Assembly: GCF_029910235.1 (NCBI RefSeq)
Contig: NZ_CP112877.1
Coordinates: forward strand, 62,001 to 126,000
Reading direction: 5' to 3'
Source of the DNA: Pseudanabaena galeata CCNP1313
GTDB taxonomy: Bacteria; Cyanobacteriota; Cyanobacteriia; Pseudanabaenales; Pseudanabaenaceae
Length of the DNA stretch: 64,000 nucleotides
Of the stretch, positions 1 to 64,000 are shown one piece after another. How positions within the stretch are numbered: position 1 is the stretch's first letter; every line of letters begins with the position of its first letter. Below the pieces are notes generated by a model. The model was not told the origin of the DNA. It ran no database searches and saw only the letters and a program-made list of their open reading frames with translations. Made by a program: the position numbers and the translations under genes.

Positions 1-300
1 CAAGTTGAGCGCTATTCTCCATGCGATATGCAATGCTTCAGCAGAACCTGTTGCTTTGAGAATCAGTTCTTCGTTTGCTACTTTAAGCCCACTTTCAACG
101 TAATTCTGAACCTTAGCTCCACAAAGCTCAAAGACTCTAGCAGATTCTTCTGTGGCACAAACAACCATGGGATGACGGGAATAAAATTCGATTGCACCCT
201 GCTGCTTCCCTATACCCAATCCAAACGTTGTCAAATCAAAATAGGGAACATCTTCCTCAATCAGTTGGGTGATTGCTGCATCTGAAAATATATTCTTCAT
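1..300 (-). CDS. modD: ModD-like nicotinate-nucleotide pyrophosphorylase family protein (partial)
   Basis: The reverse strand is open from an ATG at 300 to the window edge, so only the first 100 residues are seen and the stop lies outside. The N-terminus reads as the quinolinate phosphoribosyltransferase-like ModD family, with an LIEEDVPYFDLTT block near residue 13, a GIGKQQGAIEFYSR stretch near 30 and an ALHIAWRIALNL end near 100. ModD proteins are associated with molybdenum metabolism, but their reaction is not settled, so the role is inferred from family only. It is divergent from the DUF89 gene at 428, leaving a 127-bp AT-rich shared promoter region. Confidence 0.8.
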   Translation of the reverse strand, partial: MKNIFSDAAITQLIEEDVPYFDLTTFGLGIGKQQGAIEFYSRHPMVVCATEESARVFELCGAKVQNYVESGLKVANEELILKATGSAEALHIAWRIALNL

Positions 301-427
301 CGTAGTTTAGTATGCGCTTCTGTCGAATTATTAGGTTTCTATAAATTGGAATAATTGCAGTGTCATTCATTCTAACTTAATAGCAATATAATTAAATAAG
401 AATAGTATCACAATTACTAAAAACTCC

Positions 428-1312
428 ATGAAGACCTCCTTAGATTGTATTCCTTGTCTTTTACGTCAATCATTAGATGCAGCTAGGTTAGTTTCGCCCG
501 ATCCTTCTGTCCATGAGCAAATTATCCGTGATGTTCTGCATTGGACAGGGGAAATGGACTTAAACCAATCGCCTCCTGAAATTGCCCAACTGATCCATCG
601 GCGGTTACGCGAACTAACAGGAGTGACTGATCCCTATCATGAGGCTAAAAACTGGCAAAATCGGATGGCGATGGAATTGATTCCTAAATTCAGGGCTGAA
701 GTCAAGGCAGCTAAAAATCCGTTATTGATGGCAGCCCGTCTGGCGATCGCAGGCAATGTGATTGATATGGGCAGTAATGGCAATCTCACAGAAGCAGATG
801 TACAAGAGTCTTTAAGTAAAGCTCTAACGGAACCATTTTTTGGAGAAGAAGATCGGTTTCAACAGGCGATCGCTCAAGCAAAATCAGTTTTATATCTAGC
901 GGATAATGCAGGAGAAATAGCTTTTGACCGACTTCTAGTGGAACAAATAATCAATCAAATTCCGCCAGAACGAGTGACGCTGGTGGTGCGCGGTGCGCCT
1001 GTTCTCAATGACGCAACTTTTATTGACGCGCATACAGTGGGTATCGATCAAATTGTGGAGGTGATTAACAATGGTTCCGATGCTCCTGGTACGCTCTTAA
1101 ATGATTGCAGTGAAGAATTTTGCCGCCGCTTTACCGAGGCAGACTTAATTATTGCTAAGGGGCAAGGAAATTTTGAAACTCTCAATAATAATCCCAGCAA
1201 TATTTTTTGCTTATTTAAGGTCAAATGTGGGGTAATTGCTAATCTTGTTAATCAACCAATTGGTATGCAGATGCTTATACATTCCCAACTTGGTTTAGGG
1301 CAGAAATGTTGA
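428..1312 (+). CDS. DUF89 (ARMT1-like) metal-dependent phosphatase
   Basis: A 294-residue protein of the DUF89 family, metal-dependent 'damage-control' phosphatases thought to hydrolyse unwanted phosphometabolites in the cytoplasm. The N-terminal DCIPCL motif (C7, C10) marks the prokaryotic CxxC subfamily. The metal and phosphate pocket is visible as YLADNAGEI (residues 156-164), RGAPVLNDAT (188-197) and AKGQGNFETL (243-252). Length is close to the usual 280-300. The ATG at 428 is the first in frame and lies directly before the conserved CxxC segment. The true substrate cannot be told from sequence. It stands alone, 106 bp before the acetyltransferase gene. Confidence 0.85.
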   Translation: MKTSLDCIPCLLRQSLDAARLVSPDPSVHEQIIRDVLHWTGEMDLNQSPPEIAQLIHRRLRELTGVTDPYHEAKNWQNRMAMELIPKFRAEVKAAKNPLLMAARLAIAGNVIDMGSNGNLTEADVQESLSKALTEPFFGEEDRFQQAIAQAKSVLYLADNAGEIAFDRLLVEQIINQIPPERVTLVVRGAPVLNDATFIDAHTVGIDQIVEVINNGSDAPGTLLNDCSEEFCRRFTEADLIIAKGQGNFETLNNNPSNIFCLFKVKCGVIANLVNQPIGMQMLIHSQLGLGQKC

Positions 1313-1418
1313 AAGCAAAGTAAAGTTAAGTATCGAAAATAAAACTAAAATTTAGTACCCTATAAACAAAGACAATGACAAATGTTAGCCCCGTTTCGTT
1401 AGCATTTTGGGAAACTCC

Positions 1419-1943
1419 ATGAAAATTCGAGAGGCTACGGCAGTCGATTCCGAACTGATTAGGAATCTACATCTTGACGCTTTTGGCAAAGAGGATGGAT
1501 CTGCGATATCAAGGTTGGCGATTGATTTGCTGGCAGATGAAACCGCAAAACCTTTGCTTGCCTTGATTGCCGAAAACGAGACAGATATTGTTGGGAGCAT
1601 TATATTTAGCACCGTAAAGGTGAAGGGCAGTGAGGAAATAGTCGCCTACATTCTCGCACCACTGGCGGTGGCAAGCGCTTTTCAGCGAAAGGGTGTCGGG
1701 CGGGCGCTTATCGAGCGCGGACTACAAATGCTGAAAGATAGAAGCACCGATCTAGTGTTTGTTCTAGGCGATCCGAAGTATTACAGTCGATATGGGTTTT
1801 CCCACAATCACCATTTTTCTCCGCCCTATGAACTACCGTATCGCGAGGCATGGATGGCGATCACGCTGAAGGATCGTGCCTTTGAGTCGGTAAATGGTCA
1901 GATCTTATGCGCTCGATCACTCAATTCTCCAGAGCATTGGTGA
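1419..1943 (+). CDS. GNAT family N-acetyltransferase (YhbS-like)
   Basis: A 174-residue cytoplasmic acetyltransferase of the GNAT fold. It begins IREATAVDSELIRNLHLDAF and carries the acetyl-CoA loop as AFQRKGVGRALIERGL (around residues 85-100), followed by FVLGDPKYYSRYGF, a block typical of the YhbS branch. The ATG at 1419 is preferred to an upstream in-frame TTG at 1407 because the family fold begins immediately after it. The acceptor substrate is unknown. No operon partner is evident; 216 bp without genes follow. Confidence 0.85.
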   Translation: MKIREATAVDSELIRNLHLDAFGKEDGSAISRLAIDLLADETAKPLLALIAENETDIVGSIIFSTVKVKGSEEIVAYILAPLAVASAFQRKGVGRALIERGLQMLKDRSTDLVFVLGDPKYYSRYGFSHNHHFSPPYELPYREAWMAITLKDRAFESVNGQILCARSLNSPEHW

Positions 1944-2159
1944 AAATTGCTAACGCTCCGATCAGTGTGCAGATGCTAGTGAACTCCCAACTTGGTTAGG
2001 ATTATAGTAATGTATTTTCAATTATATTGCTATATAATAATATACTTAACCTAAGATTACTTTAACTAGGGTATGTTCGCCTGTAGATCTCCTTAGCTGT
2101 TAGTGAGTCTCTAGGTTAGTTATTAATACCAGATATTAATTTTTTACGATCGCTGTCCT

Positions 2160-2411
2160 ATGAAATTAATTACCCCAGCACCTGTTGAAGGGTTTACCCG
2201 TAATATTTATCGATGGTTTCGTGATACGCATCTGCGATCACTAGATCGAGCTTTTAAAGCAGCGATCGCAATTCAAGATCTGGAAATAGAATATTTTGAT
2301 GGCAAAAAGATTGATGCTAATGCGACCCATCAGCTAGAGGGGAATACAACAACGACAGCCTATTTTCAAACAAAGCTGCATCAGTTGTTACGCAAAATGC
2401 AATGGAGTTGA
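2160..2411 (+). pseudogene. pcxA: pcxA 5' part, cut by an in-frame TGA
   Basis: These 83 codons match the N-terminal region of PcxA (cyanobacterial CemA homologue): a GFTRNIYRWFRDTHLRSLDRAF start and the AIAIQDLEIEYFDG helix. The reading frame ends in TGA at 2409-2411 and then continues in the same frame through GCTGAGTTTCGG (AEFR) into the rest of the protein at 2424. Family members have an uninterrupted LAEFR-type motif at this point, so the TGA most simply derives from a leucine TTA. It could be a nonsense mutation, a sequencing error or, least likely, recoding. Confidence 0.7.
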
Positions 2412-2423
2412 GCTGAGTTTCGG

Positions 2424-3461
2424 ATGGCTAGTGTGATCGCGCCCAATCCTGAAGACCAAGCCAGTCAAAAAGCAAAACAAATTCTCAATAAATTGGCGGT
2501 AGTAGATCAAGTTTTAGCTCGCTACAAAGACTCAGAAATATCACTCTTAGATTCTATTTTAGATTCCCATCATCTTGAAGAATCCGTAGTTGTCAGCAAA
2601 TCCCTAGATCTAGATCGAGATGAAAAACTTGCAGCTAGTACAATACCAGAACCAGAGATCTTAACGAATAAACCAGTTCCCTTGCTACGATCCATTTTTC
2701 CTAGTTTTACAAAATACAATCGTGAACGCAGATCGAATACAGAAGCCGATGTGATCAAAGAATTTCAACTTTCACGATATCGCACCAAAAGAGCTTTAAA
2801 GTTTCTGGCGATTTTAATTATCATTCCTCTCGTAACACAGCAGGTTGCCAAGAATTTTATTTTTTCGCCAATTTTTTCACACTTCCAAGCCGCCAATCTG
2901 TTAGAGATTTCACTCAATTCACAGTTAGAAAGAGAAGCGATTGAAGAGGTTGAGGCTTTTGAGAAAAAGATTAAGTTTGAGATAAATATCGGTAAAACCC
3001 CTAATCTTTCTACAGAAGATGTGGAAAAGATGGTACATCAAAAAAGTATTGAAGTTGCTAGAAAGAGCGAACATGAAGGCTCTAATGCCTTGCAAAATAT
3101 CTTTGCCGATCTGCTTTCCGCGATTGTATTTGCATGGATTCTGATCGCTGGCAAAAGGAGTGTAGAAATCCTCAAAGATTTTTTAGATGAAAAAATTTAC
3201 GGTTTGAACGAAAGTGCGAAAGCATTCTTGATTATTTTATTTACCGATGTGTTTGTGGGATTCCACTCTTCGCACGGATGGGAAGTAGTCATGGAAGGGA
3301 TTCTAAGGCATCTGGGCATACCTGAAAACAGGGATTTTATCTACCTATTCATTGCGACTTTCCCTGTGGTTTTAGATTCGATCTTCAAATATTGGATTTT
3401 CTGCTACCTCAGCCGTGTATCGCCATCTGCGGTTGCCACTTACAGAAATATGAACGAGTAA
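2424..3461 (+). CDS. pcxA: Proton extrusion protein PcxA, C-terminal part (CemA family)
   Basis: PcxA is an inner-membrane protein needed for light-induced Na+-dependent proton extrusion in cyanobacteria. This 345-residue part contains a linker with VVDQVLARYKDSE, a first membrane segment near 126-145 (FLAILIIIPLVTQQV), a charged helix, a second segment near 233-242 (LLSAIVFAWILIAG) and the conserved CemA end FHSSHGWEVV...IATFPVVLDSIFKYWIF. The ATG at 2424 follows the in-frame stop at 2409 by four codons. A product starting here would lack the N-terminal helical domain, so it may not work normally. Together the two parts would give about 433 residues, the usual PcxA length. Confidence 0.75.
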   Translation: MASVIAPNPEDQASQKAKQILNKLAVVDQVLARYKDSEISLLDSILDSHHLEESVVVSKSLDLDRDEKLAASTIPEPEILTNKPVPLLRSIFPSFTKYNRERRSNTEADVIKEFQLSRYRTKRALKFLAILIIIPLVTQQVAKNFIFSPIFSHFQAANLLEISLNSQLEREAIEEVEAFEKKIKFEINIGKTPNLSTEDVEKMVHQKSIEVARKSEHEGSNALQNIFADLLSAIVFAWILIAGKRSVEILKDFLDEKIYGLNESAKAFLIILFTDVFVGFHSSHGWEVVMEGILRHLGIPENRDFIYLFIATFPVVLDSIFKYWIFCYLSRVSPSAVATYRNMNE

Positions 3462-3482
3462 ATATAGCGATGAAATTTGTGC

Positions 3483-4136
3483 CTAACGCCAACCAGAGCG
3501 ATGTCCCTGAGCCAAAATCTCTGTAAGCTCCTGCTGCGAGAGAACTTGAGGAGTATAAGATCCACCTTGTCTCTCAATCTGTCTGACAAAAGCTTGCAAA
3601 TGATTGTAGGAACCTTGCAGCAAATATCCATACGTCGCTTTGATCTGAGGATTAACAGTTGCATTCAGGCGATCGCGCAAATCTTTAATATCAGTTTCTT
3701 CGATCAATGCGCCCACTTTTAAGGCTTCGGGCAATGAAGTCTGTCCGCGCTGTACCAGTTGCGTATACATCGCTGCTAGTTCAGGATTAGCAAATTCCCC
3801 TACGCGATCGCTAACCACAGGATCGGCAATACCATAGGACTGCATCAGCGTCTTCACCTGATCCATGTGGCGCTGTTCTGCTTGATTAATATTACTGAAA
3901 CTGCGAAGGTTCCAGCGATTGCCCAAAACTTGATATACATCACGCGCCATTTTTTCTTCTTCACGCATGAACTTCAAACCTTCGATATCGGCACTAGTTA
4001 GCGCTTGAGAAGCAGTTGGTACTTGGGCTACAGTATCGGAATAGCTCTGTCTCTGAGCATAAATCAATGTGGCAGGAACCAAGCCTATGCAAGTGGCGAT
4101 CGCAATTCCCAAAACAATTTTTTTCTTAGAGTTCAT
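3483..4136 (-). CDS. DUF2202 ferritin-like secreted protein
   Basis: A 217-residue protein with an N-terminal signal-type segment (positively charged MNSKKK, then a hydrophobic run to about residue 28), so probably exported. The body is a DUF2202 domain: LKFMREEEKMARDVY (about residues 54-68), FSNINQAEQRHMDQV (80-94), EETDIKDLRDRL, and a histidine-containing C-terminal helix YLLQGSYNHLQAFVRQIE. The paired Glu/His helices resemble ferritin-like four-helix bundles, which suggests metal binding, but the function is unknown. It is the last gene of a minus-strand run, 78 bp after the methyltransferase gene, so may be co-transcribed with it. Confidence 0.8.
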   Translation of the reverse strand: MNSKKKIVLGIAIATCIGLVPATLIYAQRQSYSDTVAQVPTASQALTSADIEGLKFMREEEKMARDVYQVLGNRWNLRSFSNINQAEQRHMDQVKTLMQSYGIADPVVSDRVGEFANPELAAMYTQLVQRGQTSLPEALKVGALIEETDIKDLRDRLNATVNPQIKATYGYLLQGSYNHLQAFVRQIERQGGSYTPQVLSQQELTEILAQGHRSGWR

Positions 4137-4214
4137 TGCAGTTTTCCTCTTTATGAATCTGATCTATATCTTCTTTAGACAGAATGAATAAAAGTTTAGT
4201 TCTATTACAATTCT

Positions 4215-4799
4215 TTATTTTCTACCAAGAATTTGAATGACTGCGGCTTTACCATCGTGAAAGCGTCCTTCATTTAAATCTCGTTCTACGCCCCTCGCAA
4301 TTTCCCATTGCAGATCGGCGAGTTCCTGTTGCAATGTGCTGAGAGAAGGAAGCATATCTAAATTTTTAGGACTACCCGTATCGTATTGCAGTTGTTCAGG
4401 GGTAAAGGATTCAAGTACAAAAACACCGTTGGACTTCAATCCTTGCACGGCTTGGCGATACACTTTAGTTCGTAACTCTGAGGGCAAATGGCAAAAGATG
4501 GAAATAATCCCATCCCAAGCTTGCGGGGTGATCGCAAAATCAGCGAGATCGGCATGGATAGTGGTGATCGCCACCTGTTTTTCTTGCGCTAGTTTTTGAG
4601 CTTTGGCAAGCCCTACTGTGGATTGATCTACTGATACTACTTCATAGCCTAAAGATGCTAAATAAGTCCCATTTCTTCCTTCTCCGTCTGCTAAACAGAG
4701 AACTTTGCCTTGGGGAATTTGGGATGCTACCGAAACCAAAAAGTCATTTGGCTCAGTGCCATAGATATATTCCAAGCTGCTAAAACGTTCATCCCACAT
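4215..4799 (-). CDS. Class I SAM-dependent methyltransferase (TehB-like)
   Basis: A 194-residue soluble methyltransferase. The SAM-binding motif I is VLCLADGEGRNGTYLASLG (about residues 34-52), followed by the acidic strand-2 end VVSVDQS and motif II/III around WDGIISIFCHLP. It resembles the small thiopurine/tellurite-type methyltransferases found beside sulfur and metal-handling genes. It starts 12 bp after the isoprenylcysteine-methyltransferase-like gene, in one unit with the sulfide:quinone oxidoreductase. A role in methylating a sulfur, selenium or metalloid species is inference from context only. Confidence 0.8.
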   Translation of the reverse strand: MWDERFSSLEYIYGTEPNDFLVSVASQIPQGKVLCLADGEGRNGTYLASLGYEVVSVDQSTVGLAKAQKLAQEKQVAITTIHADLADFAITPQAWDGIISIFCHLPSELRTKVYRQAVQGLKSNGVFVLESFTPEQLQYDTGSPKNLDMLPSLSTLQQELADLQWEIARGVERDLNEGRFHDGKAAVIQILGRK

Positions 4800-4811
4800 A
4801 ATTATTTGCCC

Positions 4812-5324
4812 TTAATAAATCCAAGGAATCAATTTTTTAACTTGCGATCGATATTGATCATAGTCAGAGAATTTAGTACTCAGCCACGATTCTTCTTTTC
4901 TCGCTTTGATGTCAAAAAATAGTAACAGGATCATTGCGCCGATCGCATGGGCAAGACTCAATTTCCAACAACTATAGGCGATCGCAAGGAAAATCACACC
5001 GCTATAAATGGGATGTCTGACTAACGCATACACCCCACCAGTCACCAATTCACCATCATGTTTGGGATGTGGCAAGGGCGTAAGATTCGCTCCTAACTCA
5101 AGGCTGCCCGAAAATAACAGCAGCAAGGCTATTAGCCCAAAAATTCCCGTCAATCCCCAATCGGCATATTTCCAGATCGGTGAAAAATGATCTAGAGCGA
5201 TCGCTGGATAGACAGGCAGTAGCGCAAAGCCAACGGAGAGAACTGTTTGACCAAGCACCCAATACTCGCCTTTCTCACCGCGCCACCATTGGGTTGAAAA
5301 TCCCCATTCTTTAAATTGATTCAT
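4812..5324 (-). CDS. Isoprenylcysteine carboxyl methyltransferase family membrane protein
   Basis: A 170-residue integral membrane protein with about four to five hydrophobic segments and the ICMT/PEMT signature GGVYALVRHPIYSGVIFLAI (about residues 96-115), whose RHP motif contributes to SAM binding, plus a C-terminal KEESWLSTKFSDYDQYR block. Members methylate small lipophilic or thiol/amine substrates at the membrane; the substrate here is unknown. It starts 2 bp after the sulfide:quinone oxidoreductase stop codon, so translation is probably coupled. That ties it to sulfide or quinone metabolism by context. Confidence 0.85.
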   Translation of the reverse strand: MNQFKEWGFSTQWWRGEKGEYWVLGQTVLSVGFALLPVYPAIALDHFSPIWKYADWGLTGIFGLIALLLLFSGSLELGANLTPLPHPKHDGELVTGGVYALVRHPIYSGVIFLAIAYSCWKLSLAHAIGAMILLLFFDIKARKEESWLSTKFSDYDQYRSQVKKLIPWIY

Positions 5325-5326
5325 AT

Positions 5327-6490
5327 TTATATCAGACGTGGCATTTTTCCAAGTTTATTCAATTTATAATACTGTTCCCATGCTAGCTTTGCCCAATGCG
5401 CCCAAGCCCCTCTAGGAGCGATTTCGCGATTTTCGTCACGATAGACAAATACACCATCATGCCCCAAATCCATAATGCACAGGAGGTTTAATTCATCTCG
5501 AAATGATGCCGAGGCTGTTTCTCCGCGTTCTTGTTGGGCGATATTCGCGGCGGTAGTTCTTGCCATTACCTCAGCCAGATGTCCCTGACGCGCTCGCCAA
5601 GTCGGTCCTTCAAAAAAGGAACTATCACCGATCGCATAGCAATGTTCCAATCCAGTTATTTGCGATGTTTCACCGACTGGAATAAACCCAGCATCGGTGA
5701 GGGGCAGATCCGATTGTTTAAATATGGGATTTCCTGCTAAACCAGGGGTAAAGACCGTAAAATCAGTTTTTAGATGACTGTCATCGGCAAATATCACGCC
5801 ACTATCGGTAAATTCCTTGATTTTTTTACCCGTGACAGTTTGGATATCGCGCTCTTGAAAAAGCTTTTGTAATTGCGCCAATCCGCCTTCACCTAGTCGG
5901 TTGCCTGGGGCATCGGAGGGGCTAAAGAAGGTGAGTTCAAAGCGATCGCGTATTCCTTTTTCTCGCAAATAGGTATCGAAGTTAAATAACACCTCAAATA
6001 CAGGACCACCTCTGACGGCGGTTGCATCTTGAGGATTGCCACTGAACCCACAGGCGATCGCGCCATGCCCCTGCTCTACCAAACTCAAAAAGCGTTCTTG
6101 AATCTGCATCCCATCCGCAGGAGTGCCACAAATGGAGAGCGTATGTTCCACGCCTTTGGGCTTGAGTTTAGAACTGCCTAGAGCCGCAATCAGATAGTCA
6201 TAGGTATGTTCTTGGGTTGTGGTAATCACTTTATGCTCTTTTGTGCTTATTTCCTGCACATCCTCATGCAGAAAATTAAAGCCATGAAGTTCCGCAAGTT
6301 GGGGAAGTGGAACCGATAAATCTTCGAGGGTACGTTTACCGACAGTGAGCCAGATCGAAGCAGGATAAATATACAAAAAATCGCGGTTGGAGATGAGATT
6401 GATTTGATAGTCGCCTTTAAGCTTTTGGGTCAAAGCGATCGCAGCCTCAACACCTCCCATCCCACCGCCTAAAATTAGAATCTTTTTCAT
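5327..6490 (-). CDS. sqr: Sulfide:quinone oxidoreductase-like FAD flavoprotein
   Basis: A 387-residue two-dinucleotide-binding flavoprotein. The FAD-binding motif is ILILGGGMGGVEAA (4-17), a second Rossmann segment is at YDYLIAALGSS (97-107), and the FAD ribityl motif is CYAIGDSSFF (284-293). Cysteines at 121, 147 and 338 lie at spacings comparable to the three redox cysteines of characterised SQRs (128, 160, 356 in Acidithiobacillus). SQR oxidises sulfide and passes electrons to the membrane quinone pool, which detoxifies sulfide and can feed photosystem I. The C-terminal WEQYYKLNKLGKMPRL is typical of the membrane-associating tail. It heads a tight unit with two methyltransferases and follows heme oxygenase. 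Confidence 0.85.
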   Translation of the reverse strand: MKKILILGGGMGGVEAAIALTQKLKGDYQINLISNRDFLYIYPASIWLTVGKRTLEDLSVPLPQLAELHGFNFLHEDVQEISTKEHKVITTTQEHTYDYLIAALGSSKLKPKGVEHTLSICGTPADGMQIQERFLSLVEQGHGAIACGFSGNPQDATAVRGGPVFEVLFNFDTYLREKGIRDRFELTFFSPSDAPGNRLGEGGLAQLQKLFQERDIQTVTGKKIKEFTDSGVIFADDSHLKTDFTVFTPGLAGNPIFKQSDLPLTDAGFIPVGETSQITGLEHCYAIGDSSFFEGPTWRARQGHLAEVMARTTAANIAQQERGETASASFRDELNLLCIMDLGHDGVFVYRDENREIAPRGAWAHWAKLAWEQYYKLNKLGKMPRLI

Positions 6491-6521
6491 GTTTATAATC
6501 CCGTATTTTTACCCTATGGAA

Positions 6522-6541
6522 CAAGGGGCTTAAGCCCCTTG
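6522..6541. terminator. GC-rich 20-bp palindrome between heme oxygenase and sqr
   Basis: A perfect 20-bp palindrome (CAAGGGGCTTAAGCCCCTTG) lies in the 77-bp gap between the heme oxygenase stop and the sqr start. Neither strand has a clear T-tract, so it may be an attenuator, a processing or stability hairpin, or a dispersed repeat rather than a strong terminator. Confidence 0.4.
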
Positions 6542-6567
6542 TCTGTGGAACACTGCTATAGCAATGC

Positions 6568-7320
6568 TTATTCGGCGGCTACCAACTCTACTGAAGTATT
6601 ACCTGGAGCGCGTTCAGTACTACCTGGTTTATCTTGCCTTGTGACTAAATCAAAAACATGCTCGCCGATCGCGGCTTTTACATCATCTTCCAGTTCATGC
6701 ATGACATTCCAATTCATTCTAAAAGCAACATTGGCTTCATCCACAATGCGCTGCATTGTTTCGTCATCAGCAGGTAATGCATCTAAGGCAAGACGATATT
6801 TCTCCTTGAAAGCGCGTCTGGCTTCCACAGTGGGAATTTGTTCAAAGTCATGCAATCCAGTTCCCTGATCAGGTGGCAAATTCAAGGCGGAGCGAACAAT
6901 ATTTTTCAAACTCTGTCCACCAGAGAGATCGCCCATATATCGAGTATAGGCATGGGACATTAAAAGTGCAGGATCAGAATTGGCAACTTCGCGAATACGA
7001 TTGCAATAAACTCGCCCAGATTCTAGTGGTACAATCTGAGCTTGCCAATTGTCGCCATAGTAAAACTCTAGATCTTTTTTGAGATTGGCGGTACGATCCA
7101 ATTCAGGGAAATACATCGAGCCGACGATTGGATGATCGACGTAACGCTGAAGTTCTTCTTCCAAAGTGCTATAGACCAAATACAGATTTGCAATCAATTT
7201 ACGGAAAGGTTCGCGTTCAACAATTCCCTTTAAAAAGCACTTCATAAATGCAGTATTTTCGGCGATGGTATGGGCATGTTTAGTTCCATCACGCAAACGA
7301 CTAGATAAAGTTTGATTCAT
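6568..7320 (-). CDS. Heme oxygenase (biliverdin-producing)
   Basis: A 250-residue cyanobacterial-type heme oxygenase, which opens heme to biliverdin IXalpha, CO and iron using reduced ferredoxin and so feeds phycobilin synthesis. The proximal heme ligand is H17 in GTKHAHTIAENTAF, and the distal-helix glycines are in YMGDLSGGQSLKNIV (about residues 125-140). The ATG at 7320 is preferred over an in-frame TTG at 7341 because known members begin just before this motif. It sits between a flavin oxidoreductase and sqr, near a low-oxygen-type psbA. That suggests the micro-oxic isoform (HO2-like), but sequence alone does not separate HO1 from HO2. A candidate operator lies 30 bp upstream. Confidence 0.92.
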   Translation of the reverse strand: MNQTLSSRLRDGTKHAHTIAENTAFMKCFLKGIVEREPFRKLIANLYLVYSTLEEELQRYVDHPIVGSMYFPELDRTANLKKDLEFYYGDNWQAQIVPLESGRVYCNRIREVANSDPALLMSHAYTRYMGDLSGGQSLKNIVRSALNLPPDQGTGLHDFEQIPTVEARRAFKEKYRLALDALPADDETMQRIVDEANVAFRMNWNVMHELEDDVKAAIGEHVFDLVTRQDKPGSTERAPGNTSVELVAAE

Positions 7321-7349
7321 ATAATTAAAAAGGTTTTGCAACTATATTT

Positions 7350-7365
7350 ATAACTATATGGTAAT
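7350..7365. promoter_or_regulatory. Candidate ArsR-type operator upstream of heme oxygenase
   Basis: ATAACTATATGGTAAT differs at two of 16 positions from the perfect palindrome ATAACTATATAGTTAT at 8591. It lies 30 bp upstream of the heme oxygenase ATG, a suitable place for a repressor site overlapping the promoter. Confidence 0.5.
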
Positions 7366-7445
7366 TAAACTGTAAAGCTGTTAAATATTCTTTTTTATTT
7401 AACAAAGATCTACAGCAATTCCCAAGAAACCACTTGCCGTAAAAA

Positions 7446-8546
7446 TTATCTGGCAGCAACTAACTCAGTCATCAGTTCGGCAACGGGAATAATCCGATCT
7501 GCTCTACCAGCATTGCTACCTGAAAAAATCAGCCCATTCTCAATATCGCCTCGTGCTGCTTTGTCTAACACCTGAATAATGCAGTAATATTTCTGCTCAT
7601 CGCGGCATTTACAGCTATGCAGACAACTTGCTAAGCAACGTTTATCGAGATCGGGAGAACCTGCGATCGCCTTTTCCACAAAAGTATTTCGCAATGCACG
7701 TCCCGGCATTCCCACAGGGCTAGAGATAATCACCACATCTTCGGGTTGAGCGTGAAGGTGAAACTCCTTATAGCGAATATCTGCATCACATTCATCGGTG
7801 GTAATGAAGCGCGTGCCAATCTGGACACCACTAGCACCTAATGCCAACATGCGATCGATGTCGCCCCGATTCCATACACCACCTGCGGCAATTACGGGAA
7901 TTGATTTTCCCAGTTCCTGTTGCAGATAGGTCAATAGTTCGGGGATGACTTGTTCAGCCTCCAAAGTGCGATCGCCTAATTCCTCTAATTTCGCGCCTAG
8001 ATGCCCACCTGCGGAATTGGGATTTTCTACGATAAAAGCATCAGGCAACTTTCCGTAATTCCGTTCCCATTTACGGCACATAATTCGTGCGGCACGGGTG
8101 CTAGAAACGATTGGCACTAGTGCGACTTCTGGATAGTCGGCAGTAAATTCTGGTAATTGCATGGGCAATCCTGCACCAGAAATAATTAAATTTATCCCCT
8201 GCTCAGCCGATGTACGCACTAAGGTTTCATAATCTTGAGCTGCAACCATAACATTGACAGCCAAAATACCTTCGGGGCTGAGTTTACGCGCTTTTTGAAT
8301 TTCATCGATTAGCGCCAGTCGATTTGCCTCAAAAAACTGCTCTCTTCGTTTACCAACATTAGTCTGAGTGATATCAAAATAGGGTGAATTTAGTCCTAAA
8401 GCAACAGCAGAGATCACGCCAATACCACCCGCATTAGCAACCGCCGCCGCCAGATTCGCTCCCGAAATACGAATACCCATTCCTCCCTGAATAATGGGAT
8501 AGTGAGCAGTATGTTGACCGATTTGCAGAGATGGTAATGTTAGCAT
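7446..8546 (-). CDS. NAD(P)H-dependent flavin oxidoreductase / nitronate monooxygenase family
   Basis: A 366-residue FMN-dependent TIM-barrel protein of the 2-nitropropane dioxygenase/FabK-like family. It shows the N-terminal YPIIQGGMGIRISG flavin motif, the SGAGLP strand, the NPNSAGGHLG phosphate-binding loop and the IAAGGVWNRGDIDRMLALGASGVQIGTRF barrel segment seen in parts. Near residues 303-322 it has a five-cysteine patch, a variant of the family found in several anaerobes and cyanobacteria; metal or redox binding there is inference. The ATG at 8546 is chosen over TTG at 8552. It has its own candidate operator and lies between psbA and heme oxygenase on the same strand. Confidence 0.85.
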   Translation of the reverse strand: MLTLPSLQIGQHTAHYPIIQGGMGIRISGANLAAAVANAGGIGVISAVALGLNSPYFDITQTNVGKRREQFFEANRLALIDEIQKARKLSPEGILAVNVMVAAQDYETLVRTSAEQGINLIISGAGLPMQLPEFTADYPEVALVPIVSSTRAARIMCRKWERNYGKLPDAFIVENPNSAGGHLGAKLEELGDRTLEAEQVIPELLTYLQQELGKSIPVIAAGGVWNRGDIDRMLALGASGVQIGTRFITTDECDADIRYKEFHLHAQPEDVVIISSPVGMPGRALRNTFVEKAIAGSPDLDKRCLASCLHSCKCRDEQKYYCIIQVLDKAARGDIENGLIFSGSNAGRADRIIPVAELMTELVAAR

Positions 8547-8590
8547 CTTCAAAGCCAGAGTAGGGTTTTGTCTCTAGTATACAACAAATG

Positions 8591-8606
8591 ATAACTATAT
8601 AGTTAT
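8591..8606. promoter_or_regulatory. Perfect 16-bp palindromic operator upstream of the flavin oxidoreductase
   Basis: ATAACTATATAGTTAT is a perfect palindrome placed 45 bp upstream of the flavin oxidoreductase start. Its half sites (ATAAC/GTTAT) recur at the heme oxygenase, psbA and ArsR promoters. AT-rich imperfect dyads of this kind are typical ArsR/SmtB-family operators. Confidence 0.55.
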
Positions 8607-8609
8607 AAA

Positions 8610-8651
8610 TTAGCTAAAAAAGCCCTCCTTGTGGAGGGCTTTTTTAGCTAA
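8610..8651 (-). terminator. Rho-independent terminator of psbA
   Basis: A perfect 19-bp stem (8610-8628 with 8633-8651) with a 4-nt loop; the core AAAAAAGCCCTCC/GGAGGGCTTTTTT has A- and T-runs on both sides. It starts 22 bp after the psbA stop and could work in both directions. Confidence 0.85.
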
Positions 8652-8673
8652 TCAAAGATTTGAGCTTTAAGGA

Positions 8674-9756
8674 TTAACCGTTAATAGCTGGAGATTTCAT
8701 GCCGATCGGAGTTATATCAAGTGCTGCCAAATCAAGCGGGAAGTTATGAACATTGCGCTCGTGCATCACTTCGATACCCAAGTTAGCGCGATTGATGACA
8801 TCTGCCCAAGTAGGTACTAAATTTCCTTGGCTGCTAGAAATGGAGTGGTTGAAGTTAAAGCCATTCAAGTTGAAAGCGAAGGAACTTACACCCAAAGCGG
8901 CAAACCAGATGCCAACTACTGGCCACATTGCTAAGAAGAAGTGCAAGCTACGGCTGTTGTTGAAGGATGCGTATTGGAAGATCAAGCGTCCAAAGTAGCC
9001 ATGAGCAGCCACGATGTTGTAGGTTTCTTCTTCCTGTCCGAACTTGTAGCCAGCGTTCTGGGATTCATTTTCAGTGGTTTCCCGAATCAAGCTAGAGGTT
9101 ACAAGGGAACCATGCATAGCAGCAAACAATGCACCACCGAATACACCTGCGACACCTAACATATGGAAGGGATGCATTAGGACATTATGTTCTGCTTGAA
9201 GCACAAGCATGAAGTTGAAAGTACCAGAGATTCCCAAGGGTAGACCGTCTGAGAATGATCCTTGTCCCACAGAATATATGAAGAGTACTGCGGTTGCTGC
9301 TGCTACAGGCGCAGAATAGGCTACGGCGATCCAAGGACGCATACCGAGGCGGTAGGACAATTCCCATTCACGTCCCATATAGGAGAAAATACCAAGCAAG
9401 AAATGGAAGACAATCAGTTGGTAAGGACCACCGTTGTATAACCATTCATCAAGACTGTCAGCTTCCCAAATGGGGTAAAAGTGCAAGCCGATCGCGTTCG
9501 AGGAGGGAACAACGGCGGCGGTAATCAAGTTGTTGCCAGCGAGAAGAGAGCCAGAGATAGGCTCACGAATACCATCAATATCGACGGGGGGCGCACCGAT
9601 GAAGGCGATGATGAAACAAGTGGTGGCGGTAAGCAATGTGGGAATCATGATAATCCCGAACCAGCCGATGTAGAGGCGGTTTTCGGTGCTAGTGACCCAA
9701 TCACAAAATTGATCCCACACCGACGCATTGTTGCGTCTTTGTACTGCTGTTGTCAT
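8674..9756 (-). CDS. psbA: Photosystem II D1 protein, low-oxygen D1' type
   Basis: A 360-residue D1 reaction-centre subunit of thylakoid photosystem II. Key residues are present: Y161, D170, E189, H190, H198, H215, S264, H332, E333, H337, D342 and A344, the C-terminal processing site. The isoform is unusual. It has A80, L158 and A286 where standard D1 has G80, F158 and T286, the three changes described for the micro-oxic D1' proteins of Synechocystis and relatives. Position 130 is Glu. It sits beside heme oxygenase, sqr and an ArsR gene, and its promoter carries a motif shared with them. Micro-oxic or sulfide-induced expression is a well-supported inference. Confidence 0.97.
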
Positions 9757-9809
9757 ATCTATTGTATGTGAGGTTTGTTAAGTAGATTGGTTGTTTTCAA
9801 TATCAATAT

Positions 9810-9825
9810 ATAACCAATCAGTTAT
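9810..9825. promoter_or_regulatory. Candidate operator in the psbA promoter
   Basis: ATAACCAATCAGTTAT keeps both half sites (ATAAC, AGTTAT) of the 8591 palindrome. It lies 53 bp upstream of the psbA ATG and is followed by a further partial half site (ACAACTATAC). Confidence 0.45.
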
Positions 9826-10124
9826 ACAACTATACATCATAGAAAGAAGTTGTCAACATAAATCAGTTGTCAGAATGCTAAGAAAAGATAAAGGCAGGTC
9901 ATGGAAGAGAAGAATATTTTGTGATTGGAGAGATTTGCTATGAGTCTTACTGGTAAAGTCATTTAGCCTGTATATGGATATAAGGATTGAGATAATACAT
10001 AGGTATAATGTTGGAAACTTCCCGCCAAGTCTGATAGCTCAAACAAATGTGCTATTCTCATGAGATAGAACAGCATAGTAGAAGAAAATGAGCCAATATG
10101 ATGTGAGGTGTGATTATGCCTTAA
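9826..10124. other. Gene-free stretch upstream of psbA
   Basis: With the psbA leader this makes a 368-bp gap between psbA and the TauE gene. It holds the psbA promoter region and an eight-codon ORF (9941-9967, MSLTGKVI) behind a GAGAG ribosome-binding-like sequence, which may be a truncated gene start or chance. Nothing else is recognised. Confidence 0.4.
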
Positions 10125-10493
10125 TCAGTTTATGAAAATCATTTTTAGTGCGATCGCCATAATTACTCCACCAAAAATCTTCTCTAAAATTGCATTGGGT
10201 ATTCCTACAGCTAGGTTAGCTCCTAAAAATCCACCAATTACAAAGCCTATACAGATAAAAGCTGCCACTTTTACATCTACATAGCCCTGTTGATAGTAAG
10301 TCCAAGCTGCTAGTATGCCAATTGGTGGAACTAACAAGGCTAATGTTGTCCCTTGTGCTTGGTGCTGAGACATCCCAAACCATATAACCAGAGCAGGGGC
10401 GATAAAAACGCCACCGCCAACCCCCACTAATCCACTCAATATCCCTGCTAACAAACCCAACAGTATATAGAGAAGCATGTTTGTTCCAGTCAT
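10125..10493 (-). CDS. Single-domain TauE/SafE family permease
   Basis: A 122-residue membrane protein with about four hydrophobic segments and the family motif GLLAGILSGLVGVGGGVFIAP (seen near residues 13-33, glycine-rich). TauE/SafE proteins move sulfite, sulfonates or related anions. Full members have two such repeats (about 250 residues), while this is a one-repeat version that would need to dimerise. It is divergent from the LysR gene. Export of sulfite or an organosulfur anion fits the neighbouring sqr but is inferred. Confidence 0.8.
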   Translation of the reverse strand: MTGTNMLLYILLGLLAGILSGLVGVGGGVFIAPALVIWFGMSQHQAQGTTLALLVPPIGILAAWTYYQQGYVDVKVAAFICIGFVIGGFLGANLAVGIPNAILEKIFGGVIMAIALKMIFIN

Positions 10494-10579
10494 ATTTTAT
10501 AGATACTCAATCTAACGTAAGTAATTTCGTTAATACTAACTCTAGTGTGATTAGAATGATAGAAGCAAACGTTCTTTTC

Positions 10580-10614
10580 TATTAGAATAATAGACTCAAT
10601 CTATTATTCTAATA
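10580..10614. promoter_or_regulatory. Perfect 15-bp inverted repeat in the TauE/LysR divergent promoter
   Basis: Arms 10580-10594 and 10600-10614 (TATTAGAATAATAGA and its complement) flank a 5-nt spacer. The site lies 39 bp upstream of the LysR ATG. LysR regulators usually bind such dyads in a shared divergent promoter and control the neighbour and themselves. Confidence 0.55.
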
Positions 10615-10653
10615 AAGTATTCGTTGATCGCTCAAACATGTGCCGAACTACAA

Positions 10654-11625
10654 ATGACCTTTGAACAACTTCGTATTTTTCTAGCCGTCACCCAGCATTT
10701 ACACTTTACTCGTGCGGCTGAAGTGCTTTATTTAACTCAGCCATCTGTCAGTGCTTCGATTCAAAGTTTGGAGGCAGAAATTGGGATGCCATTGTTCCAT
10801 CGCATTGGTCGCCGAATTGAAATAACACAAGCTGGTGAGCTGTTACAAGGCGAGGCGGAAAAGATTTTGGAGCGAGTAGCTTTAGCAAAACGGGGATTGC
10901 AGGAATTAAGTGAACTTAAACAAGGAGAACTAAAACTAGGAGCTAGCCAAACCATTGGTTACTACTGGATACCTCGCTTTATTAGTCAGTTTAAGAATCA
11001 GTATCCTGGGATTCAAGTCAACTGTATAGTGGGCAATACCCAAGAAATCATTACAGGAACGGTAGTTGGCAAATTTGATTTAGGTTTAGTTGAAGGAATT
11101 GTATCGCAAACAGCATCAGATTGCTTAGAGCAGCAAGTAATTGGTGGCGATCGCTTGCAAGTAGTAGTTGGGCAAACTCATCCTTGGTTTGAACGTAATG
11201 CGATTTCACCATCGGAACTTCAGAAAACAGATTGGATTATGCGTGAATCAGGAGCTGGCACTCGTAATATCTTTGAGCAATCATTGAGAGATTGGGGCAT
11301 TGATCCCTTGGAACTAAATGTTATCCTAGAGATGAGCAGTGGAGAAATGATTAAGGCTATAGTTGAAGATGGAATTGGGGCAACTGTACTTTCAGAATGG
11401 ATGGTGAGGAAAGAGGTACAATTCGGTGTCTTACGAACTATTGCGATCGCTGATTTAAGAGGCTTGACGGATCTACCAACAATATTACGATCGTTTAAAT
11501 TAATCAAGCATCGGGAACGATTCCAAACGAGAATTGCTAAGAGTTTTGAGCATTTGTTGATGTCTTCCAATGTTGATTTAGCAATCTCCATTCCAGCAAC
11601 ACAGCACGACATTGTAGACAAGTGA
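10654..11625 (+). CDS. LysR family transcriptional regulator
   Basis: A 324-residue regulator with an N-terminal winged helix-turn-helix (FLAVTQHLHFTRAAEVL, then QPSVSASIQSLEAEIG, about residues 7-47) and a two-lobed periplasmic-binding-protein-like effector domain starting near LKLGASQTIGYYW. The ATG at 10654 gives the standard MTFEQLRIF start; an in-frame TTG 30 bp earlier is less likely. It resembles the CysR/CbbR/RbcR-type branch that senses sulfur, nitrogen or carbon metabolites, but the ligand is unknown. It is divergent from the TauE permease, with a perfect dyad between them. Its last 89 bp overlap the convergent Nudix gene. Confidence 0.9.
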   Translation: MTFEQLRIFLAVTQHLHFTRAAEVLYLTQPSVSASIQSLEAEIGMPLFHRIGRRIEITQAGELLQGEAEKILERVALAKRGLQELSELKQGELKLGASQTIGYYWIPRFISQFKNQYPGIQVNCIVGNTQEIITGTVVGKFDLGLVEGIVSQTASDCLEQQVIGGDRLQVVVGQTHPWFERNAISPSELQKTDWIMRESGAGTRNIFEQSLRDWGIDPLELNVILEMSSGEMIKAIVEDGIGATVLSEWMVRKEVQFGVLRTIAIADLRGLTDLPTILRSFKLIKHRERFQTRIAKSFEHLLMSSNVDLAISIPATQHDIVDK

Positions 11626-12127
11626 TTTCTTCAAGTAATTTCTTGACTCCATTTGAAGTCAAGGGATAAGTAACTGCAACTATTTCAGGGCTTAACTCTG
11701 CCTTGGGTTCTAGATGAGCAACAAATCCATAAAGCTTTTGATTGGAAAAAGAACTATTTATTGCCCAACCTTCAGTGTTTAAAGGAATTAATTGTACGAT
11801 CGCCGATGCTTCAATTCCTAACTCGCGCTTTAATGTAGCGATCGCGGCAAGTTGCGGATTTTGTCCTGCGGTTACTCGTCCACCAGAGAAGTCTAAAGTG
11901 ATCTGCCCAATACCAGCACGATAACTTGGCTGGGGCAGTAAGATGCGATCGCCTTGAATGGGGATAACAATTACCGAATCTGCCTTTTCAATCCGCCAAT
12001 ATTCCAAAACTTCGCCGTGATCGTCTTGCAGATGTTCACCAATTAGGGACACCCAACGCGAATGCATTTCTAGGAAGCGATCTTGAACCTGCCAATTTTG
12101 TGGAGTATGGGGTTGCATTTTATCCAT
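11537..12127 (-). CDS. Nudix hydrolase-like protein with a degenerate Nudix box
   Basis: A 196-residue protein with the fold of ADP-ribose-pyrophosphatase-type Nudix enzymes: VIVIPIQGDRILLPQPSYR, then DFSGGRVTAGQNP and LKRELGIEA. The Nudix box G-x5-E-x7-REUxEExGU is damaged. The first Glu is missing and REL runs straight into GI without the EE pair, so metal-dependent hydrolysis may be lost. It starts 34 bp after the ArsR gene on the same strand, probably one operon, and its 3' end overlaps the LysR 3' end. A sensor or binding role is possible. Confidence 0.75.
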   Translation of the reverse strand: MDKMQPHTPQNWQVQDRFLEMHSRWVSLIGEHLQDDHGEVLEYWRIEKADSVIVIPIQGDRILLPQPSYRAGIGQITLDFSGGRVTAGQNPQLAAIATLKRELGIEASAIVQLIPLNTEGWAINSSFSNQKLYGFVAHLEPKAELSPEIVAVTYPLTSNGVKKLLEEITCLQCRAVLLEWRLLNQHWKTSTNAQNS

Positions 12128-12161
12128 ACTTTAATCCAATGGTCTGACCTTCTTCCGGTTT

Positions 12162-12557
12162 TCAAGCATAACTTTTGACTTTGACTTTAGTGTTTTTTTG
12201 ACTAGCTTTAATCGGTTCATTGCGCCGCAATCCTTCTAGTTGTTTTAGCTGTTGTGACTGCTCTTGTAAGCGAATAGAAAGGCGATCGCTCACCAGTTCA
12301 CATAGATCAAAAATAAATGGTTCGACAATTTCATAATATACGCTGACTCCTTGAGGAGTTCTAGAGACAATCCCTGATTGAGCCAAAATCTTTAGGTGTT
12401 TTGAGACATTTGCTTGACCTAACCCTGTCTCTTCCATGATTTCAGTAACATTCTTTGATCCTGACTTCAAAGAACATAACACTTGTAACCGACTGAGTTC
12501 GGATAATACCTTAAAGTAATCAGCGACTTGAGTCAGAGCAGAAGGGTTGAAGGTCAT
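12162..12557 (-). CDS. ArsR/SmtB family regulator, candidate sulfide sensor
   Basis: A 131-residue winged-helix repressor: VLSELSRLQVLCSLKSG helix (17-33), recognition helix GLGQANVSKHLKILAQSGIV (45-64) and the beta-wing SRTPQGVSVYYEI. It has only two cysteines, C28 in alpha-2 and C86 in alpha-5. Persulfide sensors SqrR and BigR also use one cysteine in alpha-2 and one in alpha-5, though their spacing is about eight residues longer. No metal-type CVC motif is present. A 16-bp motif in its own promoter recurs at psbA, the flavin oxidoreductase and heme oxygenase, so it is the likely local repressor. The lysine-rich tail is poorly conserved. Confidence 0.85.
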   Translation of the reverse strand: MTFNPSALTQVADYFKVLSELSRLQVLCSLKSGSKNVTEIMEETGLGQANVSKHLKILAQSGIVSRTPQGVSVYYEIVEPFIFDLCELVSDRLSIRLQEQSQQLKQLEGLRRNEPIKASQKNTKVKVKSYA

Positions 12558-12612
12558 GACGGTAGAAGAAAATTTTTACTATTTTTATTTTATGATAGCT
12601 TAACTATATCAC

Positions 12613-12628
12613 ATTACCATATAATGAT
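12613..12628. promoter_or_regulatory. Candidate autoregulatory ArsR operator
   Basis: ATTACCATATAATGAT; read on the minus strand (ATCATTATATGGTAAT) it matches 14 of 16 positions of the heme oxygenase site at 7350. It lies 55 bp upstream of the ArsR start, with a further half site TAACTATAT at 12601-12609. Confidence 0.5.
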
Positions 12629-12781
12629 ATACCTAAAACTGAATTCATGAGAATCCATTGTAAATTCTGTTAGAGATAATCCTCTAGAACTTTTAGACTA
12701 AATATTTTAGAAGATTATAACTATCCGTGTAATTTTCGTCCTGAAAAGCCTAATACGTATTGGTCCTCTGTTAGTGTCACG

Positions 12782-12867
12782 AATTTTTCGCCACTTGCAA
12801 AATTGTATTTTGCAATGCTTTTGCTGTGAGGCTTTAAAAAATCAAATTTCTTTGTGGCGAAAAAATT
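12782..12867. repeat. Nested inverted-repeat element in a 506-bp gene-free gap
   Basis: Outer arms AATTTTTCGCCAC (12782-12794) and its complement with one extra A (12854-12867) enclose an inner hairpin TTGCAAAAT-TGT-ATTTTGCAA. It may be a small transposon-like repeat or a structured RNA. The rest of the gap 12629-13063 holds no recognisable gene. Confidence 0.45.
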
Positions 12868-13063
12868 AACTGCCCCGCCGCAAGCGGACGGGATATAGAA
12901 AATGTTTTGCTTGCACACATTGTTTAGCATTGCAATTTCTATCTTTCGCCGCAGAGCGTCGGGGAATTTACCCTAAGAGTTTAAATTGTTTTAATGCCGA
13001 TCCGAAATCAATTCTCAATTTGTAATCATGAGGTTGAATGCTAGCCGCATTGTTTAGACTTCT

Positions 13064-14049
13064 TCAAATTTTCGGAGATTGAAGCACACTTAACAGGATC
13101 AACCACCAAGGTACACTTAGATCGGGAATGAACTTAGCTCCGCTTTTAAGCATTGGTAAACCTTGCGCCAATAAAAATCTGAGAGAGCGTAAAGAAACAG
13201 GGCAATGCTGATATTCATCAACTATTCCATAGTTCGCAGCGAGTTCCGCCGCAATCTGAACTTTGCCAGTTCGCCGCATCAGGTCTAGATCGTTACATAG
13301 AGCAGCAATTACCCTACCAACAAATAAAGGAGTTTCCCAATTAAACTTATCCGCGATCGCTGCCACACCAAGATTACTATCATTATCCTCAAGATTGCCT
13401 TCAGCCAACTGATGAAACTGCTCAGTACCAACAATCCCCGGCCAAAGTGAAATCGAAGCAACATTAAAAGGCTTTAGTTCGATAGCCATTTCAGCCGCAA
13501 GGCGATCGCAAGCAGATTTACCAGTTCCATAGGCTACTCCAAAAATAGGAGCTAAACCACCCCAAGAAGAAATCGTCACAATCAAACCTTGTTTGCGCTG
13601 GGTCATCATCTTCGCAGCAAAATGACTTGATACATAATGACTTCGCAAACCGACTTGATTGCAAGCATCCCAAGTACTCAGATCTGCTTCCCAAAATGGT
13701 TTACCCTTGGCAGCAATCAGCGATCGCACACCTCCAAAAGCATTATTCACTAATAGATCCAATTGTCCATTTTGTTCCCGATCAATTTGCTCAAATTGAG
13801 ATTTAACCTGTTGATCGTCACTGTGATCAACGGGAACTGCAATACAAATTCCACCCGCCTTTTCTACTGCGACTTTAGTTTCTAGTAAGCTTCCCGAGAT
13901 AGTTTCTGTAGAATTTGTCTGATGCACACTGCGCCCCGTGATATAAACCAACGCACCTGCTTCACCTAAAGCAATGGCAATCCCTTTGCCATTGCTTTAG
14001 GTGAAGCCCCTGTTACTAAGGCAACTTTCCCTTTTAAATTTGCTGCCAT
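13064..14049 (-). pseudogene. SDR family oxidoreductase, frameshifted in its cofactor-binding motif
   Basis: The reverse strand from ATG at 14049 encodes an SDR start (AANLKGKVALVTGAS), then changes frame and continues from about 13985 as GIAIALGEAGALVYITGRS to a normal C-terminus. SDR catalytic features remain: NNAFGG, a catalytic Ser in TISSW, and YGTGK (YxxxK). The nucleotide-binding TGxxxGxG motif is destroyed, because the first frame reads TGASPKAMAKG and then hits a stop. The family is the DHRS1-like group of about 300 residues. The lesion coincides with a perfect inverted repeat (13959-14007), so the gene is very probably inactive. Confidence 0.8.
13959..14007. repeat. Perfect 22-bp inverted repeat created inside the SDR gene
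   Basis: Arms 13959-13980 and 13986-14007 are exact complements around the 5-nt loop TCCCT. One arm encodes the expected SDR sequence (IAIALGEA). The other replaces the glycine-rich motif and adds two bases net compared with a normal RGI-type segment. Confidence 0.9.
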
Positions 14050-14351
14050 GATAAACCATCTCCATTTTGCGAAACACTTTCCAATTATCGCTTACCGATG
14101 AACTAGCGATCGGCATGACCAGTCTTTCGTATTGTTTGATTTTCCCTCTCTCGTCTTCAACAATAGCTACAAAATATGTTGAATCTTCCCTATGAAATAT
14201 TTCCAGAGATTAGTTGAGAAGATTATGCTTATAAAATTTGAGTTACATAAAACATTCTAGTCAGGAAAGTTAACAAATAATTGTCCGACAAAAGTAATGA
14301 TTAACAAAAAAAGTAGCCCTACGCCAAACTTTACAAAACGTTATTTGAAAC
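14050..14351. other. Gene-free stretch
   Basis: About 300 bp between the SDR pseudogene and the transposase fragment. It is AT-rich, and no coding region, hairpin with a T-tract or repeat is recognised. Confidence 0.5.
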
Positions 14352-14600
14352 ATGGAAAGACTAAAAATCACCCTCACCAACACCGATTATCGCCAATGCG
14401 TGGCTCTATGCTTAAAAGGTAATGGTCATGCGTCAACCATCAATCGTGCACAGGTATTACTTGCTCTGCATGACGGTGTGGACATCTCCGAAGTAATGCG
14501 AGTGCTGCGGGTTAAAAGAACCCGCCTCTGGAGGTTGCGGAAGCAATATCTGCAAGGTGGCTTAAACGATGCCTTAGCAGATCGGCGGCGGCGATCGTGA
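14352..14600 (+). pseudogene. IS630-type transposase N-terminal fragment
   Basis: Eighty-two codons encode only the helix-turn-helix front of an IS630-family transposase: INRAQVLLALHDGVDISEVMRVL, then VKRTRLWRLRKQYLQGGLNDALADRRR. The catalytic DDE part is absent, and a stop follows within the usual arginine-rich linker. It is a remnant of an insertion sequence marking the start of the accessory region. Confidence 0.65.
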
Positions 14601-14775
14601 TGTTTCAAATACAGCCTAAAACGACAGGGCGTATGCTGTTCGGTTATTGACGAGAAAAGAACTATCAATCAGAATGCTTTTCAAAAGTAGAGGTGCAAAG
14701 GTAATCAGATCGCTTTGTTGCCTATGGCTTTTGTGCATCTATTTCCCATGTCTCACATTTTTCTAGATAGCAACT

Positions 14776-15357
14776 ATGAAAACCTATCCAATTAATTCTC
14801 TGAGAGTTCCCTATAGTCCCCACCGCAGTAACTTCCTTAGCCAAATCCAAAATCTTCAGATAGCCACATTGACGGCTTCAATTGTGGGAATCGTCATCAC
14901 CTTTGCTTGCTCTAAAGGGATGTATCTCACGGCGCTACTAGCCTTGATTGGTTTGCTGATAGCCTTCCCAAAGGTATTGCTGATGCTCTATGGCAAATTC
15001 GAGCAAATGATTCGGCATTCTAAGTACAGTCCCGTTTTATTACTGGGCATCGCTCTTGGCTTCCTGATTGGTTTACTGTTGATTTTTACAGTGGAGCCAG
15101 CTCAAGCCCAGTTTTTCAATAGGACTCAGACATGGATGACAGGTGCAATTCCTGGGATTGATACAGGACTTGTTGCCCTGATTTTCAATGTGTTGCGAGC
15201 CTTGTTTGTAATCTATCTGGGAATTGGACTTGTAAAGGTGATTCAATCAGCCAGAAACGATGATGACTGGCAACAAATGGCGAGAACACCTCTAATTTTG
15301 GTTGTTACCGTAACAATGGGCGATATTTTGGCAGGCATTATCACAGGTGCAGCCTAA
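14776..15357 (+). CDS. VirB2/TrbC-like multi-pass membrane protein (type IV secretion, tentative)
   Basis: A 193-residue membrane protein with four hydrophobic segments: about residues 33-55, 56-75 (LTALLALIGLLIAFPKVLLML), 90-110 (ending EPAQAQFF, like a signal-peptidase cleavage site) and a C-terminal pair from 130. Two hydrophobic helices after an AQA cleavage-like site resemble VirB2/TrbC pilins. The order with a small two-helix VirB3-like gene and a VirB4-like gene supports this. The long N-terminal region is unusual, so the assignment is tentative. Confidence 0.45.
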   Translation: MKTYPINSLRVPYSPHRSNFLSQIQNLQIATLTASIVGIVITFACSKGMYLTALLALIGLLIAFPKVLLMLYGKFEQMIRHSKYSPVLLLGIALGFLIGLLLIFTVEPAQAQFFNRTQTWMTGAIPGIDTGLVALIFNVLRALFVIYLGIGLVKVIQSARNDDDWQQMARTPLILVVTVTMGDILAGIITGAA

Positions 15358-15361
15358 CACT

Positions 15362-15682
15362 ATGACCGAAGAGTACAAATTTCGTAAGGTCAATGCCATT
15401 CTGGGAGCAAGTCCCAAGATTGGACCGTTTCCCACTGAGTTAATCATTCCTTGGTCAACCATCAGCTTTACTCTGTTTATGATTTGCTATGTAGTCCTGA
15501 ATCTGCCTTGGTTATGGGTATTGCTAATCGTGGCATGGGGTGATGCAACATGGTGGATCTTGACAGGTTCAAAGCCCTATCGATTTTTATCAAAATTTAT
15601 CCCTGTGCCGCGATGGACAAGAGGAGTTTATCAGTACAGAGGGATGCGTAAGCAGGAGGTTAGGAAGTATGCAGAGCGTTAA
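15362..15682 (+). CDS. VirB3/TrbD-like small membrane protein (tentative)
   Basis: A 106-residue protein with a short cytoplasmic start, two adjacent hydrophobic segments (about residues 34-65, ISFTLFMICYVVLNLPWLWV then LIVAW) and a basic tail. This size and topology match VirB3/TrbD, the inner-membrane partner of the VirB4 ATPase. The ATG at 15362 lies 5 bp after the upstream stop and is preferred over a GTG at 15347. The 3' end overlaps the VirB4-like gene by 14 bp, indicating one operon. Confidence 0.5.
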   Translation: MTEEYKFRKVNAILGASPKIGPFPTELIIPWSTISFTLFMICYVVLNLPWLWVLLIVAWGDATWWILTGSKPYRFLSKFIPVPRWTRGVYQYRGMRKQEVRKYAER

Positions 15683-17162
15683 TCAAAAACGATATAAGCA
15701 CTTTGAGAAAGAGCTAGCCGTAGAATGTCTACTCAAGTTTGAGCTACGCGGTCGCACCGTAAGTTGCTTTGTGCTTAAGCAAGGTCAATCATCTCTAGAA
15801 TCGTTGCAGTTTGTATTTGGCTGGGAGTCCAAAGGTATCCATACTACCCTCTCAGCAGATCAAGAAGAATCACTATTTGAGGCGATTCAGTCAGGCTTAA
15901 AGGATATTCCCGATGGCGAAAAGCTGACGGTGCATTTTGGTTCAGTTAGTTCTGACAGCGATCGCCAACAGCAGCTCCAAGAACTCTACGAACAAGCGGA
16001 TACTCCGCAACTCAAGTTTCTAGTGATGGGTGAAAAGCAGAGAGTACAGGAATTAGCGAAGTCAGGACTACGCAAACCTAAATTCCTGAGACTCTATGCC
16101 ACCTATACCCTGCGTGGCTCGACGGCTGGGGGTAATGATGTGCTGGAAAAAGCACTGGCTTGGATACAGAGGCTATCACAGCAATTGATGGGTCAGGAAA
16201 AGCAAATCGAGCAGGAGCGACATGAAATTGCTTTTGCCAAGGCATTTACTGATGGTTTCTTGAACTGGGAACAGATTCTGGTAAATCGTATGGGTTTAGA
16301 CCTGCGCCCACTGACCGAGCATGAACTATGGGAACATCTCTGGCGGCAATTTAATAGCAGCCACCCACCTGCGATTCCCCAATTGTTGGTGATGTCCGAG
16401 CGTGGTGTGGAGGAGCGCATCAATACCCAAGTGCATCTGAAAACATTATTGCTAGAGCGACCTGATTCAATTCCCTTTGCTGATAATGGGTTTGTGCATC
16501 TGAAAGGCGAATATATCGGTGTACTCACCTTCATGGATAAACCAGGGGGCTGGGTATCGAAGGGTAAGCAGATGCGTTATCTCTGGGAGGCGATCGCCCG
16601 CGACTCTGTGGCAAACACGGAAGTGTTTTGTCAGTTCACAAGGGCAAATGAAACCATTGTCAAAGCGAATATGCAACGGGTGACGAAGCAGAGCATAGTT
16701 TCGCAAGAGCAATCCGCTTCTTTGAATAACATCAATGTCAATGCTTCATTGAAACAACAAAGAGCGGTCAAGGCACAAGAAGCACTCTACGAAGGCGCAA
16801 TTCCAATCAACGTGGCGGTAGCGATTTTAATCCGCCGTCCTAGTCCCAATACCCTTGATGATGCTTGTCGTTATTTTTGCAGTTGTTTCCAACGTCCTGC
16901 ATGGGTTGAGCGGGAAACTGAATATGCATGGTTGATGTGGAAGCAAACCTTGCCAATTACGGTTGGTAATTTGCTAGCTCAACCCTTTCCCCGCCGTCAC
17001 GTTTACCTATCCGATGAAGCGGTCGCTTTTACGGGTTGTGTTATGCCCAGATCGGTCGATGAGACTGGGTTTGAATTGATTACCGAAGAAGGCGGTATGC
17101 CTCTGTATCTGGATGTGCGAAAGCATCGGAATATTGGTATTTTTCGTCCATCGCGGAATTAA
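15669..17162 (+). pseudogene. VirB4-like conjugation ATPase, truncated at Walker A
   Basis: A 497-residue product that looks like the N-terminal, pre-ATPase half of a VirB4/TraC-type protein; these are normally above 800 residues. It ends KHRNIGIFRPSRN-stop. In family members the same place reads IGIFG-x-[TS]-R-[SA]-GKS, the Walker A loop, so the frame breaks exactly at the nucleotide-binding motif. In another frame downstream (about 17160-17260) a short coding-like tail follows. With the upstream VirB2/VirB3-like genes it forms a relic of a type IV secretion operon. The VirB4 assignment is inferred from gene order and this end motif. Confidence 0.5.
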
Positions 17163-17255
17163 CACCGACAGAAGTATTTTCAGGTGGGAGCAAAGTGATT
17201 TTAGTGCCTCAGAGCATTACTGCACCTGAAGAGATTGAAAAGGGGAAATGGAAAG

Positions 17256-17630
17256 TTATCTCACTGGTAGTTTGCGAATGCGAATACTGTCATCTTGGAT
17301 TGTAATTGCAGAACCTTCTTGTAAGGCTTCTTCTATTTGAGGCAATACATCTAACAGTTTTTTGGTCACGATGTCGGGTTTTGCTGATGAAAGGCGCAAG
17401 GTGATTAAGCTGGGCTGACTGTATCTGCTAAGTGCTACTAGCATTGAGAAGTCTAGATCTTGAGTCAGTACAACCCAGTTTTCGGTTCTGGCAAATTCTA
17501 AAATATTGATGTCTGGTGCGTTGGCAGGTAAAAATTCCGAACTACGAACGATCTCATAGCCTTGTTTTTGCAAGTCTCCAACGGTTTTGGGTGAGATATG
17601 AACATCTGCAAGTAAACGGATATTTTTCAC
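17256..17630 (-). CDS. DUF5615 PIN-like toxin
   Basis: A 124-residue protein with the PIN-like DUF5615 features: LLADVHISPKTVGDLQKQGY at the N-terminus, PDINILEFARTENWVVLTQDLDF in the middle (acidic DxDF-type metal-site segment). Such proteins pair with DUF433 antitoxins and probably act as RNases. The GTG at 17630 overlaps the DUF433 stop as GTGA, a classic coupled start; an ATG-like start further upstream would overlap the partner more than is usual. Confidence 0.8.
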   Translation of the reverse strand: MKNIRLLADVHISPKTVGDLQKQGYEIVRSSEFLPANAPDINILEFARTENWVVLTQDLDFSMLVALSRYSQPSLITLRLSSAKPDIVTKKLLDVLPQIEEALQEGSAITIQDDSIRIRKLPVR

Positions 17631-17851
17631 GCGAGAACACCGTGAGTTTGATCTGAGACTGCCCAAGCTGCATAGTTGAGGACTTGTCTGATGTCTTCAA
17701 TTTCTAGTTCAGGATAGGCTTCTAGGATTTCTGGGACGGATAGGTTGCTGGCTAAGAGTTTGAGGACAAAGGCTACGGTAATCCTCAACCCTCTGACGGT
17801 GGGCTGTCCGAGGCAGACATCTGGTTTAATGACAATTCGATCTAATCCCAT
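17627..17851 (-). CDS. DUF433 antitoxin
   Basis: A 74-residue DUF433 protein with the family core LDRIVIKPDVCLGQPTVRG, TVAFVLKLLASNLSVPEILEAYP and LEIEDIRQVLNYAAW, a helix-turn-helix-like fold. It probably neutralises the DUF5615 toxin encoded next and may repress the pair. The start is put at ATG 17851; an in-frame GTG lies nine bases upstream. Confidence 0.85.
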   Translation of the reverse strand: MGLDRIVIKPDVCLGQPTVRGLRITVAFVLKLLASNLSVPEILEAYPELEIEDIRQVLNYAAWAVSDQTHGVLA

Positions 17852-17896
17852 AGTGTTCACTTTTGTTTCTCAACAATCAAGTTATTCTATATTAGA

Positions 17897-18027
17897 TGAT
17901 CGCTCGTGATGCGATATCAAACACTGAAGTTTTTTGCCAGTTTACAAGGGCAAATGAAACGATTGTCAAAGCGAATATGCAGCGCGTAACCAAGCAAAGC
18001 ATTGTTTCGCAAGAGCAATCCGCTTAG
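17897..18027 (+). pseudogene. Stray duplicate of an internal VirB4-like fragment
   Basis: About 130 bp closely matching 16590-16720 inside the VirB4-like gene (for example CAAGGGCAAATGAAAC and TTTCGCAAGAGCAATCCGCT in both). It has no open frame of its own. It shows that a second copy of this region existed here, or that a local duplication took place. Confidence 0.8.
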
Positions 18028-18055
18028 GGAAAAGAGTAAAGGGCTAACAAAGTCC

Positions 18056-18922
18056 TCACAAAGAAGAAGCGAGAAGCAGGCGAAAACCAATGTAGTTGAC
18101 CTGCTTCTGCGCGATGTCCCCGTCGCGATAGGCAGCACGACAACGCCTAGCAACGCTATTCCAAGAACCACCGCGCAGTAGACGAGAAAGATAACGATTA
18201 TCGATATCATTTACATTCATGCCGCCATAGGGTTCACTGCCATTATTTTTTAAGCTACTAGATTTTTCGCTGTAACTATCAAAATATTGATCCAAACACC
18301 ATTCCCACACATTCCCATGCATCTGATGTAATCCCCATGCATTAGGCGAAAAACTATTCACATCAAAGGTTTGTTGGTGATAGTGGTTATAGTTGACTAA
18401 ACTAGGCGTAATCGTCTCACCAAAATGAAATGGCGTGGTTGTGCCAGCACGACAGGCATATTCCCATTCCGCCTCTGTCGGCAAGCGATAGGTTCCACGA
18501 TTAGCAGGTAGAGTGGCTGTTAATCTCTTACAAAACTCCCTCGCTTCATGCCACCTCACATAAATCATCGGACGATTATCGCTTTTAAACTTCGTATCAG
18601 CACTCTCGTCAAACTCATGGGTAAACTTACCCATCACCGCCAGCCATTGCGCCTGTGTCACTGCATAGCGACTCATATAGAAGTCCTGCGGAAAGTTCAC
18701 CTCATGCTGCAATTCACGATCCTCTCTCTCTTCCTCACTACTTGGCGATCCCATCGTAAACTTCCCTTTGGGGATTAGCGCCATTTCTAACGGTACGGCT
18801 CCATTGGGCAGATTCAGAGCTTCCGTAAAAGCCTTCGGTTTCAGATTTTCACAAGCCACGATCGCTAAAGGAGTCGTCACTACCAGACCAATCATAAACT
18901 TGCGTCTAGTCAAACCACTCAT
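18056..18922 (-). CDS. Formylglycine-generating-enzyme (SUMF1) family protein
   Basis: A 288-residue protein with a twin-arginine-like start (TRRKFMIGLVV) and hydrophobic segment with AC at about residue 24, so probably exported and possibly lipid-anchored. The FGE-sulfatase domain shows ALIPKGKFTMGSPSSEE, YAVTQAQWLAVMG, RLPTEAEWEYACRAGT, MHGNVWEWCLDQY and LLRGGSWNS. True FGEs convert a sulfatase cysteine to formylglycine, but most bacterial paralogues have other or unknown roles, and no sulfatase gene is nearby. Confidence 0.85.
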   Translation of the reverse strand: MSGLTRRKFMIGLVVTTPLAIVACENLKPKAFTEALNLPNGAVPLEMALIPKGKFTMGSPSSEEEREDRELQHEVNFPQDFYMSRYAVTQAQWLAVMGKFTHEFDESADTKFKSDNRPMIYVRWHEAREFCKRLTATLPANRGTYRLPTEAEWEYACRAGTTTPFHFGETITPSLVNYNHYHQQTFDVNSFSPNAWGLHQMHGNVWEWCLDQYFDSYSEKSSSLKNNGSEPYGGMNVNDIDNRYLSRLLRGGSWNSVARRCRAAYRDGDIAQKQVNYIGFRLLLASSL

Positions 18923-18964
18923 GCCACCAACTCCTATATCAAAAGTTAATTGTGATTATATCAG

Positions 18965-19068
18965 GCGATCGCGTTTTGTGAAGATGAGATTGAAGAGGCG
19001 ATCGCACCAATAATCTATCTTCTAAAGGCGATCGCTATTACTGTGAGTCGTGATTTTTAGGCGATCGC
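18965..19068. repeat. Cluster of four HIP1 octamers in an intergenic gap
   Basis: GCGATCGC occurs at 18965, 18998, 19028 and 19061, spaced 30-33 bp, between two genes. HIP1 is abundant in cyanobacterial genomes, but four regularly spaced copies outside genes is noteworthy. Confidence 0.8.
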
Positions 19069-19126
19069 CTAAGAAGATAAATAATGATTCCCACTTCTTG
19101 ATTTTAGAATTTTATTTCTAGATTGT

Positions 19127-19957
19127 TTAAGAACCAGTCAAAACGGAAAAATGCTTGTCAGCATATTGAATAAATCTAAGCAAAAGGATCAGCGAAGTAA
19201 AAGCTTCTTCTTCTCCGATATTTACACTTGCTCCATGAGCAGCATCATCTCGCCAATACTTTAATAATTCACTATACTTACGAAAATCAGCTTGAATAAA
19301 TTGATTAAGCTGACCAATGAGGAAATTTTCAATGAGATTTCGACCTCGACTTGAGTTGTATTTGTTAAGAATATCTTGCTCATTTCCACTTTTCTTGATC
19401 GCAAGAGCTAGTAAGACTGATTCGTATGTTGCTCCACACATCACGCAACAAGCAAAATAGTTTTGTGAACGATAGCAACTCAGTGCTTCTTGGCTACGCG
19501 ATTGATAACCCTGACCAAATACACGATCTCGATTACTTAAAAGTTTAGAGAACCTTCCATGTTCTGATGGTATACATTCATTTATGTCATACTTTGAGAT
19601 CCATTCTTTTCCGAAGCTTGTAAGTAAAAATTTTGCATAAAAGTTCTTGGGAAATTGAAGATCTTCTGCCTTGTCAAGAGGTGCAGGTCGAAGAATACCT
19701 CTTGAACAAAAATGCCAAGCCGCATCATAGAAAGCTTCTGCGTCAGTTTCAGTATCATAATTTGTGCAGACAAAATAACCCAATTGAGTATCCCAATCCT
19801 TAGGTTTGTGTTTTTCAAGATAATCTTCTATTACTTTATCTATGTTAATAACTTGATGATTAATGCTGCTATTAAGAGTTACGTAGCTTACAATTTGTTT
19901 ACAAGCATCTTCCTCAGTGAAATTTTGTGTGATATCAGCAAGTTTAAGTTTTGTCAT
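19127..19957 (-). CDS. HEPN-like protein with Rx4H motif
   Basis: A 276-residue soluble protein. I do not recognise a named family for the N-terminal 140 residues. The C-terminal half is helical, with SQEALSCYRSQNYFACCVMC, ESVLLALAIKKSG and the charged motif WRDDAAHGAS. R236-x4-H241 fits the HEPN Rx4-6H catalytic signature, and the layout resembles DUF4145-type HEPN proteins, which are often RNases in defence or toxin systems. The ATG at 19957 is preferred to an upstream TTG/ATT extension. It is AT-rich compared with neighbours and stands alone, suggesting transfer. Confidence 0.5.
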   Translation of the reverse strand: MTKLKLADITQNFTEEDACKQIVSYVTLNSSINHQVINIDKVIEDYLEKHKPKDWDTQLGYFVCTNYDTETDAEAFYDAAWHFCSRGILRPAPLDKAEDLQFPKNFYAKFLLTSFGKEWISKYDINECIPSEHGRFSKLLSNRDRVFGQGYQSRSQEALSCYRSQNYFACCVMCGATYESVLLALAIKKSGNEQDILNKYNSSRGRNLIENFLIGQLNQFIQADFRKYSELLKYWRDDAAHGASVNIGEEEAFTSLILLLRFIQYADKHFSVLTGS

Positions 19958-20102
19958 AAATATCAATTTTATTTGGATGTAGGCTTTCACAAGATATTTT
20001 TTCACGATAATTGTACTTTTGAACAACTGTCAAGTTACTGCGACGACTTTCTCCGATGAAGTGCGAACACCTCTTGTCAAAATGTAAATGATTTTAGATC
20101 CC

Positions 20103-20173
20103 CAACAGTCAATTAAATCAAAGTGCTTTCCTACAAGCCTTATAGCCTCGTTAAAAAACTGTCTGAAGTATTG
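20103..20173 (+). repeat. 71-bp leader repeat, copy 1
   Basis: About 83% identical without gaps to 20760-20830. It ends 24 bp before the ATG at 20198. The most conserved part is ATAGCCTCGTTAAAAAA. Confidence 0.85.
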
Positions 20174-20197
20174 ATAATTAAAGGCAAAAAATATTTC

Positions 20198-20587
20198 ATG
20201 AAAAAATCTGTTCTAATTATATTTCTCAGTCTAACTTTGAGTGTTTCTGTAGTAATTGGTATAATCAATATATTTCTTGAGGAAAGTGTATCAAGTAATG
20301 AAGTACTTCGAGAGATTGACACTGTGTGTGGAGATACTTGGTGTGCAGGAGATTTTAACTTTAAGTTTCATCGTCTTGAATTTATCGATGGCAAAGCAAA
20401 GCTCTATTTCGCAACATTTCCTCACAGTTCAAATGCGGAAAAGACCCAAGTAGAATACATTTGTGAACTTTCTGGATTTGGCTCCCCCCTTAAAACAGCC
20501 TATCGAGTAAATAAATTTATTTTGTTAAGAGATGAATTTTACTCAGCTCTGAACTTGTGCATTAATGAAAAAATAAAGAATTTATGA
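20198..20587 (+). CDS. Small secreted protein of unknown function
   Basis: A 129-residue protein starting MKKSVLIIFLSLTLSVSVVIGI, a clear signal peptide or membrane anchor. The rest is likely outside the membrane and has four cysteines (CGDTWC pair, two later), suggesting disulfides. No family is recognised. The ATG at 20198 begins the signal peptide; a longer frame to 20123 would run into the 71-bp leader repeat. The same leader precedes the OB-fold gene at 20858, so the two may be regulated alike. Confidence 0.6.
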   Translation: MKKSVLIIFLSLTLSVSVVIGIINIFLEESVSSNEVLREIDTVCGDTWCAGDFNFKFHRLEFIDGKAKLYFATFPHSSNAEKTQVEYICELSGFGSPLKTAYRVNKFILLRDEFYSALNLCINEKIKNL

Positions 20588-20759
20588 GGATTCTACGACA
20601 TCCTTAAAGGTCAACTTTTTCGCAAACAAGATAAGGATGAAATATGTATTTTCTAGTTGATATTCTTGCAATACTTTGAAGAATTTCAAGAATTTATCGT
20701 ATAATTCCATGCAGAGCTAATATTTTATCCTTTCTTTAAATTGTCATTAGCTTTTAAGA

Positions 20760-20830
20760 CAACAGCCAACTAAATCAAAGTATCAATCTACAAACCTGAT
20801 AGCCTCGTTAAAAAATTGTCCGAAGTATTG
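20760..20830 (+). repeat. 71-bp leader repeat, copy 2
   Basis: A gapless partner of 20103-20173 with 12 differences. It ends 27 bp before the ATG at 20858, nearly the same distance as copy 1, which suggests a duplicated promoter or 5' leader. Confidence 0.85.
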
Positions 20831-20857
20831 GTATATATTGAGAAATAGAATCAAAAA

Positions 20858-21553
20858 ATGTTTAAACAATTTATTTCACGACCTATATGGTCATTGTTGC
20901 TTTTTTTCGTAATTACAATTGCTATTTGGGTTGGGGGGAAATTCTACTCGCCATCTATTGTTGATGCAAAGCCCTATCAAGGTGGTCAAGTTGAGCTAAG
21001 TGAAAATGGGAATCTAGTAATTGCTGAAGGATTGGTAACTCATAGTGGTAATAGTCGTCAAGGAATAAGGTTTTTGACTATAAAAGGTCAACAAGGAGAG
21101 TTTGGAACTACATTTTTTCCTTCACTTGGCAAGCTTCCATTTACTCCAAGAATAGGAGATTATATTGTTATTACAGGTTTACTAGGAAAATATCAGAATA
21201 AACCTCAAATTTCGCCACTTTCGTCTCTGTCAATTAGTCTCAAGGAATCGTCTAATACATTTCCATCCGTAACTATTGATCAACTGAGTAGCTACATGGA
21301 TCAGACTGTTTGGATAGAAAATGTCAATGTAATATCTGTTAAACAATTTATATCCAAAAAAGGAAAGAAAATGCTAAGATTTGAAATTGGCGATGCGAAA
21401 GGACTAAATGTAGACGGCATATTTTTTGAGGGTGATTGGGATGATAATACATACCAGATTCTTAGCAGCAAAAATACAGTTAGAGTTCTAGCCAAAGTAT
21501 CTGAATTTCAGAATAAATTGTCTCTAAATGGTAAAAATATTGAACAAAAATAA
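20858..21553 (+). CDS. Membrane-anchored OB-fold-like protein
   Basis: A 231-residue protein with an N-terminal membrane helix (about residues 11-26, WSLLLFFVITIAIWVGG). It is followed by two beta-rich domains that look like OB-folds: VIAEGLVTHSGNSRQGIRF...GDYIVITGLLGKYQNKPQI, and VWIENVNVISVKQF...VRVLAKVSEFQNKLSL. The pattern resembles tRNA_anti/OB-type domains, but no nucleic-acid ligand can be shown. It is followed by a small membrane protein and a TctA-like permease on the same strand. Confidence 0.5.
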   Translation: MFKQFISRPIWSLLLFFVITIAIWVGGKFYSPSIVDAKPYQGGQVELSENGNLVIAEGLVTHSGNSRQGIRFLTIKGQQGEFGTTFFPSLGKLPFTPRIGDYIVITGLLGKYQNKPQISPLSSLSISLKESSNTFPSVTIDQLSSYMDQTVWIENVNVISVKQFISKKGKKMLRFEIGDAKGLNVDGIFFEGDWDDNTYQILSSKNTVRVLAKVSEFQNKLSLNGKNIEQK

Positions 21554-21632
21554 TTTATAGTACCAAGACTATTGTATTCAAGATTTTCGGCACTAAAAAG
21601 TAATATTTCAATTTGTAACCATAAACAAATCA

Positions 21633-21932
21633 ATGAATTTTATAATATTTTTGTTGTTATTATATTTTCTTCTCTATTTTTTGGTGAGCTTTATTCGTTT
21701 CATGGGGAATGTTAAAGCCTATCTTGAAAGGAAAGGGAACGAATCAAAGACAAAATTGGGGGAAATCTATTACAAAAATGTGTTTACTGTGATAGTTCGC
21801 TTAATAGTTATATTAGTGTGTGTATTCTTTATATATTGCATTTATATTACAGCAATCACACCCAATTATTCAGAAATGATGATATGTTCCGAGACAACGG
21901 ATGGAAGAGGTAGACATTGTGAGAGGTTATAA
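21633..21932 (+). CDS. Small two-helix membrane protein, unknown
   Basis: A 99-residue protein with a hydrophobic N-terminus (about residues 1-20), a charged middle and a second segment (about 50-75, VIVRLIVILVCVFFIYCIYI). No family is recognised. Only 4 bp separate it from the TctA-like gene, so the two are probably translated together. Confidence 0.55.
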   Translation: MNFIIFLLLLYFLLYFLVSFIRFMGNVKAYLERKGNESKTKLGEIYYKNVFTVIVRLIVILVCVFFIYCIYITAITPNYSEMMICSETTDGRGRHCERL

Positions 21933-21936
21933 ATAA

Positions 21937-23352
21937 ATGATAGTAGTTTTGTTATTTATAAGTATTGTATCTGGTTTTTGTGTAGGTATTCTTAGTGGAT
22001 TAACGCCTGGTATTCACGTTAATGTTATCGCCTCTTTGATGGTGGCTATTTACGCATCTAGCCCACAAAGCAGCGAATTACGTCTACCAATTGCTGTATT
22101 TATTGTTTCCGTCAGCATTACTCATGCTTTTTTTGATTATATTCCAAGTCTCTTTTTAGGTGTCCCAACTGATGAAGTTTATACTTTATTGCCTGGACAG
22201 AGAATGATTAAACAAGGAGAAGGTGGTAAAGCTTTAAGGCTCTCCATAGAAGGATCTTGGAAAGGTTTATTATTTTCATTAATTATCGCTATTATTTTTA
22301 TAATTCTTGCGGTACTAAATCTTAATCTACTATCTACCATTGACGAATTACTCAAGCCATTTCTTTTTTGGGTTTTACTAGCTATCTCAGTATTTTTAAT
22401 CAAAGATGAAAGTAGAACAGCATGGGCAACTACTATATTTCTATTGAGTGGCTTTTTTGGGATTGTTGTATTAGGTACACCCTTAATCCCTAATGGTTCA
22501 TCTGCGGCATTTAACTCGCTCTTTCCTGCATTATCTGGTCTTTTTGGCATTAGCGGTTTGCTCATTTCCCTAGCAGATGAAAAGGGGAAGTTACCCATTC
22601 AGAAACAAGATATATCCTTGTGTATAAGCAACAGGGATGTTAATGCTGCAAGTTTGTTAGGTACTATTTCTGGGATGGCTGTTGGTCTTCTACCAGGTTT
22701 AGGATCTGCTAACGCTTCTACACTTGCTCTTAAACTAACGGGAGATCAAAATGAAGATAGCAACGATAAATTCTACATCACGACAACTTCGGCGATCCAA
22801 ACAGCCGATGCTCTTTTTGGAATTACAGCAATTTACTTTATTCAAAAGTCTCGTTCTGGCGCTTCTGTAGCTATTGGGGCATTAATAGAAAAAATAAATC
22901 CTTGGGAAACTCTTACGATTGTTTTAGCAATGGGTTTAGCTGGATTTGCTAGTAGACAGCTTCTTTTAAATTCTTGGCAAATATTTCTAAAAATTATTAA
23001 TAACTTGAATTATCGTGCATTGACCTTAGCCGTTATTACATTTATTACTTTACTTGTATCTTTAACTACTGGATTCTGGGGTGTAATGGTTTTAGTTGCT
23101 GCTACAAGTCTGGGTTTATTACCTCCAATAGTAAATGTTAGGCGCTCTCAAATGATGGGATTTTTCTTAATTCCAGTAATGCTATTTTTTAGCGGATTTC
23201 AAGAAGGTTTTGTAAGTTTTTTTCATCTAGAAAGTCAACTATCTCCCTCAATTCCTACTAACTTACAAAGTATAGCAATTAGTTTAGGTATCTGCTTTTT
23301 TACATCATTGATAATATATGTAAGTACATCATTTATACAAAAGAAAAAATAG
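21937..23352 (+). CDS. TctA/DUF112 family multi-pass permease
   Basis: A 471-residue membrane protein with about ten to twelve hydrophobic segments. Two glycine-proline motifs in inverted halves, GILSGLTPGIHVN (about 18-30) and GMAVGLLPGLGSANAS (about 246-261), are typical of the tripartite tricarboxylate transporter TctA family (COG1784-like branch, frequent in archaea). No TctB or periplasmic TctC gene is nearby, so substrate and coupling are unknown. The AT-rich composition suggests transfer. Confidence 0.75.
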   Translation: MIVVLLFISIVSGFCVGILSGLTPGIHVNVIASLMVAIYASSPQSSELRLPIAVFIVSVSITHAFFDYIPSLFLGVPTDEVYTLLPGQRMIKQGEGGKALRLSIEGSWKGLLFSLIIAIIFIILAVLNLNLLSTIDELLKPFLFWVLLAISVFLIKDESRTAWATTIFLLSGFFGIVVLGTPLIPNGSSAAFNSLFPALSGLFGISGLLISLADEKGKLPIQKQDISLCISNRDVNAASLLGTISGMAVGLLPGLGSANASTLALKLTGDQNEDSNDKFYITTTSAIQTADALFGITAIYFIQKSRSGASVAIGALIEKINPWETLTIVLAMGLAGFASRQLLLNSWQIFLKIINNLNYRALTLAVITFITLLVSLTTGFWGVMVLVAATSLGLLPPIVNVRRSQMMGFFLIPVMLFFSGFQEGFVSFFHLESQLSPSIPTNLQSIAISLGICFFTSLIIYVSTSFIQKKK

Positions 23353-23500
23353 TTTTAACTAGAAATTCTAGCCTTCAGCAAAGCTACTCTATGCATGGAT
23401 GACAGGATTCTGGTCATTGGGCATGGCAAGGCTAAGTTTGAACATCATTACAGGACTTGCCGCCACAGCGATCTTAATTGTCCTTGTGAAAAAGCCTATT

Positions 23501-23869
23501 TTACTCATCATCCACAGAAATAGAAGACAAAATATTCAAAATCTCAGCAGCGCTAATGTCATCGCGATCGCTCTTTGAATAGATAGTCAACAGCAGTACA
23601 TTAGTCGGAGACTCCACCTGATAAACCAAACGATAACCCGCGCTTTTCCCCTTTTGGATATTGCTATTCTTTACCCTGACCTTAATCACAATATAATTTT
23701 CACCCAGACCAGCAATGCGATCGCCCACAACATTACCAGCCTGAATTTGCTCAATCACACCCACAACATCTTTACGAATATTACGAAATCTTTTGGATAG
23801 ACGATATAAATTCTCTTCAAACTCATCAGCAAACCTGATAGAAATTGGGATGTTTTCACTAAGCATCAA
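23501..23869 (-). CDS. RelE/ParE-type toxin
   Basis: A 122-residue basic protein with the ParE/RelE-like pattern IRFADEFEENLYRLSKRFRNIRKDV at the front and YRLVYQVESPTNVLLLTIYSKSDR at the end, the usual place of catalytic or ribosome-contacting residues. It overlaps the upstream antitoxin gene by 11 bp, indicating a type II toxin-antitoxin pair. mRNA cleavage versus gyrase poisoning cannot be told apart. Confidence 0.8.
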   Translation of the reverse strand: MMLSENIPISIRFADEFEENLYRLSKRFRNIRKDVVGVIEQIQAGNVVGDRIAGLGENYIVIKVRVKNSNIQKGKSAGYRLVYQVESPTNVLLLTIYSKSDRDDISAAEILNILSSISVDDE

Positions 23870-24110
23870 TTCTGTCCCACAATTCAGAAATTGGTCTAGT
23901 TTGCCCTGCCTTAGCTTGCTGAAAAGCTCGTTTCAAACTCGCCTTCACCTCCTCAATAGGCGTATCATCAGGATCAGCTTCCAACTCTTGAACTGGTTCA
24001 GAAAACAACACAATCACACGGACACGACTAGATATGTCCTCACCAAAAGGCTGATCCAGCAACAAATGCCCTTCGCGATCAATTGTCCCCGTAGCTTCCA
24101 CTGCTCTCAT
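23859..24110 (-). CDS. Antitoxin of the RelE/ParE-type pair
   Basis: An 83-residue acidic protein with an AbrB-like beta start (EATGTIDREGHLLLDQPF) and a helical tail (IEEVKASLKRAFQQAKAG) that would wrap around the toxin. Such small antitoxins precede RelE-like toxins in many cyanobacteria. The toxin ATG lies within its last codons. Confidence 0.75.
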   Translation of the reverse strand: MRAVEATGTIDREGHLLLDQPFGEDISSRVRVIVLFSEPVQELEADPDDTPIEEVKASLKRAFQQAKAGQTRPISELWDRIDA

Positions 24111-24259
24111 CTAGATGACCTCACTGTAATGAGCAATAAAAATATACTATAGCCTAATCATGAAAAATCAAACGATTAACCTGATGAAATTGTTACTCCA
24201 CCAATATCGATCTGGCTGACCTAACTCAAAAGCAGGGTTATCCCACTGCGATCGCGAAG

Positions 24260-24574
24260 ATGGGAGATTTGGCTCCTGCTGGCTCTAGAGCGGTTATCGT
24301 TGTCGATAATTTTCTCAGTCAGACGGGAAGAGAGACTTTTAAGGGTGAGAACTATACCTTGCAAAAGAATGAAGACGGCGATATCGCGATCGCTAACGAT
24401 AGGGGGGAAAACATTCTGCGGACTGACAAAGGACAAATCACTTCTCAGTCAATGACTCCAGAGGATTTGGCTAGTTTCAAGCAGATTTTTCAGCGCATGG
24501 GTCAACCCGCCTCGGTTGCGGATAAGTTGCCACGCTTGAAAGTAGAGCCTATTAAACCCCAGCTAGAGCGCTAG
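24260..24574 (+). CDS. Hypothetical protein, probably 5'-truncated plasmid-type gene
   Basis: A 104-residue product with no recognised family. The reading frame stays open and coding-like upstream to about 24197 (DLADLTQKQGYPTAIAK) with no earlier start codon, so this looks like the C-terminal end of a larger protein. Its sequence (ENYTLQKNEDGDIAIANDRG, LPRLKVEPIKP) resembles tails of large conjugation proteins. It lies 9 bp before the next gene. Confidence 0.45.
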   Translation: MGDLAPAGSRAVIVVDNFLSQTGRETFKGENYTLQKNEDGDIAIANDRGENILRTDKGQITSQSMTPEDLASFKQIFQRMGQPASVADKLPRLKVEPIKPQLER

Positions 24575-24583
24575 GAAAATACG

Positions 24584-25285
24584 ATGATTACCGCTAATCC
24601 TGATGTTAATATCGCCCAGTTTGTGACGGCTTTTAATCAGCTTGTCGATATTCATATAGTCAACATTTTAGCGATCGCTGAACGAGAGAATTATCCAATT
24701 AATTTGACAGATTTTATTATGGAAGATAAAGACGATATATTCGATGAAGAATGGGATCTGGCTTACGCACCGAGCAGTAATCCCAATTCAGATAGTAATG
24801 AAGCTCAACTGGTGAGTGTTGCTATTCAAGAGCAGAATCAGATTAATTATGCAGCCCAGATTCAAGCGATCGCTCTGTCGATGTTTGATGGTTTGGCTAA
24901 ACTGGGTAAAGACAAAACCGAAAATAAACGCGATGGTGCTGAACAAGAAACTTCACAGACTTCCACTGATAAGGCAACTAATGATGAGCGTGACCTCAAG
25001 CTGGCGCGTGATTGTCGAGAACTGCTGCAAGTTCAGGGTAAAGAAGATGGCAATAATCTCATTTTCGAGCGTCCTGATGGTAAGGGGAATTACAAGTTCA
25101 GTCTCGAAAAAGCATCGGATACGATGACTTTAAAGGCAAAAGATCGTCCTGTTAATCCCATCCTTGTGGAGTCACAAGGCAAAATCATTGAATCCAATGT
25201 CACTGACAGAGATGCAGCCAATATCAGTAAGGCTGTCTCCATGTTGAATGCACAGCAAACCAAACCTCTTGAAAATCAGAAATAG
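24584..25285 (+). CDS. Hypothetical acidic protein, plasmid-associated
   Basis: A 233-residue protein of unrecognised family with a helical N-terminus, an acidic stretch (MEDKDDIFDEEWD, about residues 46-58), a low-complexity linker rich in Q, T and K, and a C-terminal domain with DLKLARDCRELLQVQGKED. Its position directly before topA, in a conjugation relic, suggests a plasmid accessory gene. Function is unknown. Confidence 0.5.
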   Translation: MITANPDVNIAQFVTAFNQLVDIHIVNILAIAERENYPINLTDFIMEDKDDIFDEEWDLAYAPSSNPNSDSNEAQLVSVAIQEQNQINYAAQIQAIALSMFDGLAKLGKDKTENKRDGAEQETSQTSTDKATNDERDLKLARDCRELLQVQGKEDGNNLIFERPDGKGNYKFSLEKASDTMTLKAKDRPVNPILVESQGKIIESNVTDRDAANISKAVSMLNAQQTKPLENQK

Positions 25286-25335
25286 TTCCATTTAGCGATA
25301 AAACTATCCAAGCAATCCTTGGTAGTGAATGGCAA

Positions 25336-27528
25336 GTGGAAGCTTCCTTTGGTCACTTTACGGAACTTGCCAAAGATGGTGAAGATAGCTTGGGCTTTAC
25401 CATGCACAAAGATACCAACAAAATTGAATGTCGCTACCAATTGACCGAAGGTAAGGGGCAACAGGTAGTCGCCAAACTCCGCGCTGCGGTGAAGAATGCT
25501 TCAGAAGTGGTGCTGGCTACCGATGGCGATCGCGAGGGTGAGGGAATTGCTTGGCATTTACAGCAGCAACTGCATCTGCGTAATCCCAAACGCGCTGTCT
25601 ATAACCAGATTACACCTACGGCGGTTAGAGCCGCGATCGCTAATGCTCATCAGTTAGATTTAAACTTGATTTCCGCACAGCGAGCGAGACAATGTTTGGA
25701 CAGGTTGATTGGATTTAAAGTTTCGCCACTTGTGCGTCGTACTAGTGGCGGTAGCTCGGCTGGTCGGGTGCAGTCAGTGGCTTTGCATATCGTCTGCCAA
25801 CGTGAACGCGAGATTAATACCTTTGTGCCGATTACTTACTGGTCGGTATGGACGGAATATGCTGAAGGATTCACATCTTTCTATGCGGGTAGTAGTGAGA
25901 TTGAGCCTGTGCTTGAGGATCAGGATGTCACCGATGATGCGGCGGAAGTGAATACGGAATCTACGGTTGAGTCAAAACGGGTATTGTCAGAAGCGGAAGC
26001 TGCCCGAATTATTCAAGTTGCGCGTAATCATCCCCATGTCGTTCGCGAAGCTACGGGTGTCACTGCTCAGAAATCACCGTTGCCGCCTTTCATTACCAGT
26101 TCGCTTCAGCAAGCTGCCTCTGTGAGATTAGGGCTATCGCCTGAAGAGACGATGAAGGTGGCTCAAGAGTTGTTTGAGGGTGTCGATTTACCTCAAGGTC
26201 GTAAAGGTTTGATTACCTATCACCGCACTGATAGCACCAGTCTCGCTCCTGAGTTTTGTGCTGAGGTAAAGGAATGGCTATCGAAACACGATCCTGATAA
26301 TGTCCCTAAGAAAACTACTCGTCATCGTGAACAGGCGAATGCTCAATCAGCCCATGAAGCGATTCGTCCTACCTATTTGAGTATTACTCCAAAAACGGTG
26401 AGAGACCATCTCAGTGCCAAACAGCATCAACTCTATGAGTTAATCTGGCGCAGAGCCGTTGCTTCTCAATGTGCGAATGCTTTGATTCAGAAAAGTCGCG
26501 TGATTATTCAGGCTGGTTCGACGCTCTGGCAAACTAGGGGCAGTATTCTCACCTTTGCGGGTTATACGCGCTATTGGAACGATTTGAGTAAGGATAAACA
26601 TATTCCTGCGTTAACAAGCGGTCAGACCTTGGCTTTGGCGAATGCGGGTTTCACGCAGAAGCAAACTCAACCTCCTGCTAGGTATAGCGAGGCGAAGTTA
26701 GTGCAGGTGTTAGAGCGTCAGGGTGTGGGTAGACCGAGTACGTTTGCGGCGATCGTCAAGACCCTGAAGGATAGAACCTATGTGTTACTCAAGGGTAAAG
26801 TTCTCGAACCTTCGGCTTTGGGAATGTCTACGGATGATGTGTTGCATAAAACTTTCCCCGATTTGCTCAGAGCCGATTTTACCGCAGGGATGGAAACGAC
26901 TTTGGATGAGATCTCGGTGGGTAAGTTGGAGTGGCAAAGCTATTTGATTGGTTGGCATCAGTCTTATTTTCAGCCGATGTTGGCGCGTGCCTATACAAAT
27001 CTCGGTGCGGATTTACAGCCAAGTAATCGCAAAAATGAGCTTTCGGATGTGGCTTGTCCTACTTGTAGTCATCCTCTCAGTAAGATTCCTTCTAAAAAGG
27101 TGAGTGGTGGGCATTTTCTCAAGTGTGAGCACGGCTGTGAGAATCTGGTGATGTTTTGGAGCGATCGCCGTAATCAGTGGGAGATTCCTCAACCGAAGGG
27201 CGAGAATGCAGTGACGGCGGAGGTGACTAATTTTGCTTGTCCTGTCTGTGGCAAGCCTTTGGCTAAGTTTCCCTACCATAAAGATGGTGTGGATAAAGTG
27301 ATGTTGAAGTGTGCGGATGTTCAGGCACGTCAACGCAAGGATCATGCGGATGTGGTCTTTTTCTGGTCTTCTCAGGAGAAGTGGTGGTCGAAGAAGTTTG
27401 GCGATCTGGATGAGGCGGCTAAGCCGAATTTGGGTAAGGCTTCAACAGCTAAGGAGAAGAAATCTGCTCAGGGAAAGTCTAAGCAGGCGGGTAAAGTGAC
27501 TAAGCCTCGTCCTAAAAAGTTGTCTTGA
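25336..27528 (+). pseudogene. topA: DNA topoisomerase I, 5'-truncated
   Basis: A type IA topoisomerase, which relaxes negative supercoils by passing one strand through a transient break. Present are the Toprim acidic motif ATDGDREGEG (61-70), the LISAQRARQCLDRLIGF block, the active-site Y295 in GLITYHRTDS, and two C-terminal zinc-ribbon-like repeats with CPTC and CPVC. Missing is the first Toprim strand with its catalytic Glu (IVEAP/IVESP-KAKTI). Upstream of the GTG at 25336 only a damaged IVPFSDKTIQAILGSEW is found before a stop. The enzyme is therefore probably dead. The preceding plasmid-type genes mark it as a mobile-element topoisomerase, not the housekeeping copy. Confidence 0.75.
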
Positions 27529-27544
27529 TTGGAATTACACCTAG

Positions 27545-27925
27545 CTAATTATGCGAATCAGGCAGTTGAACCACGTTGCCTGCGATGAGCTGCCATTGAC
27601 CATTTAGCATCGCCCAAGTTCTTCCATATCGATAATAGCCATGAAAATCTTGACCATTCATAGATCCACTGATTTCTGCTTTAACGGTTACAGTAGCTAA
27701 ATTTTCAAAAGTTTCAATGATTTGGTCTGTGAAAGTGATGCTGTGGAAGATGACCATTTTATTTCTATGCGCTTCTAAGTCATCAGATTTTGATGCTACA
27801 GATCCGTCTAGAAAAACAAATTGCAACTGATTAGAAATTAATTCATTCAGTGTATTTACATCATTAGCGAGTTGAGCTTTGCGGATACGCTCTTCCAGAT
27901 CTTGAATTGTTTTTTCCATATTCAT
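27545..27925 (-). CDS. Nuclear transport factor 2-like (SnoaL/DUF4440) protein
   Basis: A 126-residue cone-shaped NTF2-like protein: an N-terminal helix MEKTIQDLEERIRKAQLANDV, LNELISNQLQFVFLDGS, then beta strands VTVKAEISGSMNGQDFHGYYRYGRTW and WQLIAGNVVQLP. Many relatives bind small hydrophobic ligands or act as isomerases; no function can be given. It is convergent with topA, 16 bp apart. Confidence 0.75.
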   Translation of the reverse strand: MNMEKTIQDLEERIRKAQLANDVNTLNELISNQLQFVFLDGSVASKSDDLEAHRNKMVIFHSITFTDQIIETFENLATVTVKAEISGSMNGQDFHGYYRYGRTWAMLNGQWQLIAGNVVQLPDSHN

Positions 27926-28091
27926 CTTTTTAGGTTATTCCGTAATGCTTTGACTTTGATCTTCGTGATAAGTGCAATTTCCTGAATTACCAAGCCTTAG
28001 TAGCTAAAGTCTGAGTTGATTGCTGAAATCTTGTAAATACAAAGTTCCCAATCCAGCGTGTCTCTCAGTGAGTAAAGGAAAAAAGTAGTTT

Positions 28092-28673
28092 TTAAATTCC
28101 TGCTTTTGTAAGGAACTGCTTTACTGTTACTTTTAAATCTGGGAATAACTCATCAGTTAATAGTCGATCACCTTGATAAGTCTCTGGAGGGCGATCGGGA
28201 TAAAACACCGTTAAGGTTTTTCCCATTGGATCGATAACCCATACTCTTAATACTCCAGATTTCAGATAATCCCCAGCCTTTGCCACAAACTCCCGAAACG
28301 TTTGTCCTTCTGACATAATCTCAATGACTAATTCAGGCGGTACTGGGCACATCTCATTACCTACGTTACTAGGCAACCGCTCCATCGAAATATAGGTCAA
28401 ATCAGGTACAGGACACCAATCCTGATCGTTGCGTGTTAACACAATTCCCCATTCTGGATAGACAAAGCCTTTGCCTTCAAACAAAGTTCGTAAAAAAATC
28501 AATAATTCTGCTTGTAAAGAAGCATGAAATCTTTTTGGCGACATTTTTCTTATGACTTGACCATCAATAAATTCATAATTCTGATCAGACTCAGGGCTTG
28601 CCAAAAACTCCGCCAATGTCAGTCGAGGAGATTTAGCTGTCTCTATGACTGGCGATTGGATCACTGTAGTCAT
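28092..28673 (-). CDS. Uma2 (DUF820) family endonuclease-like protein
   Basis: A 193-residue protein of the Uma2 family, a restriction-endonuclease-like fold greatly expanded in cyanobacteria. Visible are LTLAEFLASPESDQNYEFIDGQ, the catalytic-type PVPDLTYIS and PELVIEIMS elements, LKSGVLRVWVIDP, and VFYPDRPPETYQGD. The PD-(D/E)xK-like core appears complete, but the biological target of the family is unknown. The ATG at 28673 is chosen over a longer start at 28694 because the conserved part begins after it. Confidence 0.85.
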   Translation of the reverse strand: MTTVIQSPVIETAKSPRLTLAEFLASPESDQNYEFIDGQVIRKMSPKRFHASLQAELLIFLRTLFEGKGFVYPEWGIVLTRNDQDWCPVPDLTYISMERLPSNVGNEMCPVPPELVIEIMSEGQTFREFVAKAGDYLKSGVLRVWVIDPMGKTLTVFYPDRPPETYQGDRLLTDELFPDLKVTVKQFLTKAGI

Positions 28674-28842
28674 TTTAATACTCCTTTTTTGCAAAAAGTT
28701 GATGTTTTCCCAATTTATTGAGAATATTCTCGCAATTATGCCAACTGAGCCTCACCTATATCTTAGCTGTAGCAGGGCTGAGTTAAATATTAAGATAGAT
28801 CATAGAGTAATCGTAAACACAGGACTAACTTAATCCCAATCC

Positions 28843-31800
28843 ATGACCTTCACAGCAGTCCTAGAGAACATCGCCCGATCGCTAATCGCCACAAAAATAG
28901 GCGAGAAACTCAAAACAGCCAAAAGCATATCCCTATCAGGACTATCCTGCTTAGGCAAAGGACTAATTAGCACCCACCTATGTCAACAACAAACCAAACC
29001 ATTACTCATTGTCACCGCCACCGTCGAAGAAGCCACCCGATGGGCTTTACAACTCCAGTCAATGTCATGGCGCGTCTATCTATACCCTCCCCTTGATACA
29101 TTTCCCTACGAACCAGCCCAAATCGATTTAGAAACCGCTTGGACAAGGATTGAGATATTAGCGGAATTGCTTGCTAAACCACAGCATAACTTAGCGATCG
29201 CTACCACCATTAACGCGCTACAGCCCCATCTACCATCCACTCAAGTCTTCCAAAAACATAGTCTCTATCTCAATATCGGCGATTCGCAATCGGTTAAATT
29301 ACTAGCTTCTGCTTTGGCAAGATTAGGATATGAAGAAGTCAAAGAAGTAAAAGAATCAAAACAATGGAGCCGCAAAGGATTCAGTTTTGAAGTGTTTCCA
29401 GTTAATCGAAATCAACCCGTGCGCCTAAGCTGTAATCGCGGTACTGTCGAGAAAATCAGAGAATTTGACCCCACTAATCCCAAAAGCTTTACTGACCTAT
29501 CTAGCATTGCGATCGCCCCTGTCGATTTGCATGAGTTTGTTGCTCATAAAGCTACATTGCTAAATTATTTACCAAAAAACTTCGTTATCGCTCTTGATGA
29601 ACCCGAACAATGCCAGAGCTATGGCGATCGCTGGTACGAGGCGGCGGATGAACTTTATAAAAATCAAGATCCTCAATTAGCTACATCCAAACTGCATTGG
29701 GACTTTGCTAAGTGCATGACTGAGGCGAAGAAGTTTCAGATGCTTCAGCTTACCGAGCGATCGCTTAAACCCAAAGCCAATATTTTTGACTTTGCCAGTT
29801 CCTCTATTCCCATAGTTCCCCATCAGTTTGACCAGATGGCATCGCTCATTCGCGACTATCTCAAATCGGAATATCAAGTCACCCTAATTTCGGCTCAACC
29901 TTTGCGAGTGGCAACTTTGCTCAAGGAGTATGACTGCATTGCTAATTTTGTCAGTAATCCTGATGATTTACAGTCAATTGCACGAATTCAGAAAGCTGGT
30001 AAACCCATCATTTTAAAGTATTCGGGACTGATGGAGATGCAAGGCTTTGTTTTGCCTTGTTGCAAGATGGCGCTCTTGACCGATCGCGAATTATTTGGAC
30101 AGCAATTACTAGCATCGCCAACCTTTGTGCATCCCTCACGGATGAATACAGCTAAATCAGTTAATCCTGACGAGCTAAATGTGGGCGATTATGTCGTGCA
30201 TCGTAAATATGGGATTGGTAAGTTTACGCGCTTTGAAACCATTGAAGTGAAAGGAGAAAAGCAACCGCATTACATCGTTGAGTTTGCTGATGGTAAAACT
30301 GCGGTGGCGATCGCGCAGGAAAATGAGAAGATTCTCTCCCGCTATCGCAGTGCTTCTAATAAGCCGCCCAAGTTAAATAGCATCGCCAATACAAAGGTTT
30401 GGGATAACGCACTGAACAAGTGTCAAAAGGAAATTTACAAGTTAGCAAGGGATTTACTACAACTCTATGTCCGCCGTGCTAATTTAGTCGGCTATGCTTT
30501 TCCAACCGATACCGATTGGCAACAGGAGATGGAAGATTCTTTTCCCTATCAACTCACACCCGATCAGGTCAAGGCTGTTCAGGATGTGAAGCAAGATATG
30601 GAAAGCGATCGCCCAATGGATCGGCTGGTTTGCGGTGATGTCGGCTTTGGTAAAACAGAGGTGGCGGTAAGGGCAATTTTTAAGGCGGTTTGTGCGGGTA
30701 AACAAGTGGCTCTGTTAGCTCCGACGACGATTCTGGCGCAACAGCATTTTCATACGCTCCAAACTCGTTTTACGGCTTATCCCTTCACTGTGGAGATCGT
30801 GAATCGGTTTCGCCCTGCGAAGGAGCGCAAGCAGGTTTTACAAGAGGTTGCGGATGGGAAAGTTCACATCATTGTCGGTACGCATCAACTTTTATCTAAG
30901 GATGTTGAGTTTCACGATCTGGGTTTGCTAGTAATTGATGAGGAACAACGCTTTGGCACGGTGCAGAAAGAGAAAATCAAGGCGATGAAGGGGGATGTAG
31001 ATTTGTTGACTTTGAGTGCTACGCCGATTCCGCGTACTCTCTATGCGGCGCTTTCTGGGGTGCGGGAAATGAGTGTGATTGCGACTCCTCCTCCCTCAAG
31101 GCGATCGATTCAAACCCATTTGTCTGCCTATGATGCGTCACTGGTGAAAACGGCGATTCGTCATGAGTTAGATCGTGGTGGTCAGGTATTTTATGTTGTG
31201 CCGCGCATTGAGGGGATTGAGGCGATCGCTGTTTCTTTGAAAGCAATGTTACCGAATGTGAGATTAGCGATCGCGCATGGACAGATGCAGGAATCGGAGT
31301 TAGAGTCGGCGATGGTTGCTTTTAATAACAATGATGCGGATATTCTCCTCTGTACGACGATTATTGAGTCAGGTTTGGATATTCCCCGTGTGAATACGAT
31401 TTTGATTGAGGATGCTCATAAGTTGGGTTTGGCGCAACTTTATCAATTGCGTGGTCGCGTTGGTCGGGCTGGGATTCAGGCTCATGCTTATTTACTGTAT
31501 CCGCCTAACCTTGAGTTGACGGATGCGGCGAAGAGGAGATTGGATGCAATTCAGGAATTTAGTCAGCTTGGTTCGGGATATCAACTGGCGATGCGCGATA
31601 TGGAGATTCGTGGGTTGGGGGATCTCTTGGGTGAGGAGCAGTCGGGTCAGGCGGATGTGATTGGCTTTGCGCTGTACATGGATTTGCTTCAAGAATATAT
31701 TAATGAGTTGCGGGGGAAGATTTTGCCTGAAGTTGCGGATACTGAGCTTCAGTTGCCGCGTTTGGTTGCCTTTATTCCTGATAGTTATATCGAAGATAAG

Positions 31801-32181
31801 GAGACGAAGATTAATGCTTATTTGACTTTGGCGAAGGTGAAGTCAAAGGAAGAGATTCTCAAGTTGGCTGCGGTTTGGGAGGGGTTGTATGGGGCTTTGC
31901 CTGAAGAAACTCAGGTATTGCTCAGGGTGATGGAATTGAAGCTGGTGGCGCGGAAGGTTGGGGTGTTTCGCATTTATGCGTCAGAGGATGGGCGCGATCT
32001 GTTTCTGGACTCGAAGCTGACGGATTCGCTTTGGGAGTTGCTTCACGCAAAGATCCCGATTGAGTTCTATTATCGTTTCTCTTTTGAGAAGGGGAGAATT
32101 AAGATCACGAGTCTGGCTCTCCTGCCTGGGGATAAGCAAGTACATTTCTTGATTGAGTGGTTGGGCTGTTTTTTGAAGTGA
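28843..32181 (+). CDS. mfd: Transcription-repair coupling factor Mfd
   Basis: A 1112-residue translocase that removes RNA polymerase stalled at DNA lesions and recruits UvrA. Domain order is visible: the UvrB-like front with [19 protein letters not shown] and FPYEPAQ; the RNA-polymerase-interacting CarD-like domain from about 441 ([17 protein letters not shown]); the RecG-like helicase with Walker [16 protein letters not shown] (about 597), DEEQRFG (about 699), SATPIPRT and [10 protein letters not shown]; and the C-terminal TRCF domain. Length is normal. This is a housekeeping gene and marks chromosomal DNA here. Confidence 0.97.
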
Positions 32182-32305
32182 GCTTTGGGCGATCGCTACA
32201 ACATTACGCTCTAATCTTAATTTTTTTGATATGTGGCTTATAGGTAAGCTATATTTGGTTTGTGCCACCTAATCAACCAATAATCTAGCCACTGCAAGCA
32301 TTCAC

Positions 32306-34228
32306 ATGGATAACGAGCTTTACAAGATTTTTGAGAAGACTTACTTCAATCATAAGTATTATTTGAAGGAGTTTAAGGGGGCAGGGGCTTTTGGTGCGGT
32401 GTTTTTGGCGGATGAGGTGGTGGGTGGTACAAAGATTCAGGAGGTGGCGATTAAGGCGATTCGGAAAGATAAGATGCCTTCGGATATTATTGCTAAGGAG
32501 TTAGTGACGGCGATTAGGTTGAAGCATCCTAATTTGATTAATTGCATCACTTCTGAGGAGGGACGGTTAAAGCATTCGGTGTTTGATTATGACTGTTTTG
32601 GGCTGGTGATGGAGGTTGCGAGTGGAACGCTAGAGGATTATTTGCAAGCATCGCGGGTTTTACCAGCTATTGAGGTGAAGGAGATTGTTGAGGCGATCGC
32701 TTCGGGGCTTGTTTATTTGCATGGTCAGTCGGTAACGCATCGGGATCTGAAACCTGCGAATGTGTTGCGGGTGGGGAATGTTTGGAAGATTTCAGATTTT
32801 GGAATTGCACGGCAGATGGGGCGAGAAAGTGGCACGATGACAACTAGCCTTACGGGTACACCAATTTATATGCCACCAGAGGTTTATGCTGCTTCCTCAG
32901 AAGCTTCACCGATGAGGGTTTCTCCTGCTTGGGATATCTGGTCTTTGGGTGTGATGATTGTGGAGATGCTGACGGGGACGTTGCCGTTTGATGGGGTGAC
33001 GGATATTTGGAAAATGAAGATCAACATTAAGAGAGAACTGCCTAAGCCTTTTGATGCGCTCGTTCAGAATTGTTTGATTGAAGATCCTAAACAGCGATGG
33101 AATGCGAAGCAAATATTAGAGAAAAACACTAAAGTTACAGTTAAAGTTAAAGATGTAGACTTTTATTTTGATAGCGCTTTGGAAAAGAATAATAAAGGCG
33201 ATTACAATGGAGCAATTTCTGATTACAACAAAGTTATTCATCTCGATTCTAAAAATGCTGTAGCTTATTGCAATCGCGGTTTAGCAAAATCTGAGTTAGG
33301 AGATAATCAAGAAGCAATATCTGACTATAACAAAGCCATTAATCTTGATCCTGAGCTTGCAATTGCCTACAACAATCGCGGTCTAGCTAAAGCTAATTTA
33401 GGAGATAATCAAGAAGCAATATCTGACTGTAATAAAGCTATTAATCTTGATCCTGAGCTTGCAATTGCCTACTGTAATCGTAGTGCAGCGAGACTTGGGT
33501 TAGGAGAATATCAAGAAATGATATCTGACTGTAATAAAGCTATTAGTCTCAATCCTAATCTTGCAATTGCCTACAACAATCGCGGTCTAGCTAAAGCTAA
33601 TTTAGGAAATAAGAAACAAGCAATATATGACTATAACAAAGCTATTAGTCTTAATCCCAATCTAGCAATTGCCTACAACAATCGTAGTGCAGCGAGACTT
33701 GGGTTAGGAGAATATCAAGAAGTGATATCTGACTGTAATAAAGCTATTAGTCTCAATCCTAATCTTGCAATTGCCTACAACAATCGCGGTCTAGCTAAAG
33801 CTAATTTAGGAAATAAGAAACAAGCAATATATGACTATAACAAAGCTATTAGTCTTAATCCCAATCTAGCCTACGCTTATTATAATCGTAGTGCAATGAG
33901 ACTTGAGTTAGGAGATAAAAAAGGGGCTATATCTGATCTTAGTAAAGCTATTGAGCTTGATCCCCAAGATTCCAATAATTACAATAATCGAGGAATAATA
34001 AAGTATGAATTAGAAGATAAACGAGGTGCTATATCTGATTACAATGAAGCTATTCGGCTTAATCCTAACAATTCTGATGCTTACTATAATCGGGGTTTGA
34101 TTAAACAGGAAAAATTCGACAAAAAAGGAGCATTAGCAGATCTTCGTGAAGCGTCTAGAATATATAAATTGCAAGGAAACACAATAAGGCTTAAAAATAC
34201 ACGCGATTACATTCGGGCAATTGAATAA
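32306..34228 (+). CDS. Serine/threonine protein kinase with TPR repeats
   Basis: A 640-residue protein. The N-terminal Hanks-type kinase shows the glycine loop GAGAFGAVFLA (about 25-35), the ATP lysine in VAIKAI (about 50), HRDLKPANVL (about 145-154) with the RD catalytic loop, DFGIAR (about 164-169) and a PPE in place of APE. From about residue 282 come roughly ten 34-residue tetratricopeptide repeats, a protein-binding scaffold. There is no membrane segment, so it is cytoplasmic. Two adjacent TPR pairs are nearly identical at DNA level, a recent 204-bp duplication. A nuclease-like gene follows after 43 bp. Confidence 0.92.
   Translation: MDNELYKIFEKTYFNHKYYLKEFKGAGAFGAVFLADEVVGGTKIQEVAIKAIRKDKMPSDIIAKELVTAIRLKHPNLINCITSEEGRLKHSVFDYDCFGLVMEVASGTLEDYLQASRVLPAIEVKEIVEAIASGLVYLHGQSVTHRDLKPANVLRVGNVWKISDFGIARQMGRESGTMTTSLTGTPIYMPPEVYAASSEASPMRVSPAWDIWSLGVMIVEMLTGTLPFDGVTDIWKMKINIKRELPKPFDALVQNCLIEDPKQRWNAKQILEKNTKVTVKVKDVDFYFDSALEKNNKGDYNGAISDYNKVIHLDSKNAVAYCNRGLAKSELGDNQEAISDYNKAINLDPELAIAYNNRGLAKANLGDNQEAISDCNKAINLDPELAIAYCNRSAARLGLGEYQEMISDCNKAISLNPNLAIAYNNRGLAKANLGNKKQAIYDYNKAISLNPNLAIAYNNRSAARLGLGEYQEVISDCNKAISLNPNLAIAYNNRGLAKANLGNKKQAIYDYNKAISLNPNLAYAYYNRSAMRLELGDKKGAISDLSKAIELDPQDSNNYNNRGIIKYELEDKRGAISDYNEAIRLNPNNSDAYYNRGLIKQEKFDKKGALADLREASRIYKLQGNTIRLKNTRDYIRAIE
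33479..33886 (+). repeat. 204-bp tandem duplication within the kinase TPR region
   Basis: 33479-33682 and 33683-33886 are nearly identical, each encoding two TPR units (68 residues). The offset of exactly 204 bp keeps the frame. Confidence 0.85.
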
Positions 34229-34271
34229 ACTTAATTAATAATGTTATTTGCAATATTACATAAAGGGATAG

Positions 34272-35432
34272 ATGATGTTTACCAAACTTTCTAAAGATGA
34301 AATTGAAATTCTCTATTGGGCTTTTGATAAGAATAAAAAGTTTACAGAATTATATGAAAACAAACCTGAATTAATGACATATATTTGGCGTGCTTATGCC
34401 GATATACTTGTCAGCTTAAAAGATTTATCCATTCATGGCATACAAGAAAAACTTGCTGATATCGGTTCTGAAAGTAAGTTGCTACCAACACTTTCTGAAC
34501 TTAAAGTAGCCAAACAATTAGCAGAAAAATCTTTTGAAGTAGAGTTATTACGAGATAAAGATGGGAGATTTCATAGCCCACCAGATTTATGTGTAAGTCG
34601 TGGAGGCTTAACGTTACTGGTTGAAGTCGCCAATATGTCAAGAGACGAATCCCAACTTTTGCTACACCGAAAATTAGATTCTCTAGTCATAGAACTGGAT
34701 TTTGTTGTATCTATTTCCTTTACCCACTCTCAAGACCTATCTAAAATTGCTTTAAAAGGAGATGAACGGTCAAAGCAAGAAGAATTATTTAACAAGTTTG
34801 CAGAAGAATTGCACCAACGTCTAGAATCTATTAACCGAAATCAATTACCTTATGAGTTTGCCATAGATGACTCAAAAATCTCTGTAAAACACGCAAAATC
34901 AGGAATAGGAAGAATTGATAATATTTCTTGGATAAAAGTTCCTCATAATGATTATATAGAACACATTCAACAAACAATTTTAAAAAAAGCATCTAAGCGT
35001 AAATCGTTTGAGTATGAGTTCCTAAAGCAACCATTTCTAGTTTTCTTAGATACACAAGATCCAGAAATATATGAGAAAATGTTCTCTGCGATGTACGGTT
35101 CTCTGGTTTTATCAGATTGGATAGAACCCAACGAAATTACTTCACAGCAACAATTCTCCTACCCTAAATGTGTTATAAATCAATTACAAGGAAACCAAAA
35201 GGAATTGCTTCTTAAACTTGGTTTTGATTCTCAGAGGCGTTCGTATATTGATAAATGCGGATATTTTGTGACAGAAGAAAGTGTGAGAAAGAATGTTACT
35301 GGAGTTGTCACAATGTTTAATGACGAGTTAGAGTGTTTTCCAAATCCATTTTGTGATGAACTAATCCATTTACCTAATCTTCCTGAATATCTTGATATTC
35401 CACTTACATCTTTTGCAGTCGGTGGAACATAG
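34272..35432 (+). CDS. Hypothetical protein with a PD-(D/E)xK-like nuclease core
   Basis: A 386-residue soluble protein not assigned to a named family. In its first third it shows an alpha helix with Glu (SELKVAKQLAEKSFEVEL, about 74-91), then PPDLCVSRGGLTLLVEVAN (about 103-121). This fits the E...PD...(D/E)xK order of restriction-like nucleases with the final Lys replaced, so it may be inactive or a variant. The C-terminal half has no recognised domain. It starts 43 bp after the kinase-TPR gene on the same strand and may form a two-gene unit. The ATG pair at 34274/34277 makes the start uncertain by one codon. Confidence 0.45.
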   Translation: MMFTKLSKDEIEILYWAFDKNKKFTELYENKPELMTYIWRAYADILVSLKDLSIHGIQEKLADIGSESKLLPTLSELKVAKQLAEKSFEVELLRDKDGRFHSPPDLCVSRGGLTLLVEVANMSRDESQLLLHRKLDSLVIELDFVVSISFTHSQDLSKIALKGDERSKQEELFNKFAEELHQRLESINRNQLPYEFAIDDSKISVKHAKSGIGRIDNISWIKVPHNDYIEHIQQTILKKASKRKSFEYEFLKQPFLVFLDTQDPEIYEKMFSAMYGSLVLSDWIEPNEITSQQQFSYPKCVINQLQGNQKELLLKLGFDSQRRSYIDKCGYFVTEESVRKNVTGVVTMFNDELECFPNPFCDELIHLPNLPEYLDIPLTSFAVGGT

Positions 35433-35522
35433 TAATATATCTAAATATTTGACTAAAACCCCCAACTTTTGCAAAACTGTGGGACTGGTTGAGATCGCTA
35501 CATTTATCCATCCTTATGGCTT

Positions 35523-37727
35523 ATGCCTGACAACATCGACTACCTCCAAGGCATCATCGAACGACTAACCTTTCACTCCGAAGAGACAGGCTATACCGTA
35601 GCGCGGCTAAAAGTACCCAAAGCTCAAGACTTAATCACCGTCGTCGGTAACTTTGCCAATATCCAAGCGGGACAGACCCTTGCCCTAGAAGGCACATGGC
35701 GATCGCATCCTAAATTTGGCGACCAATTCCAAGTCACTCAATACCGTGAAACTAAACCCGCCACAATTACAGGAATTGAGAAATATCTTGGCAGTGGTCT
35801 AATTAAAGGCGTGGGACCGGTCACCGCTAAACGCATCGTCACTCATTTTGGCTTAGATACCCTTGACATCATTGAAAATGAGATTGACCGCCTGATAGAA
35901 GTTCCTGGCATTGCCAAGAAACGGGTGAAGATGATCAAAACTGCTTGGGAAACACAAAAAGCGATTAAGGAGGTCATGGTATTTCTGCAAGGACATGGAG
36001 TATCCACTACCTATGCAGTCAAAATATTCAAGCATTATGGTAACGATTCCATTCAGATAGTTTCCGAAAATCCCTATCAACTGGCGACGGATATCTATGG
36101 CATTGGTTTCTTTACTGCCGACCAGATCGCTCGGAATATTGGCATTGAAGTTAGTTCTGAGTTTCGCAGCATAGCGGGAATCTTTCATTGTTTAGGGGAA
36201 GCTGCTGAAGATGGGCATTGCTATTTACCGCGCCCAGAACTAGAAGAGAAAGCCATCAAACTGCTTGCTCTCGAAGACTATCAACCAGATCCTGAAATCA
36301 TTTCTAAGATTGTTCTCCATCTCTCTATCAACGATCGCTTAGTGATGCAAGGCTTAGAAGGAGAGTTCATCTGCTATAAACCGACTTACTTCCACACCGA
36401 ACAAAATCTTGCCGAACGGGTTTATCAATTATTACAACACAAACATCATCCAGACCCTGAACGAGTCAATGCTTGGATCGATCGCTACACCACCCAAAGA
36501 AATATCCAACTCTCGCCCAAACAACGCGAAGCTGTGGAGATGGCGGCAAATTCGTCGGTGCTTATTCTCACAGGTGGGCCGGGGACAGGTAAAACTACCA
36601 CCACCCGCACGATTGTCGCACTCTGGAAAGCGATGGGTAAGGAAATTGCTCTTGCTTCACCGACGGGTCGGGCGGCTCAACGATTACAGGAAGTCACGGG
36701 CTGTGAGGCGAAGACAATTCACCGTTTTCTAGAGTTTGACCCAAAATCAATGGGCTTTAAACGCAATCAGGAATATCCTCTGACGGCTCAGGCGATCGGT
36801 ATTGATGAAGCATCGATGTTGGATCTGTTTCTTGCTTTTTCTCTAGTTAAGGCGATTCCCTTGGGCGCTCAATTACTTCTTGTCGGCGATACCGATCAAC
36901 TTCCCAGTGTGGGCGCGGGCAATGTTCTCAAAGATTTAATTGATTCTCAGCAAGTCCCTGTGATTACGCTCACTGAGGTATTTCGTCAAGCTCAGGCAAG
37001 TCAAATTATCCAGAATGCTCACCGTATCAATACGGGTAAGTTTCCGCAGATGGAAAAAGTCTCTAATCAACCCCAATCCGATTGCCTCTGGCTGGAAATG
37101 CCGAATGCTGAAGCGGGTCAGCAGGGGATTTGTGACATTATTACGGAGTTGTTACCCAGTCTGGGCTTTGACCCTCAGCAGGATATGCAGGTTCTCTGTC
37201 CGATGACCAGAGGTGATGTCGGTACGCGCAATCTCAATGTTGTGCTTCAACAGTTGCTCAATCCTCCTGATGCGATTAAGCCCGAAATTAAGTATGGGAA
37301 TACGATCTTCCGCTTGGGCGATCGCATTATGCAGCAGGTGAATGACTATAACCGTGAGGTTTTTAATGGTGACATTGGTACGATTACGGGTGTCGATTTG
37401 GAGGAACGGGAAGTCACGGTTGTATTTGGCGATCGGCAAGTGGTCTATGATTATGCCGATCTTAATGAGATTGCTCTTGCTAGAGCAACGACGATCCATA
37501 AAGCTCAGGGCAGTGAGTATCCTGTGGTGATCATGCCTCTGTTTATGCAGCATTTTATGATGCTCTCTCGTAATCTTTTCTACACTGGTTTAACTCGTGC
37601 GCGAAAGCTTGCCATTATCGTTGGGGAGTCGAAGGCGATCGGGCTGGCGGTCAAACAAGTTAGCGATCGGCAGAGATATACTTATCTGGCGAAACGGTTA
37701 GCAAAGTTTGCCGATCCTCAATCTTAA
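35523..37727 (+). CDS. recD2: RecD2-type ATP-dependent 5'-3' DNA helicase
   Basis: A 734-residue SF1B helicase. The N-terminal OB/beta region starts LQGIIERLTFHSEETGYTVA, then helix-hairpin-helix segments (SGLIKGVGPVTAKRIV and IEVPGIAKKRV). The motor has Walker A LTGGPGTGKTTTTR (about 348), Walker B IDEASMLD (about 425), VFRQAQAS and the C-terminal ATTIHKAQGSEYPVVIMPL with TRARKLAIIVG. RecD2 acts outside RecBCD in DNA repair and replication restart; no recB or recC is present. The full length and normal motifs suggest a working enzyme. An IS element has inserted just after it. Confidence 0.93.
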   Translation: MPDNIDYLQGIIERLTFHSEETGYTVARLKVPKAQDLITVVGNFANIQAGQTLALEGTWRSHPKFGDQFQVTQYRETKPATITGIEKYLGSGLIKGVGPVTAKRIVTHFGLDTLDIIENEIDRLIEVPGIAKKRVKMIKTAWETQKAIKEVMVFLQGHGVSTTYAVKIFKHYGNDSIQIVSENPYQLATDIYGIGFFTADQIARNIGIEVSSEFRSIAGIFHCLGEAAEDGHCYLPRPELEEKAIKLLALEDYQPDPEIISKIVLHLSINDRLVMQGLEGEFICYKPTYFHTEQNLAERVYQLLQHKHHPDPERVNAWIDRYTTQRNIQLSPKQREAVEMAANSSVLILTGGPGTGKTTTTRTIVALWKAMGKEIALASPTGRAAQRLQEVTGCEAKTIHRFLEFDPKSMGFKRNQEYPLTAQAIGIDEASMLDLFLAFSLVKAIPLGAQLLLVGDTDQLPSVGAGNVLKDLIDSQQVPVITLTEVFRQAQASQIIQNAHRINTGKFPQMEKVSNQPQSDCLWLEMPNAEAGQQGICDIITELLPSLGFDPQQDMQVLCPMTRGDVGTRNLNVVLQQLLNPPDAIKPEIKYGNTIFRLGDRIMQQVNDYNREVFNGDIGTITGVDLEEREVTVVFGDRQVVYDYADLNEIALARATTIHKAQGSEYPVVIMPLFMQHFMMLSRNLFYTGLTRARKLAIIVGESKAIGLAVKQVSDRQRYTYLAKRLAKFADPQS

Positions 37728-37737
37728 GTTATGACTA

Positions 37738-38674
37738 GACCTCTTGCAGAACTGAAAATTAATCCAGAGCAGAGAAAGTTTTAGAAGCAACAAGAGCGAC
37801 TTCAAAGTTATAAATGGCAGCAATCAAATTACAACGCAAACCAAAACGACGACGACGATTACGATAAGGTAAAGAGAGAATCTTAAAAATCTTCAAGCGA
37901 CGATTAACATGCTCAATCGCAATACGTTGACGTGCAAGTTGGCGATTAAAACGCTTATCCTCCTTGGATAATGAGCCATTTTGAGGCTTTTTGATAGGAA
38001 TTTGCGAGTTAGGATGCAACTTTTGTAAGCCTTGATAACCCTTGTCTGCCAAACCTTGTGTCTGTGCGTGAAAATGAACTCCACTTGCCTTGAATAATGA
38101 GAAATCATGCTGCTTGCCCTTACCGTAAGAGGTACAAACTATCTTGAAATTAGTCAGATCGACCACCAATTGGGCTTTGAGGGCATGATGCTTTTTCTTA
38201 CCGCTATAAAAATGTTTCTGGTGATATTTAGGGCGCTCAACCTTTGTCTCAGTTACATCAATGGCAATTATGGCTGGAGCCTTCTCCTGCCATAATGACT
38301 TTTTTCCTGCTAACCGAAACTTTTTCGATTTAATTAAGACATTTTCTACTTTTTTGACGATGCGGCAAATCGTCGATTCTGACACTTCCCAGTCGCTAGC
38401 AATATGAAAATAGGTGCGATATTCACGCCAATACTGCAAAGTAACCAATATTTGGTCTTCTAGACTTAGCTTTGGTTCTACACCGCCTTGTCCTTTGCTT
38501 TGGGCTGCTTGTTGCATTAGTTCCGTCATTTGAGCAAATGTTTCTCTTCTTACTCCAAATAACCGTTTAAATTCTGTCGCTGATAGATTTTGACTGGCTT
38601 CGTATTTCATCGCTTAATTTGAGTTCTGATAAAAAGCTTATAAATCTAACATGTTTTTGGTTCTGCAAGAGGTC
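37738..38674 (-). mobile_element. IS5-family insertion sequence (IS427/ISL2-like), complete
   Basis: Terminal inverted repeats GACCTCTTGCAGAAC (37738-37752) and its exact complement (38660-38674) bound a 937-bp element flanked by TA on both sides, likely the target duplication. One transposase gene fills it. The insertion lies between recD2 and the VOC gene and breaks neither. Confidence 0.85.
37759..38610 (-). CDS. IS5-family transposase
   Basis: A 283-residue transposase with an N-terminal helix-turn-helix (SEDQILVTL-type region near 50-60 and DWEVSESTICRIVKKVE near 78-94) and a DDE domain: Asp in IIAIDVTETKVERP, Asp in LADKGYQGLQKLH and Glu in RIAIEHVNRRLK. All three catalytic residues are present, so it may be active. 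It sits inside perfect terminal repeats. Confidence 0.92.
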   Translation of the reverse strand: MKYEASQNLSATEFKRLFGVRRETFAQMTELMQQAAQSKGQGGVEPKLSLEDQILVTLQYWREYRTYFHIASDWEVSESTICRIVKKVENVLIKSKKFRLAGKKSLWQEKAPAIIAIDVTETKVERPKYHQKHFYSGKKKHHALKAQLVVDLTNFKIVCTSYGKGKQHDFSLFKASGVHFHAQTQGLADKGYQGLQKLHPNSQIPIKKPQNGSLSKEDKRFNRQLARQRIAIEHVNRRLKIFKILSLPYRNRRRRFGLRCNLIAAIYNFEVALVASKTFSALD

Positions 38675-38762
38675 TACTCTAGGGAGCTTTTCAGACTTGT
38701 GGAACACAAAACTTTGCGCTAACCGTTTTACACTATTGGTAAACCTAGCTAGAACTGATTTT

Positions 38763-39224
38763 ATGTCATCCAATAGTTCAACTATGCTATCTACGATCTC
38801 GAATGGAGCTTTACGACGAGTACATCACATTGCTTTGAATGTGCGGGATATGCAGGTCTCTTGTGATTTTTATGGCAGTATTTTGGGACTGCATCAACTC
38901 ATTGGTGAAGAGGTTCCCAGTACTCTAATCGATTTAGTAGCAGCAGGCAAAGTAGCTAATTTTAGAACTCCCGATGGCACAGTTCTCGATTTGTTTTGGG
39001 AACCAGAACTTACTCCGCCCGATCTCGATCCGCAGAGGCAATTTACACGAGCTAATCATCTAGCCTTTGATATTGCTCCTGAATTGTTTGAGCAAGCGGT
39101 GGCAGTATTGCGATCGCATCAAGTCCAAATTGAGGGTGAGCCTGTTACTCGTCCTACTGGTAGAGGTGTTTATTTTTATGACCCTGATGGATTTCTCATT
39201 GAAATACGCTGCGATCCTAGCTAA
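38763..39224 (+). CDS. VOC (glyoxalase/dioxygenase) superfamily protein
   Basis: A 153-residue protein with paired beta-alpha-beta-beta-beta modules: VHHIALNVRDMQVSCDFYGSILG (start), TVLDLFWEP, NHLAFDIAPELFEQAVAVL and RGVYFYDPDGFLIEIRC. His and Glu in the usual metal positions (HHIAL, LIEIR) suggest a metal site. The substrate is unknown. The ATG at 38763 avoids running into the inverted repeat of the upstream IS. Its 3' end overlaps the convergent phosphatase-like gene by 8 bp. Confidence 0.85.
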   Translation: MSSNSSTMLSTISNGALRRVHHIALNVRDMQVSCDFYGSILGLHQLIGEEVPSTLIDLVAAGKVANFRTPDGTVLDLFWEPELTPPDLDPQRQFTRANHLAFDIAPELFEQAVAVLRSHQVQIEGEPVTRPTGRGVYFYDPDGFLIEIRCDPS

Positions 39225-39768
39225 GTTTAGTGTCAATAAATTTCTGCCAAGTCTCGTTGGGTTGCCAGATTTTATGTAAATCCGCGATCGCATTTTCATG
39301 GTCACACTTGAGATGCAATCGGCGATAGAGATAGACAAAGATGGCAACTCGCATATTCTTGGCGCAATGGACAAAGATTTTTTGCCGTTGGCGTTGTTCC
39401 ATTGCTTGCAAAAACTGATCTAGATCTGCCATTGTCGGACTTTCCCAATTCACTGGAATGGCAATATATTCCATACCCAACGATTGCACTAGTTGTGCTT
39501 CATTGGTGATCGCCCCTTCAGAAGTCGGTAAAGCCAGATTAATCACTGTCTCATAATCAGCGTCAGCGATCGCTCGGAACTGCTTGATGGTTGGCTGTCC
39601 TGCTGTCGCTAGTTTGTCTGAGATTTGCAGGAAGTTAAGTATTTCTGATAGGCGATCGCTATTTTGGCTCATAAACAACTTAGTTCCCATTTCTGTCTTG
39701 GCTGAGAAAAATAGATACAGAACCAAAAATATGATTCCTCCCAAAAGTTGTAGCCAACCATAATTCAT
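39217..39768 (-). CDS. Membrane-anchored tyrosine/dual-specificity phosphatase-like protein
   Basis: A 183-residue protein with one N-terminal membrane helix (GGIIFLVLYLFF, about residues 9-22) and a DUF442/PTP-like domain: LATAGQPTIKQFRAIADADYETVINL and the phosphate loop KIFVHCAKNMRVAIF. The loop is HCxxNxR, with four residues between Cys and Arg where classical PTPs have five; this variant is characteristic of the family. The ATG at 39768 is preferred over TTG at 39783. The role is unknown. Confidence 0.75.
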   Translation of the reverse strand: MNYGWLQLLGGIIFLVLYLFFSAKTEMGTKLFMSQNSDRLSEILNFLQISDKLATAGQPTIKQFRAIADADYETVINLALPTSEGAITNEAQLVQSLGMEYIAIPVNWESPTMADLDQFLQAMEQRQRQKIFVHCAKNMRVAIFVYLYRRLHLKCDHENAIADLHKIWQPNETWQKFIDTKLS

Positions 39769-40036
39769 GACATTTGCGGTCAATGCTCTTTTGCTAACGA
39801 TTGACAGTTTACCAGTTTCTCAGATTTGCTAATTTCAAACCTCAATCAGCAATGCTTTGTTTTCTGGGCATGGCAGGCAAGTGCGATCGCTCTACAAAAC
39901 TTGACAGTTGATTAAAACAGAATTTTAGCTAATAACCACTATTTGAGTTTTCAGAAAATTTACACCTTTTACCAGTTAGGCTTAAAATGCTAACCTAATA
40001 CCAGTTTTGCAAATTAAGATCTAGGCAAATCTAGTT

Positions 40037-40248
40037 ATGACTATGCTTTACAAAATCCCATTATTATTAACTCCACATCCTGAAGGGGGTTTTACGGTGA
40101 CTTTTTGCCAGAGTTAGTTACTGAGGGTGAATCTATTGATGAGATTTTAGTCAATGTGCGCGATGCGTTTGAGGCTATTCGTGAACTTTATGATGATCTA
40201 GAGAAAAAACTACCTCATTTGAAATTGATAACTTGGGTAGCAGCTTAA
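40037..40248 (+). pseudogene. HicB-like antitoxin gene, frameshifted
   Basis: Starts MTMLYKIPLLLTPHPEGGFTVT like HicB-type antitoxins, then shifts frame near 40106 and continues as FLPELVTEGESIDEILVNVRDAFEAIREL to a stop at 40246. The normal frame hits TAG early. A few bases are missing from the usual T-x-PxLPELVTEG segment. No hicA partner is found nearby. The preceding 39769-40036 stretch holds nothing recognisable. Confidence 0.7.
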
Positions 40249-40352
40249 AGCGGGACACTTTGATCTGGGTTTTACCTAGTGAAAATGTCTGTAAGACTCA
40301 CTCTGTCGGACAAAAGCTAAAACCCTTTCAGGGCAAGCTGTCCCGCCTTAAG
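40244..40352. repeat. 109-bp MITE-like element
   Basis: Terminal inverted repeats CTTAAAGCGGGACA (40244-40257) and TGTCCCGCCTTAAG (40339-40352), 13 of 14 bases complementary, with no coding capacity between. The left repeat overlaps the HicB-like stop codon. The following 40353-40526 has no gene. Confidence 0.5.
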
Positions 40353-40526
40353 TTGATACCCGATAGTTTTACCGGCGACGATTAAGTATTTAGGGATTGA
40401 GAGGTCTGATTTTGAAGATGTGTAGCGATATAGACTCAATCATCAATATCTGATTGCTAAAAATTGCGAAATAGACTTAGCATAGGAAAGTACTAGATTT
40501 ATCTATGGATATAATTTTTCATCGCT

Positions 40527-43025
40527 ATGTCAAAATTCGACTTCTTAAGAATTAGCTGGGCAAGTATTTATGAATCTGCTAGTAAAGCGGAAATGTATAT
40601 TGAGTCAGATCCAGAAGCTTCTTGTATTAATGCTAGAAAAGCATTAGAAGGAATGGTTAAATGGATATACAAAAATGAAGATAATCTAAGACTTGGATCG
40701 TTAGTCACCTTTAAAAATGAAGATAATTTAAAGCTTGGATTGTTAATTGCCTGTAAAGATTTTCAAAACTTTATTGGTCAGGAAAATGTAGGGAAAGCTG
40801 AAATTATTAAGGATAGGGGCAATAAAGCAAGCCATCACTCTAGCTCATTCAATTGGAAAAAAATTAATTCATCGGATGCCAGATATGTTGTAGGACTCTT
40901 GTACTCATTAGCTTTCTGGTTCGTAAAGCAGTATAGTTATTATCAAATCCTCGATCATGGCAATTCTTTCGAGAATAATATCTATTTAAACAATGAAATT
41001 GCAGAAGATAACCAGATCACAGTAAATACCTCAAGCTTCTCAAAGCGACTTGATAGCCTCCGAATCGAAAGACCATTTCCACAAAAGATGTCTCATTCAA
41101 ATGAATTAGCAACTAAACCGCTACGAGCATCTGTACCCCCTTCAATTCTGCTTCCTAATACTGTTGGAATATCAAATTTATCAGAACAAGCACAGCCACC
41201 TGTAAGTGCTTTATACTATGGATTCAGAGGAGATTCAAAGGCTAAATCAGGTGATTATGAAGGAGCTATTGCAGCGTATACTGAAGCCATTCAAATTGTT
41301 GATAGCAATGAATTTGAAAATTATTATTACTATGGTGGTCGAGGAGATGCAAAGGCTAAATTAGGTGATTATGAAGGAGCGATATTAGACTATACTGATG
41401 CTATTTGTGTTAGACCTAAAGATGACAGATATTATGGAAGTCGAGGGGATGCAAAAGCTAAATTAAGAGATTATAAAGGAGCAATAGCAGATTACACTGA
41501 AGCAATTCGCCTTGATTCTAAGTTTAAGTTGGACAAATATTACGATAGTCGAGGAGATGCAAAAACTGAATTAGGTGACTACGAAGGAGCGATTACAGAT
41601 TATACCGAAGCCATTAGGATTGCTCCTGAGTGGAGTTGGTACTATTGGTCTAGAGGGAACGCGAAATTCAAGTTAGGAGATCATGGAGGAGCGATCACAG
41701 ATTATACAGAAGCTATCCGTGTTGATCCTAAATTTGATAAAGGTTATTACTCTAGAGGACAAGTAAAAGCTAAATTAGCAGATTACGAAGGAGCAATTGC
41801 AGATTACTCAGAAGCTATCCGTATTGATCCTGAATTTAATGGAAGTTATTACTGTAGAGGCAATATAAAATTTGAATTAGGAAATTACAAGGAAGCTATT
41901 ACAGATTACATTGAGGCTATTTGTATTGAACCTAAATTTGCTTGGAGCTATTACTGTAGAGGGAACGCAAAATCTAAATTAGGAAATTACAAGGAAGCTA
42001 TTACAGATTACATTGAGGCTATTCGTATTGAACCTAAATTTGATGATTTTTATAGCAGTCGAGGAGATGCAAAAGCTGAATTAGGAAATTATGAGGAAGC
42101 AATAGCAGACTATGATCAAGCTATTTCCATAAAGATTGAGAACGATTGGTACTACTACAAACGGGGTGTAATCAAATCTGAGTTAGGGCAGTATGAAGAG
42201 GCAATCATAGATTACACTGAGGCTGTTCGCATTGATCCTCACTATAGCGAATATTATGGTAGGCGGGCAGATGCAATGGCTAAACTAAAAAATTATGAAG
42301 CTGCACTAATTGATTACGATAGGGCGATTAATGAAGGAGCTTTTTTTGAGACTGGATCTGTCAGATACTATCTTTGTCGTGCATCTGTAAAAGCTGCAAT
42401 GGGAGATTATCAAGAAGCTATATTAGATTGCTGTAATGCGATTCAGTGGAAGCCAAATTATGCTCTCGCTTACAATGAGCGTGGGAGATTAAAATTAAGC
42501 TTGGGTGACATGGATGGGGCAATTAGTGATATTGAGCAAGCCATCATCATAGCTCCAAACAATGGTAATTACTATAAATCTTTGGGTGATGTTAAAAAAA
42601 CTTTAGAAGACAATGAGGCTGCTATTTTCAACTATAGCAAAGCGATAGAAGTCAAGCTAGATTGTTATGAAGCCTACTTTAATCGTGGATTGATTAAAAA
42701 ATCGCAAGGAGATAGATTGGGAGCGCTATCTGATTATAGCAAAGCGATAGAAATCAAACCAGACTTTGCTGAAGCTTATTACTATCGCGGGTTAACCCAA
42801 AAATCTTTAGGAGATAAAGAAATGGAGCTATCCGACTACAGTAGAGCTATTGAATTGAAAAGTAATTATGCTGATGCCTATTATAGTCGGGCGTTCTCTT
42901 TAAAAAATACAGATGCCAAGAAAGCCTTGTACGACTTTCAACAAGCATCTCAATTGTATAAAAATCAGGGAAATACTAAAGCTTATCGGGATTCGGTAAA
43001 TCAGATTAAAAAATTAAATAGATAA
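40527..43025 (+). CDS. HEPN (DUF4145-like) plus multi-TPR protein
   Basis: An 832-residue soluble protein. Residues 1-150 form a DUF4145-like HEPN domain: SDPEASCINARKALEGMVKW and the RGNKASHH motif (R-x5-H), which fits the HEPN catalytic signature. A 14-residue segment in it (KNEDNLRLG.../KNEDNLKLG...) is duplicated in tandem. A linker of about 90 residues leads to some sixteen TPR units from about residue 230 to the end, each with YY-R/G-x-A-K-L-G-D-Y-E-A-I-x-D-Y. An RNase-like head on a protein-sensing scaffold resembles many defence proteins. A membrane protein gene follows 61 bp later. Confidence 0.75.
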   Translation: MSKFDFLRISWASIYESASKAEMYIESDPEASCINARKALEGMVKWIYKNEDNLRLGSLVTFKNEDNLKLGLLIACKDFQNFIGQENVGKAEIIKDRGNKASHHSSSFNWKKINSSDARYVVGLLYSLAFWFVKQYSYYQILDHGNSFENNIYLNNEIAEDNQITVNTSSFSKRLDSLRIERPFPQKMSHSNELATKPLRASVPPSILLPNTVGISNLSEQAQPPVSALYYGFRGDSKAKSGDYEGAIAAYTEAIQIVDSNEFENYYYYGGRGDAKAKLGDYEGAILDYTDAICVRPKDDRYYGSRGDAKAKLRDYKGAIADYTEAIRLDSKFKLDKYYDSRGDAKTELGDYEGAITDYTEAIRIAPEWSWYYWSRGNAKFKLGDHGGAITDYTEAIRVDPKFDKGYYSRGQVKAKLADYEGAIADYSEAIRIDPEFNGSYYCRGNIKFELGNYKEAITDYIEAICIEPKFAWSYYCRGNAKSKLGNYKEAITDYIEAIRIEPKFDDFYSSRGDAKAELGNYEEAIADYDQAISIKIENDWYYYKRGVIKSELGQYEEAIIDYTEAVRIDPHYSEYYGRRADAMAKLKNYEAALIDYDRAINEGAFFETGSVRYYLCRASVKAAMGDYQEAILDCCNAIQWKPNYALAYNERGRLKLSLGDMDGAISDIEQAIIIAPNNGNYYKSLGDVKKTLEDNEAAIFNYSKAIEVKLDCYEAYFNRGLIKKSQGDRLGALSDYSKAIEIKPDFAEAYYYRGLTQKSLGDKEMELSDYSRAIELKSNYADAYYSRAFSLKNTDAKKALYDFQQASQLYKNQGNTKAYRDSVNQIKKLNR

Positions 43026-43086
43026 ATGAGCGTTCATGTGAGATAATTAAGATATAAATTGCTTTTTTAGTGTTTATATTGCCAGA

Positions 43087-43758
43087 ATGCTATACGATAT
43101 TTTCTTGGGATTTTTGCTATTGTCTGTCTTTCTCAATTTCATTAACGGAAAGATTCCATCCTTATTTAGAGATTTATCAGGGCAAACTAAATTAGCTTTA
43201 TACAGTTCGATTATTATTTGTATGCCATCTCTTTTCAGTATTACTTTTAGTGGATCGGGTAACAGATCAACAACATTAGTTACTTCTATATTTACAGCAG
43301 CAATTACTCTTATGGTTCGCGAGCTATTTGTATGGTGGAAAGAGCGGACGGATATACGAGAGGAGCTTTTTAACGAGTTGTACGGAAACTATCGCGCTCT
43401 CGAATCCTTGGTTAATTTTTATCTGTCATTTCAAAGTCAACATTCAGTAGTCATTACTTATTCGTCGAATGATATCAAGCAAAGATGGACAGATCAAGTT
43501 TTTAAAAGCCACTTTGGAAAACTACAATCAAAGAATGTATATAACCAAGAAATAATTGACGAGATTAGAGGTATTTACGAAGATATGAATATGGCTATTG
43601 CTGGAATTGATAGCAACGATCCTCAATGGAATATGGATTTTGTGGTTAGAACTTTTCTAAATGCGAAAAGTCTGGGAACTCTGCCTCTCATTAAAAATTT
43701 GCTGATCCATTTAGATGAGAGTAAAGCGTATCAATTTCTTCAAACTGAAAATATCTAA
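43087..43758 (+). CDS. Membrane protein of unknown function
   Basis: A 223-residue protein with three N-terminal hydrophobic segments (about 1-19, 36-55 and 62-78) and a soluble C-terminal region of about 140 residues rich in charged helices (REELFNELYGNYRALESLVNF). No family is recognised. It lies 61 bp behind the HEPN-TPR gene in the same direction and may be its partner. Confidence 0.55.
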   Translation: MLYDIFLGFLLLSVFLNFINGKIPSLFRDLSGQTKLALYSSIIICMPSLFSITFSGSGNRSTTLVTSIFTAAITLMVRELFVWWKERTDIREELFNELYGNYRALESLVNFYLSFQSQHSVVITYSSNDIKQRWTDQVFKSHFGKLQSKNVYNQEIIDEIRGIYEDMNMAIAGIDSNDPQWNMDFVVRTFLNAKSLGTLPLIKNLLIHLDESKAYQFLQTENI

Positions 43759-43845
43759 TCATCAATCTATTTCTAATTTTCTTGCAAAGAGAACCTTTGA
43801 AAATTCTCCTCAAATTTAAATCAAAACTTCCATTCTAAAACTCGA

Positions 43846-44305
43846 ATGTTCCGCGACTTTCTGGCAACAATACGCAAAACTGCGGTTAAGGAGCAGGAGG
43901 TGGCGATTAGTCAGGCGATCGCAAATATCATCAAAAACAAACAGCATCAGGAATCCCAAGGTTATTGGCGGGCGATTAGCTTGCCCTTCATGTTTCTGTG
44001 CGGGGATGCTGATGATTGGCTTAGCATCGGGTCTGGTTTCGGGCTTGGCGATCGCTAAAGTAGTGTCTCCTCAAGCTAGTCTAAATCCCCAGACTACAAA
44101 GGATTTGGACTGGTTAGCTAGTGATGATGGCAAACTAGCAAAGAATCTCGTGGACTGGAATCGCGACATTTTGAAGACCTGTCTGCAAGACCAGCAAAAC
44201 CTTAAGGATGCTTTGATTATTCTCAATGGTAAGTACGTTACTAGAGGGTTGTGCGCTCTTTGGGTATTGCCTGAAAACCAGAGGGGCTATGAAGATCGGC
44301 GTTGA
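43846..44305 (+). pseudogene. Plasmid-type membrane protein gene, frameshifted
   Basis: Two overlapping frames share one apparent gene. The first 50 codons (FLATIRKTAVKEQEVAISQAI...SLPF) continue in the +1 frame as MLMIGLASGLVSGLAIAKVVSPQ (hydrophobic), then LDWLASDDGKLAKNLVDWN. The shift lies between about 43970 and 44005, near a run of four G. I do not recognise the family. It marks the left edge of the plasmid-like region. Confidence 0.5.
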
Positions 44306-44355
44306 TTTTATTACCCCGATCATTAATCGAAAAACACTATAGCCAATGAATTGGT
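44251..44355 (+). repeat. 105-bp direct repeat, copy 1
   Basis: Imperfect match to 44480-44586. It includes the 3' end of the frameshifted gene and the hairpin that follows (CACTATAGCCAAT in both). Confidence 0.75.
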
Positions 44356-44370
44356 TGTAGTGTTTTTTTT
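44331..44370 (+). terminator. Rho-independent terminator
   Basis: A stem AAAACACTAtAGCCAA with TTGGTTGTAGTGTTTT and an 8-T run, 25 bp after the stop of the frameshifted gene. Confidence 0.8.
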
Positions 44371-44479
44371 AATCAACTAAAAGTCCTCTCTAAAAATAAG
44401 TTTATTCTCAATAATGTAAGGTTGAAGCCCTTGATTTATCGTTGCTACTGTCAATAATATAGAGATACCCTAAATGTTA

Positions 44480-44586
44480 GTGCCCTCTCTGGGTATGGTG
44501 CTGAAATCCAGAGGGTATATGAAGATCAGCGTTAATTTTGTTACGCCCATCATTAATCAAAAAAAACACTATAGCCAATAAATTGA
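44480..44586 (+). repeat. 105-bp direct repeat, copy 2
   Basis: A diverged copy of 44251-44355 whose hairpin is decayed. No gene lies between 44306 and 44642. Confidence 0.75.
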
Positions 44587-44642
44587 TTAATTTATTCTTG
44601 AAAACCAGTAACATTTATCTTAAAAATTAGTCATAGCGTAGG

Positions 44643-45794
44643 TTACTTAACCTTTGTATTTGAAATTAGCAGATCTAATGCATGTCCTGTTGCTTGCATA
44701 TTTTCGGCTGGGATGATGGCTTGCTGCTTATTTTTTTTGGGTTTCGGCTGCCTTGGTTTCATCTGGTTGCGATCGCTGTTCTCAATCCTGCCTCGCTTCC
44801 TGATTTCATATCCATGTCTAATTAATACAGCTCGAACCGTGGAATCGCTCAGTCCAAAGACTGCGCCCACTTCGTCTAGGCTCATCGGTTTGCTATATAG
44901 CTCCCAATATTTCTGGGCGATCGCTTGTTCTTCTTTGAATGCGGCGGCTTTTTCTCTGCGGGCTACTTCGGAAATATCGATCCCTGCTTGGACAATTACC
45001 CGTTCTATGGTCTTACCTGACAGGTCAAATAGCTTACCCACTTCCTCAAAGTCTAACCCGCCTTCATTTACCAGTTGCCAATATTCTTTGGCACGGTTGT
45101 AGTTTTTGAGGCGCTTGAGCTTTTGGTTATCTTCACGTCTCTGCCTGATTCGCATCAAGATCTGGCGGCGTTCTTTTTGCTTTGGCGTAAGCTTTGGTGT
45201 GGGTAAGCCTGCTATGCCTCCCAATTTGTGTTTTAGCTTAAAGGTGGGACGATTTTTAGAGTCTACGCTTTGCCTGATTGGGTAGCCATTGCGCTTTAGT
45301 TCCCGCAGGATAATCGGGTGGGATACTCCAAATAGTTCTGCGGTTTCTCTTAGGCTTAGGTGGTGATCGTTATAGGCTTTGTGATACTGGGCGGCGCGAT
45401 TGGCGGAGGTGACTAAATCTATCCCTCGGCGGATGGGGATGCTATGCTTTTCTAGGACTTGGTTGAGAGTCCTAGCTGAGATATTGAGCTTCTGGACTAC
45501 GGCTGTCCTCGTTACTCCTGTTTGGTATAAGGCGATCGCCTGTTCTTCTTTTGACATCCTTGTATGGCTCAGACGAGCGTGCTTTGGTCTAAATTCACTA
45601 AACCCTGATGCGACCATCGCGTTATATACCGTCGAAACTGATACCTGATAGTGTTTTGCTATGTCTCGAATCGGGTAGTTTGATTCTTTGTACAGCCGAA
45701 TATACTCAGATACATCGGGCATAACTCTAGGAGCCTTCACCTTTGAAGTCTTTGTTTTTAGGCTTTTCTCCTTGTCTGCTTTTTGCTTTTTCAT
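44643..45794 (-). CDS. Basic protein with five helix-turn-helix units
   Basis: A 383-residue, strongly basic protein with about five similar HTH units: residues ~28-66 (YPIRDIAKHYQVSVSTVYNA), ~82-120 (TRTAVVQKLNISARTLNQVL), ~138-178 (LSLRETAELFGVSHPIILREL), ~240-275 (LDFEEVGKLFDLSGKTIERV) and ~295-335 (MSLDEVGAVFGLSDSTVRAVL). Such an array could contact a long or repeated DNA site. It is divergent from the replication gene across 279 bp, so a copy-control, partition or origin-binding role is plausible but unproven. I know of no named family. Confidence 0.65.
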   Translation of the reverse strand: MKKQKADKEKSLKTKTSKVKAPRVMPDVSEYIRLYKESNYPIRDIAKHYQVSVSTVYNAMVASGFSEFRPKHARLSHTRMSKEEQAIALYQTGVTRTAVVQKLNISARTLNQVLEKHSIPIRRGIDLVTSANRAAQYHKAYNDHHLSLRETAELFGVSHPIILRELKRNGYPIRQSVDSKNRPTFKLKHKLGGIAGLPTPKLTPKQKERRQILMRIRQRREDNQKLKRLKNYNRAKEYWQLVNEGGLDFEEVGKLFDLSGKTIERVIVQAGIDISEVARREKAAAFKEEQAIAQKYWELYSKPMSLDEVGAVFGLSDSTVRAVLIRHGYEIRKRGRIENSDRNQMKPRQPKPKKNKQQAIIPAENMQATGHALDLLISNTKVK

Positions 45795-46073
45795 GAACTA
45801 GCTCCCAATATTCAAGTGCGTTTTTGATGGTTTACGATATCTGTATGTCGAAAATATATATAAAAGGGTAGAGTTTGGTAAAAGTATTCCCAATAATTAG
45901 GTTTTTCTACTATGCTTTATTAAATTAATTTCTCCTGAAACAACACAGATCCTCACCTACATTTTGAAATTATCCTCCTATCGGATGTTGCAACCGAGCA
46001 TATTTCTTGTGTCATAAAACGTTAAATTTAATGTTTTGTACCAAAATCGTAGTTTTTTTATTTAATATTAAAG
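45795..46073. other. Divergent intergenic region before the replication gene
   Basis: An AT-rich 279-bp gap between the multi-HTH gene and the replication protein, a natural candidate for the replication origin and both promoters. I see no clear iterons beyond short AT-rich words such as TTAAATTTAA. Confidence 0.35.
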
Positions 46074-49000
46074 ATGAAATCAACAACTTTAGATCTACGT
46101 TCTTTCTCGGATTTAGTTTGCCGTGAATGGATTGATGGCAGTGCGATCGAGCCTGAACTTTTTACTTATAATGTAGAAATTATAGCAGATGAAATTATTG
46201 AAAGTGGGGGTGAAGTCAGCTACCCAATTCATGAGGCTCTGAATTGGAATCCTGCTAAGTGGCGTACTGTCTGGCAATCTGGGAAACAACAGCGTCCAGA
46301 GCTGTTTGGAGCGCTCATTCATTCTTGGAATCCCATTCTCGAAAAGCCTGAAGTGTTCCAAGTCAAGCTTAGCAACCCTCTAATCGATCACAAAAAGGGG
46401 AAACCCCGTAAGTATGAGAATCCTGCTAAACGCGGACAGGTTGGTGGTTTTGCTTTAGTTCCTCAATCAATTTGGCAAAAGGTAGCCGATCGCTATGGGC
46501 TTGAGGTTGATTTCGCGGATTTACCTGATGCTGTTAATTTTTGGGCTTGGGTAGCTGCCCATCCTGAAATTCCGATCTTCATCTGTGAGGGTATGAAAAA
46601 GGCTTGCTGCTTGTTATCTCAGGGTTATGTGGCGATCGCTTTAAGTGGGATTACGATGGGACGGATACAGGGGGCAGATGGCAAGTTAGCTTTGCAACCC
46701 TATCTGGCTATGTTTGCTACTCCCAAGCGTCAGGTCTGCTTCTGCTTTGATGCCGAAACTAAGGAAAAAACTAAGCATGATGTTTTTCTTGCTACGGTCA
46801 AAACGGGCAAGCTATTTGCGGATGCGGATTGTCTCGTTAAAGTACTTGAGATTCCTTTGCTGGAAGGTACTGATAAAACTGGGGTTGATGATTTTATCGT
46901 TGAACGCGGTATTGATGCTTTTCATCAGGTCTACTTGGCGGCGATCTCCCTTAATACCTATGCTTGGGAACATCAACAAGATAGCCAGCTTACGTTTAAG
47001 CCTTCTAGAAATTTATCCATGGACGTTTTATTTCAATTAGATCGATATGAAATCCCCGATTACATTCCCAAGACTGGGATTGTGGCGCTGCAATCGGCTA
47101 AGGGGACTGGTAAGACTAAGGCGATTGCGGCGATCGTTGCGGGGACAGATAAATTGGCTTTGCTCGGTCATCGGGTCAGTTTGGTTCGCAATCTCTGTAA
47201 GGTGATGAATGCGGATTTCAAAGGCGATCTCGATATGGCTGATGGCCAGTTTATTACGGATTCGGCTTATTCTGCTCGTGTTGGAGCCTGCGTCGATAGC
47301 TTACTTGCTTTCGATCCCCGTCAATTTGTGGATTGCGATCTCGTCATTGATGAGGTGGAGCAAGTACTCAAACATTTGATTTCAGGTTCGACCTGTAATA
47401 AAGATGGCAAACGTTCTGCTCTGCTTGCCCGTTTGCATATTTTAGTAAAAGTCGCCAGACGGGTAATTGTCGCTGACGCGGATCTCTCAGATATTAGTTT
47501 GAACTATCTCCAAGCTTTGCGTGGTGATGGTTCTGATGTCTTTTTGATTAAGAATGAATTTCAACCCGAAGGCTATCCTACTCGATTCATTGTGGCAAAT
47601 AACGATGTGCCGATTATTCAGGAATTACTAGCAGATGTGACCAAAGGTCATCGGGTTTTTGTGGCGACGGATAGCAAGTCTAGTAGTAAGGCGATCGCTA
47701 AGTTGGTTGAGAAAATTAGGGCGATTCGTCCCAAGATTAGAGTCTTGCTTTTTAATTCTGATACCAGTGGCGGTCGGCACGAAACAGATTTTATGAGCAA
47801 TATCAATAAGCGGGTATTCAACTACGATGTGATCATTGCCACGCCTTCGATGAGTACGGGTGTTTCGATTGAGGTCAAGCGCTTTCATAAGGTCTATGGT
47901 TTGTTCTATGGTACGGTCACGGATGCAGATGCAAGTCAGGCTTTGTCGCGGGTCAGAGATAATGTCCCCCGCACGGTTTGGTGTGCCGAACGTGGGATTA
48001 ATTTCTGCAAAATTGATCGCTCTTCTTCGCCGATTCATCTCAAAAACACTCTCAGGAATCGCTGGGATCGCGAGGTTAGTCTCATTCGGGCGGGCTTAGG
48101 CGATTCTTTACGGCCTATTGCAGATCATGCATCTCTAGACAATCCTCACATCGATCTTTGGGCAAGTGTTGAAGCGAGAACCAATGCGGCGATGTGGGCT
48201 TTACGGGACTATTTGCTTGAGCGCCTTGTGTTTGAGGGCAATCAGGTTACGGTCGTGACCATCGGTAATGATGATTCTGGCAAGTCGATTAAGGAGGCTC
48301 TAGCTCAGACAAGGCAAGAGCGTTACCAAGCTGTCTCTAGCGCAAAAATCCTATCTCCCTCTGAACAGAAAAAATTAATCTCAAATGAGTCTCAGTCGTA
48401 TCAAGATGTTTTGGATCTAGAAAAAACTGCGATCGCTAAGTTTTATTGTCTTGATACTGTATCTCCCGAACTGGTGGAATACGATCGCGAGGGGCAACGT
48501 CGCTCGGAGATTCTCAAATTGGAGGCTTTGTTTCAGTCAGATCTTGCCATTGATGCTGATGTTCGTGCTTTTGATCGTCAAGCTAAGTTTGGTATGGGTA
48601 TTTTCCTGCCAGATCAGCCTTGTCATGAATTGGGACGCTATATCAGATCGGGTTTAGGTTTGAAGGAGTTACTGAATCCTGATGTTCAATACACTGATTC
48701 AGATCTGGAAAACTTGGGTAGTCTTTGTCGGCAATTTGCTACGGACATCAAAAGATACTTGGGCTTCAATGTCCCTCAAGATGCTACCAATATTTGGATT
48801 TTTCGCATTCTCTGCAATCAGCTTGGGGTCAAAATCTGTTCTAAGCGCATTCATGGCGATGAGGGCATGATTAATGTTTGTTGGCTTGATGCTGATGCTT
48901 GGCAACAGTTACAGGCGATTCTCGAAAGACGCTCCGTCTCTCGGCAACAGGTGACGACTGCTCAGCCCGTTTCTTGCGATCGCCCCCCCCTTATAACAAA

Positions 49001-49211
49001 TGATTGTGAGGGGGCGATCGCTAACTGTCAGTTTGCGGTTTGGACTAGGCTGCTTGCCAGAGTCGCTTATCTGCGCCATTTACTGACATCGGATATTTCC
49101 TCTAAGCATCCTCTCTATAAGCTCCAAAACCATTTATCAGTCCTATTTTTCAATATCCAAGTCATGTTCACTCAAAGATTATTCTTGACTTGCTCTCACG
49201 TTATCCCGTAA
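46074..49211 (+). CDS. Plasmid replication protein, CyRepA1 family
   Basis: A 1045-residue protein of the large cyanobacterial plasmid replication family. The front has a Toprim-like DUF3854 region (PIFICEGMKKACCLLSQGYVAIAL, then QVCFCFDAET and TGVDDFIVERG). The helicase part has Walker A ALQSAKGTGKTKAIAA (about 337-352), Walker B LVIDEVEQVLKH (about 424), HRVFVATDSKSSSKA, ATPSMSTGVSIEV and the arginine-finger segment DASQALSRVRDNVPR (about 618-632). It is expected to open and prime a plasmid origin. A HIP1-flanked inverted repeat sits near the 3' end, and the last 70 residues look less conserved, so the tail may be altered. Confidence 0.85.
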   Translation: MKSTTLDLRSFSDLVCREWIDGSAIEPELFTYNVEIIADEIIESGGEVSYPIHEALNWNPAKWRTVWQSGKQQRPELFGALIHSWNPILEKPEVFQVKLSNPLIDHKKGKPRKYENPAKRGQVGGFALVPQSIWQKVADRYGLEVDFADLPDAVNFWAWVAAHPEIPIFICEGMKKACCLLSQGYVAIALSGITMGRIQGADGKLALQPYLAMFATPKRQVCFCFDAETKEKTKHDVFLATVKTGKLFADADCLVKVLEIPLLEGTDKTGVDDFIVERGIDAFHQVYLAAISLNTYAWEHQQDSQLTFKPSRNLSMDVLFQLDRYEIPDYIPKTGIVALQSAKGTGKTKAIAAIVAGTDKLALLGHRVSLVRNLCKVMNADFKGDLDMADGQFITDSAYSARVGACVDSLLAFDPRQFVDCDLVIDEVEQVLKHLISGSTCNKDGKRSALLARLHILVKVARRVIVADADLSDISLNYLQALRGDGSDVFLIKNEFQPEGYPTRFIVANNDVPIIQELLADVTKGHRVFVATDSKSSSKAIAKLVEKIRAIRPKIRVLLFNSDTSGGRHETDFMSNINKRVFNYDVIIATPSMSTGVSIEVKRFHKVYGLFYGTVTDADASQALSRVRDNVPRTVWCAERGINFCKIDRSSSPIHLKNTLRNRWDREVSLIRAGLGDSLRPIADHASLDNPHIDLWASVEARTNAAMWALRDYLLERLVFEGNQVTVVTIGNDDSGKSIKEALAQTRQERYQAVSSAKILSPSEQKKLISNESQSYQDVLDLEKTAIAKFYCLDTVSPELVEYDREGQRRSEILKLEALFQSDLAIDADVRAFDRQAKFGMGIFLPDQPCHELGRYIRSGLGLKELLNPDVQYTDSDLENLGSLCRQFATDIKRYLGFNVPQDATNIWIFRILCNQLGVKICSKRIHGDEGMINVCWLDADAWQQLQAILERRSVSRQQVTTAQPVSCDRPPLITNDCEGAIANCQFAVWTRLLARVAYLRHLLTSDISSKHPLYKLQNHLSVLFFNIQVMFTQRLFLTCSHVIP
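48976..49021. repeat. HIP1-ended inverted repeat inside the replication gene
   Basis: GCGATCGCCCCC (48976-48987, within a run of eight C) and GGGGGCGATCGC (49010-49021) form 12-bp arms around 22 bp. The sequence is read through in frame. The C8 run is prone to slippage. Confidence 0.8.
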
Positions 49212-49347
49212 TTTCGTAATTATCGAGTAACTCAGATGTTTCTGTGTAAAGCTATCATATAAAAATCAGTCATTTTCGGGGGCGATATCATCTCTATGGT
49301 TTGAGGTGGGGCAATCCTTGTTTACAAATTTTATGATGGAGTCCTAT

Positions 49348-49989
49348 ATGGGTACATTGACCGATATTTTCGTTGCTCAAAAAGAGCAACGATTTGATTT
49401 TCTGCGTGAAAACTTTCCTCGGATTTTTTATAAGTATCATCAAGAGCGATTTGCTATTCAGCAAATGCAATTAAAACCTTTTACTACCTTTCTTGACTCT
49501 CAGCTTTCTAAGCCTATCGATATCAATGTCACGGCTCAATTTATCAAGAAACATCGCGCTGATGCTCAATCTTTCGTCTCTACTGCTATTAGCGAAGTCG
49601 GTAAGTTTAACAATATTCAACTTTTGGGTGGGGTTGCTCCTCGTTCAGCTAATCTTGTACGGGATTTATTCGCTGATGAAGATTCCTTGATCGCTAGTAT
49701 CAGCCAAGATATTGTCATCGAAGTTATTGATTTCCTCTGCTCAGATCCTCACTATCCAATGCTTTGCGATATCTGCTTCCCCTGTACTAGTCAAGTGATT
49801 GTGGCGGCTCGTAAAAACCGAATTCCTTTATCAGTAAGAGTAATCAAACCTCCTCTAACTTTCAAATTCAATCGCCATCGCATCATTGCTTGCGCTAACT
49901 GGGATGTTCTTGTGCAATATGCTAGTGCTGATGTTGTCCTCAAGCTATGTAGTATTCCTTGGTTAGATGAAATTCCTTGCTTTGGCTAG
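49348..49989 (+). CDS. Hypothetical protein, plasmid-associated
   Basis: A 213-residue soluble protein with no recognised family: a charged helical start (TLTDIFVAQKEQRFDFLREN), FVSTAISEVGKFNNIQLLGG in the middle, and a cysteine-containing stretch LCDICFPC near residue 145. The ATG at 49348 is preferred because GATGGAG lies just upstream as a ribosome-binding site; GTG 49306 and ATG 49333 are alternatives. It lies between the replication gene and a strong hairpin. Confidence 0.5.
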   Translation: MGTLTDIFVAQKEQRFDFLRENFPRIFYKYHQERFAIQQMQLKPFTTFLDSQLSKPIDINVTAQFIKKHRADAQSFVSTAISEVGKFNNIQLLGGVAPRSANLVRDLFADEDSLIASISQDIVIEVIDFLCSDPHYPMLCDICFPCTSQVIVAARKNRIPLSVRVIKPPLTFKFNRHRIIACANWDVLVQYASADVVLKLCSIPWLDEIPCFG

Positions 49990-50016
49990 ATTGGCTATAG
50001 TCCTGAATAGCAAAGG

Positions 50017-50041
50017 ATCTGCGGCGCTTCGCGCCGCAGAT
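50017..50041. terminator. GC-rich hairpin after the 49348 gene
   Basis: A perfect 11-bp stem ATCTGCGGCGC with a TTC loop, 28 bp after the stop. It has only a weak T-tract but a very stable stem. A similar GCGGCGC-atc-GCGCCGC hairpin occurs at 59275. Confidence 0.65.
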
Positions 50042-50110
50042 TGCTTCTTGAGTTTTAGTCTGTACTAGCTATCTCTTGCTTTCCTATACCAGATTGGCTC
50101 ACCTATGAAA

Positions 50111-50166
50111 GAAATAAGCAGTCCGCACTGCTCTTGTTGATCTGATTAGTTCGGACTGCTTATTTC
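50111..50166 (-). terminator. Terminator of the PRTRC operon
   Basis: A 15-bp perfect stem (GAAATAAGCAGTCCG and complement) with a 26-nt loop, ending just at the ThiF stop codon, followed on the minus strand by TTTCTTTC. Confidence 0.65.
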
Positions 50167-50167
50167 T

Positions 50168-51004
50168 CTATTGGGGCTTCGCTCTTAGGTATTGTTTGGG
50201 CTTGCCAATCACTGCTGCTACTTCTTCATGGGTGTTGAATCTAGACCATGCACTGCCATGTTTGCAGTTTACATAGGTAGCAAAACGGGTCAGGGTTCCG
50301 CTTAGTAAGCGTAGTAGCATGTCCAATGCTTCATCAGCGATACGGTGATTGATCGACATCGACTGAGCATTGGCGATCGCTGATTCTTCGCAGGAGAGGA
50401 CTTTCTCAATTGACGCTTGATTCACCAGTAGATCTGGATGTTGCAATGCTGGTGATGGCAGGGCTGTACAAAATGTGGGTATATGAAAGGCTCCTTTCAT
50501 ACTTTCCACAGTGTCTCTAGATCCGAGTAGAACTTGTCCCGAATCATAATGATTGCCACAGTCCAACCAGAATGTTGTTTTTCCAGTGTCGAGAACTTTG
50601 GCAATTTCGGCTCTGGCTTCGGGATTGTCCACAGCTCCAATACAGATTGTCAGGTGTTTCCATCGTGACGTTGCCATGTCTGCTCTAAATGATGAAACTA
50701 TGGCGCTGATTTCGATGCCCCATTGCCATCCATACCTTGCGGCTAATACTGATGCTTTCGGTAGTTCAAGGTCGTTGGGAGTAAAGTTTTGGCGCGGTAT
50801 ATTCGTTGCTTCGACCCGATCTGGATCGATGAAAGTAACTGATACTTTTTTCCCGGCTTGTTTTTGTAAATAGGCGATGCGTGGCAAGTTCACGGCTAAC
50901 CATCCGCCTGTGCCGCCACAGCCGATGAGAATTAGGTCTAGTTCTTCATAGGCTGGTAGCAGGATGGGGACGGCTTCGGCAAAGGGTAATGATAGGTTTG
51001 ACAT
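50168..51004 (-). CDS. PRTRC system ThiF family protein (E1-like)
   Basis: A 278-residue E1/ThiF-type adenylating enzyme. The nucleotide motif is LILIGCGGTGGWLAVNLPR (about 25-43), followed by FIDPDRVEATNIPRQNF with the conserved Asp and Arg used in adenylation. Later FWLDCGNHYDSGQV and IPTFCTALPSP supply cysteines, one of which could accept a thioester. ThiF proteins activate the C-terminus of ubiquitin-like proteins. Its ATG overlaps the JAMM gene stop as TAATG, so it is the last gene of the overlapping PRTRC unit. The target in PRTRC systems is unknown. Confidence 0.88.
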   Translation of the reverse strand: MSNLSLPFAEAVPILLPAYEELDLILIGCGGTGGWLAVNLPRIAYLQKQAGKKVSVTFIDPDRVEATNIPRQNFTPNDLELPKASVLAARYGWQWGIEISAIVSSFRADMATSRWKHLTICIGAVDNPEARAEIAKVLDTGKTTFWLDCGNHYDSGQVLLGSRDTVESMKGAFHIPTFCTALPSPALQHPDLLVNQASIEKVLSCEESAIANAQSMSINHRIADEALDMLLRLLSGTLTRFATYVNCKHGSAWSRFNTHEEVAAVIGKPKQYLRAKPQ

Positions 51005-51693
51005 TACCAATCCTCCACTAAGCAATCTGTTAATTGCGCTGGTAACTCCAAGATCCCTGTTGTTGCAGTTTCATAGAAATGACCGTAAATTCCTACTCGC
51101 ATCCTGATCTGTGGGTTGGAGAAGATTTCACCCAGCACTCCATAAATCCGAAAACCTGTCTCATCTCGATTATCTGTGTCTGAGAAGTAGGCTCTCATTC
51201 CATGATGGGAATGGATTTCGATAATCGCTTTGCTGTATGTGCTGTTCGCACTGTTATCTAATGGCTTACAGGATGTGGCTGTTTGCTCTTGCTCTGGAAT
51301 CGCGAGCTGCCAATTACCATTTTCAAAATATAGGTGAAATACAATTTCGACTGGACGATTATTAGTGTCGCAAGCAATGCGTGAGGCTTCGAGCATTTGC
51401 TCTACTAGCGTTACGGGGACTGCGGGGTATGTCATCTGTACAGATGCTGATATTGCCTTTAGTCCTTTGGCTTTGTAATACGACACTGGCGCGATCGCAG
51501 TCAATCCTTGCCTCTTTGCCCTGACAAATGTGCCATTACTGCCATACATATACTCATACATTGAGGTTGGGGCAATTTCAGGCAAGCTTTGATTTGTGGC
51601 GATGATGTGCTGAATTAACGGGGGATTCTGGGCGGATGGCAATACGGGATTTGTTGTGGCTACGTGCTTTTGGATATGTTCTAATAATTTCAT
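51004..51693 (-). CDS. PRTRC system protein A (JAMM/Mov34 metallopeptidase-like)
   Basis: A 229-residue protein whose C-terminal half is a JAB/MPN domain. The zinc motif is complete: HSHHGMRAYFSDTD fits H-x-H-x7-S-x2-D, with Glu candidates in EIVFHLYFENG upstream. Related enzymes cleave isopeptide bonds next to ubiquitin-like modifiers. The N-terminal 100 residues include a MYEYMYGSNGTFVRAKRQG segment typical of PRTRC A. Start and stop overlap neighbours by 4 and 1 bases. Confidence 0.85.
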   Translation of the reverse strand: MKLLEHIQKHVATTNPVLPSAQNPPLIQHIIATNQSLPEIAPTSMYEYMYGSNGTFVRAKRQGLTAIAPVSYYKAKGLKAISASVQMTYPAVPVTLVEQMLEASRIACDTNNRPVEIVFHLYFENGNWQLAIPEQEQTATSCKPLDNSANSTYSKAIIEIHSHHGMRAYFSDTDNRDETGFRIYGVLGEIFSNPQIRMRVGIYGHFYETATTGILELPAQLTDCLVEDW

Positions 51694-52397
51694 TGGTTGA
51701 TTACCATATTAATGGCTACCTTTACGGAACTGCCACATTGGACAAGATCGTTAATGGGGTAGCGGTTGGATTTCTGCAATTGGATCAGTTTTTCGCGGAT
51801 GTCTTCTGGATGGGTATTGGATTTGCTATCCACAAGATGATTGTTGAATGGTGCTGTCATGAACATCTCCCATGCTTTAGCTAGTCGCTCTATTCCTTCT
51901 GCATAGCTGCTGAGGTTATTCTCAGTTCCCATACAGATCCTGCCATCTCCATAGATATTTGGTAATGGCACATGGTAAATGGGCGCTTCGGCGGCAAAGG
52001 TTTTCTGCTTAGTTGCCCAGATATAGCAAGTGTCACCGCAAAGCATAAACACGATTCCCATCATTGGAATGGTCAGGGAAATCGGCTCTCCGCTTTGATT
52101 TAAGTTGATGAAGGTAAATGTCCGTTTTGCAGGTGGCATAAACTGCACATACCATTGTCCTTGCCGACAAATCCCCAATCGTTTTACTCCATTGGGTATC
52201 CATCCTGAGTCAATGCGTTCATGTTGAAAGGCGGCTCTCACTGTTTCAGGGGATAAGAACTTGTAAGTTTCTCGTTCCCTCTGCCGATATTGAAAGCAGT
52301 AATGTCCTCCTTTCAGAAATAGGAGTTTTGCCTCTGCTTCAATTAATGGATAGCCATCGGGCTTCAGGGCATCTTGGAGTGGGTCTAGGGTTAGCAT
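51690..52397 (-). CDS. PRTRC system protein B (E2-like)
   Basis: A 235-residue protein of the PRTRC B/prokaryotic E2-D family. The motif LPNIYGDGRICMG has the same spacing as the HPNIYxxGxICL active site of eukaryotic E2 ubiquitin-conjugating enzymes, with the catalytic Cys in place and the His of HPN replaced by Leu. It would carry the modifier as a thioester between ThiF and a target. The ATG at 52397 follows a good AGGAAAA ribosome-binding site and is preferred over TTG 52418. Its stop overlaps the next gene as ATGA. Confidence 0.85.
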   Translation of the reverse strand: MLTLDPLQDALKPDGYPLIEAEAKLLFLKGGHYCFQYRQRERETYKFLSPETVRAAFQHERIDSGWIPNGVKRLGICRQGQWYVQFMPPAKRTFTFINLNQSGEPISLTIPMMGIVFMLCGDTCYIWATKQKTFAAEAPIYHVPLPNIYGDGRICMGTENNLSSYAEGIERLAKAWEMFMTAPFNNHLVDSKSNTHPEDIREKLIQLQKSNRYPINDLVQCGSSVKVAINMVINQ

Positions 52398-52407
52398 TTC
52401 TTTTTCC

Positions 52408-53160
52408 TCATGCGGCAAGATAGTGGTTGTGTATTTTGGGATTTGGATCTTTACATTTGTTCCAGAGCTTGACCACTTTGATACAGTTGGCGGTGTCTTG
52501 ATCTAGCCATTCGATAAATTCTCGATACTTTTGCAAGATCGTTTGGGCTTCTGTGTATGCTTCTCTTAGGTTATCTATTACCTCTACTGTCCAATCAGCA
52601 TCTACGATGTCATTTTCATAGGAGATATCCAGCCATAGATTGCCTGTGGACTGGGTGAGCATGTCTATGGCTGTAGGTAAAAGGGTTATTTTTCCTCTCA
52701 CCTTTTTGACGGCTTGGCTTAATTTTTGGTAATTGATATAACTAACAGCATCTGGCAAGTCTTGTCCCAGTTCTCCCTCTAGGTCATTCCATGTATCGTT
52801 GTCTAATCCGTGGATCAGGCTCATCAAGAATTTCTCGGTTGCGCCTAAATCTTCAAAGTTATCGTAATACCATGAAGTACCAAGTGGCTCTACGGGAATA
52901 TAGGAGATACGTTCTGATTCTGCTAGCAATAATGGCAATGGGAAGAATTGCTCATCTAATAAGGTCAGAAATTCTAGCTCTTTCTCACTATAAGTTTCAA
53001 GGCTAGCAACTTTAACACTAGCTTTTGATTGTTGATATGTGTCAGGATAGTAATACTGATACAGTTGCAGCATTGTTGCCCTTTGCTGGATTGCTTCGAT
53101 GTATTCCACCGCTTTATCGGCAGTGCATGCTGCTAACCACTCGAATTTGGTTTTGTCCAT
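52408..53160 (-). CDS. Hypothetical protein within the PRTRC cassette
   Basis: A 250-residue acidic, mostly helical protein (FEWLAACTADKAVEYIEAIQQ at the start; CIKVVKLWNKCKDPN at the end). No family is recognised, and it does not clearly match the known PRTRC D, E or F proteins. Its place between the ubiquitin-like and E2-like genes with almost no gaps makes it a possible substrate, adaptor or E3-like partner; this is inference from position only. Confidence 0.6.
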   Translation of the reverse strand: MDKTKFEWLAACTADKAVEYIEAIQQRATMLQLYQYYYPDTYQQSKASVKVASLETYSEKELEFLTLLDEQFFPLPLLLAESERISYIPVEPLGTSWYYDNFEDLGATEKFLMSLIHGLDNDTWNDLEGELGQDLPDAVSYINYQKLSQAVKKVRGKITLLPTAIDMLTQSTGNLWLDISYENDIVDADWTVEVIDNLREAYTEAQTILQKYREFIEWLDQDTANCIKVVKLWNKCKDPNPKIHNHYLAA

Positions 53161-53161
53161 C

Positions 53162-53413
53162 TCAAAATCCTCGGATCGTCATCGGCGCTGCGATCGGGTT
53201 GGCTTTTTTCAGGTTGTCGATTGTCCTTTGAATGCATAGACTCTGTTTTTGTAATTCTTTGCTTGTTTCGTCAAAGTCCTCTAACCCGATTTCACTTAGC
53301 TCGATTAATTGAGTCCCTTGCTGTTGGTACTTTTCAATTTCCCAGAGTATCTCTAGCAAGGGATTGATTTCTTCGGGTACTTTCATCAAACTAGCGATCG
53401 CGGTCTCGCTCAT
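53162..53413 (-). CDS. Small hypothetical protein within the PRTRC cassette
   Basis: An 83-residue acidic, probably coiled-coil protein (LLEILWEIEKYQQQGTQLIE, then ETSKELQKQSLCIQRTIDNL). Its ATG overlaps the PRTRC C stop as ATGA. No family is known. Confidence 0.6.
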   Translation of the reverse strand: MSETAIASLMKVPEEINPLLEILWEIEKYQQQGTQLIELSEIGLEDFDETSKELQKQSLCIQRTIDNLKKANPIAAPMTIRGF

Positions 53414-53622
53414 ATTGCCCCTTTTGTCCCTGCGAGTTTACAGACATCCACGAGGATATCGCCGTTGGCTTGCACGGTTCTTTCAATTTTCGAGTTCTTG
53501 ATTCCTTCAAAATACAGGCTGAGCGTTGCTCTAATCTGTTCATCACTACTCCCGATTTCTGGTGGTACGGGAATCGTCTGTCCTTCAATCTTGATGTTAT
53601 AGTTCACTGCTGTTTCCCTCAT
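53410..53622 (-). CDS. PRTRC system protein C (ubiquitin-like)
   Basis: A 70-residue protein matching the PRTRC C/Prok_Ub pattern: NYNIKIEGQTIPVPPEIG, SDEQIRATLSLYF and a C-terminal AGTKGAI. The strand-helix-strand order fits a beta-grasp ubiquitin-like fold, with glycine close to the C-terminus (GTKG-AI) as a possible conjugation end, though not the last residue. It overlaps both neighbours by four bases. Confidence 0.8.
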   Translation of the reverse strand: MRETAVNYNIKIEGQTIPVPPEIGSSDEQIRATLSLYFEGIKNSKIERTVQANGDILVDVCKLAGTKGAI

Positions 53623-53930
53623 AGTAAAGTCATCTGTTCTGGTTTTGAGGATACTAAAGATCTCTTGGTGATGGCGATCGGTTCTGGGGTTTCTTCTTCA
53701 ATGGTCGGGATTTGATTTGCCAACTCACTGGCGGCATAGGCTTGGATTACCTCGGCTAAAGGTAATGGGATTGGTGCTAGTTCATTCAAACTTATAGTCC
53801 GAATTAGCGGTCTCCCCTGCTCTCGGCAAATGGAGATGATCACCATTCTCTCGTTTGAGTCTGCTTCTGGCAATATTTCAATGCACAGCTTTAGTCTGTC
53901 TTTATCTAGGTCGATTGCTGGATTGGGCAT
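53619..53930 (-). CDS. First gene of the PRTRC cassette, possibly protein E-like
   Basis: A 103-residue protein with a beta-rich core (DRLKLCIEILPEADSNERMVIIS, LIRTISLNELAPIPLPLAEVIQAY) and a flexible acidic tail. Its size, position before protein C and the strand pattern recall PRTRC protein E, but similarity is weak. It leads the overlapping minus-strand set, so the operon promoter should lie between 53930 and 54195, shared with the divergent toxin-antitoxin pair. Confidence 0.5.
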   Translation of the reverse strand: MPNPAIDLDKDRLKLCIEILPEADSNERMVIISICREQGRPLIRTISLNELAPIPLPLAEVIQAYAASELANQIPTIEEETPEPIAITKRSLVSSKPEQMTLL

Positions 53931-54194
53931 GGCTTTTTCACTATTGGAATTATGTTTTTCTCCATCAGCACGGGCGCTAGCCTTATTTAATTTTCAGTCG
54001 ATTTATCTTGACCTTCGCAGTAATGTTTTTATTAAGTTTTTTGGAAGTATAAAATTATAACTATCGGTACTGCAACTTGTAAAAATAGGGCGATCGCCTT
54101 GCATAGTAATCATCATTTCGTTTATTGCGTTTAATATGTTAGACTTTGAGCAAAATTCAAGCAATCTAAATACAAAACTATCTGAGGTTGCCCG

Positions 54195-54650
54195 ATGGTT
54201 GCCCTAACACAGTCTCTACACATTCCTACCGAGGAAGAAACCGAAATTTCTAAAGAAAGCAGCCGTATTCTTGCTTCGCATATTAGCGATGGTGTCTGTC
54301 ATCTCAAAATCGTAGAAGCTGATGGCAGTGAAGAAACAGCCACAATCCCTGCGGCAGCCTATCGCCTATTTGTAGACATTTTGACCCAAATGTCCCAAGG
54401 CAATGCCGTAACGATCATCCCCATCCATGCTGAACTCACTACCCAAGAAGCCGCAGATTTAATCAATGTCTCGCGTCCCTTCCTAATCAAACAACTCGAA
54501 GAAGGCATAATTCCCTATCACAAAGTCGGCACGCATCGCCGAGTTCGCTTTACTGATTTAATGGAATATAAAACAAATATTGATGCCGCCAGAAACAAAG
54601 TTTTAGATGAGATTGTGGCGATATCTGAAGAGATAGGACTATATGACTAG
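54195..54650 (+). CDS. Excisionase-type HTH antitoxin of a PIN toxin
   Basis: A 151-residue protein with an N-terminal beta-rich region (CHLKIVEADGSEETATIPAAAYRLF seen in parts) and a MerR/excisionase HTH: ELTTQEAADLINVSRPFLIKQLEEG, then YHKVGTHRRVRFTDLMEY. It is the usual antitoxin and autorepressor of cyanobacterial and actinobacterial PIN-domain pairs. It overlaps the toxin gene by 8 bp. Confidence 0.85.
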   Translation: MVALTQSLHIPTEEETEISKESSRILASHISDGVCHLKIVEADGSEETATIPAAAYRLFVDILTQMSQGNAVTIIPIHAELTTQEAADLINVSRPFLIKQLEEGIIPYHKVGTHRRVRFTDLMEYKTNIDAARNKVLDEIVAISEEIGLYD

Positions 54651-55224
54651 CAAGTTTACAGTGATATACGATGCCTGTGTCCTTTATTCCAACTATCTTA
54701 GAGATATTCTCATTCAATTGGCGATCGCCGATCTCTTTAGAGCCAAATGGACTAACTTAATTCATGACGAATGGATTCGCAATCTCATCGAAAATCGTCC
54801 TGATTTACCAAAGGAAAAGCTAAATCAAGTCAAAGATTTGATGAATAGTCAAGTTCGAGACAGTTTAGTTACTGATTTTGAACAGCTAATTCCATCCTTA
54901 ACCTTACCCGATCCTAACGATCACCATATTCTGGCGGCAGCAATTGTGGCTGAAGCTGATGTTATTGTCACCTTTAATCTAAAAGATTTTCCCGATCTGA
55001 ATATCAGTCAGTATGGAATCACAGCAAAGCATCCAGATGATTTTATTGCCGATTTGATTGGCTTAAATCCTTTCAAAGTTATGGCAGCAGTTGAGACTTG
55101 TCGGCAACGCTTAAAAAAGCAACCCAAAACCAGCAATGAATACTTGGAAATTCTGTTAAAGCAGGGGCTACCACTCTCTGTGTCAATGCTAAAAGAACTC
55201 CAGAATAATCAAAATACAATGTAA
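54643..55224 (+). CDS. PIN-domain ribonuclease toxin
   Basis: A 193-residue PIN protein: the first catalytic Asp in VIYDACVLYSNYLRD (about residue 10), a helical middle with HDEWIRNLIENRPDL, and DPNDHHILAAAIVAEADVIVTFNLKDFP carrying the later acidic residues (about 88-116). PIN toxins cut RNA in a Mg2+-dependent way. The C-terminal 60 residues form an extra helical region typical of this excisionase-paired group. Confidence 0.85.
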   Translation: MTSKFTVIYDACVLYSNYLRDILIQLAIADLFRAKWTNLIHDEWIRNLIENRPDLPKEKLNQVKDLMNSQVRDSLVTDFEQLIPSLTLPDPNDHHILAAAIVAEADVIVTFNLKDFPDLNISQYGITAKHPDDFIADLIGLNPFKVMAAVETCRQRLKKQPKTSNEYLEILLKQGLPLSVSMLKELQNNQNTM

Positions 55225-55362
55225 AAAAAGCAAGGAAATACTATGATAACAACCTCCTCCGAAGTGCGATCGCCTATCAGCGCAATGCAGGATCTAAAGC
55301 CAATAACTCAATAACAGACATCAAAAAGACAGGTTACATCCTGACTGAATAGCTTAGATTTG

Positions 55363-55402
55363 ACAAAAAAGTAAAACCTTCACAAGGAAGATTTTACTTT
55401 TT
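55363..55402. terminator. Bidirectional terminator
   Basis: CAAAAAAGTAAAACCTT paired with AAGGAAGATTTTACTTTTTG, between the convergent toxin gene (+) and the 55417 gene (-). A- and T-runs lie on both sides. Confidence 0.75.
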
Positions 55403-55416
55403 GTAGAGATTGCCGA

Positions 55417-55854
55417 TTAAGCAACAAGTTGCCTGTATCTTGGTTTCACGTTAGGTTTGATGCCTACTGGAATCGGGATACGTGCTGGGAATACTCGCAG
55501 ACGTTCTTCTGTAAACACTCGAAACTTGGCGGTGTGATGTCTACCGCTATTGTTGACTGTCAGGTATACTCGCTCATCCAGAATTGCTTCAATAGTCGCA
55601 TCTGGTAATTCTGGGCGGGGATACAGTGGGAATATTTCCTCATGTTCTTGCAAGAATAATTCCACCATCTCAACAAAGTGTTGTTTGGTCTGTTCAATGT
55701 CAAAACTAGTAATCAATTCTAAACCACACCATTGGAAGAATGCTTTCTGCTCGATGCTGAATGAATATCTCTTGGCTTGAGCTACCCATTCGGTTCCCCG
55801 ACGGGTGGTTCGAGTCGATAGCAAGCATTGATAGCCTTTGTGAGTGTAAATCAT
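55417..55854 (-). CDS. Hypothetical protein
   Basis: A 145-residue soluble protein with no recognised family; it shows YKGYQCLLST-like and TRRGTEWVAQAKRYSFSIEQ beta segments and a basic tail. It lies downstream of ssb on the same strand but behind a strong palindrome, so it may have its own promoter. Probably a plasmid accessory gene. Confidence 0.55.
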   Translation of the reverse strand: MIYTHKGYQCLLSTRTTRRGTEWVAQAKRYSFSIEQKAFFQWCGLELITSFDIEQTKQHFVEMVELFLQEHEEIFPLYPRPELPDATIEAILDERVYLTVNNSGRHHTAKFRVFTEERLRVFPARIPIPVGIKPNVKPRYRQLVA

Positions 55855-55912
55855 AGTTACCTTCTCTTTTTCTTAGCTGGGCAAGAGCCTTAAGCGATAG
55901 CGACTAAAAAAC

Positions 55913-55958
55913 AAATAGAGAGAGTATTGATAGATATCTATCAATACTCTCTCTATTT
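55913..55958 (-). terminator. 46-bp perfect palindrome after ssb
   Basis: Two 23-bp arms meet with no spacer at 55935/55936 (centre TAGATATCTA). It lies 7 bp from the ssb stop and is followed on the minus strand by TGTTTTTTAG, so it would act as a strong terminator; a protein-binding role is also possible. Confidence 0.8.
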
Positions 55959-55964
55959 ATTCAA

Positions 55965-56372
55965 CTAAAAGTCATCATCGTAAACGGTTGATTCTTGATA
56001 CTCTTCGTCTTCGGCAGACTTCTTCACAACATCAATGAAGTTCAGAGATTGAGCATGAATCACTGTTCGCGCATGGTGCTTCTTATCTTTCTTGGATTTG
56101 TATTCTTCAGGCTGAGTCAGAACTCCCGTAACTTCGACAAACTTTCCAGATTCTGCTCGTTCTTCGGCATACTCCGCAGTTCCATTCCAGCAGACTACTT
56201 TGACCCAGAGTGGTTCTTGGTTGATCCAATTACCCTCTTTGTCTCGGCGAGGTTTAGGCTGTACGGCGAGGCTAAAGTCTAGTACGTCTTTACCACTGGT
56301 TTTGGTTTGACGCAATTCAGAGACGTTACCGACATAACCAGAGAGGACTACGAGATTAGTTGAATTACACAT
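55965..56372 (-). CDS. ssb: Single-stranded DNA-binding protein
   Basis: A 135-residue OB-fold SSB: NLVVLSGYVGNVSELRQTKTSGK, DFSLAVQPKPRRDKEGNW, WVKVVCWNGTAEYAEERAESGKFVEV in parts, and an acidic tail ending YDDDF, the protein-interaction tip. It coats single strands in replication and repair. Being in the plasmid-like segment, it is probably a second, plasmid-encoded SSB. An IS630 element lies just upstream and could separate it from its original promoter. Confidence 0.92.
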   Translation of the reverse strand: MCNSTNLVVLSGYVGNVSELRQTKTSGKDVLDFSLAVQPKPRRDKEGNWINQEPLWVKVVCWNGTAEYAEERAESGKFVEVTGVLTQPEEYKSKKDKKHHARTVIHAQSLNFIDVVKKSAEDEEYQESTVYDDDF

Positions 56373-56465
56373 GAGTTTTTTCCTTCTATTTAGGAATCAG
56401 GTCATGGACTTCTACGCGATAGCGTATCTTCAAAAAATCTTGGGACTCAACAGGTATAGCGGTTT

Positions 56466-57113
56466 TCAAATGAGCGTGGTACGAGCGTCACATTCGTAAA
56501 ACCAGCCAAAGAAGTCAGAATCGGAAACAGAATTGAAAGCGAGAGTGATAGCATCATAAAGCTGCTCAGTGGTTCTCGGAGCAATCGAACGCAGAATGGA
56601 TTTGATTTTTGACCAAAACATCTCAATCGGTGATAAATCAGGAGAATAAGTGGGCAAGAAAATCAGTTTAGCGCCAGTATTCTCAATCGCAGTTCTGACC
56701 TCATCGCTACAGTGGAGATTGAGATTATCCATCACGACGACCATCGTATCGTTTAGCTGTGGTACAAGTACCTCAGTCACATAAAACAAAAAAGTTACCG
56801 CATTGTTACTGCCAAAAAATGATAGAGCCGCAATTACCCCCGTAATCGCGATCGCCGCAATGATGGTCAGATTTTTACCTTTGTTGTGTGGTTTACAGCC
56901 ATGCGCCCTTGTGCCTTTTTTTGACCTTGCATAAGTCCTAGCCATATTTAGGTTTGTGCCTGACTCATCGATAAACACCAGATTATTGGTTTCGATTGCC
57001 CACATTATCAGTTGATATTCTAGTCTCAACTGTTTGACTGCTTCACTTTCTTGTTTGTCGGCATGAAAAGTTTTTTTTTGCGGGTTAACTCGATTTCCTG
57101 TAAGGCTCGACAA
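56466..57113 (-). CDS. IS630 transposase, catalytic part (orfB)
   Basis: The DDE part of the transposase: VFIDESGTNLNMAR, VVVMDNLNLHC and YSPDLSPIEMFWSKIK hold the Asp, Asp and Glu. The frame is entered from orfA by slippage on the A9 run complementary to 57071-57079; the start at 57113 is nominal. Confidence 0.88.
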   Translation of the reverse strand: MSSLTGNRVNPQKKTFHADKQESEAVKQLRLEYQLIMWAIETNNLVFIDESGTNLNMARTYARSKKGTRAHGCKPHNKGKNLTIIAAIAITGVIAALSFFGSNNAVTFLFYVTEVLVPQLNDTMVVVMDNLNLHCSDEVRTAIENTGAKLIFLPTYSPDLSPIEMFWSKIKSILRSIAPRTTEQLYDAITLAFNSVSDSDFFGWFYECDARTTLI

Positions 57114-57430
57114 ATCGTGGACTGACTTACCAATATCTCTGTCTTTTCCGCGAACCTTTGACTGATTTCTAGCAAGGTTATATCATTTTGTCCTTCAATG
57201 ATTGCTTCTAGGATTGGGTAATGGGTTGCGTTGACTTTGGCTACTGCTCCTCCTCCATGGGGTTTTGCCGCCACACTCCCTGTTTGTTTTTGTCTTTGTA
57301 CCAGATTATTGACCCAGCTTCGACTTACTGCAAACCTATCGGCTACTTCTTTCATCGTGGTTTTTCCTTTTTGATACCCTGCGATTACTCGTTCTCTCAA
57401 ATCCTGTGAATACGCTTTTCCTGTTTGCAT
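57026..57430 (-). CDS. IS630 transposase, HTH part (orfA)
   Basis: 134 residues with two HTH motifs: YSQDLRERVIAGYQKG then FAVSRSWVNNLVQR, and later ISQRFAEKTEILVSQSTICRAL. It overlaps orfB, and a run of nine A near codon 118 is a typical programmed frameshift site that would join the two into one transposase. Confidence 0.88.
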   Translation of the reverse strand: MQTGKAYSQDLRERVIAGYQKGKTTMKEVADRFAVSRSWVNNLVQRQKQTGSVAAKPHGGGAVAKVNATHYPILEAIIEGQNDITLLEISQRFAEKTEILVSQSTICRALQEIELTRKKKLFMPTNKKVKQSNS

Positions 57431-57560
57431 TTTCTCTCCATTTTACCTTGCTCTTGCTCATTTGAAAACCGCTATATGAATAGGCTGCGCTAACTATTCA
57501 GCTTTGCTTTGAATTCGGGATCAATGTATTTAAGACCGTGTTTCATTCTCTTCTTAGCCA

Positions 57561-57947
57561 TTAGCGTATCCTCGGTTCTAATGCCTTGGCGATCGCCTCA
57601 AGCTGACGAGTACTGTAGGGCAAGGTGGGTGCTCCATAGATCCGCTTTGCGGCTTGCCTAATGTGGTACGCCAATTTGCGACGGCGTTGCTCTAGCTTAA
57701 GTTGTTCCATTGAGTCGAATACAACATGAATTTCGATCTGGAGTTCAAGGTCATGTCTGATTCTGCCCAGTGCGTAGTCGAAGTGGAAATGTCCTGCTAT
57801 CCCTTCTACATAAAAGGCGGAATCGTTTGAACCAAAACCAACTTTGGTGACTTCGCGGATACTTGTTTCTGGGTTGCCACCGATGTGCCAAACAGCAAAG
57901 CGATCTCCCACCTTGACATCGGCTCTGGTTGAGATGTGGTTGTACAT
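57561..57947 (-). CDS. Hypothetical protein, plasmid-associated
   Basis: A 128-residue basic protein with a beta-rich front (DVKVGDRFAVWHIGGNPETS, VTKVGFGSNDSAFYVEG) and a helical basic C-terminus (LEQRRRKLAYHIRQAAKRIYG). No family is recognised. It follows the ATPase gene after a hairpin on the same strand. Confidence 0.55.
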   Translation of the reverse strand: MYNHISTRADVKVGDRFAVWHIGGNPETSIREVTKVGFGSNDSAFYVEGIAGHFHFDYALGRIRHDLELQIEIHVVFDSMEQLKLEQRRRKLAYHIRQAAKRIYGAPTLPYSTRQLEAIAKALEPRIR

Positions 57948-57973
57948 ATTCTTCTTTAGCTAGTTAGCAGCTA

Positions 57974-58014
57974 CAACAAAACCAATGATTGTGAGGTAAT
58001 CATCGGTTTTGTTG
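57974..58014 (-). terminator. Hairpin after the Sak4-like ATPase gene
   Basis: CAACAAAACCaATGATT with AATCATcGGTTTTGTTG (one mismatch or G-T pair), 7-nt loop, just before the ATPase stop side. It likely ends the 58041-59201 transcript. Confidence 0.7.
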
Positions 58015-58040
58015 CTTATTGGGAGTGAAACTGGTTCTTG

Positions 58041-59201
58041 CTAGAATTCCAGTTGGTTGGCGATGTCTTTGGCGATCGCTGCATATTGTCCTGGGTGCCG
58101 CGATGTCGAGATGTCGATCAGGTTCTGGGCTAGTTCGGCGGTATATCCTTTAAGCCCTAGCCATTCCCGCATCAATGCTTCACACACGGTTTTGATTTGC
58201 TCGGCTGTCATATTTTCACTGTTGAATTTGGGCTTTGTGCCACTTTCATCGGCTCCATACAGGTCAATGCTGGTCTCAATCACTTTGCTGATGTGTTGCT
58301 GAGTGATTGCCAATAATGCTTTGAAGGCGGCTTTGGCTGGGTTATCGGGTTTGCTGCTACTGGGTTGAGTGTTGGCAATAGTTGGCTTTGTTTCAACGGC
58401 TGTGGCTACATGACCATTGGTACTGGCTATCTGGGCGACATTACTGCTGGCAACTGTGACTAGTTCGGGCTGTACCTGTGGAACTGGATTTACAGGTATA
58501 TTGACGATGGGAATAAAGCCATTTTTGTTGGCTGGAGTGTTATCACTGAGCCATGTCTGAATCAGTTCGGCAAATTTCTTTCCTGGTTTTGGGAAAATGC
58601 CGTTACTGATTTCGGGACATCGGCTTTTGGAGATTGTCAGTGTATTCTGGTCATCTAGTAAGCCACAGATGTCCAGTTCATATTCGCTGCCTTCCTTTTG
58701 AATTGGTGCTGTGCCAATCTTGCGGACACTGGTGATTTTCTGCTTGCCACCAACTTCAGCCGTGTTAAAGTCATACTCGATCTTCGATCTCATTGTGGCA
58801 ATGATGTGACAGCTTGAGCTGATAATTTTGTCCCATAGTTGGCGTTCGATGGGACGGACTTTTGCCCAGTTCCTCACGTCACTGCCCACTGCGTCTAGTT
58901 CGGCATACCATGCATGGGATAGGGAGTCGATGATGAGGTAATCAAATCCTGATTCTTCGGCGCTTTCAATGGCGTTGTAATACTGGCTGGGACCAAATTT
59001 GGTTAGTTCTAGTGATTTGAAGTCAAACAGGTTGGCATATTTACGACTGGAGCCATATTCGGTGTCGATAAGTCCAATCTTTTTGCCCAATATCGATGCT
59101 AGTTGTAGGGCAGTGTAGGTTTTGCCACAGCCTGGTGGCCCGTACAGCGCCATGCGGAGTTTGATGTTTTCTTTGGTTGCTTGCTGAAATGAGTAGGTCA
59201 T
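58041..59201 (-). CDS. RecA-fold ATPase, Sak4/AAA_24-like
   Basis: A 386-residue protein. Residues 1-230 form a RecA-like ATPase with Walker A ALYGPPGCGKTYTA (18-31), IGLIDTEYGSSRKY and Walker B FDYLIIDSLSH (about 84-94). This is the layout of phage Sak4-type recombinases, which anneal single strands together with a cognate SSB. A Pro/Thr-rich linker (about 230-295) joins a helical C-terminal domain. With ssb nearby, it suggests a plasmid- or phage-type recombination module. Confidence 0.75.
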   Translation of the reverse strand: MTYSFQQATKENIKLRMALYGPPGCGKTYTALQLASILGKKIGLIDTEYGSSRKYANLFDFKSLELTKFGPSQYYNAIESAEESGFDYLIIDSLSHAWYAELDAVGSDVRNWAKVRPIERQLWDKIISSSCHIIATMRSKIEYDFNTAEVGGKQKITSVRKIGTAPIQKEGSEYELDICGLLDDQNTLTISKSRCPEISNGIFPKPGKKFAELIQTWLSDNTPANKNGFIPIVNIPVNPVPQVQPELVTVASSNVAQIASTNGHVATAVETKPTIANTQPSSSKPDNPAKAAFKALLAITQQHISKVIETSIDLYGADESGTKPKFNSENMTAEQIKTVCEALMREWLGLKGYTAELAQNLIDISTSRHPGQYAAIAKDIANQLEF

Positions 59202-59274
59202 AGATATTTCTCCTTTTGAGTAAGTGGGTTTGGTAAATACTTGGAATTTTTCCTTGCGAGCCTCGCTAGAGGAA

Positions 59275-59315
59275 AAGCGAGAAAAGGCGGCGCATCGCGC
59301 CGCCTTTTCTCGCTT
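59275..59315 (-). terminator. Strong GC-rich terminator after the VWA gene
   Basis: A 19-bp perfect stem with loop ATC; the core is GGCGGCGC/GCGCCGCC within AAGCGAGAAAA. It lies 9 bp after the VWA stop. Confidence 0.75.
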
Positions 59316-59324
59316 CAGAGTTTT

Positions 59325-59903
59325 TTAGATGCTGTATAAACAGTCAGATACTTCGCCGTCGTCTGTGAGATCTTCTATCTGCACATAGCGATCGCATAGG
59401 TTGCTAATCGTGCTTTCATAGCTGCCTATATTGCCACCAGCAATCAAGATGCCGTAGCAACTAAATTCATACTTCTTCCTGTCGGCTTGCCACTGCTCTA
59501 TGAAACTAGATGATGGGGTGTCTAGTCCGTCGGTGATTAATACCACGTCGGCTTTCTTGGTTTGTTCGTGTTGTTGGATCGATGCTAATGCTCCCGTGAG
59601 GGCGGCTGTAAAACAAGTGCTTCCGCCGTTGTAGAACTTTTCGATGCAGTCAATTACGCGATTGGTGTCGGGGATTTCCCCTGCAAAGTCGTCGATTCGC
59701 TCTATCTTGCCTGTAAAGTGCAAGATGCGGCAATGGCGCTTTTGACTTACGGCGATACTCAATAGGGCTAGGGCGATCGCTTTGCTCCAGATTTCTTCTT
59801 TCCCTGCCATTGATCCACTTGAATCTAGACAAATAATAATTGGTCCTCTGGCAAGGGGTTCGCGGCTTATTAGTTCTCGTTGTAATAGCGATCGCTCGAT
59901 ATA
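59325..59903 (-). pseudogene. VWA-domain protein, 5' part cut off by a Tn3-family transposon
   Basis: The frame reads ERSLLQRELISREPLARGPIIIC (in parts), then LDSSGSMAGKEEIWSKAIAL, which holds the MIDAS metal motif DxSxS, then STCFTAALTG and VVLITDGLD. VWA proteins of this CoxE/ViaA kind are normally 400 or more residues, with this domain at the C-terminus. Coding sequence stops at 59903, where GGGGTAGC begins a Tn3-type end. Only ATG 59810 offers a start, and it would lose the metal motif. The N-terminal part should lie beyond the transposon. Confidence 0.75.
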
Positions 59904-59953
59904 GGGGTAGCTACAGGATACGTGTAAAAACCTGCAAGATAGGCTTAAAAGCG

Positions 59954-60433
59954 TTACCCAGACGAGCTTTGAGAAATCAGTTTAGACTTATAGGGAGAAC
60001 CACAAAAAGGACAGAAGTGATGCTTGAGCGAAGAAATAGTTTGCTGGCAATGAGTACAGCGATCGCCAAGTTTCCCCCCACAGAGAAAGCAAAACTTAGC
60101 CCTGACATCCATCCACATAGGATCAGCAGGATTGCCAGGAGTCCAGCAAGATGGACAGAACTTAAGCATAGAAACAGGCTCAATGGAAGTACCACGAGAA
60201 ACAGCCTCTAAATATTCCACGGGAACTTGCAAAGCCGAAGCCAAACCAGTTTTACTATGAGAACTCAGCTTAGCCGTCAGTCCCCGTTCAATCTTGCCCA
60301 AACTCTGCAAATGAATCGACGAAATCGCCGCCAACTCCCTCTGATTCAAACCGAGGGAAATTCGGATACGTTTGACATAGGCAGCCAAGGTTTCACCAGA
60401 GTTAGGCGATTTATCACCCTGTAAAATATTCAC
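59954..60433 (-). CDS. XRE-type regulator with zinc ribbons
   Basis: A 159-residue protein starting with GTG at 60433. Residues 15-75 form a Cro/CI-type HTH (LGLNQRELAAISSIHLQSLGKIERG). The C-terminus has CPSC, CFLCGGKLGDRCTHC and CPFCG pairs, a double zinc ribbon. It is divergent from the integrase across 82 bp and likely represses it. A repeat TGTTTAAAAGTATGTTTAT just upstream of its start may be its operator. Confidence 0.75.
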   Translation of the reverse strand: MNILQGDKSPNSGETLAAYVKRIRISLGLNQRELAAISSIHLQSLGKIERGLTAKLSSHSKTGLASALQVPVEYLEAVSRGTSIEPVSMLKFCPSCWTPGNPADPMWMDVRAKFCFLCGGKLGDRCTHCQQTISSLKHHFCPFCGSPYKSKLISQSSSG

Positions 60434-60440
60434 AAAATAG

Positions 60441-60459
60441 TGTTTAAAAGTATGTTTAT
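60441..60459. promoter_or_regulatory. Repeat flanking the integrase, copy 1
   Basis: TGTTTAAAAGTATGTTTAT; 17 of 19 bases recur at 61451-61469 on the other side of the integrase gene. It is either an operator of the XRE regulator or a recombinase binding site. Confidence 0.6.
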
Positions 60460-60515
60460 AGAAAACTATACTATCAACAGAATTATATAACTCACCGCAT
60501 TAACTAGCTGATAAA

Positions 60516-61424
60516 TTGACTATCACACTAGCTACAGTTACCACTGAATTCCTAGAGCGTACAGGACTAGCCCAAAGCACCGTGCAATCCTACGAACTAA
60601 GCCTAATGCCACTACTCAAAGAATATGGCAGTTATCCCATTGAATTATTGAGTCGAGCAACCCTAACAAAATACCTAGAAGGCTTAACAGATCTCGCCTA
60701 TACGACCCATCACCGTCACCAAGCCATCCTCCAAGCCCTATTCAACTTTGCCGTAGAGCGCGGTTATCTAAAAGCCAACCCCATCGTCCGACTGCATCGG
60801 CGCAAACCAAACCCAGAGAAAGGAGAACATCATGCCGATGGAGTAATTCGATACCTATCGCCCGAACAGATCGTCAGTCTCTACCAAGTCGTAGAACGCG
60901 ACGGTCGCATGAAAGCATTGGTCTGCTTGCTGCATCGCACAGGAGCGAGGATCGCGGAAATCCTGAGCTTGCAATTAGCAGAAATCAACCTCAAAGAACG
61001 TAAATTTCAAGTGATCGGCAAAGGCAATAAAACCCGATGGTGTTTCTACAGCGAAGATGCGGCAACCGGATTAGAAAAATATCTAAAATACTATCGACAC
61101 AAGGAATCACCAGCCTTATTCACCACCCAACAGCCTGTGACGGAGAAAGTTACCCCCTTGAGTTATCAGACAGCCCATCGTGACTGGACAAAATTAACTA
61201 AGAATGACCCAAAACTCCAAGGTATCAGAATGCACGACCTCCGTCACACCTTTGCCACCGAGAGAGTTGGCTTAATGGGTATCGAAGAATTACGCGCCTT
61301 AATGGGACATACAAATATCAACACCACCTTACGCTATCAAAAAGTTACTTCTGAACGAGCAGAGATAACTGCTCACAAAGCTTTAAATCAACTGCTCCAA
61401 AACTCAGAAAACAGCCAAACTTAA
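60516..61424 (+). CDS. Tyrosine recombinase / TnpI-like integrase
   Basis: A 302-residue recombinase with an N-terminal SAM-like binding domain (TEFLERTGLAQSTVQSYELSL) and a catalytic domain with R145 (RTGARIAEIL), HDLRHTF (H240, R243), LMGHTNINTTLRY and Y274. All key residues are visible. The start is TTG at 60516 with the MTITLATVTTEFL start; no nearer ATG gives a full domain. In Tn3-type elements with this gene order it resolves cointegrates. Confidence 0.9.
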   Translation: MTITLATVTTEFLERTGLAQSTVQSYELSLMPLLKEYGSYPIELLSRATLTKYLEGLTDLAYTTHHRHQAILQALFNFAVERGYLKANPIVRLHRRKPNPEKGEHHADGVIRYLSPEQIVSLYQVVERDGRMKALVCLLHRTGARIAEILSLQLAEINLKERKFQVIGKGNKTRWCFYSEDAATGLEKYLKYYRHKESPALFTTQQPVTEKVTPLSYQTAHRDWTKLTKNDPKLQGIRMHDLRHTFATERVGLMGIEELRALMGHTNINTTLRYQKVTSERAEITAHKALNQLLQNSENSQT

Positions 61425-61450
61425 ATATTGATTAAATCCCATTCATAGAT

Positions 61451-61469
61451 TGTTTAAAAGGGTGTTTAT
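61451..61469. promoter_or_regulatory. Repeat flanking the integrase, copy 2
   Basis: TGTTTAAAAGGGTGTTTAT, in the 136-bp gap before the transposase. A dyad AGAGTAT-TGGTT-ATACTCT follows at 61481-61499 and may regulate tnpA. Confidence 0.6.
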
Positions 61470-61560
61470 TCAAAATTGATAGAGTATTGGTTATACTCTG
61501 TCTACGCAAACTGAGTGTTCCTACAGCCAGCACTAGCTTACTTGTCCTCTAAACGTCTCT

Positions 61561-64000
61561 ATGACTGCTATTGAACGCACGGCTTATCCTCGATTCAAAT
61601 CTCAAGCAACCGTGAAAGAACTTGCTGAACTATATACTCCGTCAGCATCTGAGATAAATCTAGCGAAGGGTCATGTCAAAAGTAAGCGGGGGTTACTGCG
61701 ATTTTTAGTCATGCTCAAGTCATTTCAACGATTGGGATATTTCCCACTGTCATCCGATGTACCGCCCACAGTGATCAGTCATATTCGGGCTTGCTTAAAC
61801 CTCAGTGCTAATATCTGTGCTATCCCGCCCGAACGTTCTCGTTACTACTATGCTGAGGCGATTCGGGCTTATTTGAGAGTTAGTCCTTTCGACCGCAAGG
61901 CGCAAACGGCGATCGCTACTGTCATTGCTACATCGGCGGAGATCATGGAATATCCTGCTGATTTAATCAATGTTGCGGTTGAAGAGTTGGTGAAAGCGCG
62001 TTATGAATTACCTGCTTTTAGTACGATTGATCGTTTGGTCGGTCATATCCGTGCTGTTGTGAATAACCGCTTGTTTCAGCGTATTGCTAAGGCGATGAGT
62101 CCAAATCAACAAGCCTTTGTGGATGAATTGGTCTCTAATTCAACGCCAGAATCGGAATTAACTTTCAGCTTATTGAGAGCAGCACCGAAAAGTGATCGCC
62201 TCTCTCATATTCAGGCTTTACAAACTAAGTTTGACCAAATACTTACTTTTGGTGATGCAAGGCAGTTGCTGCTGAAAATTGCCCCTGCCAAGGTCAAATC
62301 TTTTGCAGCACAAGCAAAAGCCTTGGCAATGACAGATCTCCGAGAGATGAATCTAGCGAAACGTCGCGCTCTGTTGGTATGCCTGCTCTATCGTGTGCAA
62401 GTTAAAACCCGTGACCATTTAGTAGAGATGTTTCTCAAGCGCGTGCAGAAAATGCATCAATGTGCCAAAGATAAATTGGTGGAGTTACGAGAACAGAATT
62501 TGACCAAAACTGAATCGATGTTGGCAGTGCTAACCGAGATTTTACAGACATCAACTGGGGAGACTGATACGGCGAGTTTGGGTGGACGGGTGCAATCTGT
62601 TTTGGAAACCCATGGGGGAGCTGCCGCTTTATTAGCACAGTGCGAGGAGATTACGGCTTACAATACCGATAATTATTTGCCTTTAATATGGCGGTTTTAT
62701 AGTCGCTATCGTTCGGTTTTGTTTCCCTTGGTGCGTGGGTTAGAAATCCAGTCTGCTAGCCAAGATCTTTCCTTGACGGCAGCTTTGACTCTGGTTTTGG
62801 CTCATGAAAACCGTCGCTCTAAATGGTTGTCTGCGGAAGATCTCGATTTAAGCTTTATGAGCGATCGCTGGCGACGATTAGTGGTGGTTGAATCTGATGG
62901 TATTTCACAGTTAGTCCGTCAGCAATTCGAGGTCTGTGTCTTTACCTATTTGGCAGCCGAGTTGAAAAGTGGTGATGCTTGTGTGGTGGGTTCGGAAAAC
63001 TATGCTGACTTCCGCGAACAGTTATTGTCTTGGGATGAGTGTCAGCCAAAATTGGCTGATTACTGCCAACAAACAGGTATGGCGCTTACGGCGGCTAAAT
63101 TTGTTGAACAGCTTCAATCTTGTTTGACTCAAACTGCGATTGCTGTAGACCAAATCTGTAAGGATGGTACACAAGTGACGATTAGTGCTGATGCTGTACC
63201 TGTACTCAAAAGGATTACGGCGGAGCCGCCTCCATCGGGTGCGATAGAGTTGGAGTCGGCAATTTTACAACGGCTCCCTGAACGTAGTGTTTTGGATATT
63301 CTCTGTAATGTGGAACATTGGCTCAATTGGGTGCGCCACTTTGGTCATGTTTCTGGTTCTGAGTCAAAGATTGAGAATCCGTCTGAACGTTATATCTTAA
63401 CGGTGTTTGGCTATGGTTGTAATCTTGGTCCTAATCAAACTGCTCGTCATACTCGCGGACAGGTCAGTTCAAGGATGCTGGCTTATGTGAATCGTCAACA
63501 TATTTCGATTCCTCAACTTGAGGCGGCGATGCGAGATTTGATTAATGCTTATAATCGCTTGGAGTTACCGAAGTGTTGGGGAACTGGCAAACGGGCGGCG
63601 GCTGATGGTAGTAAGTTTCAGCTTTATGAGAATAATTTAATGTCTGAGTATCACATTCGTTATGGTGGCTATGGGGGGATTGCTTACCATCATGTATCTG
63701 ATACTTATATTGCTCTGTTTACCCATTTCATCAATTGTGGTGTTTGGGAAGCAGTTTATATTCTTGATGGTTTACTCAAGAATACTTCCGATATCCAACC
63801 TGATACTTTGCACGCTGATACCCAAGGACAGTCTACTACTGTGTTTGGCTTGTCTTATCTGTTGGGAATTAAACTCATGCCTCGGATTCGTAACTGGCAG
63901 GACTGTAAGTTCTTTCGTCCCAGTCTGGACTCTGTTTATGAGTATATTGACCCATTGTTTAAAGATGTGGTTGATTGGTCGTTAATTCGTACTCACTGGC
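61561..64000 (+). CDS. tnpA: Tn3-family transposase (partial)
   Basis: Open for 813 codons from ATG 61561 to the window edge; full Tn3 transposases have about 950-1000. It shows the DUF4158-like front (TAIERTAYPRFKSQATVKELAELY), the long helical middle, the catalytic block RAAADGSKFQLY with the first Asp, and HADTQGQSTTVFGLSYLLG with the second. The final catalytic Glu lies outside. No internal stop is seen, so the element may be active. Confidence 0.9.
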   Translation, partial: MTAIERTAYPRFKSQATVKELAELYTPSASEINLAKGHVKSKRGLLRFLVMLKSFQRLGYFPLSSDVPPTVISHIRACLNLSANICAIPPERSRYYYAEAIRAYLRVSPFDRKAQTAIATVIATSAEIMEYPADLINVAVEELVKARYELPAFSTIDRLVGHIRAVVNNRLFQRIAKAMSPNQQAFVDELVSNSTPESELTFSLLRAAPKSDRLSHIQALQTKFDQILTFGDARQLLLKIAPAKVKSFAAQAKALAMTDLREMNLAKRRALLVCLLYRVQVKTRDHLVEMFLKRVQKMHQCAKDKLVELREQNLTKTESMLAVLTEILQTSTGETDTASLGGRVQSVLETHGGAAALLAQCEEITAYNTDNYLPLIWRFYSRYRSVLFPLVRGLEIQSASQDLSLTAALTLVLAHENRRSKWLSAEDLDLSFMSDRWRRLVVVESDGISQLVRQQFEVCVFTYLAAELKSGDACVVGSENYADFREQLLSWDECQPKLADYCQQTGMALTAAKFVEQLQSCLTQTAIAVDQICKDGTQVTISADAVPVLKRITAEPPPSGAIELESAILQRLPERSVLDILCNVEHWLNWVRHFGHVSGSESKIENPSERYILTVFGYGCNLGPNQTARHTRGQVSSRMLAYVNRQHISIPQLEAAMRDLINAYNRLELPKCWGTGKRAAADGSKFQLYENNLMSEYHIRYGGYGGIAYHHVSDTYIALFTHFINCGVWEAVYILDGLLKNTSDIQPDTLHADTQGQSTTVFGLSYLLGIKLMPRIRNWQDCKFFRPSLDSVYEYIDPLFKDVVDWSLIRTHW

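Follow-up and report, generated by a model that had tools for sequence, protein, structure and literature searches.

Template switching at quasipalindromes has been described in Escherichia coli, both with reporters and at the thyA hotspot (outlined in PMC7202029 and PMC6357072), and template switching has been named among the causes of bacterial mutation bias, as summarized in PMC10710837. In the account of the 18-bp lacZ quasipalindrome reporter given in PMC6357072, a 4-bp insertion is lost, unlike the locus examined here, where 7 nt gave way to 9. A sequence-only reading of this locus had held that clear natural examples of complete palindrome formation are uncommon, which is a fair statement for the genes of wild bacteria but not for the class itself, which is well described. 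Among the matches listed in a literature search whose coverage lay mostly outside subscription journals, titles and abstract openings contained no cyanobacterial event of the quasipalindrome template-switch kind.

The locus lies in a stretch of 64,000 nucleotides from Pseudanabaena galeata CCNP1313 (hereafter the window), which forms part of contig C4 (174,751 bases). Because of its size and its likeness to the plasmids of Pseudanabaena sp. ABRG5-3, C4 is probably a plasmid; no overlap of at least 30 bases was found between the contig ends, which bears neither way on circularity. Sequence comparison of the window with its homologs indicates that a quasipalindrome-associated template switch very probably inactivated one copy of a short-chain dehydrogenase/reductase (SDR) gene on this contig.

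Results

The interrupted SDR gene and its paralog

SDR proteins are marked by a Rossmann glycine-rich motif, TGxxxGxG, and by a catalytic YxxxK. In the window, a perfect hairpin falls in the cofactor-binding motif, within the opening tenth of an SDR gene that runs on the minus strand from ATG 14049 to a stop ending at 13064 (Table 1). An intact paralog of 327 aa (L002, G000:C5:80679-81662, G000 being the strain's own genome) is located on another contig, is 88% identical to the window gene, and over the same stretch reads on through TGASRGIGKG without a stop. The sequence-only reading had described an SDR gene killed by a 22-bp arm standing as the exact reverse complement of its partner across a 5-nt loop, with the glycine-rich cofactor motif replaced and the frame changed by two bases, and a repeat search and comparison with the paralog bear out these points. 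The arms are complementary at 22 of 22 positions; TGASRGIGKG is absent from the window copy; the same stretch spans 985 bases in the paralog and 987 in the window, with the difference of 2 located exactly at the hairpin site; and the frame meets a stop 27 codons after ATG 14049, with the adh_short profile matched from position 43 only.

With the altered tract came a +2 frameshift and the loss of the glycine-rich motif; TGxxxGxG is present in the paralog and absent from the window copy. The remainder of the gene is open in a different frame, from within the rewritten arm down to 13064, and this leftover frame keeps the catalytic YxxxK as YGTGK. The intact paralog matches DHRS1-like SDR enzymes (PDB 2qq5, E 2.4e-63), with which it has vtgasrgig in common, whereas the window copy differs from these enzymes in having lost that motif.

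Table 1 Features of the SDR locus, in window positions
Feature	Position	Strand	Basis or remark
SDR gene, broken near its start	13064-14049	-	Begins at ATG 14049; open remainder matches Pfam adh_short; 88% identity to the paralog
Rewritten arm	13986-14007	-	Exact reverse complement of 13959-13980; unlike all 42 other distinct homologs aligned
Tract altered, 9 nt replacing 7	13992-14000	-	Reverse complement of 13966-13974; edit distance 7; alignment with paralog and relatives
Loop, 5 nt	13981-13985		Repeat search
Template arm	13959-13980	-	Conserved; still codes the expected IAIALGEA; identical 22-mer in the corresponding position in L020, L021, L028, and L031
Outer stem	13959-13965		Pairs with 14001-14007; already 7 bp in L002, L006, L007, and L009
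Inner stem	13975-13980		Pairs with 13986-13991; 4 bp in L002, L006, and L007; would be the priming site of the fold-back
Premature TAG	13966-13968	-	Met 27 codons after ATG 14049
Leftover open frame, 295 codons, without the cofactor-binding N-terminus	13064-13951	-	adh_short match begins at profile position 43 of 195

Geometry of the hairpin and expectation by chance

With its 22-nt arms (13959-13980 and 13986-14007), the hairpin is the longest of the seven perfect inverted repeats found in the 64-kb window (arms of at least 12, loops of 3-30). Ten 64-kb sequences simulated under a first-order Markov model yielded a longest arm of 13, with one repeat of at least 12 across all ten. Folded as DNA, the hairpin reaches -26.9 kcal/mol, with a z of -12.9 against 200 shuffles. 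A perfect hairpin per se is unremarkable on C4, which carries 13 of them (arms of at least 16, loops of 3-20), the one in the SDR gene counted in; the unusual part is its intragenic place. None of the 13 lies inside an open frame on a list of frames of at least 80 aa, and the SDR-gene hairpin is outside any listed frame because it breaks its own. Across the 60 kb of contig C5 that were scanned, one of five perfect hairpins is inside a frame. A 21-bp perfect intergenic hairpin at window 55913-55958 occurs with identical letters twice on the contig (C4:31992 and C4:117913).

Homologs and direction of the change

DNA matches to the gene (E ≤ 0.001) were detected in 19 of 26 genus genomes, own genome included, some of them short or weak, and the gene is also carried by three plasmids of Pseudanabaena sp. 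ABRG5-3. The scan of genome contigs returned 34 loci, comprising 30 with cyanobacterial titles (nearest Pseudanabaena and Phormidium tenue) and four from other phyla (L058, L065-L067), three of which are remote SDR matches only. The N-terminal strip was readable in 64 of 70 loci, representing 43 distinct sequences, with the six loci lacking a match to the strip left out of the alignment. Besides the window copy, these are 28 sequences from the genus or its plasmids and 14 more distant homologs.

Alignment with relatives, which the sequence-only reading had put forward as its check, returned the ordinary motif, two bases shorter, in 42 of the 42 other distinct homologs; the hairpin and the +2 are seen in the window alone (1/43), and no second perfect hairpin was found at the motif site in the 42 relatives. 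As read from this alignment, the change is one event on one lineage. Because all others have the ordinary motif, the hairpin is derived, and the arm nearer the gene start, found in 0/42 relatives, is the rewritten one. Four relatives have the facing 22-mer verbatim in the corresponding position (Table 1), which marks it as the ancestral type and hence as the template. Hence, the earlier proposal that the upstream arm was rewritten off the downstream one stands as regards direction, given the 22-mer in these relatives, but not as regards extent, which is 9 nt (13992-14000) rather than the whole 22. In relatives such as L007, the order in gene direction is the outer repeat (7 nt), 7 nt, the inner repeat with the loop, the facing tract, and the outer repeat again.

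A tree built from the 38 distinct rows having most of the gene was star-like and poorly resolved near the window copy, which has an end branch of 0.073, and singled out no sister copy for it. The nearest rows by tree path, based on the rest of the gene, are L008 and L012/L039, while within the 211 nt surrounding the site the window is closest to L002 and L007 (92%).

Lesions of other kinds were observed elsewhere in the family. In the copy from Pseudanabaena cinerea FACHB-1277 (L027:2375-2467, L048:3001-3093), 8 nt are deleted from the same motif where the facing arm ends; L014/L043 have an internal stop, L015 and L013/L062 look frameshifted, and L029 has three stops. Judging from these sequences, the SDR gene family decays often, other copies doing so through ordinary lesions.

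Neighboring genes and related plasmids

At window 15669-17162, a 497-aa ORF stands where the plasmids ABRG53a and ABRG53b have a 2748-nt gene of the type IV secretion region, and a Pfam search with this ORF gave no match. Judged from gene order, which differs beyond this point, the transfer region seems to be cut off here. The window also encodes DNA-handling proteins, namely topoisomerase I (25336-27528), an Mfd-like transcription-repair coupling factor (28843-32181), and a RecD2-type helicase (35523-37727), and genes annotated as topoisomerase I, Mfd-like, and RecD2-type are also found on the ABRG5-3 plasmids. On plasmid ABRG53a (L075:15890-18963), two genes carrying the annotations CBASS cyclase and 7-cyano-7-deazaguanine synthase are located between transfer-region genes and topA.

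Precursor-like imperfect hairpins in relatives

An imperfect hairpin of 7 outer and 4 inner bp is present in 3 of the 42 relatives, namely the strain's own paralog (L002), L006, and L007. L009 has the outer 7-bp stem with 2 bp inside; the other relatives, 39 in all counting L009, are without the 7+4 bp hairpin, and among the tree-nearest rows, L008 (outer-stem mismatch) and L012/L039, the outer stem is broken. As single-stranded DNA, the presumed nascent strand of L002, L006, and L007 takes the 7+4 shape at -6.3 to -6.6 kcal/mol, equaled by 1-3 of 200 shuffles, while L005 and L070 fold poorly (19/200 and 138/200 shuffles as good). An inner stem of 6 bp in the ancestor would require that the base now seen at that place in the window is older than the event. 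Since three relatives carry the imperfect hairpin, the event would be the correction of a quasipalindrome and not a hairpin made from nothing. The sequence-only reading had proposed that hairpin-templated synthesis made the perfect hairpin; that mechanism is retained, refined by an imperfect hairpin that preexists in relatives.

Random synonymous versions of the site (20,000, following the codon usage in the genus rows) contained the 7-bp outer and 4-bp inner stems together in 0.28% of cases and an outer stem of 5 in ~20%. A hotspot dictated by the protein motif, in which the coding for A-S close to one end can pair with that for E-A close to the other, was considered as a candidate and rejected on this frequency, as the motif alone does not make the hairpin when so few synonymous versions have it. 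From the comparison of the random versions with 3/42 relatives, those three being related and not independent, it would have been codon choice rather than the protein motif that left the site prone. It is doubtful that such sites would be built-in inactivation hotspots, at which synonymous drift in redundant plasmid genes makes quasipalindromes and template switching removes the spares, although if this were true, accessory-gene loss would be set in part by local DNA shape.

Scan for further template switches

Clusters of at least 3 differences were searched for inverse-complement matches of at least 11 nt in 102 alignments (133,027 columns) covering 15,508 window bases, in both directions. 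The scan gave 41 matches among 3521 clusters, which overlap and are not independent (homologs overlap and both directions are counted), and 41 of the 41 are at the hairpin site; smaller events would escape a search of this kind. The control, reversed but not complemented, gave 0. Widespread template switching around the hairpin was accordingly rejected for the bases covered at this match length.

Discussion

Proposed mechanism and age of the event

The polymerase making the plus strand of the window would have copied 13959-13985 and then stalled. The new 3' end may then have folded back at the inner stem (13986-13991 onto 13975-13980), after which the nascent strand would have copied itself through 13966-13974 and returned to its proper template at the outer 7-bp repeat, leaving 9 nt in place of 7. 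An identical product would result if, at these two repeats, synthesis had instead switched to the other parental strand or to a sister strand. The GC skew of C4 is irregular, with no clear leading/lagging pattern.

The break is probably recent and late on the window's end branch, because the remainder is open and has a dN/dS like that of other copies. The leftover frame is uninterrupted by a stop, though 4.3% of single changes (119/2772) would create one, and the mean dN/dS between the window copy and 16 others is 0.18, with the others ranging from 0.14 to 0.23 in a set of the window and 16 hand-picked genus rows, one of which has a stop and one a deletion. Since an intact copy stays in the genome, which fits redundancy, loss of the SDR gene in the window is probably tolerated.

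Alternative explanations

An artifact of assembly or library preparation, by which a fold-back read at the imperfect hairpin got into the consensus, has a slim probability. Fold-back artifacts form at the same sort of imperfect inverted repeat, and matches in the 26 genus genomes and PLSDB plasmids, from which records very near the window may be omitted, include no second independent record of the allele. A single-read error would nonetheless need to win the consensus; the genome, with its 5.84 Mb in 6 contigs, 100% completeness, and 0.31% contamination, suggests good data, and the pattern appears at no other site in the homolog-covered bases of the window. Decay by ordinary lesions elsewhere in the family could instead favor several independent substitutions and indels completing the palindrome by accident. 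However, this would take an edit distance of 7 in ordinary changes within 9 nt, against one switch event, a given random 9-mer would fit with a chance of 3.8e-6, and the dN/dS of the rest of the gene is inside the range of other copies, leaving accident with a vanishingly small probability.

It is also very unlikely that the frame is rescued, by recoding or an internal start, with the enzyme still active. While the 295 open codons and the low dN/dS would be compatible with a working product, no reading frame keeps the glycine-rich motif, its residues being either replaced or shifted out of frame, and recency explains the open frame equally well. Perfect hairpins are common between genes on C4, and the hairpin might thus be a functional element (a terminator, attenuator, structured RNA, or small mobile unit) that was inserted into the gene or selected there; yet each arm aligns with the motif of the gene itself, a T run is absent after the hairpin in both directions, Rfam gave no match at the gathering score over 12500-15500, and the 987-base query matched only the gene, the paralog, and an inverted self-match in the strain's genome, which makes a functional element extremely improbable.

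Comparison with known systems

Template switching at a quasipalindrome, the reading we prefer, makes a good worked example here, and it cautions that seven clustered changes can stem from a single event. The case is nearly complete: the genome retains an intact copy, 42 homologs establish the direction, three relatives show a precursor-like hairpin, and the break is recent. As in the Ripley model, the E. coli thyA hotspot, and the QP5/QP6 lacZ reporters, an imperfect inverted repeat appears to have been perfected from one arm with a small net indel, and as at the natural hotspots, gene function would be lost; unlike the E. coli systems, the change of 7 to 9 nt is in a natural cyanobacterial gene copy. 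The homogenization of inverted-repeat arms in Saccharomyces cerevisiae was likewise detected by phylogeny in coding genes, but the cases outlined in PMC8604942 are amino-acid replacements in 39 genes, in contrast to the broken frame of the window. Template-switch events that create or mend RNA hairpins share the perfect stem arising from one event, although those outlined in PMC8794818 concern RNA genes, in which the hairpin is useful, whereas the window hairpin breaks the frame of a protein gene. The mutation class is already known, and the window case is a clean further instance of it, unusually clear through the intact copy in the same genome.
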